From Norana najaformis (lineage: Eukaryota; Annelida; Clitellata; Crassiclitellata; Hormogastridae), in the NCBI GenBank assembly GCA_964023275.1, contig OZ029913.1:38876757-38940756 (forward strand): a stretch of DNA of 64,000 nucleotides, given 5' to 3'. Shown here one piece after another: positions 1 through 64,000 of the stretch. The stretch's first letter is position 1. Every line of letters begins with the position of its first letter. The position numbers and the translations under genes are program-made. The notes under the pieces are model-generated. The model was not told the origin of the DNA and ran no database searches. It saw only the letters and a list, made by a program, of their open reading frames with translations.

Positions 1-145
1 TACCATTATCATCATCGTCATCATCATCATCATCATCCTCATCAACATCGTCATCATCATCATCATCGTCACCATCATCATCATCCTCGTCAACATCGTC
101 ATCATCATTATCATCATCATTGCTATATTTTTATCATCATAGATG
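1..145. repeat. CAT/CGT trinucleotide microsatellite
   Basis: An impure run of cat, cgt and cct triplets fills the window edge. It lies in the intron just upstream of the first visible glycosyltransferase exon. Confidence 0.9.
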
Positions 146-164
146 TTTACTTATTGTGCCCCAG

Positions 165-2202
165 GACGTGCTGTTGGACGCTGACCTGGCTGCCCTCTGG
201 GACAGCGTCGTGTTTAACGCTGGCTTCGTCGCCGTTCGTCCCACTGCATTTGGTCGCCAGGTCTACGAAACGATGAAGAAAATAACATCTCGCTACCGAA
301 AGGTCGACGACCAGCGGGCAATGAACATCGCCGTCGCGCGCATGCGCAGGGCCTACGAGAAGGCCGGCTTCCGGGCGGCGACCCTTGACCGGAAACGGTA
401 TCAGTGTGGCTACGATTACTTCGAGAAGGGCGACCGGATGTTCGCCGACGAGAATCCTTGCAAGGACTGCATGGTGATCCATAATAACTGGATCGTCAGC
501 AAGGAGGCAAAGATCTATCGCTTCAAGGAGCACCTGCTCTGGATGCACGACAAAGGTCACTTGACCTCTTGGAATGTCATAGGATAGGATAGGATAGGAT
601 GGGATGGGATAGGATAGATTAGGATAGGATAAGATAGGATAGAATAGGAGAGGAGAGGATAGGATAGGATAGGATAGGATAGGATAGGACAGGACAGGAT
701 AGGACAGGATAGGACAGGATAGGACAGGACAGGATACAATAGGATAGGATAGAATAGGATAGTATAGGATAGGATAGGTTAGGATAGAAGATGATAGGAT
801 AGGAGAGGAGAAGATAGGATAGGATAGGATAGGAGAGGAGAGGATAGGATAGGAAAGGAGAGGATAGGATAGGATAGGATGCGATGCAATGCCAAGCAAT
901 ACAATTTAATGTTATGCAATATATTTGAACATTTTCCTATAGCGGCCTCTGAATAGCTCTAAAGGTCGTTAAGACCTGACTAAGATCTGTGCTAAGTGAG
1001 GTTAAAGTTCATTAAGATCCGAGGGAATTCAGCAGTTTTCAACTGGAGCCAAATAAGCCACGTCCTACCGTATTCAACCTGTCTAATGCAATGGCGTTCC
1101 CCGTCCAAGTCAAATGCGTTTTGCCGTTTACTGGCCACTGAATCCGCCCTTTCTTTAAAAACGGCAAGTTCATCTCTAAACTATAATTCTCAAATTACTG
1201 GAAGATACCACTAAAGGCACTTGCAGACACGTATAATTCACACAACCACGCCTCATCCAGTGGATACCATGGTCCGTGAAATCTAATAATTACTAATTAT
1301 TAATCATTTATATAGCAGCACCTGACAAGCAGTCTCCAAGGCGCTTGATGGCGACCGTAAGAGCAATCAAGTATCAAACAATCAAGCAATCATCAGAAGA
1401 ACATTAGTCCCACTGCAACTATCGTAACAGAAGTATTAATAATCGCAAATGTTGAAGTCATTGCAGTTGCAACAGTTTTAGTGGAATTATTATTAGTCGT
1501 GGTAAATGGACCTAGGCGTAATTTCCCCAGTATTAATTGATTAAATAATAAATTACTCATTTGATGTTTCCTTTCGGAGCAGACGATTACTACAGCAGTC
1601 GAACTCGTCGATATCTCACCTACGACAACCCTCCTCCCCCGCCGCCACATTCCCCTCCCCCAGGGGTCACGGTCTCTCAGCCAAGAACGGACTTGGAGGA
1701 GTTGGAGGCCCTGCGGACTGCTCTGGCTTTCGGACAGCTGCTAGATCGAGTCGTCATCCTGCCGCGCTTCCACTGCCTGGACAAGACACCTCTTCAGGTC
1801 AAGGAGTGCCCTCTGAACTCGCTTATCAACATATCGGCCTTCGAGGAAAGCTTCTCCGGCAGATACCGCGAAAACAGCTTCCTCCGACATCCCCTCGTTC
1901 CAACGTCGACTGCCTCCAGTCGAACGCAGCCCTACCACATCCGCATCCAGGAGGAGCAGGATCAGGAAGCTGACGATGCCATGGTTACGCCGGCCGCCGA
2001 CGCAACGGTGTTGACAGCGACGGGGAATCTGACGTCAGATGACGTCATCAAATGGTTTGATGACGTCGCTGAGAAGGTTCTTGTCTTCGATTCGCTGTTT
2101 GTTCCGACGCCGACGCTTTCAACTACGCAGCAGACGAACGATTTTAACGATCGGACGTGGAAGGCATTTCGACGCAGCAACTATAGGCAGATCAAAGATT
2201 AA
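165..2202 (+). CDS. Nucleotide-diphospho-sugar transferase-like protein, 3' two exons (5' truncated)
   Basis: Two exons, 165-555 and 1580-2202, encode the last ~337 residues; the rest lies upstream of the window. Exon one follows a polypyrimidine/CAG acceptor in phase 0. It holds DVLLDAD (a DxD-type sugar-nucleotide/metal motif), FNAGFVAVRPT, DDQRAMN, CGYDYF and HNNW. This order recalls the nucleotide-diphospho-sugar transferase family (plant RGXT-like, Pfam PF03407), which is established for Golgi glycosyltransferases. The exon stops at AAAG|gtcact in phase 1. Exon two begins after a GAG acceptor at 1580 and restores the frame exactly. It carries a proline-rich patch, then ALAFGQLLDRVVILPRFHC, CPLNSL and YRENSFLRHPLVP, and ends at the taa of 2200-2202. 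The intron is 1,024 bp and carries the GGATA repeat. The family call is from memory of motifs; substrate and acceptor are unknown. Confidence 0.8.
581..880. repeat. GGATA pentanucleotide array (intronic)
   Basis: About 60 pentamers of aggat with variants ggaca, ggaga and gaata. It opens a long low-complexity minus-strand frame rich in Ser-Tyr-Pro, which is an artefact. Confidence 0.95.
881..1579. other. Remainder of glycosyltransferase intron
   Basis: Ordinary AT-rich intron sequence with no coding signal. A tttatatagcagcacc motif near 1306-1325 resembles the dispersed GCGCC repeat tail in reverse orientation. Confidence 0.5.
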
Positions 2203-2204
2203 GG

Positions 2205-2412
2205 CTCTAATCTAATCTAATCTGATCTGATCTTATCTTATCAGGCCCAATCCAATCCATTCTAATCTAGACCAGTTTAATCTAGTCAAGTATAGTCTAA
2301 TCTAGTCTTATCTAGTCAAGTATCGTCTGATCTAGGCTAATCTAGTCAAGTATAGTCTAATCTAGTCTAATCTAGTCTGGTCTAGTCTAATCTAGTCAAG
2401 TATAGTCTGTGC
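2205..2412. repeat. TCTAA / TCTAGTC degenerate pentamer-decamer array
   Basis: Starts directly after the glycosyltransferase stop. It begins as tctaa pentamers and drifts into a longer unit containing ctagtcaagtatagtctaat. Confidence 0.85.
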
Positions 2413-3150
2413 TAATCCGTTTTCTCTGGTCGTAGGCCTATCTGATGTGATCTGTTCCAATCGAGTGACTTCTAAAGCGCCGTTATCATGTTGCACAACG
2501 CATCGATCGATGATCGCTTCAAATGAAACTCTGTCCAGTCGAAATCCAGCAGAGCAACCACTGATATTTGACAACCACCTGGTATCTCCCTGGTACCTAC
2601 CGGACACGTACCAGATATCCATCTGGCACAACTACCTGGTATCTCCCTGGTGCCTACCTTATATCCATCTGGAACCTAGCTGCCTACTTGATGCTAACGT
2701 GAAAGCCTACCTGATAACATTTTGTTTTGCGATGTGTGCTTCGTCCTTTAAATATACCGATATGGTGATTGACTGCATCCTTGTCTTAAAGTAGGAAACA
2801 ACCTTTGATGTTGGCGCTGTAGAGGTTCTTAGATTGGAAGTGTGCAAGTGCCTTTTGAAGAACTGGACCAACGGAAACCGATGCTATTTGCCTTAATGGT
2901 CTGTCTGTTAATCTCTTTGGAGTGGAGTGAAGAAGTTCGTGAAAGGCTCATGATGGAAGACGCATGTACTATTAGATATAAATGTAGATATATATGTATA
3001 ATTATGCACATATATGTAAATTATGTATGACTCGTTTGTCGACTGATTATTGTTCTTCTTGTAGTGTGAAGTTAAATAAATAAATAAATAAATAAATACT
3101 AAATATATTTGCCCAATCGTTGGTTTTATAATTTTGCCACTCGTTTGCGC
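2413..3150. other. Non-coding spacer with a SINE-like copy and a short duplication
   Basis: Around 2490-2545 lies a copy of the dispersed repeat with core cgatcgatgatcgcttcaaa. At 2575-2600 and 2633-2655 the stretch ctacctggtatctccctgg is repeated with small changes. An AATA microsatellite sits at 3074-3098. I see no gene. Confidence 0.5.
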
Positions 3151-3153
3151 AAG

Positions 3154-3950
3154 GTCACATAACATGCGGGGGGCCGTTACCTCTAGCTTTATTCTGCTTC
3201 CCAGAAAAACTGAGCCATAAGACCGTGCAAATAGGTCACATAACATGCGGGGGGCCGTTACCTCTAGCTTTATTCTGCTTCCCAGAAAAACTGAGCCATA
3301 AGACCGTGCAAATAGGTCACATAACATGCGGGGGGGCCGTTACCTCTAGCTTTATTCTGCTTCCCAGAAAAACTGAGCCATAAGACCGTGCAAATAGGTC
3401 ACATAACATGCGGGGGGCCGTTACCTCTAGCTTTTATTCTGCTTCCCAGAAAAACTGAGCCATAAGACCGTGCAAATAGGTCACATAACATGCGGGGGGC
3501 CGTTACCTCTAGCTTTATTCTGCTTCCCAGAAAAACTGAGCCATAAGACCGTGCAAATAGGTCACATAACATGCGGGGGGCCGTTACCTCTAGCTTTATT
3601 CTGCTTCCCAGAAAAACTGAGCCATAAGACCGTGCAAATAGGTCACATAACATGCGGGGGGCCGTTACCTCTAGCTTTATTCTGCTTCCCAGAAAAACTG
3701 AGCCATAAGACCGTGCAAATAGGTCACATAACATGCGGGGGGCCGTTACCTCTAGCTTTATTCTGCTTCCCAGAAAAACTGAGCCATAAGACCGTGCAAA
3801 TAGGTCACATAACATGCGGGGGACCGTTACCTCTAGCTTTATTCTGCTTCCCAGAAAAACTGAGCCATAAGACCGTGCAAATGCGGGGGGCCGTTACCTC
3901 TAGCTTTATTCTGCTTCCCAGAAAAACTGAGCCATAAGACCGTGCAAATA
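3154..3950. repeat. 81-bp minisatellite, about ten copies
   Basis: Copies of gtcacataac start at 3154, 3235, 3316, 3398, 3480, 3561, 3642, 3723 and 3804, giving periods of 81, 81, 82, 82, 81, 81, 81, 81. The two 82-bp steps are single-base insertions (one G, one T). The tenth copy lacks about 12 bp of the start. Copies are almost identical, so the array is young. Because 81 is a multiple of three, both strands stay open for >130 codons; I do not regard these as genes. Confidence 0.95.
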
Positions 3951-4394
3951 GTATTCCTCTTTGTGTCTGTTACTGTCACTTTGTCTACCTCTATATCTGC
4001 TTAAGTCTGTCTGTCTTCGGTCGGTCTGTCTCTCTGTCGTGCAATTGTTTTATTGGTGGTAAATCTGCCTGTTAAGTTCTTTTAGGAAAGCGAGTGTTGA
4101 CATTGCAGTTGTGCCGGAGATTGTGTTAATAGGGAGACCAATAATGCCAAACCGGTACCGCCTAATAACTAGGCCTAACCTGTGGGCCTATATGCCCGAT
4201 TCGTATCCGCAAGGCCTTTGGCGGCTCATCTTCCATTGTAGAGCTTGGCAAATTGGGTTAATGAATTCCTTTTTTGGCTACCCATAGTTCATCTTTCTTC
4301 CAGTTTGTGCTTGCTAACCGCAGGCGAACCGTTAAGGATTTGTGTATAGGAATCTGGAATTATTCTCGAAAAGTGACAAAGATCTCAAATGGAT
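3951..4394. other. Spacer
   Basis: A tctgtct-rich stretch at 3955-4040, then unique-looking sequence. No coding or RNA signal seen. Confidence 0.4.
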
Positions 4395-4830
4395 TTATAC
4401 AGAGGGGTAGGTCAGCGAAGAATTGATCAGAGTACTGCTAGGGTCTAAAATCATGTTCAATCGTTCATTTTCAAACCACGCTATGCAAGTTGAAACGGGC
4501 GAACACTGACCTAGTTGGAACCGGATTTGGTTATAAGCCCATGCACTCGGCTTTTCTTCGAAGAAATATGTCTTATTAATATTTTTAAAGCTGAAGAAAA
4601 CTGATTGCAATGGTAAAATCGCGATTACATAAACTTCACACGCCATTCAACAGAAAGCTAGTGAAGTTCACGAGGCGATCTAATGCATTTGATAATGAAG
4701 AAGAACATGTAACAACCCTAGAAAGAGAGTTTTGAATCCTCTGGAGCTTTTTTACATTAAAACAGGATATACCGGAGGCCTGTAACACCGCATTTGCAAA
4801 GTCTAATTGAAAACCAAACAAAGTGCACAT
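4395..4830 (-). pseudogene. Decayed LINE reverse-transcriptase C-terminal fragment
   Basis: On the minus strand 4830-4636 reads as a CR1/Jockey-like post-RT region, with LDFANAVL, NVKKLQRIQNSLSRVV and a degenerate follow-on. These match the usual (L)DYCNxxL...KLQRVQNxxARVV pattern of non-LTR elements. Downstream frames are broken. No 5' part is present. Confidence 0.6.
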
Positions 4831-5040
4831 GCCACTGTTTTAGCCTTTTTATGTAATTATATTTATAAACTTCTGCTGCATCTGCATCATTTCTTTGCTC
4901 ACTTGTGTGTACGAAATGTTTGTATTGCTGGCCAAATTAAGCTTATATAGTACGACCCTAGTTTTAAGACTTTTATTACACTGAATCGTTTTAAAGCTGA
5001 GTGCATGCTGTGGTTCTTTTCGGGCTTTTTGTATTTATGT

Positions 5041-5125
5041 ACACATGTATATATGTATGTTTGTACGTATGTACGTATGCGTGCATATATATGTATGTGT
5101 ATGCATGCATGTATGCGTTCATTCA
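5041..5125. repeat. ATGT/GTAC tetranucleotide microsatellite
   Basis: Impure run of atgt, acgt and gcat tetramers. Confidence 0.8.
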
Positions 5126-5234
5126 TTCATTTATCAAAAGCTGAAATGGTTTTATTTGCAGGTGGCTACGTCTGACAGGCTTTGGGTTTTAACTGTTGCT
5201 CTTATGTTGCAGTAGAGGCAATTTAATTTCTATA

Positions 5235-5450
5235 TTTTATTTATTTACTTATTGCACTTTTACACGCTTAAGGTCAGAAAAAACCTGAATCTGAGACGAG
5301 ACAAGTTTGCGCAACAGCTTGTCCCAGGTCGTTGCACAGAATGGTCCGCTTAGCGGGCTCGAACCAGCAATCGTTAGGTTACAGATCCAGATTAAACTAC
5401 GTGCCGCTCTTTTGTTGCATGACTCAAAGTAGAGTTTTCGTTTTCGTAAA
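5235..5450 (-). repeat. tRNA-derived SINE-like copy (minus)
   Basis: The minus strand contains a B-box-like ggttcgagccc, preceded by a tRNA-like loop region. The block tgcacttttacacgcttaag...gtcgttgcaca has a second copy at 30165-30310 in the same orientation. So this is a repeat family, not a single-copy tRNA. Confidence 0.55.
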
Positions 5451-6524
5451 ACACTGAGTGATTGTAATCCACAGTCTTTCTTAAGGGTGTATCTTTGTTT
5501 TTTACAAGGTGCATCCATTTATCTTTTTCCCTTTGTCTTCTGCTAGGTGCATATCTTTGTCTTTTATAAGTGTGTTGCTTTGTCTGTATATGTTTATATT
5601 TATATATATATATATATATACATTTCAGGTTCTGGTTGAGGAGAGGAAAGAAGAACCGGCGTCTGGGACAGATGACAAACGAAACTCGGCAAACTTACCT
5701 CAAGTAGATTATTGGTTCCACTCGACCTTTGTATAAGTTTCACGAGACAGATCGACTGTAACCTAACGGAGAGACATTTCTTATGCATTCATTATACTAC
5801 ACTGCTCTGCACTACAATATGCTACACTTTGCTATGGTATACTGTGCAATGTATGCATGTATGTATATATGTATGTATGTGCATATGTATATATGTATGT
5901 ATGTATCTGTGTTGCATATATATGTATGTATGCATGCATGTATGCGATCATGCATTCATTTATCAATTTTCATTCATTCATTCGTTTATTTATTGAACAC
6001 AGTAAAGTATCATAATAACGAAATACAAGTTATCTCGGCTTTGGGTAAGAAAAAGCAGAACAAAAGGACAAAAGTCCAACTTAATTGAGCCGCCTGTAAC
6101 ACGCCGCACAAGTGCAGTGATGAATGAAGAACTTAAAGTAGTCTAATTAGACACTAGTATTTAGAACATTTAGAACATTTAGAATATTTAGAACATTTAG
6201 AGTCAACACAAAATGCAACTGAAACACTATTCCAAGGCAACAAAAAACTTAACTAATGGATCTTGTGTTCAAATGGGCTTTGTAAATAAGTGTAGACCAG
6301 GTAACGAACGAACATCGTGAGGCAATTTGTTCAACAGAGAAAGGCCAACACCCTTAATAGAAAATAGCCCAATTTTTATACGAATGCAGCTTCCATAGTA
6401 CTTATCTTCTTATCTTGTGAAATACGTATGACGTTCAAGATAGAGTATATTGAAAAATAACCACTTGAAGATAGGATAAGTTCATGAAGCTCAAAACGAT
6501 ACATTTATTCGTTTATATATATTG

Positions 6525-6555
<31 letters not shown>

Positions 6556-6582
6556 TGTATATATGTATGGACGTATGTATGA
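5451..6582. other. Spacer with microsatellites
   Basis: Contains a TA run at 5600-5624, an ATGT/ATGC run at 5849-5946, tandem atttagaac at 6160-6200 and another ATGT run at 6530-6580. The 6000-6500 part resembles LINE/SINE 3' sequence but I cannot translate it convincingly. No gene seen. Confidence 0.5.
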
Positions 6583-7285
6583 ATGAATCTATATATTTAT
6601 GTATCGGCATCAGTTTTTGGTGATGTTCGGTCTTGGATGGCTATTACTAAACTTCTTCTGAATTCTGCAAAAACTGAATTCCTTCTTCTAGTCACAAGCC
6701 AACAACTCCGTAAATTTGATTACCTTACAGCTATTCACTTGGGCAGCTTGCTTGTCAATCCTGCTGAATGTATATGCAGTCTGAACATAATATTCAACTC
6801 CATTATGTTATTTTCTAATCATGTTGGCGCCATATGCAAATCAGCTCAATTTCATCTGCGGAATATTCGTAGTATCAGATCTGTGCCTCATACCGTCTTA
6901 AACCCACGAGCAATTGTCTTGATTTCCAGCAGGTTTAACTACTGTAACTCATTTTTCATTGACACTACAAAGAGAGATCTGCACAAACTACAAATGGTCC
7001 AAAACACTCTGGCCAGAGCCATAACAAAAACACCTACTTATCGGCATATCACACAAATAGCGCATTCTTTACCATGGTTGCCCACCCAGCAAAGAATCCA
7101 GTTTAAAATCTGACTTATAGTTCACAAAGTACTACAATTACTCTCTTGGCTTCTCTAATGTTTACTAATGGACGAATGTTCCATTCTTAATGACATTTAA
7201 CATCGTTAGCGCAGAGAGCGCCTCTGATGAGTTTATCTTAACGAGGCGCTATACAAACTTGAAATCACAATTACAATTACAAATG
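6583..7285 (+). pseudogene. LINE reverse-transcriptase C-terminal fragment with 3' tail
   Basis: The frame open to 7113 gives a typical CR1/L2-like sequence: LNSAKTEFLL, HVGAICKSAQFHLRNIRSIR, SRFNYCNSFF, LHKLQMVQNTLARAI and HSLPWLPTQQRIQFKI. The catalytic part upstream is missing, so it is a 5'-truncated insertion. The 3' region ends with gaggcgctatacaaact, then an acaattacaatta tail, which marks the likely element end at ~7285. Confidence 0.8.
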
Positions 7286-7400
7286 GATTATGTTTTTAAT
7301 TAAGATTTCACTTGAAACGACTACCGATTGATGCCTTGGGCATTATGATAACGGCGTTATAGAAGTCATTAGATTAATTAGGATGCGACCTTAGATCAGG
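7286..7400 (-). repeat. Dispersed short repeat (GATTTCACTTG...AATGCCTTGGG family)
   Basis: Contains gatttcacttg, atgccttgggcatt and cggcgttatagaagtcatt. The same order occurs at 34995-35080, and the reverse complement is seen near 8570-8660, 11280-11380, 44885-44960 and 51555-51600. Confidence 0.6.
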
Positions 7401-7420
7401 AAATGACCTACTCATAGCAT

Positions 7421-8030
7421 GTGGGAAAAGTAAGTATGTCGAACGTGTTTTTAACACCGGCGCCAGATTCGCACAATACGCCGCCGATCGCTTCCAACTC
7501 AAGCGGCCACGACCTGACGCATGCATTCATATGCACCAGGGTTGCTTATGACAATGCTATTTATGCAGGCCTTACTCTTCCCGCATTTACCAACTCCAGT
7601 CTAACTTGAACGCTGCCGCTCGGCTCACTGAAGGCATACCTGTATGTAGGCTTGGGCATATATCCAGCTTATTAGGGGAGAATGCACTGATTGTCGATGC
7701 AAAACGCAACTTCTACACTTTAGTCTCCTCGTTACCGGGGCCGTACCACCATTCCTTTCGGCCACTCAGGATCTCCTGTTTGTCCCTCGCATGTGAACCG
7801 CTGCGGCCCAGTCCAGAAGGTTTGCCTACGTTGTTCCCACTTGATGGAATCGTCTCCCTCGAGAATTGAGACTTGGGCTCCTTTCTCTCCCCCGCTCAGT
7901 GTTCAACAGGCGCCTGAAGACTGTACTGTTTAACATCGATATTACTGTTTAACAGTGATTCTACTTGCTTGGGTCGGGAGCGCCTCTGTTGAGTTTGTCC
8001 TCTAAGAGGCGCTTTATAAATTGCAATTAC
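7421..8030 (+). pseudogene. Second LINE C-terminal fragment with 3' tail
   Basis: Two adjacent frames read as one broken product: YDNAIYAGLTLPAF, then NAAARLTEGIPVCRLGHISSLL, and a tail resembling 'LGSFLSALKTVLF'. A stop near 7607 breaks the frame. The 3' end carries ctaagaggcgctttataaat followed by attacaacc, the same tail as the fragment before it. It is a separate LINE copy. Confidence 0.75.
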
Positions 8031-8094
8031 AACCTAAGACATGAGCTTCTTGTCTTTCTTGACCTCTGTTCCGTTAGTGTTTGAAAACTATTTT

Positions 8095-8180
8095 GTTCGA
8101 CCCTTATTTTCTGTCGTTAGGTCGGGAACGAGTATGATCAGTCTCTCGTGAAGAGGCGATATATAATTTTGCTATTGCAG
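8095..8180 (+). repeat. LINE/SINE tail fragment
   Basis: The run gtgaagaggcgatatataat is followed by attgcagttaccattgca, matching the 3' module of the two LINE fragments just upstream. Confidence 0.5.
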
Positions 8181-8268
8181 TTACCATTGCATTTACAGTT
8201 ACTACAGCATATATTAATATACCATACTATATCATACCATAGATTACAACATTGTCTTCTGTTTGCAG

Positions 8269-8520
8269 AGGGAATCTCGAGTAAGTTTTCATGGCCAGGA
8301 TTTGATCCGCGGAATCAGCCAATGGAGCTCGAAGTTCCGAGGGGAGAACGAAGAGACAGGGGGTCCTCCGACTGGCCAGTGCTTCCAGCGTACGAGCAGT
8401 ACCCCGAGGACTGACCAACCCTACCGGAGACAGACGAGTCGTCAGCCCAGCGCACGCAGTGAGACGCAGAGCATCAGCCCAGCGGCCTACCACAGCGACA
8501 TCAAACAGGACATCGCTTCG
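8269..8520 (+). CDS. Probable N-terminal exon of the GLUT-type transporter
   Basis: An open 252-bp block lies between a good acceptor (ttctgtttgcag) and a donor (TCG|gtcagg). Both ends are phase 0, so it joins the phase-0 first transmembrane exon at 9395 without a frame change. It encodes 84 hydrophilic residues rich in Ser, Arg, Gln and Pro (for example RTDQPYRRQTSRQPSARSE), as expected for a cytoplasmic N-terminal tail. It has no ATG in frame, so the start codon would lie further upstream, in an exon I could not find. Assignment to the gene rests only on position, phase and splice sites. Confidence 0.45.
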
Positions 8521-9394
8521 GTCAGGGCTTCTATGTCGTGTAGCGTTTTGGAAGGTCTCATCTAATTCGAAAGCTACTATAGCGCCATTGTAATTAAGCT
8601 ATAAGACATCTGTCGTCGTTTCTAAGTAAAACTGGTGTGTATTCGAAATTTCCGAGTGAGCCTGGTCGAAAGTCGAGAGGAAATCCGAGAAGACACGGAA
8701 GCAACCGACGGAGGAAAGAAGTCCAGGACGAGATGGGTTTTTGTTGAGATCTGAAAGACGCTATATTAATGGCCGGTTGCGTGCATATTCAGCTGAAAAA
8801 TCTTGGTTTGGACTGTGACGATGACATTGATGTTGATGATCACGAAGATAATATGTTGATGAAAAAATTATTTCGATGATGAATATGATTATGATGATTA
8901 GGAAGATGATTATATCACTGATGCAAATTGATGGTGCTTTGTCGCTCACTCCGGGTTTCGATTTCCAGAAAGTGTAGTAAAGTTGACAAGTCATTGTCAG
9001 GTCAAGTAACTTGAAAAATAAACAGTGTCTTAAAACTGATACAGTATCACAAGTCTTGACATGATATCTCTGAACAACTTCTCTGACTTGACGCAGCGCT
9101 CATGTTATAAGCGAGTGCTCTGCACTTAACTGTTACATTGCGCTTTAGAAATTTTGGAGTTTACAGTTACGATTAAAATCTATCTTAGTTTACATTTACT
9201 TAACTAACCTTACCTAACAGCAATTGAAAAAATGAATAATTCAATTAATAACAATCTGGTGGAAGGCTATTGCTTATAAAAAGAGCTTGCTACGGTTTTA
9301 GAATTTCGCTGATTGTTTTGAAAATCAAGAGTTTTATAACTTTTGCAACGTCTTATAATTACCTCAATAAGTGGCATTGATTCGCTGTTTTCAG

Positions 9395-12300
9395 AGTCTG
9401 AATTCGAATCTCGTTTTGGCAGCAATTGTCGTTGTCTTTGGATCTTCGTTCCAGTTCGGGTATAACCTTGGAGTACTTAATCCACAAGCCCCCGTAAGTA
9501 CCGGTCCATTCTTGTATCTGTATGTATGTACATGCATACAAATTAACTTTCAAGTAGGCCCTATATGCATGCAGACATACATACATACATACATACATAC
9601 ATACATACATACATACGAACGGACTGACAATTCATAATATTTGTTGATGATATCAAAATGTGAGTTTTGGTGAGGTGGGGCTAACCAAGGTAGGTGACGT
9701 GAGGTGAGAAGCAGTAAAGTAAGGCGAGATAAGATAGTGCAAGGTAAAGTACGGTAGAATAATTTAGAGTAATGCAAGCTACGGTTATTAAGTGTGATAC
9801 TTGTACTTCATTCATGCATTTCAGTGGCCTTTAAGAGGTTTATAAAAGGCACTATATAAATAGATACGTGCATAGTTTGAGGCATATCTACAGTTGTTTT
9901 GACTGATTTGACTGAGTTCAGCTGATAAAGACATTCTACGCGGAGGTGTTGAATGAAACGAGTGCTCCGGTCTACACAGCCAGCTCCAGTGAAATTACGG
10001 TTCTCTGGTCTCTAACGACGGCCTTGTTCATTCCTGGTGGCTTGATTGGGTCTCTGCTGGGCGGATGGATGGCCGACCGATTTGGAAGGTATCATACTCT
10101 TCTTCTTTATTATCGATTCTGATAACTTCTGTAGCGCCACTGTAACAATACTCACGGCATCAGTCGATGGTAGCGGCATGTCAAAGTCCAGGGTGAATCC
10201 GGTGGAAGGTCATATAAGCTGCTAAGGATTCAAGAAGCGGTCAAATCAATTAGGAAAGTAAAGTATCTGGCAATACAATATAGGTTGTTGGCCACTAAAG
10301 AAAGAAAGACAAGAAAAGCCGCTATGCACTTGTATTTGCTCCATTTTATTTTTATATGTATTTTTAATATTTTCGCTTCTTTATACTTACATAGCGCAAA
10401 TGGTTGTGTTAATTTAAGACTTCGTAGAACACCACTTAACAATCTAATTATAATTATTCCCTAGTATTTAAGGACTTGCTCAATGTCCCTAGGGAGCAGC
10501 AACCGTTTCACGGGAGGCTTGAAATCTCGCACTCCTCGTTACAAGGCGAGCGTTCAACCAATCGGATATTTATATAGCGCCTTTTCTGAACTTGTCAAAG
10601 ACGTGTCTTTCATTGTGTTTGACATGTCTCTTTTAGAAAGAACACGCTTATCTTCAGCCACCTGTTTATCCTGCTTGGCGCTCCGTTGGCAGGTGCGTGT
10701 GTCGCAGCCAGCTCTCCAGCTCTGCTTATGGTCAGCCGCGTATTCCTCGGATTAAACTCAGGTAGGCTTCGTATAATATCTACCTGCATGAATGCGTAGT
10801 TGATTGTAATCTGTCTGTGGACAAGGCTGGATCCATTTCCTAGCTATCAGTTAAGGAATTGGTTCAGATGGATTCGTTCCCCAAGTAACTGAGCCAGCAC
10901 ACCAATATCAAGTGGCCATCTATATGTAGAGGCTTAGAAAGGAGTTACGAAGTAAGCAAGGTCACACCTAACTTCCTTGCTGTGGACTTATTAAGCAGAA
11001 AAAAATCTGTTTTAAGAACGTTTTCAGTTTCCAAATTTTTTCAAGACAGTTTCAGCATTTTTTAGTTTCGATTTTTTTCGTAACCATTTTCACTTTCCAA
11101 GTTTAATAGACAACCCTGAGTAACAGTAACTAGTTTGGGGAGAGTTCTCTGGCTTGCCCTTACCCCAAGTCGGGCAAGAGGGTAATACCCTGATTGGTCT
11201 TCTAGATCCGCCCTTTCCAATACACAGGTCTTATCTAAAGCCATCTTACTAGATCTGGTAAATAATCTAATCTAATGATTTCTATAGCGCCATTATTGTA
11301 ATACAAAAGGCTTTTATCGATAATCGCTTCAAGTAAAACCGTGCGAAAAATTCGTGTTCCGTTGGAGTAGCAAATCGAAATCCGATGATCATGGAAGCAT
11401 GTTCAGTTCAGAATTTCGTGGTAAGACTAACCGGCGTTTGGATGTTTAGGTCTCGGCAACTGCGCTGCTCCAATGTTTCTGTCGGAGATTTCGCCGTTCT
11501 GCATCAGAGGAGCCTTTTCTACGGTCCATCAGCTCTTCATAACCATCGGAATTCTCATGTCGAGCATCTTCGGTCTGCCTCAGCTTCTGGGTACTGTCAA
11601 ACTCGTCTGTATTTTTTCCAGCATATCAATATGGGGGAACTTATGTCCAGTCGGAGATAGCATGAATAAGAGGGTAGGCGAGTTTCTCTTTCCTCTGCAA
11701 ATAGCACCCCGCTCTCGTTGCATCTTTTTATCGTTCTCTATCCTCCCAACTTTCCTCTCTCTTTCTCTCTCGTACTCTGTCTTTCTGGTTATCTACCTGT
11801 CTACCTTTCTGTCTGTCTGTCTGCCTGTCTGTCTGTCTGTCTATCTGTCTGTCTGTCTTTCTGTCTGTCTCTTGCTCATCGGATAGAACACGTCTTTGAA
11901 GCTGGTCTCGAAAGGCAACGATGGGTATTAAGCGTTAGTGGCATATGACGGCGAGTGGCAAGACCTCTTCCTCGCGGCGGATCTTCCCACCAACAATGTA
12001 CAGTCAGTATATTCATTTTTATTGCCGAGTTCACTATAAGGACGCCAAATGAAACATATACAATTATTTTAATCGTGTTAAACTTATACTGGTGATTTGC
12101 TAAAATGCAGGCAATGAGTCAAATTGGCCGTATCTATTCCTGCTGGAGCTCATTCCTGCAATAACTGCTCTGGTGGCAATTCCTTTCTTAGAAGAGACTC
12201 CGAGATTCCTTTTGCTCATAAAGAATGATGAATCGCTGGCCAAAAAGGGTACTACATTGACAATTTTTGGTATACGTTGATAAGGTTTAGGCATATTGAC

Positions 12301-12850
12301 AAGTTTAATTTATACTGATCAGTTTGGATTATATTGGTGATCTTGTGTATAGTTTGCACTGCTGCTTGGTTTAATGTTCTTAAGTTTCTTTCTTCCTTTT
12401 CTTCCTTGCAAGTGGCTTAGCGTTCGGATGGTGCCACTCTAATCCCGTGGAAAAGCGAAACATGCCTGGCCTGTGACGCCACTGTTATCGATACTTTGAC
12501 AGAATCTTATCGTCCAAGAGCTGCCCAGACTGCGGGGGCTGCCGCTGAGATTGCAGCCGAAAAATATTTATATATTCCGCCATTTTACCCGCATACTGCT
12601 TTGTGTCCGTGGCCTTCGATACTCTCGACCCAATAAACCAAGATGGCCTGGCTTTCCTTAACAGCATTGGTCATGGCCTTGCCCAGATAACGGAGGACAA
12701 CAGGGAAACCACTTTATTCTATCAGCGTTTATCTATGGCCATCCAGAGTTTCAACGCAATTGCTTTTCACAGCGCTTTTGACATCGAGCACGACATCACC
12801 GAAGATTCCCAGAACAATGCAATCCATGTTCATAAGTAGGCCCTACCTCG

Positions 12851-12907
<57 letters not shown>

Positions 12908-15900
12908 CGTCGTCTCTATATTTTCAACATCACTATAATCACCACCCCTCAGCACCACCACTCCCATCATCAACATCATCATCGTCGCCGTCATCGTCAT
13001 CGTCGCCATCCTGGTCATCTTCAGCGTGCGTTAATTTTTACTGTCATCTTAACAGCGTTGACATTCTACCGGAAGACGGAGGACATCTCGGCTGAGATGG
13101 AAGAGATGAACACGGAGCAGAAGCAGAAGTCTGACTCCTCCTCCAAGGACGAGACCTTCACCTGGAAACAGCTGCTGACGACCGCCGACCTCAAGCGGCC
13201 ACTTTTGATCGCCACCATGCTACAAGTCATGCAACAGTTCTCTGGCATCAACGCCGTAAGACCCTCTCTTCTACCGAAGACACGATGAATATATCTCGCC
13301 ATTTTATAGCGCCTCTTCAGAACCTAACAAAGGCGCTAAATTTTCTTTTGCCACTTTGTATTGTATTGTATTGTTTTGAATTGTATTTGATAACTTATAT
13401 AACGCTTCTTACAGAACAAACTGTGGCGGATCGGCCACAAGGCAAGTCTGCCGGAAAAGAGGCAGGAGTAGCTATAACGCGCTTTAGGTAGCCGCTGAGT
13501 GCTGCGTGTGTGTGCACGGTTGGGCCACGTTAGCTACATAGGATTTTTCGAAATTAATTTTTATTAAATTTAAGCTTAATCTAATTATAGCTTAATAATT
13601 AGGTCGCGGAAACTTCTTAGTATAATTTTAGTAAAGTAATGGATAAAATTGTTTAAATTTATAGGCCCCTAAATGTTTGTTTTAAGGCAAGTATTCGGTA
13701 ACGGTTAGACACCTTTACGTTTTATCGAGGGTTACACTATATAAGTAAAACGCGTAAAAGGGGTTGAATAAGATGTGTCGTGCGTTCTGTTGCTATAGCT
13801 GTGAAGGATGGTAGCGTGTCTTCACATATACGACAGTACTGAAGGAGCGATGCGGGCCTTCTGAAAACAGAGTGAAGGATGGTTGCGAGCCTTCACGGGT
13901 ACGAGTGGGAGTGTTTTTCAGTGAAATCATAGCGTATGCAGATTTATACGGACGAGGGTGACGTCCGGAGAAGCCCGTGTTCGATACGGTTACGGTACAA
14001 ATATACGGACGAGAGTCCGGGAAAAAGGCTAATCTGTGCGCTCCCGGTGGGACGACCGAGGCAATCACTGTCTGGTTTCGGGCTAACGGCGCGGATCCGG
14101 TTAGAGCGAGGGGCCACTCTGTCGTAGATCGCGAGGCGGTCTGAGCCACGGCGATGGACGTTGAGGTTGGACAGAACCCGGGGAAAGACCCCGTTCGTAA
14201 GAAATAAGTAAAGGTCTGTGTCAAGTAAAGGGTTAAAGGGTTGACATCGGGAAGCCTACTCCAGTAGTTCGCAACTGTCAGATGAAGCAGTTCTGTGTAA
14301 AAAACGAGTGGGAAAGTTACGGAAGCTACCCCATAGACCCGGTACGAGAAAATCTGGCCAGTGGGCTACTGAGAACGTCGCAGCCGTTACGAACCAATCT
14401 GTCTGATTTCTGACTGGCTCCGTTGGTCCAGCAGGGCTCGGGCCCACCCTGTTAGGAAGTCGCGAGACGGTCTGAATAAGTCACGATAGTTGGAAGATAA
14501 CGGGTTGTGCGAATCTCTGGGAAAGATGCGGCCGCGGTTCTCCCGGTCGAAACGCAGACCAAGAAAAGCCCCGGTACGTAAGAGACCGGAAACTAACGCA
14601 GACCAAGGAAATACCCGGTACATCATAGTCCGGGCGGTTACCCCGATAATACCGGAGTTGACACGGAAGATACCGACTCCTCTATATGCTTGTCGCCACA
14701 CACTGATCAGAGGACTGACTGAAGTGCGGGGAAGGGCCCCTCGTGCGTAGGTCGGTACGAACGTCCTTGTGTTTAACAGAAGGTTAGAGAGGGGAGCTTC
14801 TCTTGTGTTCCACAGGGGTATCCTATCCCCTGAAGCAGTGTTGGCCGATAACTGCCAACACAGAGACTTCACATGGAAACTTGCTCCGGTAGTTCTCGGA
14901 AGTACCCGGAGGTGGAGTGAGAGACAGATAGTGATAACGGGAAGTTGTCTCGCCCGATATCTATTTTCCTAGGGCGGAAAGACACAGAGGCTCGTCCTAA
15001 GACTTCCCTCTTTCCGGAACCGAGAAAACGACTGGTGTCTGAAAATTTTGGCGGTAACGGGAGAGTTACAAGATGTAGAATGGTGGTTACGAGAAAGTCC
15101 TCACGCAGAAAGGGAACGTCTATTGCCGGTAAAGGAACGAACCCTGTTCTGAGTAAAGGCCATCCTCAGGACGTTGCCCATCCGGCGACCGCGGAAGAGG
15201 CAAAGTCGGATTCCGAGACCGATACAGTGTTGATTCCCTTAAGGAAGCGACCTATCCTAGGCCTTCCTTGGAGAGAACAGACACTATTCGAAGAGATGAT
15301 ACGGGAAGACCACTGTAAAGTGAGAATGCAAGGAGCGGTGAGGCGGTTGGCTCTGAGCGTAGAACTGGGCTAGAGATACCCACCCCGAGAACGCCACAAA
15401 ACTACTCAGAGGCGCTTCCAGAATGAGAGTCCCTGGGAAATAAGAATGTACTTTGTACTTAAGGTTTTTCTTCATATAGTTAAAGTAAATGTAAAATGGA
15501 AATTGTTCCCAGCCATTCGTACGCCTTCCATCCCCACTGTTACTCAACTATAAGAGGCCCATATCACCGGGCTCCCCAAAACACGCGACCACACCTTCGG
15601 TTTGAGGTCACCTAGAGTTTTCCGCTCAACATCAAGCGGATGCTTTCATGTTTCACCGCCTTGTCCGAGTATTTACGGGAGCAGGCAACGACTACAATGC
15701 TGAGCAGTCCTGCCACCGCAATTGCGCCCTCGAAGACGAGGCCGGGGACGATCCCGACCTCAGTGTCCAGGAGGGCGACAGCTCACACGTCCATACTTGA
15801 GATGGCGCCGGCAAGGCTGGCAGACGCATCCTCAAACGGGTTCACAGCCCAACGGTATTTCTTGTGTAGACGGCTGCTAGCTTCGGCTTTACACCGAAGG

Positions 15901-18900
15901 AAGGCCTCCACTGGCATATTTTGCTCGTCATACGATGTCTTGACTGAGTTGTACTAGAAGTTGTACATTGGTTGCCTGCTAAGGTCGATGATGGCCTGAC
16001 CTACATAGACTGACCGGTTGAGCGTCAGTTTGCTTTTGGGGTTGTGAATGGCCGCGTGGTCCCCACTAAAGACCTTGTGCGAAAGGTATGCAGGGTCCGC
16101 TACCAATCAGCGTAGTCGATCGTCCTCTTTCGTTGCCCGGACTAAGTCCACTGGATGCCCTTGCGCAGGTCCTCCACCGTCTTCCAAAAGACAGACAGAT
16201 AAATAGACCGGTCGCCATCCGACAGGTCATGGAAAGCAGATCTGGCTACGATGGGTAAACTCTTAAGTTGAAACTCATGAATCTTAAGGATAGACCTGAA
16301 GAAATAAAATTAAAGCAATGACATAACGTCTGGGTAGTGAATCCCAAAACCATTCCAAGGCTCAGATGGTGAAGGCCACCTGAGCCTTGGATTGTTCCAG
16401 TGGCTGAATTTATTAAATGTATTCTGTTCGCTTCTGCCTAGGTGTTCTTCTACTCGGCCGGAATCTTTAAATCGGCCGGAGTTCCTGAGGAACACATTTC
16501 ATACGCCATCTTAGGAACAAACATCGTCAACGTCCTGATGACTGTCATCACAGTAAGACGGACTAACGAACGAATTAACTAATTAATTAACAATTGAACC
16601 AACGAATTAGTATTTTATCAACGAAAATTAAAGTAACAGACGAACGAACGAACGAATAAATGAATGAATAGGAGAAATAAAAAATGAGTGAATGAATGAA
16701 TTCGTAAATGAATGAGTAAATAAGGGTCATGAAACTAATATGCCTTAATTAATAATGATGATGATGATGATGTTGATGATGATGGCAATGACGACGACGA
16801 TGATGCCTTCCACAGCGCTTTCATCCTGGATTAGCCAGCCATTCCACGTGTAATTCTGAAATTCTTTAATATCGGAACATTTAAAAAATCGCATGAGATT
16901 ATTGCTACCTTGAATAAAAAAGAACAATGTTAGTAATGATGATAATGCGCAGGTGCCGCTGATAGACAGATTGGGACGTCGACCGTTGCTAATCGTTCCG
17001 ATGTTGATCATGGCTTTCGATCTGATTCTACTGACGATCTGCCTCAAACTCCAGGTGACATATTTCTGGTGATTCAGATCTTGATGTGAGGTAAGGTAAG
17101 TGAAATAAGGTAAGGCAACGCAAAGTGAAGTATGGTGAGGTAAGGTAAAGCAAGAAGGTAAGGTAAGGAGGCAAAAAAGTAACGTAAAACAAAGAAAGCA
17201 ACATAAGGTAAGGTAAAGAAATGTAAATTAAAATAAGGTAATTAAGGTAAGCTAAGTTAAGGTGATGAAAGTAAGGTAAGGTAAAGCAACGTAAGCAAGG
17301 TAAAGTAACGAAGAAAAGGAGGGGCAAGAAAGGTAGGGTAGTGCATTATGTAGTGCAAACATTTGCGGATTCAGCGTAGGATATCATGGAGTTCTCCCCC
17401 CGCATACTTGCCGTTTCTCCTAATATTCCAACGCCCGCCTTGACTGTTTTAATGTTCTGTTTCTAGCCGAGCTATTCCTGGCTTGGAATCGTCAGCGTCA
17501 TCTCCATAATCATCTACGTCATCGGATTTGCACTCGGCCTCGGTGAGTAGAGGAAGAAAACCTAGTTCAAATCAATTCAGATGATTTGTTTGTTCGTGTA
17601 ATCGGTCAGAATGCATGACACTTTGCAAATCTAATCTAATCTGAGTTGACATGAGCTGATCAAATCTGACAACCTCTATAGATTCTCTATCATAAAACGC
17701 AAAGCACAGATTTAAAGCAGATCTAAGAGTTCAACCGGTCTTCAAAATTCTTTCAACTTCGCCTTCTTCTTAGACTTTCTCGAAATTGCTTAAAGGTTTA
17801 ATGGACTTTCTGGTGACTTTAATGATTTAATAAATTCTCTGATACATGTTTTTCAGTTTTGCAGCGTCAAACATGGGGTCAAAGTACTTCTGTCCTAGAT
17901 TTTTTATTGGAGGCCATGTTCCGTCATCCCCCTTTACCGACTTAGTTTGTGGTACTGATGATGATGACGATGGCGATCATGCGGCTACTACTGACGATGA
18001 TGACGACGACGATGATGATAATGATGATGATGGTAATGTATATTATGACGATGATGCTGACGATAACGACAATGCTGCTGCTGACGATATCGGGTGAAGA
18101 AGACGATGATGTTAATGCTTATGACGACGACCACAATTATGATGATGACCCTGTTGTGGCACGATGTAGGCCCAATTCCAATGATGTTGGCGGCAGAGCT
18201 GTTCCGGCAGGGACCTCGACCGAAGGCCATGGCTCTGGCTGGCATCGTCAACTGGATTGGAACGTTCATCATCGCAATGGTCTTCGAACCACTCAAGGTC
18301 AGACAACTGATTGCCCTCACAACAGCCTCTGTAACGCCCCACTCCTCCAAGATTATCGTAATTATAACGACGACGAATGAATGAATGACTGAATGAACGA
18401 ACGAACGAACGAACGAATCAATCAGTCGATCGATCGATCGATTGGTCAGTCGGTCCATTGGTCGGTCAGTCAGTCAGTCAGTCAGTCAATCAGTCAGTCA
18501 GTCAGTCAATCGGCCAGTCGGTCGGTCGGTCGGTCTGCCGGTCGGTCGGTCGGTCGGTCCGTCCGTCAAAATACCTTGTGCGTTTATAGGACGTAACTGA
18601 CGACTACACGTTCCTCATCTTCTGCGTTCTGCTGTTTTTCTTCGTTGCCTTTACTTTCCTCTGCGTTCCGGAAACGAAGAACCTGACCTTCGAAGAGATC
18701 GCAAACAAGTTCTCCCCTGGAGAAGACATCGAGGTCGAAATGGTCGAGCGCATCGATTATCCGGAGAATCAGCAGCAGCCGGGAAACTGCGCGATCGTCA
18801 ACTTCCCTTCGGATCCATCAACGCCACCGATGACCGAGAAGCCACCAGTCGGCGGCAGAGGCCTAGGAACCAGCGAGGATGAAATCGAATTGCAAGGCTT

Positions 18901-18925
18901 TCGAAAGATCGATACAAGACTCTGA
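9395..18925 (+). CDS. GLUT-type facilitative sugar transporter (SLC2A family), multi-exon
   Basis: Eleven coding exons: 9395-9493, 9922-10088, 10637-10761, 11450-11590, 12111-12248, 13056-13255, 16442-16552, 16953-17054, 17467-17542, 18170-18297, 18590-18925. Every border is GT/AG and every phase matches, giving 540 codons plus tga. This 12-TM plasma-membrane sugar uniporter shows, in order: TM1 [20 protein letters not shown] (loop 2-3), [46 protein letters not shown] (TM7), [22 protein letters not shown] (TM10), [18 protein letters not shown] and a 65-residue hydrophilic tail. Family length is ~500, so the core is complete apart from the start. The QLS motif before QQ is QVM, and the Trp of GPIPW is Met. 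Sugar preference therefore cannot be assigned. Introns hold LINE, Maverick-like and microsatellite sequence. Confidence 0.93.
9574..9616. repeat. ATAC tetranucleotide microsatellite
   Basis: Eleven or so acat repeats in the first GLUT intron. The following 9660-9780 is a degenerate aaggt/gagat pentamer region. Confidence 0.85.
9838..9862 (+). repeat. Copy of the GGCGCTATATAAA repeat tail
   Basis: tataaaaggcactatataaa matches the LINE/SINE 3' module. Confidence 0.45.
10440..10600 (-). repeat. tRNA-headed SINE-like fragment (minus)
   Basis: On the minus strand gctcgccttgtaacgaggag is followed by gagatttcaagcctccc. This resembles the anticodon arm and B box of a tRNA head. A related head occurs at 37660-37720. 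The preceding tttatatagcgccttttctg (10568-10590) is the reverse tail module. Confidence 0.45.
11280..11385 (+). repeat. Dispersed TATAGCGCC...CGATAATCGCTTCAA repeat
   Basis: A copy of the short family also seen at 2490, 8570, 44885 and 51555, here in intron sequence just upstream of GLUT exon 11450-11590. Confidence 0.5.
11795..11876. repeat. CTGT tetranucleotide microsatellite
   Basis: Run of ctgt with occasional ctgc and ctat in the intron after GLUT exon 11450-11590. Confidence 0.85.
12480..12838 (+). pseudogene. Retroelement ORF fragment (intronic)
   Basis: An open frame at 12603-12838 contains [19 protein letters not shown] and [20 protein letters not shown] recall this pattern from a region of invertebrate non-LTR element proteins. 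The region that usually follows it resembles the fragment at 43670-43990, so both may come from one family. It is a fragment inside a GLUT intron and not a GLUT exon, since the surrounding exons join in frame without it. Confidence 0.45.
12853..12907. repeat. ATA trinucleotide microsatellite
   Basis: About 17 taa units, followed at 12960-13020 by catcat/cgt repeats close to the acceptor at 13055. Confidence 0.9.
13298..13350 (-). repeat. Short inverted GCGCC repeat
   Basis: ttttatagcgcctcttcag, then aaaggcgct: an imperfect hairpin of the dispersed family, 43 bp after GLUT exon 13056-13255. Confidence 0.5.
13380..15480 (+). other. GC-rich unexplained insert in a GLUT intron (possible element leader and ORF)
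   Basis: This 2-kb block is more GC-rich and less repetitive than the flanking intron. It begins with a TATA-like ctatataag at 13737-13745. It then holds diverged repeats: a ~70% similar pair near 14068-14160 and 14399-14490 (offset ~331 bp), sharing gcgag-cggtctga. A gaa-g-cccc-cgt motif recurs near 14183, 14561 and 14730. The frame 15079-15373 (from ATG) encodes a ~98-residue basic-then-acidic protein ([14 protein letters not shown]...[10 protein letters not shown]). I do not recognise it. It could be the promoter, leader and first ORF of a mobile element; shadow frames on both strands are not claimed. Confidence 0.35.
15600..16240 (-). pseudogene. Maverick/Polinton-like remnant: DNA polymerase B fragment plus associated protein
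   Basis: The minus strand 16210-15960 reads TVEDLRK, then after a frameshift [40 protein letters not shown] and MYNF. This resembles the late part of protein-primed type-B DNA polymerases of Maverick/Polinton elements. The same frame runs on (15955-15635) into [18 protein letters not shown] and a Gly/Ala/Val-rich hydrophobic stretch ending KHESIRLM. I recall that type of protein near such elements. At least three stops and one frameshift make it dead. No terminal repeats, integrase or capsid genes were seen, so only a piece remains, lying antisense in a GLUT intron. Confidence 0.6.
16590..16815. repeat. Compound microsatellite (AACG, AATG, GATGAT)
   Basis: Runs of acga and gaat tetramers, then gat triplets with gac variants, in the intron between GLUT exons 16442-16552 and 16953-17054. 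Confidence 0.75.
17085..17335. repeat. GGTAA pentanucleotide degenerate array
   Basis: Many aaggt units with drift (aagta, gcaac). The same class recurs at 9660-9780 and 39320-39430, and as ttacc at 63525-63720. Confidence 0.85.
17955..18165. repeat. GAT/GAC trinucleotide array ending at a splice acceptor
   Basis: Impure gat/gac repeat, with a stretch of unique sequence, reaching to the acceptor (acgatgtag) of the GLUT exon at 18170. Frames across it encode Asp runs and are not part of the gene. Confidence 0.8.
18385..18575. repeat. Compound GAAC / GATC / CAGT / CGGT tetranucleotide block
   Basis: Four successive tetranucleotide phases fill the last GLUT intron and stop ~15 bp before the final acceptor at 18589. 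Confidence 0.9.
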
Positions 18926-20548
18926 GGATCAACAGTTACCTCTTCTTTCTTGCCCGTCTGTTGTTTCTTCTTCGTACAGCGCCTACGATTCCTCGCTCAG
19001 TCAATGGACATATGGCGTGTTAACAAATGCATTACTTATTTACTTACTTACATTCCCAAGATTCCTCGTTCCTCTCTCCATTTCCAGGGTCGCGTCTAAG
19101 ATTTAAAGTTTGGGGCGATTCCAGGATTTAAACTTGGGGTGAATTCAGGATTTAAACTTGGGCGAATCCAGGATTTAACTTGGGGCTCATCAAGGATTTA
19201 AAGATGGGGCTAATCGAGGATTTAAAGTTGGGGCGATTCCAGGATTTAAACTTGGGCGAATCCAGGATTTAACTTGGGGCTCATCAAGGATTTAAAGATG
19301 GGGCTAATCGAGGATTTAAAGACGGGACGAATCCAGGATTTAAAGTTGGAGAACAAATCCCTCAATCTTTTCTACATTTCTATGGGCGGGTGCAAAATTT
19401 GAAGTTTGGCAAGAACCTAATTTTCCGGGGTGGAATTTGAAGTTGGGGCAAAGATTATAAAAGACTCTAACGGTCAACATATTACGAAAAAGAACAACGT
19501 AAGAAACTGGAAAATAACTATGTTTATTAATTAAGAAAGTCAGGAAGTGAACCCTTAACAAGAACTCAGAGTCGCAGCATTTGGCAGAGAACAGCCACAA
19601 CATTAAAGAAACGAGACAGCTTTATATCAAAACATGAAAATTACGGAATCTGAAAGATTATTTTCGGGATATAATATTATTTATTCAACTGTTCCCTTTC
19701 GTCGGGTCTGGGCTGTGAGCGCACCTGAGCAGATATCTTGAATGGGCTCAAAAATAATTTTAGATAATTAATTAATTAACAACGCACCAATGTCCAATGC
19801 ACAAGGCATCAACCAAGGACGCACGAAAACCAATCCGCAATCATATCACTATCCAGAAGATCAATCCACCAAGACAAAGAGGCTGTCTACGGTGGCCAGT
19901 AAAAAACCGTGTGACCTCTGACCTTAGATTTTGCAGTGAAGATGGATGGATAGATGGATGGACGGATGAACAGATGGATGGACAGATGGATGATTCGATG
20001 TACGGTTTGCTATTTTATCTAACAAGAAATTTCGAGATGTTAGTTGGTTGCGAGTTACACAAATCAAAACCTCGAACGCGCACTCCGCGGTGCGTGGCAA
20101 AACTATTCAACGACTAAACAGTAGTCACATCATCTACAATCGATTTCGAATAAGAAAATATCAGACTTTTACAAACTCGCCTAGGTACTAGGCCCATTAG
20201 CCATACTTACTGCAAACCAAAAGGAAATTAGTTTCGCATTTGCGTGGTTTGCACACGCACACACACACATACACACGCACACGGACACACACACACACGC
20301 ACAATGCTGACAAGATGGCGACAAGGAGGAATAATATGCTGCAGATAATGTAGAATGCAAACGTAGAATGTAACCTTTGCAACAGTTGTATACGCCTACC
20401 AATTGTACTGTAATGTAAAATAGGCCCATTGTAACGCAATGCAAAAGGAAATGGATTTAAGACTCAAACAGCGGCCTGTTCGATTAAATTACCATGAAAT
20501 TTCGAGCTTTTATAGGACGTTTGCAAGTCCGCGTCATTAGTCAGTTCG
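18926..20548. other. GLUT 3' flank
   Basis: No coding sequence. A possible attaaa polyadenylation signal is at 19602-19607; no canonical aataaa was seen before 20.5 kb. It holds the repeat at 19096-19350, a SINE-like fragment near 19780-19850, gatg repeats at 19940-20000 and a cacaca run at 20255-20300. Confidence 0.4.
19096..19460. repeat. Minisatellite of ~26-28-bp units with higher-order repeat
   Basis: Units built around aggatttaaa-ttgggg-gaatcc. A block of four unit variants is repeated almost exactly with an offset near 95 bp (starting ~19217 and ~19311), so it is a small higher-order array. The edge after 19350 is degenerate. Confidence 0.8.
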
Positions 20549-20916
20549 GAGTTGATAGTAGGAACAAGTGGTCATATCAAGGGGTCAGTAGGAACAAGTG
20601 GTCATATCAAGGGGTCAGTAGGAACAAGTGGTCATATCAAGGGGTCACTAGGAACAAGTGGTCATATCAAGGGGTCAGTAGGAACAAGTGGTCATATCAA
20701 GGGGTCAGTAGGAACAAGTGGTCATATCAAGGGGTCAGTAGGTACAAGTGGTCATATCAAGGGGTCAGTAGGAACAAGTGGTCATATCAAGGGGTCAGTA
20801 GGAACATGTGGTCATATCAAGGGGTCAGTAGGAACAAGTGGTCATATCAAGGGGTCACTAGGAACAAGTGGTCATATCAAGGGGTCAGTAGGAACAAGTG
20901 GTCATATCAAGGGGTC
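20549..20916. repeat. 30-bp minisatellite, ~12 copies
   Basis: The unit starts agtaggaacaagtggtcata. Copies differ by single bases: cacta variants at 20647 and 20857, ggtacaagt in the 20741 copy and aacatgtgg near 20803. Thirty is a multiple of three, so two frames read through as a 10-residue repeat (for example SRNKWSYQGV). No promoter, splice site or homologue supports a protein. Confidence 0.95.
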
Positions 20917-23264
20917 CACTGCTGCGCACAAAATGGAGTTAATTAGGAATGGAGTAGTCATTAAGCACGGAATAAGTTGGTGTTCTGCGCTTAGCATTTA
21001 AGTACCACTTGATAATTTTTCGAGTTTGTGATTATGATTTTACAATTGTGATAACGATTCATAGCAGTGGATGAGGGAAATATGCCTTCTCTGCTACGTC
21101 AAACTGCTTAGTTACGAACATAGCACACAATGTTTCTTATCTCTGCTGTTTCTGGTATGTCTGCTTGTCATTCTGTCTGTATGCCATCTAATGCTCCCTA
21201 TCTATCTCTGGTAAGTTTCTGGTATATCTGCATGAGATTCTGTCTGTCTGTCTGTCTGCGTTTGTCTGGTGCTCTCTGTCTATCCCTTCTTGACTCTTGT
21301 GTATTCCCACAATCTCCCATTCTCGTCTATCTCTTCTGCTTGTTTCCCAGTCTGTCTGTCTGTCTGTGTGTTCCTCTGTCTGTATGTGGGCCAGTCAGTC
21401 TGTCTGACTGAGTCCTTCTGTCTGCCTGTATGCCCGTCTGTCTCTAAGTTCCGACTACGACTGAGTGAGATTCAGTCTCAACACTGCATTCTAAATTAAA
21501 CCTCAATGGTGCAAGAACAAAGACACGTGTAATGCAACTAGACACTGACACAGCACCTTCCGGTACTTCTCGAAGGCGCTCCTAGGGAGCCTAAACCACG
21601 TCATTGTTTGCGGCTTTGTGAGAGGTTCTTGAAGGGGCTATATAAATGTTCAGATACATACACACCACGGAATTTGGCTCTGGGTCCACACAGAACCATC
21701 TGCAAATTATCACAGTGGAGCCAGAGACGTTTTCAGATTATATTAGAATAGATTAGATTACAACAGTCACAAAATATCCACAGCATCAACTGTAGGAAAA
21801 GTAACTTACACTGTAAAATTAACAATAGTGACGTAAAACCAGAGGAATAATTGAACTGAAGTGAAATTATAATTGTAATTAATGCAACAATGCTGCCAGA
21901 TAAACTAACAAGTCCTCAAGCGTCTTGAACAAAACAACAGACAGATCCATAACTGATCAACACATAACATAAACATGAAACACACAGAAACCGACAACAA
22001 CAATAGAACCACATGAGTCGTATTAGTTGTCACGGCATTCCTTATGCTCTGCAATAAAAATAATCACATTAAAATCAGTAGTTATGACTGAAATCAGTTC
22101 AGGACACAGATTATGAGTTACTACAGTAAAAAAAGTTCAACTAGTAGGATCAAATTCCTATAACAGACAAGTGTATTTGTTGCAAGTCACAATGACAACA
22201 ACTAGGTTCGAGTGCCAGTGAGTTGCTACAAGAATCAAACATAAGTGCCAGTAAGTTGCTATAGTGACCAGGTTTGAGTGCCAAGTAGTTGCTAGGACAA
22301 CAACCATGTGCGACATTACATACACAGTTTACAGACATAAAAATTAACAATTCTTCTAAGTTTGTTTAAAAGATCCTTTGCATGACTTGTCAAAATGTAC
22401 TTCAGCTAAATTTATTGGCAAATCAAATCTCAAGTTTCTTGGTAGTTCTTGCTAACCATCAGTTAAGTGCAACATTTCTTTCACGAGTTAGCATCTGCCC
22501 ACCTCTCCCATTCAGCAGCACCTGGTTCCTTTAGAGCAACTATGAAAATGTTGTTTTGATTTAGTCTGTCGACACTGATTCCTCAAAAATGTAACACTGG
22601 GTCTACGAAATGTAACATTCTGCCAATGTTGGGCCAACCAAGACTAACAGGGGTCTGATGTTAGGCTGAAGAATCTAACACTGATTAATGTTATGCTGTT
22701 AAAGTCTATTGCTTAGTTTGTGCCAGGCGGCTAAGTTACATAAGCCCCAAAAAGGCTAACACTGCTAGGCTGATAAGGCAATTGTTAGACCAATGTTAAA
22801 GAGATAACTTAGTCTAACATTAGATCCATATTGCTAAAGTAAGGTTTAAGCTTTGACTGATGTAACTGCAACAAAAAGTAACATCTGACCAACGGTTTTG
22901 CAGTAACATTTAAAATTAATTGACATTAGAATGGAGTCTCAAACATTTGGCCAATTTTACGCAGATTTAGCCATAAGATAAGAAAGTGACACTGGCTAAT
23001 TTTCAGGAAATCTAGCAGTTGTTAGCCTGATGATACTCACTAACTTTAGCAGAATTTGCAAACAGAAGACCACGAACATCAACCAACTTTAAGTACATTT
23101 AGCCATCAAATCGGAAGGCAACAATGGCAAACTTTAGCATATTTAGTCATCATCAGACCAAGGATGTTGGCCAACTTTAGCTGAGGACATCTGACAACTT
23201 TACGCAGATCAAGTGTTGGGTTGCCGACAAAGTCTAGAACAGTTGGTGTCGTTCTGCGGCAGAA
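20917..23264. other. Region between the convergent GLUT and OATP genes
   Basis: Holds tctgtctg-rich sequence (21140-21450), a copy of the GGCGCTATATAAA tail at 21631-21648, degenerate ~50-bp repeats with gagtgccag-gagttgcta at 22200-22315, and a long degenerate stretch of gttaggct / taacattag / ccaactttag motifs at 22600-23220. The part next to 23264 is probably the OATP 3' UTR. Confidence 0.5.
22411..22416 (-). promoter_or_regulatory. Possible polyadenylation signal for the OATP gene
   Basis: tttatt on the plus strand is AATAAA on the minus strand, ~850 nt downstream of the OATP stop. Position is plausible; nothing else supports it. Confidence 0.3.
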
Positions 23265-26200
23265 TCAGACAGTTGTACCATTCCTAATCTTCTCCTGACT
23301 GGAATAAATCTTCGCTGTATTACAAGTTCCATTCGAGTCAAGCAGCCTCAGAGAAGAGGGCGGCGAACCCCATGCATCATTTGGGACACCTCCGTTGTGC
23401 ACTTCCACTACGGTGGCGACATCTGAGTTTGTCAGTGGCGGTCGGTAGAGAAAGAGTGCAATAAAGAAGAAGCCGAGTGAAAGACCCTTGCAGCAGAAGA
23501 CAAGCGTCAGGAAGTAAGTGCCCATTGACCAGTTGTCATATGTGAAGCAAGATCCTTTCTCACTGAGACAGGGCTGCTGCTGCCATGCAAGGCATGCTCG
23601 GTCGATCAAAGATCCAAACAGCACAGGCGCTGGAATCATACCTACAATCGATAACAACCAAACACAACCTTAACCCACTAATGCAAACCCAAATTGGCAA
23701 AACCAACTATAACCTTAACCCACTGATGTAAATGAAAAATCAACAGATTGACAGATAGACAGAGACAGACAGACATACAGACTAACCAACTGAATGACTG
23801 ATTGAGGGATTTATGAATTTGCTGAATGATGGGCTGATTGGTACATAAAAACAGAAACTGCCAAAATACTAAGTGAGAAAATTTCATTCGCACCCAAACA
23901 TCGGAAAAGCATCCACTGAATTCCCAGCGCAAACGATCTCTGCTTTTCTGGAACACACCTGGAAAGCAACACAGGAAGGCAACTTAAACAAGACCAACAA
24001 CGAGAAAACAAGACTAAAAACCGAGCAAATCAAACTGGAAAAAATTAAGCAATTTCTAAAAACAGAGAAAGTCCATAAAACAAATAAAAAATCCCATCCC
24101 AAAAATTCCTAAGCAACTTATTACATTAAGAAAGCATTTGGATCAGTAGTTCCAGACTATACCTAAGAGTTGCTGAGAGTGCTGGCATGCTGGTGACGAA
24201 CGTGACGAATATTATCATTGCGAAGATTGGAAGGAAGATCGTCAGAAGCTGGCAAGAACCCTCACATTTACCCTCAAGTGCAGTCGCATTTTGGATCAAA
24301 CCGTCTTCAGCCAGCATTGCTGAAATGCAGCTGCAGTCTTGGTAGACCTGCTCAGAATGACAACATCAACCCTTGAAAATGACAAGAGATCTTAAGAATA
24401 CAAAATAAACAAGCCAAACAGGTTAACAATCGTATAATAAATACATTATAACTGACACTTGAACACCAATAAAATATCTAACAAGTAAGTACAGAAATAA
24501 GGGCATATATATATGAACAAATGAACTATTATTCTCTAGACAGATAAACAATATTAACTAGGTGCACCTAAGCATTCTAAGTCAATTTTAATACATAAAA
24601 ATATGCATTCTAAACATACAACAGAATTTTGACTGCGTGTGTGTACACACGTGTGTGTAACCCCAGCTCTAAGTCAGCATATGCATAGGTACCTACACAT
24701 TCATACAGCGTCACACAGAACCTCGCAAAAACACTGACAGCTTCAGTATCACAGATTACGACATACAGATATGTAGAAACCAAGAACACAATGCAGACCA
24801 GGGTATGATTTCTAGGGCAGAAGAAGGGCAGTTTCCACCCACACTAGTTCAGGTTATCTCAAATTAAACATACATTTTCCCCACACAAGCTTCTCCTGCC
24901 CACAGGTCTTCCCCCCACAGGTTAAGATTATCTCCAGTGCCAAAGGCAGGTAGTTCATCCATCCAGCAATAGAAGATAGTCCATCAGTTTACACCTACAA
25001 TGCTTCCATCAATGCTATGATTACCCCACGAATTTTGCACGTGCTCATATGTCTATCCCACACGGGTAGAGATTATCTCTTGCTGAAGATACATTTAGCT
25101 CCTGTTCCCAGGTTTTCCACTCCCTCTGCAGCCAAAGACAGATGACACCCTGCCAAGACATTCGTACCAACCTTGAGACCATCCACTGTGTCAACACCAG
25201 AACAGCCAGCGTGACACGGTGAGAAGTAAGTGAGTTTGTCTGAGCCACAGACCGGACTGTATCGCTCGGAGGAACATACACAACCTATGTTGCAGAAGGC
25301 TGTCAGATTCACCTGCTCCAACGTTCTGCACGTAAAACAGAACACAACCAAGGTAAATGGTAGCCAACACAGGTGAAGCCTAATCATCAAATTAAAAATG
25401 ACATCGTAATCATAAAGTCAAAAATTTCTAAAGCACTACTTGAAGACTAAGTGCAGGGCAAAAGCTATTTAACTTCGCCTCGGGGGGTTGCAAACCAGGA
25501 ACTCTTCGTGCCGGTCCCAAGCCCGGATAAAGGAGGAGGGTTTGTCAGATGAGTGTCGATGCGCTGACAGTAAAAAACAAAGACGATTGAAATCCGATGC
25601 CAAGTGACAACGCTTCGGGAGCTGGGCCATGCCGTACTGGAAATACAACAGTGGAGGAGCGTGGTGAAAATGGTATCGGACACCTACGGGCGCTGAGCCC
25701 ACGGTGCATGATGATGATGAAAAGCTATTTCAAGAGTGCTGCATCAAGTCAGAAGAGTTACCCAAGGACACCGCGCAAATAACAAGATGCAGTTGCAGGG
25801 AGACTAGCGGGGGAAGGAAACAGAAGAGCAGTTACTGTGCCTTGTGTTTATGTTGAGAGATTGAGGGCTTTAGTTTTGAATGGAAAGCCATCACACAGGT
25901 GATCCTGGGATTTGGACACGGGAAAGGTGGGGCCAAGAACTTCATTCATTCGTTCATCCATTCAGTTATTTATTCATTCTTTCAATCATTCATTCATTCA
26001 TTCATTCCTCCATCAGTTCATTAATTCAGAAAACTGAGTGCAACTACCAAGTCGCCATCAACAGCCATGACCTCTGACCTGTTTCGTTGCGAGTATTCGA
26101 GGTTGACCCCAACAAAGCCCATGTCAGGGCAGCGGGCCAACATGCACAGCGTCAAAAGGAGAGAGGTGAAGGTCGTTACGATGCACAGCCGAAGGATACC

Positions 26201-29200
26201 GACACAGCGCAGGTTCAGCCGCTTCACCAGGTAACCACCAAAGAACGTCCCACCTCCACCAGACGGAATCGTCGCAAAGCCTGCATTTTGCCAATTCAGA
26301 TAACGCAATGTAGTGTAATAATGTAATGGTAATGTGATGTGATGTAATATAATGCGATGCAATGTATTCTGATCTAATGTAATAATGTAACATGATGTAC
26401 TGTCAATTAATGTGATGTAGTGATGTCATGTGACATAATGCAGTGCAATCCAATGTAATGTTAAAAAGACAATTTTTATAGCACAGTTTTATATCAATGC
26501 ACTTTCAATAGTGATTTACAGTCATGTGATATACGTTTACATTAGAATGAAACGACTGATAAAATCAGAAAAGCATTTATCACACATCTAGTCAGTCAGT
26601 CACTCAGTAAGTCAGTCAGCCAGCCTCTCATTTAGTCAGTCAGTCAGTCAGTCAGTCAGTCAGTCAGTCAGTCAGTCAGTCAGCCAACCAGCCAGCTAGC
26701 TTCTTAGTCAGTCAGTCAGGTCAGTCAGGTCAGTCAGTCAGCTTCATATTCAGCAAGTCAGTAAGTCAGTGAGTCATTTAGTCAGCCATTCAGGCAGGCA
26801 GGTAGGTAGGCAGACTGCAGGTAATAAATTACCATACTTTCAAATGAGCAGTTAACAGAGCATTCTTCCTATGTGAGGTAGTTCGAGTGTGTATGATTTA
26901 CAATGTGTGGATTCAGCAACACTTAGCTTTTTGGCAAATCGAGCAGTGCTAAAAAAGTAGTTTTTGGAGATATATGAAGATTTCCTTGTTGAACTGTGAT
27001 ATTTTTAGAATAAAGGTAAGAGCTTGGACCACAATTAGCAATGGTGAAGTGTAATCAGGGGAGTTATTTTGAAGCACATAAGAAAGAACGGAGCGCTTAA
27101 ACAGTTAGCTTTTCGATGACTGAAGTAGTGCTGTAGAAGTAGTTATTAGGAAGATAGAGAGTGTCTCAGCGAACTTCAACATTTTAGAATAAAGGCTAAA
27201 ACTAAATTACCATACTTTCAGATTATTATTATTATTATTACTATTAAATTGTATTATTAATGCTTATTATTAATTACCACCGACTATAGCGCTGGTGTCT
27301 AATGCATAAAGCATCAACCAATGGTGCATCAAAAGCAAGTAACCAGAAAGCAAGCCAACTGAGAAAGGCAAGTCTGAATTAGTGACCGAAATGACATAAC
27401 AGATTGAGCCGAGTGAACAGACGCAGAAAGAGAGCTCCAAAATTTTAGTTCATCAGCCAAAGAAACTCGCTCACCAAGAACAGTTCCAGTTTTGACAAAA
27501 ACGGAGAAAGAATCTGATGACCTGGTTGAATAACGATAAGGATTTAATGTTTTTTAAACTATAAGCCCTAATTTTAAACAGATCCTTTGCTGAACAGGAA
27601 GCCAATGCAAAGATTTAAGTACAGGGGTCATACGCTCATATTGGATGTGTCAGTGAAGCTGCACCGTGACGGGCGTTTATGAGCAATTACCACACAAGAC
27701 CACGATTCCAATACTTTTAAATGACCACTTACCTTGTCATACCATACTTACCGTATTTTCCTTAGCATACCATACCTTATTGGATCCTTTTTAAGACTTA
27801 CCAATCAGCTGTGCAGCCCAGGCGGCAGAAATGTTGAACTGGGACTCGACAAACTTTGGGGCAAAGACGATGAACCCACTCACGAGAAGACCTGACGACA
27901 ACAAAAATGAGCAGAAACAAATGTATTAATGCTTGGATATGCAGGTCCCTTACTTCTGTACATCAGCTCGAGCTGATCTTGCTTTCCTCCACATCGGCCC
28001 ATTCTGCTGGAATTAAGCCTCCCATTGCATATACATACTGTTTCATTAAACTCCGCTCAGTTTACATTTTCAACCTTCTTTAAGTTGCTTTAAGTTAACT
28101 TATCTGGAACGTCAAACCTACTTTACTAGGTCTGAAGACAGGTACCACAGAGGATTGGCCTGCACAAATACCAGGCTATTCTCTATTAAATGTATTGGCC
28201 CTGGCTTATGGAATAGTTTGCCTTCTGATTTGCATATACTGCCTAGTTTGTACTTAATTAAGAGACACATGCATACTTATTTGAGCACAATTTCCAATAG
28301 TTCAGTTAGTTTTGTATGTTTGATTGTGATTATTTGTTTTGGTTACGCCTTAGTTTTAATTTTGCTCTAAATGTCTTAAATGACATACTTCAGTTAATAT
28401 ATTTTAAGCTGATCATTCGCCACTGCACATTTGTATTAGGTTATAGGTGGCTCCATTAAGCAGGACCTTGTCCTTTTGATACCCATGGAGATTTTTTACA
28501 CTGTCCTTAAGAAGATCTTGGTTTGTTTGAACGGTTTCAATAAACGCTTGACTGATTGATTGATTGATGTTTACAGCTGTTAGATAGCATTGCATGCAGT
28601 GAGTGATTGTTGAGAATTTGATGATGAAGGACTGGTCGCAGACTTTTAACTCAGAATTCTAAGCCAAAATTTCTAAATCCAGGATTCTAACCAACTGAAT
28701 ACCAGCCACAGATTCAAGCTCGGATATCTAATCCCACAATGCTATCTTTGCAATTCTAACCCTCAGAATTCACTCAGAATTCTCACCCCACAACACCAGC
28801 CTCAAAATTCTAACACCAACATTACAAGTAAGGCATTCTAACCCTCAGTAATCATGCTCACAATTCAAACTCCACAAAACAGGCTGAGGAATTTTAACCC
28901 CAGCAATTCTTGCCTCAGAATTTCAGTTGCAAAAATGAACAATTTTAGCAAAGATGGTAAAAACTTGAAGCAGATTGAGCAGTGAGCACTATATACCTTC
29001 ACAGGCTCCAGCCATGTTGAGCGACATGAAGGTTGGATTCTTGAAGAGGATTTTCAATGAGGCAGGGATGTCTTTGAGACTGAAGCTAAATCCTGGATTT
29101 GCGTTTGATGTGTCAGATCCTTTGTACACTTCAGAGACTCTCTCTTCCCGAAGTTTTGCCGATCCTGTGTGAAAAGAAAACAATACATTTAACATAATAA

Positions 29201-32200
29201 TCATAACTACTATTACTATTTTTACTCGTCAATAATTTATGTTTTTATTCAGAACATTTATATAGTGCCACTTCAAGATGTCTACTCAAAGGTGGTTCCA
29301 GCCCAGCCCTGGCAAAAGAGTTTTCAGCTTTGGTGTAAGGCAAATGTTGCATCCCTGGCCAGAAACTAATTTCAATAACTTCCAAATATTATATACCAAT
29401 CTCTTATTTCGCCAAACTATGGTAGCACAAGAAACAAAACACGAGAAATAAGAAAAAACAGCAAACTGATCAGGACAGCACACCTGCCTGTGATATTATA
29501 CAACAGTTTAACACCATCAGAAAAAATAATCAGTCAATTATGGTGATTGAGAAAATCACATACAAAACTGACTGCAGCATCATTACTGAAAAAACATTTC
29601 TGGAAATGTTGTAGTCAGCCAGCAGTACTTAATGTTAGGTTGCTGCACAAAGTGCAGTACAGACTCAACGTTGGTGTGACAGCTTTTCAAGATTTTACAT
29701 ATGGCAGAGTTGTAAATGTACTCTAAAGAGTTCAGCTCACTGTTGTTAAGGCTAACAGCTTCCGTTCCATATAGGAGGAAAGGTTCACAGTAGGAACTAA
29801 CTATATGCAGCAAGACAGGTTTCACTAAATTTGTGGCATTTACTATATAAAGAATTGAACGATTTATAAAACTTCATCCTCATTTCATGCAGACTAACTT
29901 CAAATGACTTGGCTACAACCAGAAAACAGACGAGATATTTAAGCTTATCAGCATAACTGATTTCTATTCCACTGATGGTACTAATATTTTTCATACATTA
30001 CACAACAATGTCTTAATCCTTATAACTTGAGATTTAGTTACATTTAGTTTCATATTCAAATTTCTATTCTGCATGTGATCTACAATACATCAAGACTTCC
30101 TGGTAAAGCTAACCATTCTGTATCATATAACGCATATTCACTTGTCATAAGCAAATTTATTTTTATTTATATCTTGCACTTGTTTTCTACGCAGGGTCAG
30201 TAAATCTGAATTTGAAGTACGAGACAAGCAAATGTGAACAACATGTTGCAGGTCGTTACACAAAGTCAGTTACACTCAGCAGTCTTGGACTACAGATGCA
30301 GAGCACTACAGGCGAGACCACCATAGAAAGTTACCTGGTAGGGACTTTGGAAAGCCGCTGAGAGGTAGGGCAAGAAGGAATGCCAGTGTGCCACTGATCA
30401 GGAAGCCAATCCACCAGGCACCAACCCACTGCGAGTCCTCGGGATTGAGACTAATTCTACAACAGAACATTTGCTCCACATTACTCAATGGTAAATTAAA
30501 AGTCCAGCAGAACATACCTAATGAATATAAATGTAAATTCTGTCCTGTAACCCAAAGTGTTCATGAAACTGCAGGTTCGCCTGTGCCAGTCCAAAGTCTG
30601 GATAAAGGAGGAGAGTTGAATGGTAGGGCGTAGATACAAATACCTGCCGTTAAACTAAAAGATGACAGAAATCGATCATATGATGTCAGGAAATTCATGA
30701 CACAGGACAATTGTATAAACAAAACACCAGATCGGACATCACCTGGGACAAACGCTTTCTTAATCCATAAATGCCTTCATACCTTCTTCTCCTCCTGGAT
30801 ATCTGTTCATTTCTTGACTCTGGCACGAAAGGGAAGTGTGAAGGTAAACAATTAAATGTGTATTGTGATAAGTGTGTGCGATGGATAACACTCGGATATT
30901 GAAACAAGTTGCAATTAATGGCAGTGAGACGTGCATTCGACATCGACAGGCAGTGAGCCTACAGACTTCAAAGAAGGAAGGAAGAAACCTATACTAGTGA
31001 GATGCAGAGTAGGTGCTGATATCCTTTTTCACAGTTCCTCGTAAGAAACTTAATCTAATCAGGTCAGGTAAGTGAAAACCAATTACTAAAGCGCCACTCA
31101 TCAGGTAATTTGTAAGGCGTCACACATCAGATGACTTCTAGGGCATCACGCATCAGAAGACTTGTAAGGTGTCACATATTAGGTTATTTCAAGGGGTCAC
31201 ACGTTAGATTACTTATGACATCACACATCAGGTGGCTTCTAGGATGTCACACGTCGGGTGACATCTAAGGCATTAGTAAAAGTGCTTACGTGTTCATGTC
31301 AACCCAACCCACGTCGCAGTAGAGTTTCAGCAGCTGACCACCCAAGATGTAGCCAATAGCTGGACCAATGATCGCAGTTGAGTAGAAAACCCCTAAAAAC
31401 CAAATTACAGATTACAGTATTAATCAAACACAATGCTTAGTCCTGAGATAATATCTATATATAGCAGTACAAGTAACTCAATTCCTATTCAAACTCAAAC
31501 TCAAATTCACTTTCAATTTGAATTCTAATTCAATTCAACTCAATTAATACAAAATTCAAATTCAGTCCAATCAATATCAAATTCAATAAATATTCCATTT
31601 AAATAATATTTAACTCAAATTCAAATCATATTCCAAATACGCTCAGAAATTCTTAACAAATATCTATCAGAGAAAACCATCTGACATACCGAGGTACATT
31701 GGCGTCAGTTTCGCCTTCAAGTTTTCATCCAGATATGTCACCGCAAGGGTGTATATTGGTGTAGCACCGGCCCCGTGTAGCATCTGAGCTATGACCATAA
31801 TGTACATGTAATGAGACAGTGGCGGAGCGGTGGCCCCAGTATCGTAACAGTCACTGATACTTCCATTTCCGGAAAACAAGTCTCTGGTAGCACCGCTTCC
31901 ATTGGCTTCACCACGACAAGTGGTCTGGTGACCAGTAGTGTCATAGGTGTAAAGGTCAACCAAGAAGTGTGGAAGCGCAAAGAGGAATGAGCCCAGGCTG
32001 AGAAGGAAGATGCCAGCAACGATCCAGCGAGGCTTGTTTCCATTTCCACCAAAGTAGCTAACAGGAACAAGGCAGAGGACAGACGCAATGTCGTATCCGC
32101 TGGCGACAAAGCCAGACTGCGTGCTTGTCAGGTCGAAGCGCTTCTCGATCGTTGAGATGACGACGCTCACAAAACCATTGACCACCATTCCCTAGCAACA

Positions 32201-33603
32201 TGAAAAACACAATGCACCGGTTGCTATGGCTGTTTCCCCAATGTCCTGAATATTGATGTAAACGAGAAAATAAACAACTGTTTTGTTTTCCACTGCTGTA
32301 TTACAAAATCCAACCGCTGTATTGGTATTCTGAAAGACTGACCCAAGATTGTGCAACAATTCAGTGGAGTCACAAAGTTTCTCTGATTAGATTAGATTAG
32401 ATTAGGTTTATTGCTAACGTGATGATCAAACTACCTGATTAGTTCAATCAATCAGTAAATTTAAACAGCACCTCTTCAGAATATCTACTCAAACGTGCTA
32501 CCATCCCAGTGAAAGAGAACTGTTTTCAAGTATTGATAAAGTTGCAAGGAATGTTCATAGTCAGAAGATGCAGGTTAAGATTAAGTCCATTTATTCCAAA
32601 ATCATAATTTTTATCTGAGGCAGGAATGATTCCCCAAGAAATGAGAAACAGGCCAGGAGTGTAATGTAAGCTTTTGTAATTGTTACATTAAGCACGGTTC
32701 AATGTAATCATACGTTCATCACAATCATTAGTGATAATTACCAACTCATACTGTTTAGAACTTTTCTTGAAGCTAAACAATGTAAGCATCCGTTTACAAT
32801 ACAAACAGGGCAATCAAATAACTATCACTGATAAGATAAAAGCAATTTGTCACATCATACATGCTTCATATTCAATACGCTATTGTACTATTTTACTATT
32901 ATTATTGTTTCATTATGATAATTATTTCAATAATATTCATACACTGCCTCTATGGCTTATTAATTAACTATTATTATTGTAATTATTCAAATTTAATATT
33001 TATTTAATTACAACTAATTTTGTAGACAATTATTTTACTATTAACAGTACTTCATTGAAATAATTATTTTATCAGTATTAACATTTTATTAAAATATTAA
33101 TATACTTGTAATTGTTTATGTAGTTATGATCCCTTGGGATTTCAGAACATTTCCTGTGACTAAAGACATTAAAAATACCCTGTTATTATTCCGATTTTAT
33201 TAGAATAATTGATAATGACAGTAACCTGGATTATGGCAAGGAGACAGAGACAGATTAGCACCATCTTGGCATTCCGAAATTGCTGACAGCATTTTGGTTT
33301 CAGCGGTCCCCATCCACAAGGTTCATCATCATCATCATCATCATCGTCGTCTATCCCATCTGCTTCTGTATCCAATGTCTTTGACAGGGGTAACCCAGCA
33401 ACTGCCACATTCATTATGACGCCATCGCAGTACAACCCGCTGGTATCCAGACCCTCCATGGATGTCAAGCATGGAGGTGCAAAATCGCCATTTTCAAAGC
33501 TGTGCTGGTCCGCGTCGAGGACTTCGGTTGTGTAGGAACTGACATCCGTTGTCAAAGTACTGTCGCCGAGGCTACTGTTCGTCACCAACGAACCATCCAT
33601 CAT
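23265..33603 (-). CDS. SLCO4A1-like: Organic anion transporter polypeptide, SLCO4-like, complete
   Basis: Eleven exons (minus): 33603-33226, 32191-31690, 31392-31290, 30456-30335, 29164-28997, 27891-27802, 26280-26079, 25325-25172, 24347-24163, 23958-23894, 23641-23265. All borders are GT/AG and the phases agree, giving 781 codons plus tga. An in-frame stop precedes the MMDG start. The protein is a 12-TM sodium-independent carrier of amphipathic organic anions at the plasma membrane. Visible: nine Asp at residues 85-93, CGWGPLKPKCCQ (96-107), TM1, ERRF-like STIEKRFDL, SYFGGNGNKPRW, HGAGATPIYTLAVTYLDEN, the superfamily signature as DSQWVGAWWIGFL (~333-345, Gln for the usual Arg), GFPKSLPG and a Kazal-like loop with CVCSSERYSPVCGSD...CHAGC...DCSC (~530-580). 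LCLVPVSYFGG and CGWG favour the SLCO4 branch (from memory). Length fits the family. Confidence 0.95.
25465..25730 (+). repeat. RTE-type LINE/SINE 3' fragment
   Basis: Contains gtcccaagcccggataaagg near 25520, a module also seen near 30590, 48760 and (minus) 47600. It ends with cacggtgcatgatgatgatg, a trinucleotide tail typical of RTE-type elements. Lies in an OATP intron. Confidence 0.5.
25940..26025. repeat. ATTC tetranucleotide microsatellite
   Basis: cattcattcattc with breaks, intronic, next to OATP exon 26280-26079. Confidence 0.8.
26300..26460. repeat. Degenerate AATGTAATGTGATG array
   Basis: Drifting aatgt/gatgt pentamers directly upstream (minus strand) of OATP exon 26280-26079. Confidence 0.75.
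26590..26830. repeat. GTCA tetranucleotide array
   Basis: Long agtc run with drift to agcc and aggc at its end. Confidence 0.9.
26831..27801. other. OATP intron with ATT repeat and SINE-like sequence
   Basis: att run at 27222-27245. At 27280-27330 ctatagcgctggtgtctaat and aagcatcaaccaatgg mark a dispersed repeat. At 27560-27700 a block with gaagccaatgcaaagattta resembles common LINE/SINE 3' sequence. Nothing coding. Confidence 0.45.
28130..28572 (+). pseudogene. LINE 3' end (antisense in OATP intron)
   Basis: The frame from 28155 reads IGPGLWNSLPSDLHILPSL then KRHMHTYL, matching the LWNSLP...FK..LK..L motif at the end of CR1/Jockey-type reverse transcriptases. It is followed by a 3' UTR and a terminal gattgattgattgat tail at 28555-28568. 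That fixes the element's 3' end. Confidence 0.7.
28620..28930. repeat. Degenerate repeat around CAGAATTCTAACCC
   Basis: Many spaced copies of gaattctaac and caattc with a loose ~25-bp spacing; old and strongly diverged. Confidence 0.6.
29249..29365 (+). repeat. Dispersed SINE-like family (TTTATATAGTGCCACTTCAAGA)
   Basis: Core catttatatagtgccacttc, then tctactcaaa and gcaaaagag-ttttcag. Related copies: 32445-32560, 33796-33885 and 50747-50870, all in the same orientation. Confidence 0.65.
29583..30175 (-). pseudogene. LINE reverse-transcriptase remnant (sense in OATP intron)
   Basis: On the minus strand the frames give, in order, a damaged YADD region, HMQNRNLNMKLNVTKSQVIRI, ISYADKLKYLVC, FEVSLHEMRMKFYKSFNSLY and YCEPFLLYGTEAVSLNNSEL. 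This is the palm-to-thumb order of a non-LTR reverse transcriptase, with frameshifts and stops. The catalytic motif is disrupted. Confidence 0.75.
30165..30312 (-). repeat. SINE-like copy related to 5235-5450
   Basis: Shares tgcactt, cgagacaag and ggtcgtt-cacaaagt in the same order with the copy at 5235-5450. Confidence 0.5.
30580..30640 (+). repeat. Fragment with GGATAAAGGAGGAG module
   Basis: gccagtccaaagtctggata followed by aaggaggag: a diverged copy of the module at 25520 and 48760. Confidence 0.45.
31090..31275. repeat. Degenerate ~31-bp tandem repeat
   Basis: About six units built from gtcacacatcag-tgacttctaggg. Intronic in the OATP gene, next to the donor of exon 31392-31290. Confidence 0.7.
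31480..31650. repeat. Degenerate CAAATTCAATTC low-complexity block
   Basis: Drifting tcaaattcaa units in the intron after OATP exon 32191-31690 (minus-strand order). Confidence 0.65.
32380..33160. other. OATP first intron: SINE-like copy and AT-rich tract
   Basis: Short gatta run at 32385-32407, a SINE-like copy at 32445-32560, then very AT-rich sequence to ~33120 without a coding signal. Confidence 0.5.
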
Positions 33604-34271
33604 TTGCAACAATCTAGTTATCAGATCCGGAATGAAAGCAGGTCGCGATTGACACAGGAAGTGAAATCCAAAATTGTCATCACTTCTCACTCAAAATACC
33701 TAGAAATGAAAGCAAGCAAAAGTGATGTAACAGAATGCATGTAGTGCCTAGAAAAGAAAATATACACCACCTGAGAACAAGAAGTTATTCACTCATTCCA
33801 TGCAGTAAAGTTATATAGCTCTTCTTCAAGATATCTGCTCAGAAGCACTTCCAGTCCATGCTAGGCAAAACAGAACAGTTATTACAGATCACATCTTCAA
33901 CTGATGTAATATTATGTACTGTAATTCATGATTTATACATTGCACCATCAAGACACCTACTGATGATAAAATAATTATATTAATAATAATAATTATATTA
34001 TATTATATAATAATATAATAATATTATAATATATTTACATATATGTGCATTTTGAGCATTTCTGCGCACATACATAAAAGTTCATTTGTGTGCAATAGTG
34101 TGGAATTATCTGCATTTCCTCGCATTCTTATGTATATGCATTTCATGCAAGAGCAAGTGTGCATTACTATGCATGTGCATAATAGTCAGATGCATGTTAA
34201 TGGCTTTTGGCTGTTCAGTGAAGCTTTGACACATTGACAGGCAGCTATTCTTAAGCAAAGGGAACCCTCAC
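33604..34271. other. OATP 5' flank
   Basis: Contains the OATP 5' UTR, a minus-strand acceptor-like tttctag at ~33700 that may mark a 5' UTR exon border, a SINE-like copy at 33796-33885 and an att/taa tract at 33965-34040. No clear TATA box for the OATP gene. Confidence 0.4.
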
Positions 34272-34464
34272 ATGACAAACACATTCAAACCGAATCACGA
34301 TCCAAGTGGATTTCACGATGGCAACACTCGAACAAATGCTTCTTCAGAACACAGCCAGTCGACATCAGAATTAGGTAATTTTAGGTCTATTTCTGCTGCT
34401 CTCATCGTGTTGCTCTGTGTAATAATAAGTGTAATTGTAAGCTCTACACATATCTTGAGAAAAG
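34272..34464 (+). CDS. Possible first coding exon of a single-pass membrane protein
   Basis: An ATG at 34272 opens a frame that reaches a near-consensus donor, AAAG|gtgagt, at 34464 (phase 1). It encodes 64 residues: a polar, NxS/T-bearing N-terminus (for example NTRTNASSEHS) and one hydrophobic segment, ISAALIVLLCVIISVIV, followed by Arg-Lys. That is a type-II-like signal-anchor layout. It lies head-to-head with the OATP start, ~670 bp away. No continuing exon was found, since the next 2.5 kb are repeats and a transposon. I do not recognise it; it may be chance. Confidence 0.3.
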
Positions 34465-34799
34465 GTGAGTCATAAGTAGTTATGTATGCAAAGGCAGCTA
34501 TACCCCCAACTGAATTTTATGGGGCCAAGCCATTGGATTGACCCTCAAACTGTCCTAGTGAATTAGGAAAGTAAAAAAGGTCATAAAGCAACTATGAAAC
34601 TAAAATGGATCTTCAGAAAACTGGAAAACTAGACCATCAAAAATCTGATAAATTAAAAAAGATCATAAAATGGGGAACTTAAGAAAAGTACATCACAAAG
34701 TATAGCTTGGCCCCACTTACCACCCCGATAAACTTCTGGATCTGCCACAGCATGTGGACACTGACTCTTATGGTACCTTGCACCAGATTATTGTTGGGT

Positions 34800-35085
34800 T
34801 CTTGAGCATTCTCAGTAGCTCATCCACAGCTTTAGAATTTGCTGCCCAGTTCAGCTCATGCTATCAGTTCTTTGATGCCCTTCAGGTCTAAGCTTAAGAC
34901 TCATTTGTTTCAACTAGCTTACCCACCATAGTCTAACTTCTGGTTTTTCTCACCTTTTGGAATCCAGCATGGCATCTCAAACAGATCAAGAACTTTGATT
35001 ACGATTTCACTTGACGTGACCATCGGCTAATGCCTTGGGCATTCTGAAAATGGCACTATAGAGGCCATTAGACTAGATTATGTAT
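34800..35085 (+). pseudogene. LINE C-terminal fragment with short repeat tail
   Basis: 34820-34930 reads as a broken 'L..SAHAISSLMPFRSKLKTHLF'-type LINE end. It is followed by the gatttcacttg...atgccttgggcatt...ctatagaggccatt block (34995-35080), matching 7290-7380. Confidence 0.5.
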
Positions 35086-35214
35086 GTATATATGCATGCA
35101 TGCACATACATATATACATACACATATGTATGTATGCAGGTATCTATGTACGAAGACACTTACTATAGCTCCTTTTAAGTACCTCACAAAAACACTGCCT
35201 ACACTAGTTTATTA

Positions 35215-35317
35215 CACTGGTCAACATAGAAATCGTTACTGACTGGAAAAGGCCCTAATGTGTAGCATCTTGGTGTGCTGAACACGAATATAACCATAAA
35301 AAGTTTTTATTGGCTCT
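35215..35317 (+). repeat. Left terminal inverted repeat of the 35.2-37.6 kb transposon
   Basis: Blocks and matches are given under the element; the longest perfect match to the other arm is 17 bp at 35275-35291. Confidence 0.85.
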
Positions 35318-35510
35318 CGTTTTGAAAATATTTCATATAGTTCATTTTTTATGTTTCACCATGTAAATTTATGCAGTAGGACTGCGACAATATCCTAAAT
35401 AAGTCTAGAATGATGTAATATTCCACCTCATTGCATAATCCCATCATGGACACATCATGCACAGTTGATTACGTCATTTTCTGATGCAATGTAAAACTAC
35501 AGCCAGTCGG

Positions 35511-35550
35511 CTGCTGACGTAAGATGACGTCAGCAGTGTACTATATAAAG
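35511..35550 (+). promoter_or_regulatory. Palindromic CRE-like site and TATA box of the transposon
   Basis: ctgctgacgt (35511-35520) and acgtcagcag (35527-35536) form a perfect 10-bp inverted repeat with a 6-bp spacer. The right arm overlaps a full tgacgtca (35525-35532). A TATA box, tatataaag, follows at 35542-35550, 115 bp before the ATG. The arrangement suggests a host bZIP-responsive core promoter; binding is inferred. Confidence 0.6.
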
Positions 35551-35664
35551 CGAGTCGGAACGGTTGAGCATTTACAATATTACAGACTTTGTGCGAGACA
35601 GTTTAAGTTACTGTTTTATAAAACTATTATTACTTTATCCATTTAGATACAATACAGAACAGTA

Positions 35665-37356
35665 ATGCCTCGGAAGTGCGTAAATACTGTGGACAACTTT
35701 TGTTACATTTGTGGGGAAGTGACATTTGCCAACCAGAAGAAAAGTATCACTTATCAAGTCAAGAAGGCATATCATGCTTACTTCGAATGCAAGGTTGGTG
35801 ACCAAGACAAGCCATGGGCCTCGCATATATGCTGTGCTACATGTACAACACAGCTTTCACAGTGGTTGAATGGCAAAAGACCATCAATGCCGTTTGCAGT
35901 TCCCATGGTGTGGAGAGAGCAAAGCAACCACGTAGATGACTGTTACTTCTGCTTGGTTCCTCCTCTTTCCGGTGGAATAACGAAGCAAAAGAAGTCGACA
36001 ATAGTCTACCCAAACATTCCGTCAGCATTGAGACCAGTTCCACATGGTGATGGACTTCCTATTCCAGAACCTCCAGCAGAATATATTTTCCTTGATTCAT
36101 CTGATGAGGACAAGGGTGAGCCGACATGTTCTTCTCCTGGTCCGTCAGCGTGCAGTGATCCCGATTTTCACTGTGGTGCATCATCAACCTCACACAGAAT
36201 AACACAGGAAGAACTAAATGACCTTGTTCGTGATTTGGACTTATCCAAAAACAAGGCAGAATTGCTAGGATCAAGACTCCAACAATGGAATCTTCTAGAA
36301 GAAGATGTCACAATTACTTCATATAGAAAGCGCCATCAGCAGTTGGAACCTTTCTTTATGAAGGAAGGTAATCTGGTATTCTGTTCCAATATTGACGACC
36401 TCATGAATGCCTTACAGATCACTCATGACCCACAAGAATGGAGACTCTTTGTAGACTCTTCAACACTGAGTCTTAAGGCTGTGCTTTTGCACAATGGAAA
36501 CCGTCTTCCATCTATTCCATTAGCGCATGCTGTCCACATGAAAGAGACATACGATAACCTAAAACAGCTACTGCATTCCATTGACTATAACAGGTACAAA
36601 TGGCACCTGTGTGGTGATTTGAAGGTAGTTGCCATTTTAATGGGACTGCAGCAAGGATATACAAAATATATGTGTTTCTTGTGTGAGTGGGATAGCCGAG
36701 CAAGAGAGTTGCACTACGTGCGGAAGGAATGGACTCACAGACAAAACATGGCAGTTGGACAGAAGAATATCCAGCACCCATCTCTGGTCGAGGCTCACAA
36801 AATCCTACTACCACCCCTTCACATCAAACTAGGTTTGGTGAAGAACTTCGTGAAAGCCATAGACCGCACTTCGCCAGCTTTCCGATACCTGCATGAAAAA
36901 TTCCCTCGACTCAGCGAAGCAAAGATTAAAGAGGGAGTTTTTGTGGGTCCTCAGATTAGAGAACTCTTCAAAGATGACCGCTTCAACAACTTGCTGGAGG
37001 GTGATGCGAAACAAGCATGGAATGCTTTTCGTCTAGTGTCTACAGACTTTCTGGGGAATGTTAGGGCAGAAAACTACAAGGAACTAGTAGAAGACATGCT
37101 CAAGCAGTATCAGAAATTTCGCTGCAATATGTCTCTGAAGATGCATTTCCTTCATTCCCATCTGGATTTCTTCCCTGACAACTGTGGTATGGTTAGTGAC
37201 GAACATGGCGAACGTTTTCATCAAGATATCGCAACAATGGAGCAAAGGTTCCAGGGAAAATGGTCCACTACAATGTTGGCTGACTACTGCTGGACACTCC
37301 GCAGAGATGCTCCCGAACAGCTGTACAAGAGACAGGCAAAAAAATCTAAGAACTAG
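35665..37356 (+). CDS. Transposon-encoded protein, probable transposase of an unnamed family
   Basis: 563 codons without interruption, ATG at 35665, tag at 37354-37356. The N-terminus has zinc-binding-like pairs: C13-x2-C16, H37, C42, C56/C57-x2-C60, H89, C93-x2-C96. An acidic/Ser linker (~130-175) and a predicted helical stretch (~180-225) follow. The core shows FVDSSTLSLKAVLLHNG (Asp ~263), LPSIPLAHAVHMKE, HLCGDLKVVAILMGLQQG (Asp ~317), CFLCEWDSRARELHY, then LHSHLDFFPDN and SDEHGERFHQDI (~511-522). Spaced acidic residues in a beta-rich core fit a DDE/RNase H-like transposase, but this is inference. From memory, similar proteins occur in many copies in invertebrate genomes, labelled uncharacterized. 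Intact frame plus TIRs imply recent activity or selection. Confidence 0.85.
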   Translation: MPRKCVNTVDNFCYICGEVTFANQKKSITYQVKKAYHAYFECKVGDQDKPWASHICCATCTTQLSQWLNGKRPSMPFAVPMVWREQSNHVDDCYFCLVPPLSGGITKQKKSTIVYPNIPSALRPVPHGDGLPIPEPPAEYIFLDSSDEDKGEPTCSSPGPSACSDPDFHCGASSTSHRITQEELNDLVRDLDLSKNKAELLGSRLQQWNLLEEDVTITSYRKRHQQLEPFFMKEGNLVFCSNIDDLMNALQITHDPQEWRLFVDSSTLSLKAVLLHNGNRLPSIPLAHAVHMKETYDNLKQLLHSIDYNRYKWHLCGDLKVVAILMGLQQGYTKYMCFLCEWDSRARELHYVRKEWTHRQNMAVGQKNIQHPSLVEAHKILLPPLHIKLGLVKNFVKAIDRTSPAFRYLHEKFPRLSEAKIKEGVFVGPQIRELFKDDRFNNLLEGDAKQAWNAFRLVSTDFLGNVRAENYKELVEDMLKQYQKFRCNMSLKMHFLHSHLDFFPDNCGMVSDEHGERFHQDIATMEQRFQGKWSTTMLADYCWTLRRDAPEQLYKRQAKKSKN

Positions 37357-37454
37357 TCTATGACCTGGTTTTTACAAATATTAACTGTAAGTGTATCACT
37401 ATTGGCATGCATTGTGCGATATAAAATTACTTCATTTCAGTTTACAAAAAAACT

Positions 37455-37566
37455 AGAGCCAATTCGGCATTTTCACTGTCATATTCGTGTTCAGCACATA
37501 CAAATTGATAAGAACTGACTAATTTCATTTCAGTAACATGACTTTTGTAAAATTTGTTGTCCAGTG
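37455..37566 (-). repeat. Right terminal inverted repeat of the 35.2-37.6 kb transposon
   Basis: Reverse complement of the left arm in block order; ends ccagtg at 37561-37566. Confidence 0.85.
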
Positions 37567-37745
37567 AATTATTATTATTAATTCTGCATTTATTAAGTGC
37601 CACTATTTAATGACTAAGCATCAACCAATGGCGCTGAGCAACGGTAACTGTATCAGTGGAGGCTCAAACCCATACTCTCCTCATTACAAGCAAAGAGCTC
37701 CATCCAGTCCGCTATTGTAGCCCACAGTCTAACTGATGTTTACCA
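37567..37745 (-). repeat. tRNA-headed SINE-like copy directly abutting the transposon
   Basis: Contains aagcatcaaccaatgg and, on the minus strand, gcttgtaatgaggagagtat then gggtttgagcctcc (B-box-like), related to 10440-10600. It starts at the transposon's right end, so the transposon may have inserted at its edge. Confidence 0.5.
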
Positions 37746-39320
37746 AATAGTTCCTCAATAAGCAAAAGTGCTCAGATAACTAGAAGAGTCACCACTGGCA
37801 GACTCTCGCAGATATGCAGCCAATCAACATGCATACATAACAAATATGTATGTATATCGTACATATATTATGATCATATATATATATATGTACACACATA
37901 TGTATATAAATATGTACACATACATGTATGCATACAGGTATGTACGCATATTTCTGGATAAATACTATCTAAATGGCAGTTCTAAAACTAGACATGGCAT
38001 AGCTCTACCAAGCCGGGTGGAATTAATAAGAATTCCTATTCCGGCCCAAACGAAATGAAAAAGCACTCCCAACTGCAGCTCCTGATAAGCTATGTCTCTC
38101 AGTGTTTGTGTCAAGTCATTTCAAAGGCAAATTTTTGTCTCAGACAGCAGGCCGAGTAGGAGGAGAAGCACCAAAGTTTCTGAGTTTTTAGCATCAGTTT
38201 ACACTCTAAGTAATCTCTGTAGACTGCAGATACTAATATAGCCAAAACGCTCATAGACATCAACTGTCTACTAATAAAGCACTGCCACTGTGACCCTCAC
38301 TCATAAAAGTAATGTCTGGAAGCAGCAGACATTAAATTAGCCAGAAAGGTCATAGGACATCAACTGTCTAGTACCTAGTCACTGAGTGATATGGCTTATG
38401 TGGCCTTTTAAAGTAATTAGACAAAAAGTAATTAGACAAAAAGTAATTAGACAAAATGTAATTACACAGCAGGCATAAATGAATGTGCTTTGACACCAGA
38501 CAGTTTATATCTGCCAGTGTTCCAATCACACTATTATCTGCTCTTAGCAGACATTATTTTACAGTGGAACCACTTATAAACCAATACCTCTGGGTTTTCA
38601 GTTGCCATAAAAACATTTCAAAGAAAACTTGTTGTCTCAGACTCTGCAGTCCTGCTCAGCTTTCAGCATCAGTTTACCAACTGCAAGGCTGTTCAAAGCA
38701 CAAATAATTATAATTCCAGCATCACATTTGTTCACTGACCCACCCACATACCACCTCAAAAAGTACACTGGAATCTCTTCACACACAAACATACATACAT
38801 GCACACACACACACACACACACAAATGGAAACCATACCTACACTAACACACATACATATGCTGTATATCACATAAGTATATATACATATATACATACATA
38901 TGTGCTGACCACAATAAATGATCATGGCCTTAATATGTCATTGCTACAGATTCATATACGATACTGGCGGTACATAAATACATAATTTCATCAGTGTGCC
39001 AAAAACAATGTGGTCTTCTCCGTCGATTCTGTTCCAGGTTATTATGGGGGACCTTGGTCAACAGTTTCCATGGCAGCACTTCCGAAGCAACATCCTATCC
39101 GTTCGTCGTAAACAGGCCGATGCAGACTCTGTTATGACAACCTGATTAATTGCCTAAAGAACGTGGAATGTTCCACAGGACGACCGAACTCTTGCGCAAT
39201 AACATCAAATAACAGTGGCATATTGACAAAACTCTCCACTAACTTCACATAGGAATCTATTTTCAGAGGCAAACACTTGCCGGGGCTCTAATATCAATGA
39301 CTCTGGAGCCTTAAGTATCA
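37746..39320. other. Non-coding repeat-rich spacer
   Basis: ATGT run (37840-37930), a 16-bp tandem of aaagtaattagacaaa at 38413-38465 (four copies), a CA run at 38805-38823 and ATAC-type sequence to 38900. No gene recognised. Confidence 0.5.
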
Positions 39321-39435
39321 GTAATGTAAGGTAAGGCAAGGTAGGGTATGGTAAGGTAAGGCAAGGTAAGGTAAGGTATGGTTATATAAAGCAGCCTCAG
39401 GTAAAGTCATATGAAGTAAGGTAATGTAAGGCAAG
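39320..39435. repeat. GGTAA pentanucleotide array
   Basis: aaggtaaggc/aaggtaaggta units, same class as 17085-17335. Confidence 0.8.
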
Positions 39436-40636
39436 CAACAGTCCTGAAAGGCTTGTCCTTGGATTGAAAGGCACCTCAGCTAACAAAACCTCAAAATCCA
39501 ACAACTGGACAACCTTTCGTTTGCCACAGTTAAACGAATTGTCATTCTGCATGGTCACAAGGGGTGACCCATGACTGACGCTTTTGTGCACTTCAGATGT
39601 TTCGAGATTAGAAATTACACCAGATCAGTATTAATCAACTAGGAAGAAATGATAGTTTTACCCTACAGCTGATCATTCAGGGAATATTTCCTATACTTTC
39701 AATTTTACATTCAAACTGATTAATGCTCAAGAAAAGTAAATATATCGTTTCTGAATGCATATGGAAAATAATACCATGCTAAAAATCACTCACTTCAGTA
39801 GGGGGTCAGAAAACAGGGGATTAACTGTTGCAACATCCTGTTAACAGCAACACGGGAAAACACACTATAAAATCTGGCGAACTCATTTAACCGAGTAAAT
39901 ACTTCTTCTCTTATAAAATGAAGAAGTCAAATCAAAAGTAGCAATCACTATAATTACGTTGCTCACAAAGACGACCAAATCGAAATTAACTCAACCATAC
40001 ACACAGATAACTACAGACGTCTGAATTAACAACTACCATGTCAATGTCAAATATTAACCCCAACCGTTTGGATCTGTCCCACAAAAACATCGACTAGGCA
40101 CAAACATTTAATGTTTCGAAGCACAAGACGTCCAGTTAAAAAGGGTCACTCAACATGACAGCCTTTCTCCTGAAGTTGAATCTGCACGTAAGGCATAGGT
40201 CAGGGGGTTTTTTAGTGTTTAGTTAGGGGAACTGAGGATATCATCGATGTTAACAACTACGGCATGTAATAATCACATTCTCGTGATGCTGTCAGGAAAA
40301 TACATCTATCACGGACCTTGGAAATCGCCTGCACATAAGCATGTGGTTTTGGAACCAGAATAGCTTTCATGGGCTCCAAAAACTGCCTGGACACAGGCAC
40401 TGCAGCGCATCTAAATTTATAAAAAGGCAACACGAGGGGTTAGGCCGTATTTCTTCATGACTGTTCTTTGGTTCCCCAGATTTTAATGACATTTTCACCT
40501 TCCCAGACTTATTTTCCAAGATTTTTATAACTTTTTTAGTTTACCAGATTTGCACAACTTTTTAAACTAGTTTCCCAGTTTTAATGGCATTCAGATTTTA
40601 AAAATTTTGTAGGCAACAGTAACCCGGATCGTAATC
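39436..40636. other. Spacer with weak minus-strand coding look
   Basis: 39591-39440 (minus) is open and compositionally protein-like (SFNCGKRKVVQLLDFEVLL). A block at 40300-40400 partly repeats the sequence at 40745-40800 (ggctcc-gaaa-ctgcctg). I cannot assemble a gene. Confidence 0.3.
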
Positions 40637-40882
40637 AGTTTGCGGGAATCCCAACTGCTTGCTCCCCCAAAAGTCCAATGCTGGCCATGGCCGGATTATC
40701 CCATGGATCTGCCCTTGCACATGCATGTGCTTTCAAACTGTCAGAATATACCACAACTTTAATAGGCTCCGGAAATTGCCTGCTCACATTGACATCTTTT
40801 TCACAAATGAAGCCAGAATATTCTGGAAATATCTCGTCAACCCAGTCCAGTGCATCACATCTTCTCCTCTTCAACTGAAATT
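40637..40882 (-). CDS. Possible terminal exon of an unrecognised minus-strand gene
   Basis: After an acceptor-like ctttcaagaatttcag the minus strand is open for ~80 codons to a tga. It reads LKRRRCDALDWVDEIFPEYS, then GFICEKDVNVSRQF, KVVVYSDSLKAHACAR and SIGLLGEQAVGIPAN. Composition looks like a real protein, but I recognise no family and found no upstream exon. It could equally be a transposon relic. Confidence 0.3.
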
Positions 40883-40994
40883 CTTGAAAGGTAGGTAACA
40901 AAGGACACAAGATTCATGAAGACTTATTAATTAAGTTAACGGAGACGAAATTAGAAGACCAACAGGTGGAGGCTCACAAGTGCTTACTTACGTC

Positions 40995-41300
40995 AATGTA
41001 ATGTAAGGTAACAGACATTTATAAAGCGCTTTTCAAGTACCTCCCAAAAGCGCTGGTCAAACACCTGTCCAACTGATCTAAACAAGCGCGTCTTAATGTG
41101 AACAGAAAATCAATGTTGATTTAGACTAATTGTTAATGAATGAATGTTTAAAGGGAGGTTGTTCCAGTAGGAGGGCCCGAAGCACGAGAAGGTCCGATGA
41201 GCTCGCTAGCAGTGACGTGGAACCTGCAAATCCCCGGGGCAGTGCAGAATGAAACATCAACAGAGACCGAATCACAGATCAGTGTGAGATTTCAACAGGG
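40995..41300 (-). repeat. SINE/LINE-tail repeat
   Basis: Starts acatttataaagcgcttttc followed by caaaagcgctgg (the reverse tail hairpin) and continues with aggttgttccag...gggcccgaagcacgagaagg, a widespread repeat-type sequence. Confidence 0.5.
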
Positions 41301-42290
41301 CTCAACGAGTGAATTAAACGGAGTGATGGACAGACGGACGGATTGATGGGCCGGTGCGTGAGTGAACGAGTGTGGACTGAAGGGCGGGAGGATGTATGGA
41401 TGGGCGTTTCTGTGTTGATGGATGGAAGAATGGATCGAAAAGAGTAAGTGAATAAAGGGATAAATCAATCAATTAATTCATCCTATCAACACAGAACGAG
41501 CAAAACAACGAAATACAATTTCCGACTCAACTTCAAAACCAAAAACTCTCGCCGTCAGTACCTAACCACCCAACTTACCTCAGCATCAAACACAGTCGAC
41601 ATTCACAGGAGTCATCACCACCATCTTCGCCCAAGCAATCCAACTTCCTGCCTAGGCGACAGACTCCCGAAGAAGGAAGCGCTACCTATTGCCAGCCCGG
41701 CCACTTGCTTTGTTTAAAACAGCCACTCCCATTACATACGTCAGAGGGGCGTATATTAAACCTATCTTCGCGGCCGCCCACTCGTTTAAACAGCGCCCGC
41801 TGAAGCCTACATCACTGCCAGCCGACCGTCATTAACGCTTGCACACTGATGCGGGACAAATATTACACAAGATAATTTTCCGGATAGTTTTGCTATCGAA
41901 GCAGCATGGTTGTCCCAACCTATACAACGCTGGACAGTTTCAAGGAAATAGGAAAACATTTTCTGGCCAATTTCAAACTTCTGCGTGATATTTTAGTTAG
42001 CTCTACCAAAACAAAACTGCAAAGCCTAGCGAATTGTTCACTCGCTCTCTCAATCAAGCAACTGTTAACTATAGACTATGACCGAGTTTTGCTGCACGTC
42101 TTTAAGTTCATTTAAAATCCAATTTTTTTCAATAATTCTCTCGTGTTCAGACTGCTATTGTGATCGATTTGGCATTTCGGGGTAATTTACACGCATATGC
42201 CGTGGATTTGGAGTTTTCAGATGGTTTTTCCGCCTGTGATTAAAGCTTTTTTGTCCCTGGAGTAGTCCACTCTACTCGAGGGGGCGACAG
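41301..42290. other. Spacer
   Basis: A gatggatgg/ggacgg region (41330-41430), then apparently unique sequence. No gene seen. Confidence 0.35.
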
Positions 42291-42790
42291 GCTCCAGCTG
42301 AAAGGTCGCAGCTCACACCTACAGATCTATCTATGCCGTCGAAAAGCAGGAAGAGGCTTAAGAAATGCTTTGACCCTCTACCAGAATGGGGTTCTACCAT
42401 CAACCGAACATCCATCCGTCACAGATCGACCTGGAGGCTCGAGTTATGTCCGGATGCCGCGTCCTCTACCACCTACGACAGACCCGCTGGCTTGTGTGCC
42501 GCCGACACTATCGCCCGTCGTCGCTCTACGTCTTCGACTCTGAACATGGTCTTATCTGTAAACTCTAGATGGGAACCTATCGGCTGGGCTCAGCCTGTGG
42601 GTGTCCAAGTCTGCTACTCTGTGACATTTCTAGGCAGCCGAGCATTCTTGCTAAATGATGAACGTTTTCTTCTTAAGGACATTTACGTAATATCGGCTAG
42701 CGTATAGAGAGCGCTTTCGATTAGTTTGTCTAAAAGCGGCGCTATATAAATATCCGACTACAATTACATTCATTCATTCAATCAATCATT
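42291..42790 (+). repeat. Retroelement 3' fragment with GGCGCTATATAAA tail
   Basis: Broken open frames end before taaaagcggcgctatataaa (42731-42750), followed by acaattacattcattcattc. This is the same tail type as the 7.2 and 8.0 kb LINE ends. Confidence 0.5.
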
Positions 42791-42867
42791 CATTCATTCT
42801 GTTTAAAGGTACTGGCGGATATTTCAAATAAATCTGACGTTGACACCATTGAATGTACAACTTATTG

Positions 42868-42972
42868 CTGCTACTACTACTACTAGGCCCTACTACTACT
42901 ATTACTACCAGGCCTACTACTACTGCTACTACTAGTACTACTACTACTACTACTACTAATAATAATAATAAT
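42868..42972. repeat. ACT/CTA trinucleotide microsatellite
   Basis: Two blocks of ctactacta with ggcc interruptions, ending in a taa run. Confidence 0.85.
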
Positions 42973-43604
42973 TTTAAGTACCTCTTAAAAGCAGTTCCTC
43001 TCAAAAGCGTTCAGAGTAACCCCATGGTTTCCTTCCTCCTACACCTGACTGGTCCTGGATTATACAGACAAAAAGAGGCCAAGTGCTGCTGAGGCCTCGA
43101 GTAATAATTTATCATCGCTGATGGGTACAACTTACTGCGATCCTCCTCCTCCTTCGCCGTTTAAAACGCAATTCATCTCACTTGGGGACACAACGGCGGT
43201 CCGGCCGGTCGAGAACAGACCCACTACTAAACAATTACAGCCTCATTTAAAAATAATCGGACTTTCGATACAGACGGCCCGCTATCAGCCCACGATTTTT
43301 TCAGCTACTACACCTTAAGGTGGTTGTACACCTACCCCATCCGATCTGATCCTACCCATTCGATCCGGAAAATGTCAGACGCGATTGGGCAGCCGAGCGG
43401 CGCAAATTTCTCGTCCGAACATTTCAGTCTGATTGGATTGGATCGGATCGGTTTACGATACCCAGTCGGGAAATGTGCTCCAGTTTCCGGCGATTATGGC
43501 CGCTTTTCTGAGCCGATAATATAATAATTAATAATAATTATAATTATATATACGAATATAATATAATAAATATATTTATTTATTAACTATTAATTAATTA
43601 ATTA

Positions 43605-43665
43605 ATTGTTGCTGTTGATGCTGCTGCTGCTGTTGCCGCTCCTGCTGTTGTTGTTGCTGTTGTCG
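43605..43665. repeat. TGC/TTG trinucleotide microsatellite
   Basis: ttgctgctgctgttg-type repeat inside the Harbinger-type element. Confidence 0.8.
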
Positions 43666-43669
43666 TTGT

Positions 43670-43990
43670 GTGTATATGCATGGGTCTCTCAGACGAGGAG
43701 GTACGGCTGGCAGTTGGGGTGCAACACAGCGAAGCGCATTCATGTCCCATCACTGCGGAGAAAAGGTCAACGTCACTGGACTTCACGGCCTGGTTTGCAG
43801 AGCAGGGGGTGGCAAACAACAGCGGCACTTCATGCTGAACGACGTCATATGGAGAGCGCTGAGCAGAGCCAAAATAACTGCGCAGAAAGAGCCTTTTGGA
43901 CTCTCAATCGAAGACGGAAGACGCCCGGCGGGGTGACGTTCATCCCTTGGTCGCGTGGGGGTCGTTGCCCATAATCGCGTGCTTCTATCG
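43670..43990 (+). pseudogene. Retroelement protein fragment inside the Harbinger-type element
   Basis: Reads HHCGEKVNVTGLHGLVCRAG, LNDVIWRALSRAKITAQKEP and GLSIEDGRRPAG then VTFIPW in a shifted frame. I recall this Cys/His-then-RPDGxTLIPW order as a C-terminal region of invertebrate non-LTR element proteins. Broken and incomplete. Confidence 0.6.
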
Positions 43991-44329
43991 GCAGGTCGTT
44001 ACGTCACACGATTTTAACGGCTCTCAGACACGCCACTTCATCGGGGTCAACTGGGGTCAGTCAGTCATGCAGTCGACCAGCTGGGTATCGTACACCGATT
44101 CGGTCCGGTCCGGTCCGATCCGATCCGATCCGAGTTAAAAATTCCGAATATGTTAAGACTGACACAGATGTTCCCCACTGAGTTTTTTCCTATCGTAAAC
44201 CGATCCGATCCGATTCTGAAAAAGTCGGAACGAATCCGGTCTGGTCGGTGTACGACCGCCTTTATTCACTTTAAGTTATAAGTAATGTCTCGATATAGCA
44301 GACACTAATGCTCATTTAGATATCAATTA

Positions 44330-44480
44330 TACGAACAGGTAAGAGTAATTAACGGTTAGGTAATATAAATGGCACAGGTAACAATGGTAACGATACCAGT
44401 AATGGTGCGGATAAAAGTAACGGTAAAGATAACGATACAAGTAATGGTGCAGGCAACAGTAACGGCAAAGGTAAGATAAT
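44330..44480. repeat. ~60-bp tandem duplication of GGTAACGATA-type units
   Basis: ggtaa-gataac-agtaatggtgc appears twice with minor changes; each copy is itself built of ggtaac/agtaac hexamers. Confidence 0.7.
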
Positions 44481-44879
44481 TTGACTGAGATTATAAAGTG
44501 GCACTCGGTCACTAGCAGACAACGACGGGTGGGCAAGAGCACTGAAAGCAAGGCTGCAAGTGGCAGTCTAGCCAGCAATTCCACAAAGGCAAGGCTCGAT
44601 TACCGTATACGTTGGCCAATCCGATTTGTATTCGAGATTGCCAGCCGCATCGTGTTTACCTTTGAAGGCGAATAGACGAAACACAGAGCTGGCTCGGTCG
44701 TCCCCTAAGGCTAATTGGATAATTTGTTATTCATTAATCCTATTCGAATTAAAAGTTAGGACGCCGCTTCAACGGAACGCACAGCTCGAGTGGCTAAATC
44801 AGTATAGGGGAAGGGGTTGGTAGAACTGGTCAGACCCCTGAAAGTTAAATTCACACTTACAGGGGACGTAACCTCCAGG

Positions 44880-44965
44880 CGAATCTAATGACTTCACTTT
44901 TATAGCGCATAATTCACAAAGCATCAATCGATGGTCAGTCAAGTGAAACCGTTGCCAAATATCGT
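44880..44965 (+). repeat. Dispersed TATAGCGC...CAATCGATGGTC repeat
   Basis: cttttatagcgcataattca then gcatcaatcgatggtcagtc, same family as 2490 and 51555. Confidence 0.55.
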
Positions 44966-44979
44966 AATACGTAAGTGCG

Positions 44980-45095
44980 GTCGACATTCGATTGGGATGC
45001 CCGGTTGAAATCCGACTGGAATGCCTGGTTTGAAATCCGATTGGAATGCCCGGTCAAATCCGATGGGTAAGTCCGGTCGAAAATCCGATACACCC
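44980..45095. repeat. ~24-bp tandem repeat (GAAATCCGATTGGAATGCCCGGT-like)
   Basis: Four to five units around aaatccgattggaatgcc, with point differences. Confidence 0.8.
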
Positions 45096-45173
45096 GTGTA
45101 TAAGTCGCGTCGAAACGAGTATCGTTTAGTCAAAATCGCACTTCGCGATACCCCCGAAGAAGACTCAATATCT

Positions 45174-45265
45174 AGATCTCGGAAAGGTTATGAGACATAT
45201 TTAGTGCTTTGGTGAATACATAGCACTACAGACGCCTCATAACTTTTCCGAGAACGATGGGTCGA
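45174..45265. repeat. Inverted repeat/hairpin
   Basis: tctcggaaaggttatgag (from ~45176) is mirrored by ctcataacttttccgaga ending ~45262 (17/18), with inner gtgct/agcac pairing. A strong stem with a ~50-nt loop. Confidence 0.6.
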
Positions 45266-45350
45266 CCACGGATTACCCGGGATCCGAACCCAAGCGGCAC
45301 AATCGAAAGTCCGACACGTTAGACACTTGGCCTCCACTCTCCGCGCACAA
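45262..45350 (-). repeat. tRNA-derived SINE head (minus)
   Basis: Minus strand shows A-box-like tggaggccaagtgtctaacg and B-box ggttcggatcc ~45 nt later. No clear clover leaf with closed acceptor stem, so I call it a SINE head rather than a tRNA gene. Confidence 0.5.
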
Positions 45351-45724
45351 GATTTAGCGAAGATTTTCGCACTGTGCTACGCAAAAATCTCGACATAAGC
45401 AGCTCATAAACTTGCCCTGAAGCGCACGCATTCCGAAGTGTTGACTGCGTGTTTTGCTCAGTCCGACCTCGTCCCATCGTTCAGGGGCCGGAGACATTCC
45501 ACAGGCCAATCTTCCGGACCCGGGCCGACCAAGAATTGTTTAGATTCGGGCAACTGTTTTCCACGCGACTCATACGCGGGTTTTGTGACTGATGCGTCTT
45601 ATACACAGGTCTTGTTAGATTGATGCCAAGAGCTCCTTTCTGCTTAACGCTCGAGGCCTTTCCGCGTCGTCCGTCAAGGCTTTCGATTAGATCGCAACAG
45701 TAATTTTTAAAACTCTTCACAAGA

Positions 45725-46090
45725 ATAGGCGGCACGACAGCCTATCAGTCAACCGACTTGACCTACAATCTAGAAGTCCGTAGTTCGATTCCATGTTTGT
45801 CGGGACATGAAAGATTTTCCTTTCTCCATACCAAGGGCTTGTGAGAAATTCGATGTAAAACATGCAAGATCGAGCTGCTGGCACGCGCCTCACTTGTCGA
45901 CGCTGCACCAACATGCATCATGGAGCTCTGTGTTACAATCTCAACTCGACCGGGTCGGCGATTGTTGCGCTCATCTGCCTGTGGGGACATGCAGGTGGCC
46001 TTTTAGATCAGTCGGACAGACAGCTATGTATGCAGCCGTTGCAGCGCTTTTGTGTGACACTTAAGGCGCTATATAAAGTTACCTGATATA
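45725..46090 (+). repeat. tRNA-headed SINE with LINE-type tail
   Basis: Head with B box agttcgattcc near 45783, unique body, and 3' end cttaaggcgctatataaagt (46060-46079). The tail equals that of the LINE fragments at 7.2 and 8.0 kb. Confidence 0.65.
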
Positions 46091-47260
46091 TTAATACATG
46101 CCTTCAATGTTTCGTCGTAGATGTTCTGAGTATAGGAGGGAGAGGTTCCAGAGAATCCTCTATGGATGCTCAGTTATATAAAGTCATTTCCGCGAATAAC
46201 GAACCATGAACTCAATTTTTAATCGTTGTCTAGTGTAAAAAGTGGGTAGATAATTTAATGATCAACATGCTGAAACATCAGCTTATTGACAATTTCATGC
46301 ATTCATAAACATTGGTTTTATGATATATTGAACATGGTCAACCATTAGTTACAACCACATTCCAAACAGCATGGACCAATTTTCACTGACATCTTGCTAG
46401 GCACAAGTTTCTTAATTGTTGCTGCAGATTTCGTTTTAAGTTGCTTTCTTAGAGCGTAATTTCGTTACCTTTAGAAATAAATTTACCAATATTCAAGTAT
46501 GTCAACAATGGCAACAGTACTTTGACCGAACATATGTAAACACTAGACCTACAGTGAACCTGTTATCCATTTAAGATCAGTAACTTCAGAGTTTTGATGG
46601 TGATGTAGTGTTCCTTGGACTCAATATGTCTCCACTGCAGAATTCCCTAACCGTGCGAGTTTAATAAATAACACAAGATAGTAAGAACCCCAAAGCACTT
46701 AATCTCGCAGGCTAAATGGTCTTACTAACCCCTACACAGGTACATAGTTTCATATTCAGTAGACACTGATTACATGTATATACACAGAAGACGGAATGCA
46801 TTACGAAAGTTGGCATCCGATTTGTAATTCCGTTACTCTCTTGAATTGATCAAAATTTAGAATAAGTTACATTTACAATAATAAGTTACACTTACACTAA
46901 ATTTCACATTTACAGTAATCTACATTTACAGTGACAGTTACATTTTTAAAAAGTTACATTTACATTACCAATTATACATACAATAACAGTAACATTCATA
47001 ATAGTGATTACATTGAAAATAACATTTATATAAATTGCACAAATACCGTAGTTTTATTTGCATAATAACTTACATTTATAATTTTAGTTATGATAACAGT
47101 TATATTCACAGTAATAGTTTTACAGATACAAAAACCTATATTTACATTTAAAGTAACAGATACATTTAAGATTACAATTACACTCATAGTAACAATTACA
47201 GTTACAAAAACTGTTACATTTACGAGTTTTGTTCAACAACCAATCAGTGTCAGGTCAGGG
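46091..47260. other. AT-rich spacer with degenerate TTACA hexamers
   Basis: 46091-46850 shows no feature. 46860-47230 is a degenerate ttacatttaca/gtaacag array. Confidence 0.5.
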
Positions 47261-47409
47261 CCAGAATAAAATTAATGTCAAAATTAATTAAGACATCTGA
47301 CAAACCTAAATCTACTATCGTCAGTATTAATATACATGCACATATTTGCAAACATGCACAGGTCAGCTATTCATATACAAGCAAGGTATATATATATACA
47401 CCTTCTTGC

Positions 47410-47862
47410 GACACGGTAGTGTGCGGTCGTCTGTTTGGTAGAATGTTTGGTCTGTAATCGACAGATTGCGGGTTTGAGTCTACTGAGCGGACTCCGTGTA
47501 ACGATCCTGGACAAATTATTCACACTTATCTCTGTCACCAAGAGTAGTTCCGATGTTTAACGACATCTTACGACATCAATGTTGCCCTCCTCCTTTATCC
47601 ACGCTTTGGACTGGCACTACCCGACTGAAGGCAGTGGCGGAGTTTCTGTCACCAAGCAATATGATTTGGTACCAGCGTAAGCCGGAAGTAAACGGCAAGT
47701 CGTGCAAAGCACTGGCCGAGTGTTCAGGACCCTGGGATTCCAACAGCAGAAAATGAGCACCTCCCCTACATTCCTGACATGAAAGCTTTACTCTTACTTT
47801 ATATGCACCCATCACTTCTCAACTGATACCATAAAGAGGCACTGTATAAATCTGTACCTATC
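47410..47862 (+). repeat. tRNA-headed SINE with LINE-type tail
   Basis: Head ggtagtgtgcggtcgtctgt, B box gggtttgagtc, body containing the reverse GGATAAAGGAGGA module (47587-47616), and end aaagaggcactgtataaatc. Confidence 0.65.
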
Positions 47863-48208
47863 TATGTATGTACGTATATATCTGAATATTTATATAGCAC
47901 ATTTATGAACCTCTTAAAGACACTTGAACATGGCCGTCTGACAACAGTTAACACCCAGACAGCCGTGCCGTGTATTTTTAACTCAAGCATAACACGTGAC
48001 TCCAATAAATTTACTGAAGAAAATAAACAAATACGTAAAATTATGAGTGTATATATATATATATATAATATCACGAAAGATTCCTGCCTGGATATTAATA
48101 ATTATACAATCCTATGAGAGGCCCCCAAGTGTCTGTGAGAGGATCTCAAAGACATTACATACTGGGTAAGAAGTCGTAAAGCTTGAGATTTCTACAGGGT
48201 GTCAAGCT

Positions 48209-48282
<74 letters not shown>

Positions 48283-48756
48283 CCTACATACAAACAAGTA
48301 GTGACAGCCAGGGCTGTAAAGAATGTGCCATTAAAATACCCATAAAATAATCATAATTATTATTATTCTTATTACATTATTTATAATTATGCATCAATAT
48401 ATATGCATATATATATATATATATATATACCAAAACTGTACACTGATACATATAAAATTATACAGTACAATACATAGAAAGGTGCTTTATCGAGCGTTTT
48501 GAACTTCTGATACATACAGAGATACAGTACATGCATATCGCATGCGGCTGCAGTCAGCAAATAACTGTACCAGCACAGCACCCTTTCTCGGCCTCGGCTG
48601 TACTACGGCCCTATAAACCATATTATTATTATTATTGTTTATTATTATTATTATATTATTACTAAGTAATACTATTGCTTTATGTATAGTTATGCATACC
48701 GGTATATATTCAATTATATATTTGGAGCAGGCTCAGACTACCTTCACAGAAAGTTT
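47863..48756. other. Spacer with CA and AT repeats
   Basis: Reverse tail motif at 47887-47915, CA run at 48211-48271, TA run at 48407-48429 and att runs near 48625-48660. No gene. Confidence 0.6.
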
Positions 48757-50110
48757 GAGCCTGTCCCAAGCCAGGATAGAGGAAGAGGGTTCTGTGGTGG
48801 ACTAGCAACCCACCCAAGTAAAACAACCTTAGCCACAGAAACAATGCAACAGATTCATTTGTCAATGCTCAAGTTGGAGAGGTATCACCCTACTGTTGAT
48901 TCCTGGCAAGATCATTGCCACAGCAATGCTAAATCGTATGCGGACTGCTGTAAACAAAAGACTGAGGCAGGAAGAGGCGGGATTTAGATCACGGCGATCC
49001 TACTGTAAACAAATTTTTACACTCAGACATAACAGAGAAGACTCTAATCTGGGAGGCTATTGTACTGATTAACTTAATTGATTTCAAAAAGGCCTTTGAC
49101 AGTGTTCACAGAGAGTCGTTGTGGAAGATAATGAAGAGCTATGGAATTCCATCAAAGATTCTTGTCATCACCAAGAGTTTTTATGATGGCAGTTGATGTG
49201 CAGGGAGATACGGAGGAGAGGTGGGCGAGTGGTTTCAGATTGTAGCTGGGCTGCATCAGGGATGTGTTTTGTCACCCATGCATTTTGCCCTTGTTGTGGA
49301 TTTGGGGATGGTGAGATTGACTGGACTGAAATGGATAAACAGCAATAAGTTAAGAGTACTGGACTTTGCAGATGATACTGCCGTGCTGGACAGCACTTAG
49401 AAAGCCCAGTGGAGATAGTGCAAGTGTCACTACCAATCCGGAAAAGACCAAGATCTTGAAGATAAGAAAATGGAATGAAATGAACAAGATCATGATCGAC
49501 GACAAGGAGGTTGAGGTCATGGATGATTTCTGCTACCTCCGCAGCTTAATAACAGCAGACAGCAGCTGTGACAAGGAGGAAAAGACACACATAAGGAAGG
49601 CAAATGCTGCTACTGGGAGATTTGAAAAGATATGAAAGAACAACGGATGTAGTGTGAGGACCAAAATTCAGGTATATGAACCCCTAGTATTCACAACACT
49701 GCTACATGAATGGGAAACTTGGCCAATGACGGTGGTAAACAAGAAAGACTAGAGGCAGCACAACATAGGTGGATGAGGAGAATTCTGCACATTCCATATC
49801 ATGATAAAATATCAAAGTAAACTATAAGAGAAAGGATGGGACAACAGGATACAGATAACATCATCAAAAAAAGACTAAAATGTATGGGACATGTAATTCG
49901 TATGAACAAAGGTAGAAGAGCCAATAGAAGAAATGAACTGGATTCCTGAAGGGAAACGGAGGCGGGGAAGACCAAGGAAGAACTGGCCATAGACCATCAG
50001 AGACGACCCTGTATGTTTGGAGATGTCGTGGGAAGAGGAAGAACGACTGGCGGTCGGACAGAGATGAAAGAAGAAGCTGCATTACCGGATGTGCAGACCT
50101 GCACGGTTGG
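48757..50110 (+). pseudogene. RTE-like LINE, RT to C-terminus, decayed
   Basis: After the gtcccaagccagga module come, over three frames, IDFKKAFDSVHRESLWKIM, WFQIVAGLHQGCVLSPMHFA, LDFADDTAVLD (a diverged FADD catalytic motif), DDFCYLRSLITADSSCDKEE, TLLHEWETWPMTVVNKK and WIPEGKRRRGRPRKNWP. Order and the GKRxRGRP end identify an endonuclease-RT-type non-LTR element (RTE/related). About a dozen stops and shifts, yet motifs are well kept, so it died fairly recently. The 5' endonuclease is missing. Confidence 0.8.
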
Positions 50111-50204
50111 ACTGCATACTATATTGGGGTCAATGAATATGCACACATAAACCTTACATTTCTCATTAGTTTTACAACTGTTACAATATGTACAGTTTTG
50201 CATC

Positions 50205-50280
50205 AATATATATATATATATATATTATATATATTATATATATTATATATATTATATATATTATATATTATATATATATA

Positions 50281-50349
<69 letters not shown>
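50205..50349. repeat. TA microsatellite with internal ATTATATAT units
   Basis: Pure ta at both sides with five spaced att interruptions. Confidence 0.95.
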
Positions 50350-50353
<4 letters not shown>

Positions 50354-50877
50354 AAAATGTGTGTGCGTGTGTGAAGCAGCTAGGTGCGACTGCTGTACAT
50401 TACTGATTTCCACAGGTAAGAATTTGAAGGTTCAAGGCTGGAATCAAGGGCAACCATACACCATTATACCACTGCATCTGGACACTATACATTGCCTCTA
50501 ATGAACCGTTCAAAGGCAACATGGTTACGTGCAGGATCTTAGAAAGATGATAATGCAAGATAATTAAACGGTTGGATCCTCCCTCTGATTAATTGGCGAA
50601 AAACCGGATCTTCTTAATAGTATAAAGGACGTAAGAATGGAATAGAAAGAAAGCAGAAAATATCTAATCTTTTGACTTCTATACAGCCGTTCATTCATTC
50701 ACTCATCCATCCATCCATCCATTCATTCATTCCTTCATTCATTCACAGCATATATAGTGCCCGTTCAAGTAGTATGCCCAGAAGCGCTCCCAGCCCATCT
50801 CAGCCAAAAGAGAACAGTTTTCAGTTGTTGGTGAAATGTGTATTTAGCATCCCTCGTTAGAAGGACATGCAGATTAA

Positions 50878-51549
50878 CCCCTTTACCGGCTAGCCCGAGC
50901 GGCGCTCGCGCTGTGTTATCTTTCATTATTCGGCTAGCCCGAGTGAGCCTCGGGTTGTACTTTGCAAGCGGACAGCTAATCGGCAAGCCCGAATCAGACT
51001 CGGGGAAAGATATATATGGGTTTAGTAATCATTTATTCGCCAGGTGGAACTTATTTTTGGAATATTTATGTCGCACCCTTGTAAAAAAATGGCGTCGAAG
51101 AGAGCATACAGCGCGAGCCAAGTTCGGCAAATTCTCTTAGATAGCAGCGATGAATCGTCGGTAGTCGCCAGCGAAAGTGAGGTAGAGTCGAGTGAGGATG
51201 ATTTCGAACATTCGGATAGCAACGAAAGCACGGAAACGGTGATCTACGATGCTGGATCAAATTTTGCTTGGTCTGATAGACAATGCAATCAACCCACGCG
51301 ACTGGATTTCACTGGATCTCCTGGACGAAAGGCAGCAATTCCGGACACAAGTGATGTTTTACATTAGATTGTTTCTGACTTGTGATACGTTAGAAATGGT
51401 GGTTGAAGAGACAAATAAACGTGCCGAGGAGCTGAGTCAAGGCCTTCGGAAACCGGACAAGCGGACAGCTAATCGGCAAGCCCGAATCTTAAAAAAATAA
51501 ATGGCCGGATTGGTGACGGATTGAAAATTTTTAATGGACGGTAAAGGGG
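50878..51549 (+). mobile_element. 672-bp piggyBac-type internal-deletion derivative
   Basis: TTAA flanks both ends (50874-50877, 51550-51553). Termini are ccccttaccg-type: ccccttTaccg on the left and cggtaaagggg on the right, an 11-bp perfect inverted repeat. The left subterminal region has three copies of cggc-agcccga...ctcgg. A 30-bp segment starting aagcggacagctaatcggca occurs identically near 50966 and 51459. The interior codes for the N-terminal part of a piggyBac transposase only. Confidence 0.85.
51068..51500 (+). pseudogene. piggyBac transposase N-terminal fragment
   Basis: From MASKRAYS (ATG 51089) the frame has an acidic, Ser-rich N-terminus, then LDFTGSPGRKAAIPDTSDVL, the start of the DDE_Tnp_1_7 domain. 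One frameshift near 51350 moves the reading to FYIRLFLTCDTLEMVVEETN. The catalytic aspartates and C-terminal ring are deleted, so it cannot encode an active enzyme. Confidence 0.75.
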
Positions 51550-51769
51550 TTAAGATAACACACAAGTCATCAGTCGATGGTTGTTTCGTTTCAAGTGAAA
51601 CTGTAGTCAAAAATCGAAATACCTTGGAGAAGCCTGGCAAAAGCCTAAAGGTCAGCGAGACCAGGAGTCAGGCTAGTGAGAGAGTATCTTTCTGTCCTGG
51701 TGGGGATTTGAACCCCAACCTCTGGGTTGACAGTCTAGCACGTTAACCAATAACAATCATGCAACATGC

Positions 51770-52089
51770 TTACATTACACATACTTCATTAAATTACAGT
51801 AAATAATTACACTACACTACTCAACAGCTGTACTTAAGAACACAACACTATACTACACTACATGCATCCATGTTACCTGTATTCCACATTAACCACATGA
51901 ATTGCCAAACAATGAAATTACAAACGTTAGAATATAAAGCATCTCGTCGCATAGTTTACTATTTGCGCCGCTCAGCTCCAACGATGGATTGGAAACAGAC
52001 CCTCATGTAAACAAGTCAAGCCGACAAAAACTAATTCCTTAACCCATTATGCTTACCTACTTGTTTTGCTAACAGGATAAGTAACTTCT
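51770..52089. other. Spacer
   Basis: acta-rich low-complexity sequence, nothing further seen. Confidence 0.4.
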
Positions 52090-52432
52090 GACTACCATTA
52101 GCCAAACGGTCGGTCGGTCAGTAGGTTGGTCGGTCAGCCAGCCAGCTAGCCAGCCAGTCAGTCAGTCTGCCAGCCAGTCAGGCATCTAGGTAGCCAACCA
52201 GCCAGCCAGCCAAACAGCCAGTAAATCAGCCAGTCATCTATGTAGCCAGTCGACCAGACAGCCAGCCAGTCATCTAGGTATTCAGCCAGCCAGTCACTCA
52301 GTCATTCAGTCGGTCAGTCATCTAGGTAGCCAGCCAGTCAGTCATGCAGTCATATATGTAACCAGCCAGTCAGTCAGTCATCTTTGTAACCAGTCAACCA
52401 AGCCAGCCAACCAGCCAGTACAATCAGGGAAG
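52090..52432. repeat. CAGC/CAGT tetranucleotide array
   Basis: cagccagtcagtc units interrupted by catctaggtag inserts at semi-regular spacing. Confidence 0.9.
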
Positions 52433-53836
52433 GTCAGGTACCGTGAGGTATAATTGCTCCTTTACAGCGGGCAGAATAATGACTGCGTTAAGCCAGGAAA
52501 ATTGACATGATTTCCGACCTATCTGGCGTCCTTAATGGATTTGCCGCCACGCTTCTCTGGACGTAAATTGCCTACTGATAAACTGCGTAACTGCAGACGC
52601 AGTTCAAAATCCAGTCGGCTGTTATTCCATTTGGAAATGTTTGGCAGCCGAGATCAGTGACCCCTGTCTGCGCGTAAGTCCCGTTACTACTGCTGATTCC
52701 AAGTCGATTGATTCGAATAATTTGCCATGGACTGATTCAGCTAAAACTTGCCACTAGGCCCAGTTTGGCAGGCCTTAATAGTTCAGCGACATTACTTAGG
52801 ACTTTGTTTTCTTCATTAATCTTGCCTTTCTTGCTGTTGTCGTTAATAACATAACATTATTATTAATAAGTGTTGCTTTTATTGATATCATCTTCAGGGG
52901 CATTAATAATATTATTGTTTAAACAGCCAAAGTTCTCAGCTTTTACAAATATCTCTGCTCGCATTTTACTGTTATTACTTATTTATTATTTACTATTATT
53001 ATTATTATTATTATTATTTTAAATTATTATTACATTATATGTGTATGTATGCATGTATGCGTGTGAGCACACGTATGCATTGTGTGTATGAGCAAATGTG
53101 TGCGTGTGTGTAGGCATGTATTTACATACATGTATGAACAAATATATTTGAAAATGATATACAGCCTCAATGGCGCTGAAACATGGCTATCCCATAGAAC
53201 TAAAGGTAAAAAAGTGCATCTTAATTTAACAAAAGTTGAAAATGGGTTTTGAGCTATTTATGGCAGTAAAGTTCTAACTTTGTGTAGAAAAATGTTCCAT
53301 AAGGGCGGTCCATTGCAAGAAAGAACAGCTTGTCCAAAATCAGTGAATGGGAGCATTGAACCAACAGGTCCCCACTGTTGCAGAGTGTGGTGTTCATCGA
53401 CCCCTTACATTCTTATGTAATCATAATTGTAAGCGCGAGATTTTTACAGCGCCCAACAGTAGCCAAGTTGCGGGAACCAGCTTATTCACAGGCGCTCAGT
53501 CAAATCAAAATCAATAGGTAGAACGGGTTCGGTTCCAGGTCAATATCGAAGAGTCAGGTAGACAGTTAGACAGGTATGGTGGATGGTGTTTTGGATTGGA
53601 GCAGAGAAAAACATATGGGAAAGAGGAAGAATAGAGGATTGGATATGTGTGTGTATATATATATATATGTATTCTAGTAAGCATGTATGTATCTGATCAT
53701 TTAAGTAGAGTCATTTAAGAACTTCTCAAAATACTGAAACTTGCAGTCTTAAAAATATAAAAAAGTACAGATATCAATTTATGCAGGGCCTGTCTGAGAA
53801 ATTACAACAGGAAGACTTCAGATAAAACAGAAGTAC
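52433..53836. other. Spacer with repeat fragments
   Basis: att run near 53000-53020, tgtg-rich 53040-53120, and a repeat-like block at 53150-53410. A reverse tail motif (tttttacagcgcccaac) lies near 53445. No gene seen. Confidence 0.4.
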
Positions 53837-54463
53837 CTTGAGTCGCAAGACTGTACCACAACTGAACAACTCTTCCTTCGGCTTCACTTGGATTCTTGTT
53901 TTTTTGCACCTGCAGTCAAAGAGAAAAAATCAACGCCTTCGTCACTTTCATCTGTGTTATTAAACTGTCCATTTATTCATTTGTAAGGCATCTATGAAGA
54001 GCAAACAGTCATTGAGATCAGTGAACTCTGGAGATCCAGACAGATCAACAAACGTCCACACAAAATTACTAACACACGCATACACGTAAGCATACACATA
54101 CACATACCCACACATACACACAAGTACACATACATGCACAAATACACCTAAACACACAGAAACATACACCTACACATACCTACACACATGTGCATAATCA
54201 TACACGCATACCTGCAAACATACACAGGTAAACAACTCACCAACAATGAGAAATAAAACCCTTTATTATCCATTGTTGCCCTACTATAGATCTTCAGTGC
54301 GTCAGCAAGTGATTTTGCACTTCAAATCCTCCACTGTTATTCGATTCTACTCCACACGCACACTTCACATTAATGTCTTGTAAACACAGGCACACTAACT
54401 GGGCCACAGTGCTCACATTATGTCTGGCAACAAAGCTGAACAGACTTTCAAGAAACACGAGAA
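53837..54463 (-). CDS. Possible minus-strand exons of an unrecognised gene
   Basis: Three open blocks lie in order on the minus strand. (1) 54463-~54310 after tccaaagcag: LVFLESLFSFVARHNV, STVAQLVCLCLQDINVK. (2) ~54068-53955 after a gtgttag: NFVWTFVDLSGSPEFTDLND, CLLFIDALQMNKW. (3) 53909-53837, between a clear acceptor (tttgactgcag) and donor (CAAG|gtactt), open in two frames. Composition is helical and protein-like. However, donors for the first two blocks are unclear and the phases cannot be fixed. I recognise no family. Confidence 0.3.
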
Positions 54464-54534
54464 CTGCTTTGGAACAACGGAAAGAATGGTGATCATTCAT
54501 TCATTACTACAATGGTTGGTGCCAGGAACTGATG

Positions 54535-54575
54535 ATAATGATGATGACGATGATGACGATGATGACGATGATGCC
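54535..54575. repeat. GATGAC microsatellite
   Basis: gatgatgacgatgatgac run. Confidence 0.85.
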
Positions 54576-55520
54576 AATTAAGATGAGGAGGAAGGTGACA
54601 ACAAAGACTATGAATGTAATGTGATGTTATGTAATGTAATGCAAGGTAAGGTATTTGCATGCATCCTAGTAATGAATCCTAGTAGTGGTAACTTGAACTC
54701 TCCTGAATATACTTTAAATTGTGCAGTTTGTAAAATTTTCACAGTTAACTTTACAAATGTTGATAGTATTTTTGAGTAAAATGTTCAGCTGTAGATGATT
54801 TTGCAGCAAACTTCGTGTACAATCTTCATGTTATGCATATGTTATCTGTTTAATCTTTTGTCATTTTGTCTTTTCTGCGTGTCTGGTGACTAAAGATTGC
54901 TATTAGGCTTCGTTGAATTCTGTTAATGTCTGCGGTTTCCAGACATTATAAGTGTGGACTGAAATTGATCAGAGCAAGCACACCCAAAGCATTTGGCCAA
55001 TCCATCAGAATCCGACAAATAATTGAGTACTAATTACTCTGATTCACCACACAGGAACTAGAGCTGTTAATTAGCAATTAACTGTGATTCTCACCAGACG
55101 AAAAATACCCTGTATACACGACACAACTACTTATCCGTGGAGATTTTAACAACAATATATATAAAATATACCAAACAATTTATTGTCATTTATAATAATG
55201 AAACCAATAATCGGAAAAATTAGTTTATGAAGTCTGCCATTTACGGCGGTTGTCACGGTAAAGTATACCAATTTCACCCCTAGGAACTCAGATCTCTCTC
55301 TGTCTCTGTCTCTCTCGGGACAAGGAAGAATATATCGGCTTTCGGTTAGAACGGTCTACTACCTAAGCGATTTACAAGTGTAACACGACTCACTTGTATA
55401 GAAAGAATACGCCGACCTCAGGCAGTGACAAAACCAGACAACAGCCTCTGAAGAAGAGAAAACGCAACATCCACCAGCCACGTCTCAAAAAGAACCAAAC
55501 AAGTCAGCCACGCAGGGAGA
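54576..55520. other. Spacer
   Basis: Short aatgtaatg repeats at 54615-54650 and ctctgtct at 55290-55320; otherwise no feature seen. Confidence 0.4.
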
Positions 55521-55684
55521 CTCAAACACATCTTTTATAAGATCAGCATTCCAGACAAAATCTACAGAAGGCATACAACGCACAACTACTCAACTTACTC
55601 AGTCCTATCCCATACACCCTATGTAACAATATATATATATATATATATTTATATACAATATATATATACACAATTATATAACAT

Positions 55685-55747
<63 letters not shown>

Positions 55748-56040
55748 AATACATTTTCAGTGGCATAATCAAGCTGCCAGGGTGAGGACAGACTGAACAG
55801 AGACGGGGAAGAAAACTGTCAGGCAGGGCAAAAACCAAAATCCAGTCAGAGCCAAACTTAAACACATCTTTTTATAAGGTCGGCTTTCCAGCCAAAATGT
55901 AGAGAAGGCATACAACTACTCAACCTACTCAGTCATATCTTATGCACCATATATAACAGTATATTCACAGCATGAATACATTTCCGGTGGCATAATGAAG
56001 CTGCACTGGTGAACAACAGACTGAAAGAGATGCGCAGGGG
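55521..56040. repeat. Diverged tandem duplication, ~230-340-bp unit
   Basis: aacacatctttt-ataag...ccatac-ccctat (55528-55640) recurs at 55860-55965. The gaatacattttc-gtggcataat block at 55745 recurs at 55973. The copies are separated by a TA run. Confidence 0.7.
55689..55742. repeat. TA microsatellite
   Basis: Pure ta run. Confidence 0.95.
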
Positions 56041-57339
<1,299 letters not shown>

Positions 57340-57424
57340 GCATATGTATTGTTACTCATACATATTATGTATTATAATGTATGCATCTTTATAACCACTG
57401 TTCAGGTGCTCGAAGTCTCAAGAT

Positions 57425-57670
57425 TTGATTAGACAAGACTGTATTATAATACATTAGATTAGTTAAAAGATTGCAGAGAGGACTAGATTATATTAGATTA
57501 GACTAAATTAGATTTGACTAGCCTAGATAGATTAGAATGATAAGTCTGCAGGTTAGATTAGATTACATTATAATCTATAGATTAAAATATAATGTTAAGA
57601 TTAGATCAGATTATTCTAGAGTAAATTAGATTACATTAGACTGGACTAGGTTATCTTAGATTTATACAGT
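57425..57670. repeat. GATTA pentanucleotide degenerate array
   Basis: tagattagatta with many point changes. Confidence 0.8.
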
Positions 57671-57684
57671 AAACATATGTAAAT

Positions 57685-57862
57685 AGGCATGGTAGCCTAT
57701 AGGAGAGAGTGTTCAGCTCGTAACGTGGCGAATATGGGTTCGAAACTCCCGTTAGACGGTTAATGTGTAGGGATCTTGAGCAAGTCCTTCACTCAAAACT
57801 GCTCGGCGACATTGACTGATGCTAAGTCATTAGGTAATGGCGCCTAAAAATGCAGAAATAAC
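57685..57862 (+). repeat. tRNA-headed SINE
   Basis: A-box-like ggtagcctataggag and B box gggttcgaaactc ~33 nt later, a short body and an end near tggcgcctaaaaatg. Confidence 0.6.
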
Positions 57863-58234
57863 AATAATAATACATATTTCATATGTGTTGCTTAATGAAT
57901 GAATACATATAATGTTTATATGTATTATGTATATGTGTATAATAAACATACAATTTGCGCAGTTCTTAATATGATTGTTACTTGTTTCTGCATTGTTTCT
58001 ATGCGCAGATGCAACCCCTACCTCCTCGCCCTCCGCTCTCATCCCAAGCAATTTAATAATTAATTCATCCGGGTTTTCGGTCTTTTTGGACCTTTGCAGT
58101 TTAAACATCCTGTCTCAGCCTCCCTCCGTCCCCATAGCCCTTCCTCCGGCCTTATTCTGTCCTTACTGTCTGCTTGCCTTACCTGCCACTCTGCCGGTAT
58201 GTCTGCTTAACTACCTCCCTATCCATCTATTTGC

Positions 58235-58287
<53 letters not shown>

Positions 58288-59340
58288 CTCTGTCTACGTA
58301 TCTCTGTCTCTGTCTCTCTCCCTCTGCCAGCCTACTACTTCATGCCGACCTCACGTCCTCCCTGCCTGCATCTCTCCCTCCCTTCCAGCAATAATGGAAT
58401 AACTGGACAACCAATGTAGTCTAATTTCAACTTCTGCTCCCACTGCAAACATTTCAAACAGGCCCCCCGACTTGCAAATCTCCACTCACAACAGGTATAG
58501 GCCGATTCAAATGTTAGCATTATTATTTGTTGTTGTTGTTGTCGTCGTCGTTGTTGTCCCAGGAATTTATAATTCCTCAGGATTACAAAAATCAGGGAAT
58601 TATTGTTCTGGAATGGTTAGTCTTCACTGATGTTTCTGTTTGGTTGAGAAGCTGCCGCAAAAAGCAAGTGCGCTGAAGTGCTGGATGGCCATATAAATTG
58701 CTAATGGTGCATTTATTATTACTATTGTTATTGCAATTGTTATTATGCTTATCATCATCATCACCATCGTCGTCGTCGTCGTTGTCGTCATCATCATCAT
58801 CATCCGGAGGTAGATATGATTCCTCAGGACTTACAACTGTCTGGAGAATGAAAGAGTTCTGGAATAGCTGTAACTCATCAGTATCTAACAAGTATAAATA
58901 GTAATATAAATAATATAAATAGTAATTTTAATACATATAATACAATTAGTGGTAATACCATTATAATTACTGTTATCATTATTACTGAATAACCAGATGA
59001 TACTTTTTGCAGGTATCAATTTCTTTTTCCTGATTAGACTATATACAAACAGTTGCTTGTTTCCTTTTGCCCCTTGTCAACTGTTTTCCATCGGTTATTT
59101 TGTCTGTCCAGGAGCTTTCCTCCGTTCTATCATCCATCTGTTTATTATTCCCAGTAACGTCGAGTGGCTGCTTCCAGCACCCAGCGTTGCTCTTGACCGA
59201 GTTCTGTCCTCGCTCTTTTTAAAAACTAATTAATTACATAGAAATTGATTTCCTCCTCCCAATGGTTAAACCTATTTAAGGTGGATAGATAATGGCACTA
59301 TATACAAATATACACATATATACATATATATAGTTAAAAG
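57863..59340. other. Spacer with CT and CAT/CGT repeats
   Basis: CT run 58237-58284, ttg/tcg run 58525-58560, catcat/cgt run 58748-58805, ATAC/TATA near 59300-59335. Open frames across these are low-complexity only. Confidence 0.6.
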
Positions 59341-59348
59341 CCGCAAAA

Positions 59349-59565
59349 CGTGTTTCAGCGACAACTCAGTTCACTCGGCTTCAACAGTTATTTCACACGT
59401 TTCTTAAGAAAACTCACTACAAGAGGCCACAACTCCCAACTCATAATGCACATCAACATAAAACTTCCCATTTTCCCTCCAAAACACACCTTCAAACACT
59501 CCTTCAACAGACTGGTGCATGTGCATGCCATCATGGGACCCAGGCAACCTCTCCTCTTGACCTTT
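59349..59565 (+). repeat. LTR-like direct repeat, copy 1
   Basis: Begins cgtgtttcagcgacaactca and ends near cctcttgacct. It matches 61798-62010 with small indels over its whole length. Confidence 0.7.
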
Positions 59566-59682
59566 CCTCCTTCAACAGAAAGCACGTGTTACGATCAGAC
59601 TGTTGAATGGGCACCTGTCACCTTCACATCCAACCAACCTTCCCTTACACACGTGCCCTCGCAACATACCCACCCCTTCGAC

Positions 59683-59790
59683 CAAAGATGAGGAAACCAA
59701 AAGATGAGGAAACCAAAAGATGAGGAAACCAAAAGATGAGGAAACCAAAAGATGAGGAAACCAAAAGATGAGGAAACCAAAAGATGAGGG
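59683..59790. repeat. 16-bp minisatellite, seven copies
   Basis: Unit aaaagatgaggaaacc; last copy altered (gatgagggaaccc). Confidence 0.95.
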
Positions 59791-59814
59791 AACCCGCAGG
59801 GTGACCGAATACAT

Positions 59815-60840
59815 TAACTAGACAATCCCTGCTATACTTCTATACAACATTAGACAAAGCAACCTATTCCAAACATAGTCCAGATTCTACTAATATCAAG
59901 TTGTAGCAACTATCAACTAATAAGAGGACCTATAACTCTAAAACCACAAACAATACAATCATACCCTAGCCTCTCCCACAGCACCCTATTACCATCCTTT
60001 CCTCACCACACACAAATACACACCTCAAAATGCAATCAACAATTCTACCAGCAACTATATAATCAAACTAACAATCCAACTTCAAATAGTACAGAGAAAG
60101 AAATCCTAACAAACTAACAGTCTGTTACCTATGCTGGAACATTGGGTAACAAGGACACACAACATGCAACAAGCACTAAAAGTCACACGGACTTATTCAA
60201 AGTGTAGAACCCCACAAAATCCAGTACCTGGTCAAAAATAGCCATACAGACTAGGGAACACGTACAAGACACCCCACACAAAAACTCAAGTATGGACTAA
60301 ACAAAGTCTGAGAACTAACAAGAAACCAGAAAATACACAATTCAATTGATCCATAAAAACCAACACCATGGATAGAAATAATATCAACTCCATTCTCATC
60401 CACCAACTCTAACTTAGAAACTCCGGAGAGAACATCTAATCACAAGTCACATATACACTATATACACAATATCCACAATATATATATATAAGACATACCA
60501 GACCTCCACATGGCACCAAAAGGTCATCGAAATATACCACAAAAGTTCCATAGACTAGACACAAATATCTAACACATGACATAACCAGACCTCTATGAAG
60601 TACCACAAGGCTGTCAAAACACATTACAGCAATCTCAACAACAAAGTTCCGCCCCAGGAACCTAATGAACGCATCATAATACTCTGCAAGACAAATCTCC
60701 AATCTCCATACAACTCCAACCAAAACTCAATCGCAACAAACTTATCACTCAAAATACACTCAAGCACAAAAATTCTTATCACAACCAATAATAAAAAATT
60801 CACCAATCTCTATCATTTATAATGGATCTAAATTTAAGGC
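59815..60840. other. G-poor, A/C-rich strand-asymmetric tract
   Basis: About 1 kb in which the plus strand is strikingly short of G. It yields Val/Tyr/Phe-rich minus-strand frames that are composition artefacts. Sits between the two LTR-like repeats. Confidence 0.6.
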
Positions 60841-61244
60841 AAGTTGCAACGGTAATAACTGCAAATATGCTTTTCAAAGCCAATAAATGAAGCCTTAAAT
60901 CGAATACCGTCCTCCAATCATAACTAAGTTCCACTTTTCTATTAAAATTTAAACGTCAGTACCTCTAACAGAGTTTAATAGGTTAAAAATTGTGCCAACA
61001 GGCAACCGAAAGGCTGAAGCAGAACCACAGGCTTCCTGAAACGTAAAGCGCCTCTTACCGACATGTTCACGTTAAACAATGGCCACTCACGGAACACTGG
61101 TTCATGGCGAGTGCTGACACATTTGGGCTCATCCGGTCGCGTGGAGATACTTGGTAACATCACGTTCGGCTGAACACGACAAACCAGATGCAGCTTGAGA
61201 CACTTTCTACGACTGGATGCAACCATTGTACCCCCAGCCTGAAC

Positions 61245-61485
61245 TGGACCACCTGACAGGAGTGGCTGACCAACTGAATGGAACAGTCGACCCACAGAAT
61301 GGCACAACTAACCAAGTGAATGGAACGGCTGACCTGCTGAATAGAATGGCTGAACAACGGAATGACACAGTTGACCCGTTGAATTGAATGGCTGAGCTGC
61401 TGAACAGAACAGTTGACCCACGGAATGGCATGGTTGACCAGATGAATGTAACCACTGACCTGTTGAATACAACAGTTGACCAACG
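61245..61485. repeat. 21-bp minisatellite, ~11 copies
   Basis: Units such as gttgacccacggaatggcat and gctgacctgctgaatagaat alternate. The multiple-of-three period keeps frames open on both strands. Confidence 0.8.
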
Positions 61486-61539
61486 GAAAGATCAAAACAT
61501 CAGATGGCAGTCAGCAGACGAACTGCATGACACCATGAA

Positions 61540-61775
61540 ACAATTGTTTTTCGGAAGCATTGACTCTGTGGACGAATTTTCGGATGGTCCTCCATTTCTG
61601 TTAGGAACCATGAGACGAACTTCCTCGAAAGAACAGGCAAACGAACTTTCTTCTGACAAATTTTCTTCTCCCAAGCAGACGAATGGATTATTCTTCAGAA
61701 AACGGTCTTCTTCGGACGGATTTTCAGCGGACGGTTTTCTCTCCGGACGAATGGTTTACTCTTCGGACAGGCCCC
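61540..61775. repeat. Degenerate CGGACGxATTTTC / TCTTCTTC repeat
   Basis: cttcttcggacggattttca-like motifs recur with loose spacing. Confidence 0.5.
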
Positions 61776-61797
61776 CAATTATGTTACGAGTCAGAAA

Positions 61798-62010
61798 ACA
61801 TGTTTCAGCGACAACTCAGTTCATGCGGCTTCAACAGTTTCTTGTGAAAACTCACTACGAGAGGTCCCAACTCATAACACACATTAACATGAAACTTCCC
61901 ATTTATACGGTCTTAAACTCCTTCCAAAAAACAACTTCAAACACTCCTTCAACAGACCCGTGCATGAGCATGCCATCATGGGACCCAAGCAACCTTCACT
62001 CTTGACCTCT
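61798..62010 (+). repeat. LTR-like direct repeat, copy 2
   Basis: Preceded by tgttacgagtcag (61782) and followed by tgttacagtc (62023). Copy 1 is followed by tgttacgatcag (59587). Confidence 0.7.
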
Positions 62011-62735
62011 TAACAAATAATCATGTTACAGTCACTGTAATCTGCTGCCAGACAATTATTACAGATGGCAAGTTTCTGTTCTGTGAGTATTTTTGTCTTG
62101 ATAAAGAAGACATTAATTCAACTACACAAGACATCTACACACATTTTCAATATAATTGCCTATAAGAATATCTGCATAACGAAGTCACCACATAAATTCT
62201 TGTACCATGTGGGCAAAAGGATCATAAAATGTTTCCCCATCAGTAAACCATATCGAATGTGGCCTCTACGTTGTGGCCTTATGTTGGAGTCATACACGAC
62301 TCTTGTTCAAAGAACACAGTAATTTTAAAAGCTGCACAAAATATATCTGATTGTTATGGTCACATTAGTATCTGCAATTACTAGACATTAGTGTTCACAG
62401 TGCTCCCGTGGGTCTGTGGGTCGTGGTAACTGTGCCGAATTTTCTAGACTGCATGTTGTGCTTTAGCTAGCTAGAGCTGTGGGGTATAGACCATATAACA
62501 GACAGCACAGGTTAAAAATCTAGGGCACTGAGCCAGATAGAACCACAAGAATTGCTTTTAGTGGAGCAGGTCCAGCAAAAACTATCAAGTTCACACTGTG
62601 TTTATGCAGATATATGCAGATACATGTTAATGTGCTCTAACGGAACATTAACATAGGGCCGGAGTGCTCTTGAAGACCCTTCTCACCAGACTAAATTATG
62701 TCTGAGCAAATGTAAATGTACACATTTTTTTCCAT
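62011..62735. other. Spacer
   Basis: No coding, RNA or repeat structure that I can support. Confidence 0.4.
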
Positions 62736-62739
62736 AGTG

Positions 62740-62960
62740 AAATAGCCTCGACCCTGCTCTTTTTTCAATTAACTGAGCAGGTGAGATCCTTCACCATTGC
62801 AGCCGTTTAAACAGGTGCCACACCACTTAAGGTCTCCGTGCACAGACCATGCTAACCCGAGATATAAATCTCTGAAATACGCCACGACTGGGAGACTGGG
62901 ACTCGAACCTGCATCCTCACCCTCAGAGGCGCCTTGAAGTATGAGTGTAGTTAAGCAAGC
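62740..62960 (-). repeat. tRNA-headed SINE-like copy (minus)
   Basis: Minus strand: gcgcctctgagggtgaggat then B box ggttcgagtccc, followed by a body that crosses gcagggtcgaggctatttca. Confidence 0.5.
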
Positions 62961-63019
62961 CTGAGTTCATGAGGAACAAGTTCATCTTTAAACAAATAAT
63001 GCCCAAATGTCTAAACAGT

Positions 63020-63520
63020 CACCCCAAATACATACCTACATGCATATATACATATATACATACATGATATAAAGACGCATGCATATATACATACATACAC
63101 ACACATGATAACAAGCATACTGAAGCAACCAAAAAATCCAAAGCCGTAATCTTCTTTTGTGCTTAGCTTTATTGCATCCTTTTCTGGGCATAAAAATTCA
63201 TAAACTGTTCATTAATAAACTCTAAATGCACACCCCAGCATGCATATTAATGCACAAACAGACAGTAAACAATCTCATAAACACACAGAAGAACACTTAC
63301 AAAAACACAAACAAAAATATAATACTAATATAGCGCCTTCCAGAGGTTCTGAAAAGACAACATATAAATACAGATACATACAACATACATATAAATACAC
63401 ACGTTATATACACACACATACATATATACATACATGCATACATGCGTATATACATACAGTGTACATATATAAATACACAAATTATAAAACGTGAGACTTC
63501 TTGCATTCTGAAGCATTCCC
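63020..63520. repeat. ATAC/CACA tetranucleotide blocks and a tail motif
   Basis: acatatata/catacaca runs at 63030-63120 and 63360-63470. taatatagcgccttccagag (63326-63345) is a reverse copy of the dispersed tail. Confidence 0.6.
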
Positions 63521-63524
63521 AAGC

Positions 63525-63720
63525 TTCACCTCACCTCATTTTACATTAACATACCTCACATTTCCTTTACCTTAACGTAACCAATCTTACTTTGTCTTAC
63601 CTTACATTATTTTACCTTGCCTTACCTGAACAAAGAAGTAAAATTTGCTGAAATTTAGAACAACATTTTCTTACCTTATGTATCCTATCTTACTCATATC
63701 TTATCTTACTCTACTCTACC
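63525..63720. repeat. TTACC pentanucleotide degenerate array
   Basis: accttac/attttacctt units: the complement of the GGTAA arrays at 17.1 and 39.3 kb. Confidence 0.8.
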
Positions 63721-64000
63721 CTTATTAAGATGTAACATTTCTTGAAACCCAAAGCAATTCTCTTGGCTTCTAAATTGATCAACTATAGTCGGGAAATGCA
63801 GGTCATACCGCCCCAGTTCTTATATTTCCTGATTCTAACGGAAGTTTCCAGAAACTGTCTGATCATGCACTGCTATGTCTGGCCAGATCAGACTTAAAAC
63901 AGTCTTAAATAGTTATTTAATCTACTAATTTACTATAATATTATGCTCTCATTTTTTCAACACCACAATAATGTCTGCAAACATTAGAAACTAACATTGC

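Follow-up and report, generated by a model that had tools for sequence, protein, structure and literature searches.

The 64-kb window analysed here, a 64,000-nucleotide stretch of Norana najaformis DNA, carries exons of a host OATP (organic anion transporter) gene on the minus strand between 23265 and 33603, with Pfam OATP matches in the open reading frames at 31667–32188 (E 1.7e-50) and 23265–23639 (E 2.5e-10). A further minus-strand frame at 33169–33603 drew no Pfam match; it presumably resembles an OATP N-terminus and by eye is apparently the first coding exon of the gene. About 1.6 kb upstream of this apparent exon lies the subject of this report, a 2,352-bp element at 35215–37566 (plus strand).

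Terminal repeats, open reading frame and flanks

Direct reading places CACTGG at 35215 and CCAGTG ending at 37566, bearing out the inverted termini described in the earlier sequence-only reading. The termini open imperfect terminal inverted repeats at 35215–35336 (plus strand) and 37440–37566 (minus strand), with approximate inner limits. Aligned globally, the terminal 150 bp of either side show the blocks CACTGG-CAACA, GTTACTGA, TGTGCTGAACACGAATAT and ATTGGCTCT in collinear order over ~120 bp, in agreement with the proposed repeats of more than 100 bp with ordered minor blocks; the perfect block TGTGCTGAACACGAATAT, previously given as 17 bp, spans 18 bp at 35274–35291 (plus strand) and 37481–37498 (minus strand). 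Complementarity reaches 78% across a 50-nt ungapped block of both ends, and the local score of 45 was reached in 3 of 1,976 random 150-bp pairs drawn from the same 64-kb window. No further copy of the element occurs in the window at E ≤ 0.01.

The element encodes a single-exon transposase of 563 amino acids at 35665–37356 (plus strand), identified by its open frame and its homologues. This frame holds 563 codons with no internal stop, as had been claimed, against 29 and 32 stops in the other two plus-strand frames. No second plus-strand open reading frame of at least 80 amino acids exists within the element, and therefore no RAG2-like partner. Read from the sequence, a CRE-like motif TGACGTCA (35525–35532, plus strand) and a TATA-box-like motif TATATAAA (35542–35549, plus strand) lie 116–140 bp before the start codon and may together form a putative transposase promoter (35525–35549). 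An imperfect palindrome (85%) at 35511–35536 surrounds TGACGTCA, just upstream of the TATA-like box.

On the 5′ side the element is preceded by ATTA (35211–35214, plus strand), which matches the A-TWA target rule given for Chapaev3 transposons in the available text of PMC4079192; 977 of 63,997 positions in the window (1.5%) carry ATWA. The 3′ flank reads AATTAT (37567–37572, plus strand), such that the expected TTAT begins two bases past the element end. In this one copy the 3′ side is GTG-AA-TTAT within a (TTA)n tract, and no target duplication of 2–8 bp abuts both ends; slippage or later change is a possible source of the offset. Searches for the DNA of relatives returned no protein-search match in viral contigs, where the alignment search gave 100 pattern matches and confirmed none, and 31 pattern matches in genome contigs, likewise with none confirmed.

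A transposase family with a predicted RAG1/Transib-like core

A protein search scored 7,989 candidates and recovered 2,029 homologues at E ≤ 0.001; the homologue details given here rest on the best 120 of these matches. The closest among the matches listed, P0001, is 98% identical with 10 differences over its full length. A second search with a moth relative as query returned 2,385 proteins at E ≤ 0.001, again with the best 120 listed. Of the 120 proteins listed, 98 have a longest contig of 2.0–2.9 kb (median 2,409), about the length of one element, a size that would fit a repeat breaking assembly, although contigs this short are frequent in data of this kind in any case. Host names are attached to three of the 120: Ranitomeya variabilis, Pyrocoelia pectoralis and Mythimna loreyi.

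We aligned the family in 106 rows (alignment A1), from which 15 of the 120 proteins listed, for the most part shorter than the rest, are absent. Residues C13, C16, C57, C60, C93, C96, C337, C340, H89 and H519 are invariant in 106 of 106 rows, as are the acids D264, D318, D512, E513 and E516 and the residues L385, H386, H494 and H499. The N-terminal Cys/His cluster and the motifs FVDSS, CGDLK, CFLCEWDSR and SDEHGERFHQDI singled out by the sequence-only reading are all present, and their key cysteines, histidines and acids do not change; the other motif letters vary among the rows (for example FIDSS, CADLK and SDEQ). Pfam gave no match above cut-off for the window protein or for any of 58 relatives scanned singly with matches listed to E ≤ 1 or E ≤ 10. 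A Retrotrans_gag match at E 0.11 was taken as chance.

The predicted structure and its structural matches delimit a RAG1/Transib-like transposase core at residues ~176–555 (36190–37329, plus strand). In the model, D264 (36454–36456) sits on the first core strand (residues 259–265), D318 (36616–36618) follows directly after the fourth (314–317), and E513 (37201–37203) opens a C-terminal helix (513–528), all three codons on the plus strand. We infer that D264 and D318 act as the first and second catalytic aspartates and that E513 is likely the third catalytic acid, with the equally invariant E516 as the alternative. Between D318 and E513 all 106 rows carry a C(2)C motif, C337-x2-C340 (36673–36684, plus strand), and an H(4)H motif, H494-x4-H499 (37144–37161, plus strand), and an LH motif is formed by L385-H386 (36817–36822, plus strand). 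The RAG1 residues D600, D708, C727, C730, H937, H942 and E962 served as a lead only, and we take the spacing from the second aspartate to C(2)C to be the same in the window transposase as in RAG1. The predicted fold and the invariant residues support the proposal of a DNA transposon with an RNase H-like DDE transposase; the two aspartates anticipated near 263 and 317 are present, one position further on.

Structural comparison aligns the window transposase with HzTransib (PDB 6PQX) at 15% identity and with RAG1 and ProtoRAG (BbRAGL) at 10–14%; the scores of three other HzTransib entries reach only 12.0–12.3, and absence of a family from this list of structural matches does not amount to its exclusion. 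A hAT placement, for which Hermes-type transposases would be the best structural match, was also weighed, with an ambiguous outcome. Foldseek returned nothing at E ≤ 0.001 against viral proteins. When PDB sequences were searched with profile A1, three chains came up at E 1.4–2.6, none of them a transposase, and because neither RAG1 nor Transib was listed, the tie to them is one of fold and motif only. RAG1 is a host recombinase, a further difference from the window element.

The zinc cluster C13xxC16...C57xxC60...H89...C93xxC96 (35701–35952, plus strand), invariant in 106 of 106 rows, is a candidate Chapa domain. RAG1_imp_bd, the Pfam RAG1 N-terminal model, matches 3 of 59 family members weakly (E 0.23–0.32) in one register, and zf-AD (ZAD) matches 5 of 59 at E ≤ 10, the best at E 0.0017 with 19 bits, below the cut-off of 28; the four of five zf-AD matches that were located (P0111, P0004, P0026 and P0108) share a single register. 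The sub-threshold matches of the two models overlap at residues ~13–72, about window 35701–35880. A link between the importin-binding region of RAG1 and the ZAD zinc domains of insects is conceivable from these weak sequence matches but improbable; no paper joining ZAD with transposase and RAG1, or ZAD with transposon and Chapaev, was found in titles or abstract starts. A single-sequence model of the N-terminal 142 residues reached a pLDDT of only 33.

Probable placement in Chapaev3

Chapaev3 is a known group of animal transposons and is distantly related to the enzyme by which antibody genes are put together. We compared the element with Chapaev3 and CMC/Transib (CMCT) hallmarks as set out in the available portions of PMC4079192, PMC12730594 and PMC4411706. 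Members of the CMCT clade are described there as having 5′-CA...TG-3′ termini in most cases, a RAG1/Transib fold and a 2- to 5-bp target duplication; the window element has such termini in CACTGG...CCAGTG, and its predicted model has such a transposase fold. For Chapaev3, credited to Kapitonov and Jurka 2008 as cited in PMC4411706, the text of PMC4079192 describes a 2,289-bp element with a 556-amino-acid transposase, C(2)C, LH and H(4)H motifs, CAC...GTG termini, A-TWA-T targets and mostly one exon, with a 3-bp TWA between A and T as the target duplication; C(2)C and H(4)H are used here as defined in PMC12730594. The window transposase combines C(2)C, LH and H(4)H with DDE acids, and the element begins with CAC and ends with GTG.

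Set beside the Chapaev3 elements Garfield, Merrow and Conan as described by Zhang et al. 2014 (PMC4079192), the element is alike in its ~2.3-kb size, ~560-amino-acid transposase and animal host, in its CAC...GTG ends, in C(2)C, LH and H(4)H with DDE, and in the A-TWA of its 5′ flank, and it differs in a 3′ flank where TWA does not abut. Garfield and Merrow have two exons according to the same source, whereas the window element has one, like most Chapaev3. Other Chapaev elements share the clade and the CAC...GTG ends, but some carry a RING finger (PMC4411706, available text), whereas neither a RING nor a PF06918 match is listed for the window protein, and the flank of the window element agrees better with the 3-bp TWA rule of Chapaev3. 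PMC4411706 describes canonical Transib as lacking any recognisable domain outside the core, in contrast to the N-terminal zinc cluster of the window protein.

Because size, the three motifs, CAC...GTG termini, one exon and the ATTA flank agree, and the N-terminal Cys/His cluster offers a candidate Chapa domain, we file the element as an autonomous-type Chapaev3 DNA transposon of the CMC/Transib clade, an assignment made by sequence hallmarks rather than by a tree and to which we give a probability of roughly 0.87. No Chapaev3-named sequence appears among the matches listed. The earlier view that the element belongs to an unnamed superfamily with no standard placement is not supported, since its sequence carries the Chapaev3 and CMCT hallmarks. 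Fitting a known animal group, the element is therefore a good specimen of a RAG1-related transposon group and no new kind. No paper turned up in literature searches for four protein motifs, or for CACTGG in combination with terminal inverted repeats and a transposase; Chapaev elements are mentioned only in tables in the available text of an octopus repeat paper (PMC13282606) and of PMC3630058. With this placement, a very abundant unannotated protein set can be assigned, by its diagnostic residues as well, to the RAG1/Transib transposase fold, and annotators can name it.

State of the copy, proposed mechanism and surroundings

An undescribed CMC/Transib lineage separate from Chapaev3, sharing its fold and CAC ends but following its own target rule, would be compatible with the lack of any Pfam family above cut-off, with a TWA duplication that does not abut, and with a comparison made through published description rather than sequence. 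We consider it unlikely, given that size, open reading frame length, C(2)C, LH and H(4)H, the CAC...GTG termini and the A-TTA 5′ flank all match Chapaev3 as published in the available descriptions. Far less probable still is a domesticated host gene of transposon origin: an intact open reading frame upstream of a host gene is what such a gene would present, but the flanking terminal inverted repeats are still matched, and relatives are numerous and mostly on element-sized contigs.

Within the Chapaev3 reading, and compatible with it so that the odds of the two do not exclude each other, the copy could be dead or decaying, a member of a mobile family with an inactive transposase or unusable ends, which we regard as a serious prospect at somewhat under even odds. 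The window protein deviates at six columns conserved in at least 90% of the other 105 A1 rows, and three private changes fall at columns conserved at 94–100%: S53 (P in the other 105), S176 (P in 94%) and F529 (Y in 99%). P0001 keeps the consensus residue at 53, 176 and 529, and this together with the altered 3′ flank favors decay; the full 563-codon frame is nevertheless open with every catalytic and zinc residue kept, and only 10 differences separate the protein from P0001 at 98% identity. Judged from its sequence, the Chapaev3 copy may be recent and active. The earlier description of it as apparently intact thus holds for the open reading frame and both ends, and is tempered by the three private substitutions and by the 3′ flank, where no duplication abuts. 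Chapaev biology was largely uncharacterized as of Zhang et al. 2014 (PMC4079192, available text). Being near-intact, in one exon and complete at both ends, the copy makes a practical candidate for the biochemistry of Chapaev3 transposition.

By extension from RAG1 and Transib, the N-terminal zinc domain and the N-terminal helices of the core would bind the subterminal blocks of the terminal inverted repeats, and a transposase dimer would synapse both ends. Cleavage beside the CAC ends would then be carried out by D264/D318/E513 together with two metal ions, presumably via a hairpin by analogy with RAG1 and Transib, and the excised element would be joined to a T/A-rich A-TWA-T site, where a 3-bp TWA duplication is expected from the literature.

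Elsewhere in the window, an 81-bp unit is repeated nine times in tandem, almost perfectly (99%), at 3152–3882 and reads open on the minus strand, and a 30-bp unit present in twelve copies (97%) at 20557–20916 is open on the plus strand and encodes SRNKWSYQGV repeats; a Pfam defensin match at 20557–20916 is probably a chance match to this repeat. A short Sugar_tr (PF00083) match of 35 residues (E 2.5e-6) lies at 11473–11883, where an exon of a gene resembling sugar transporters may be present.
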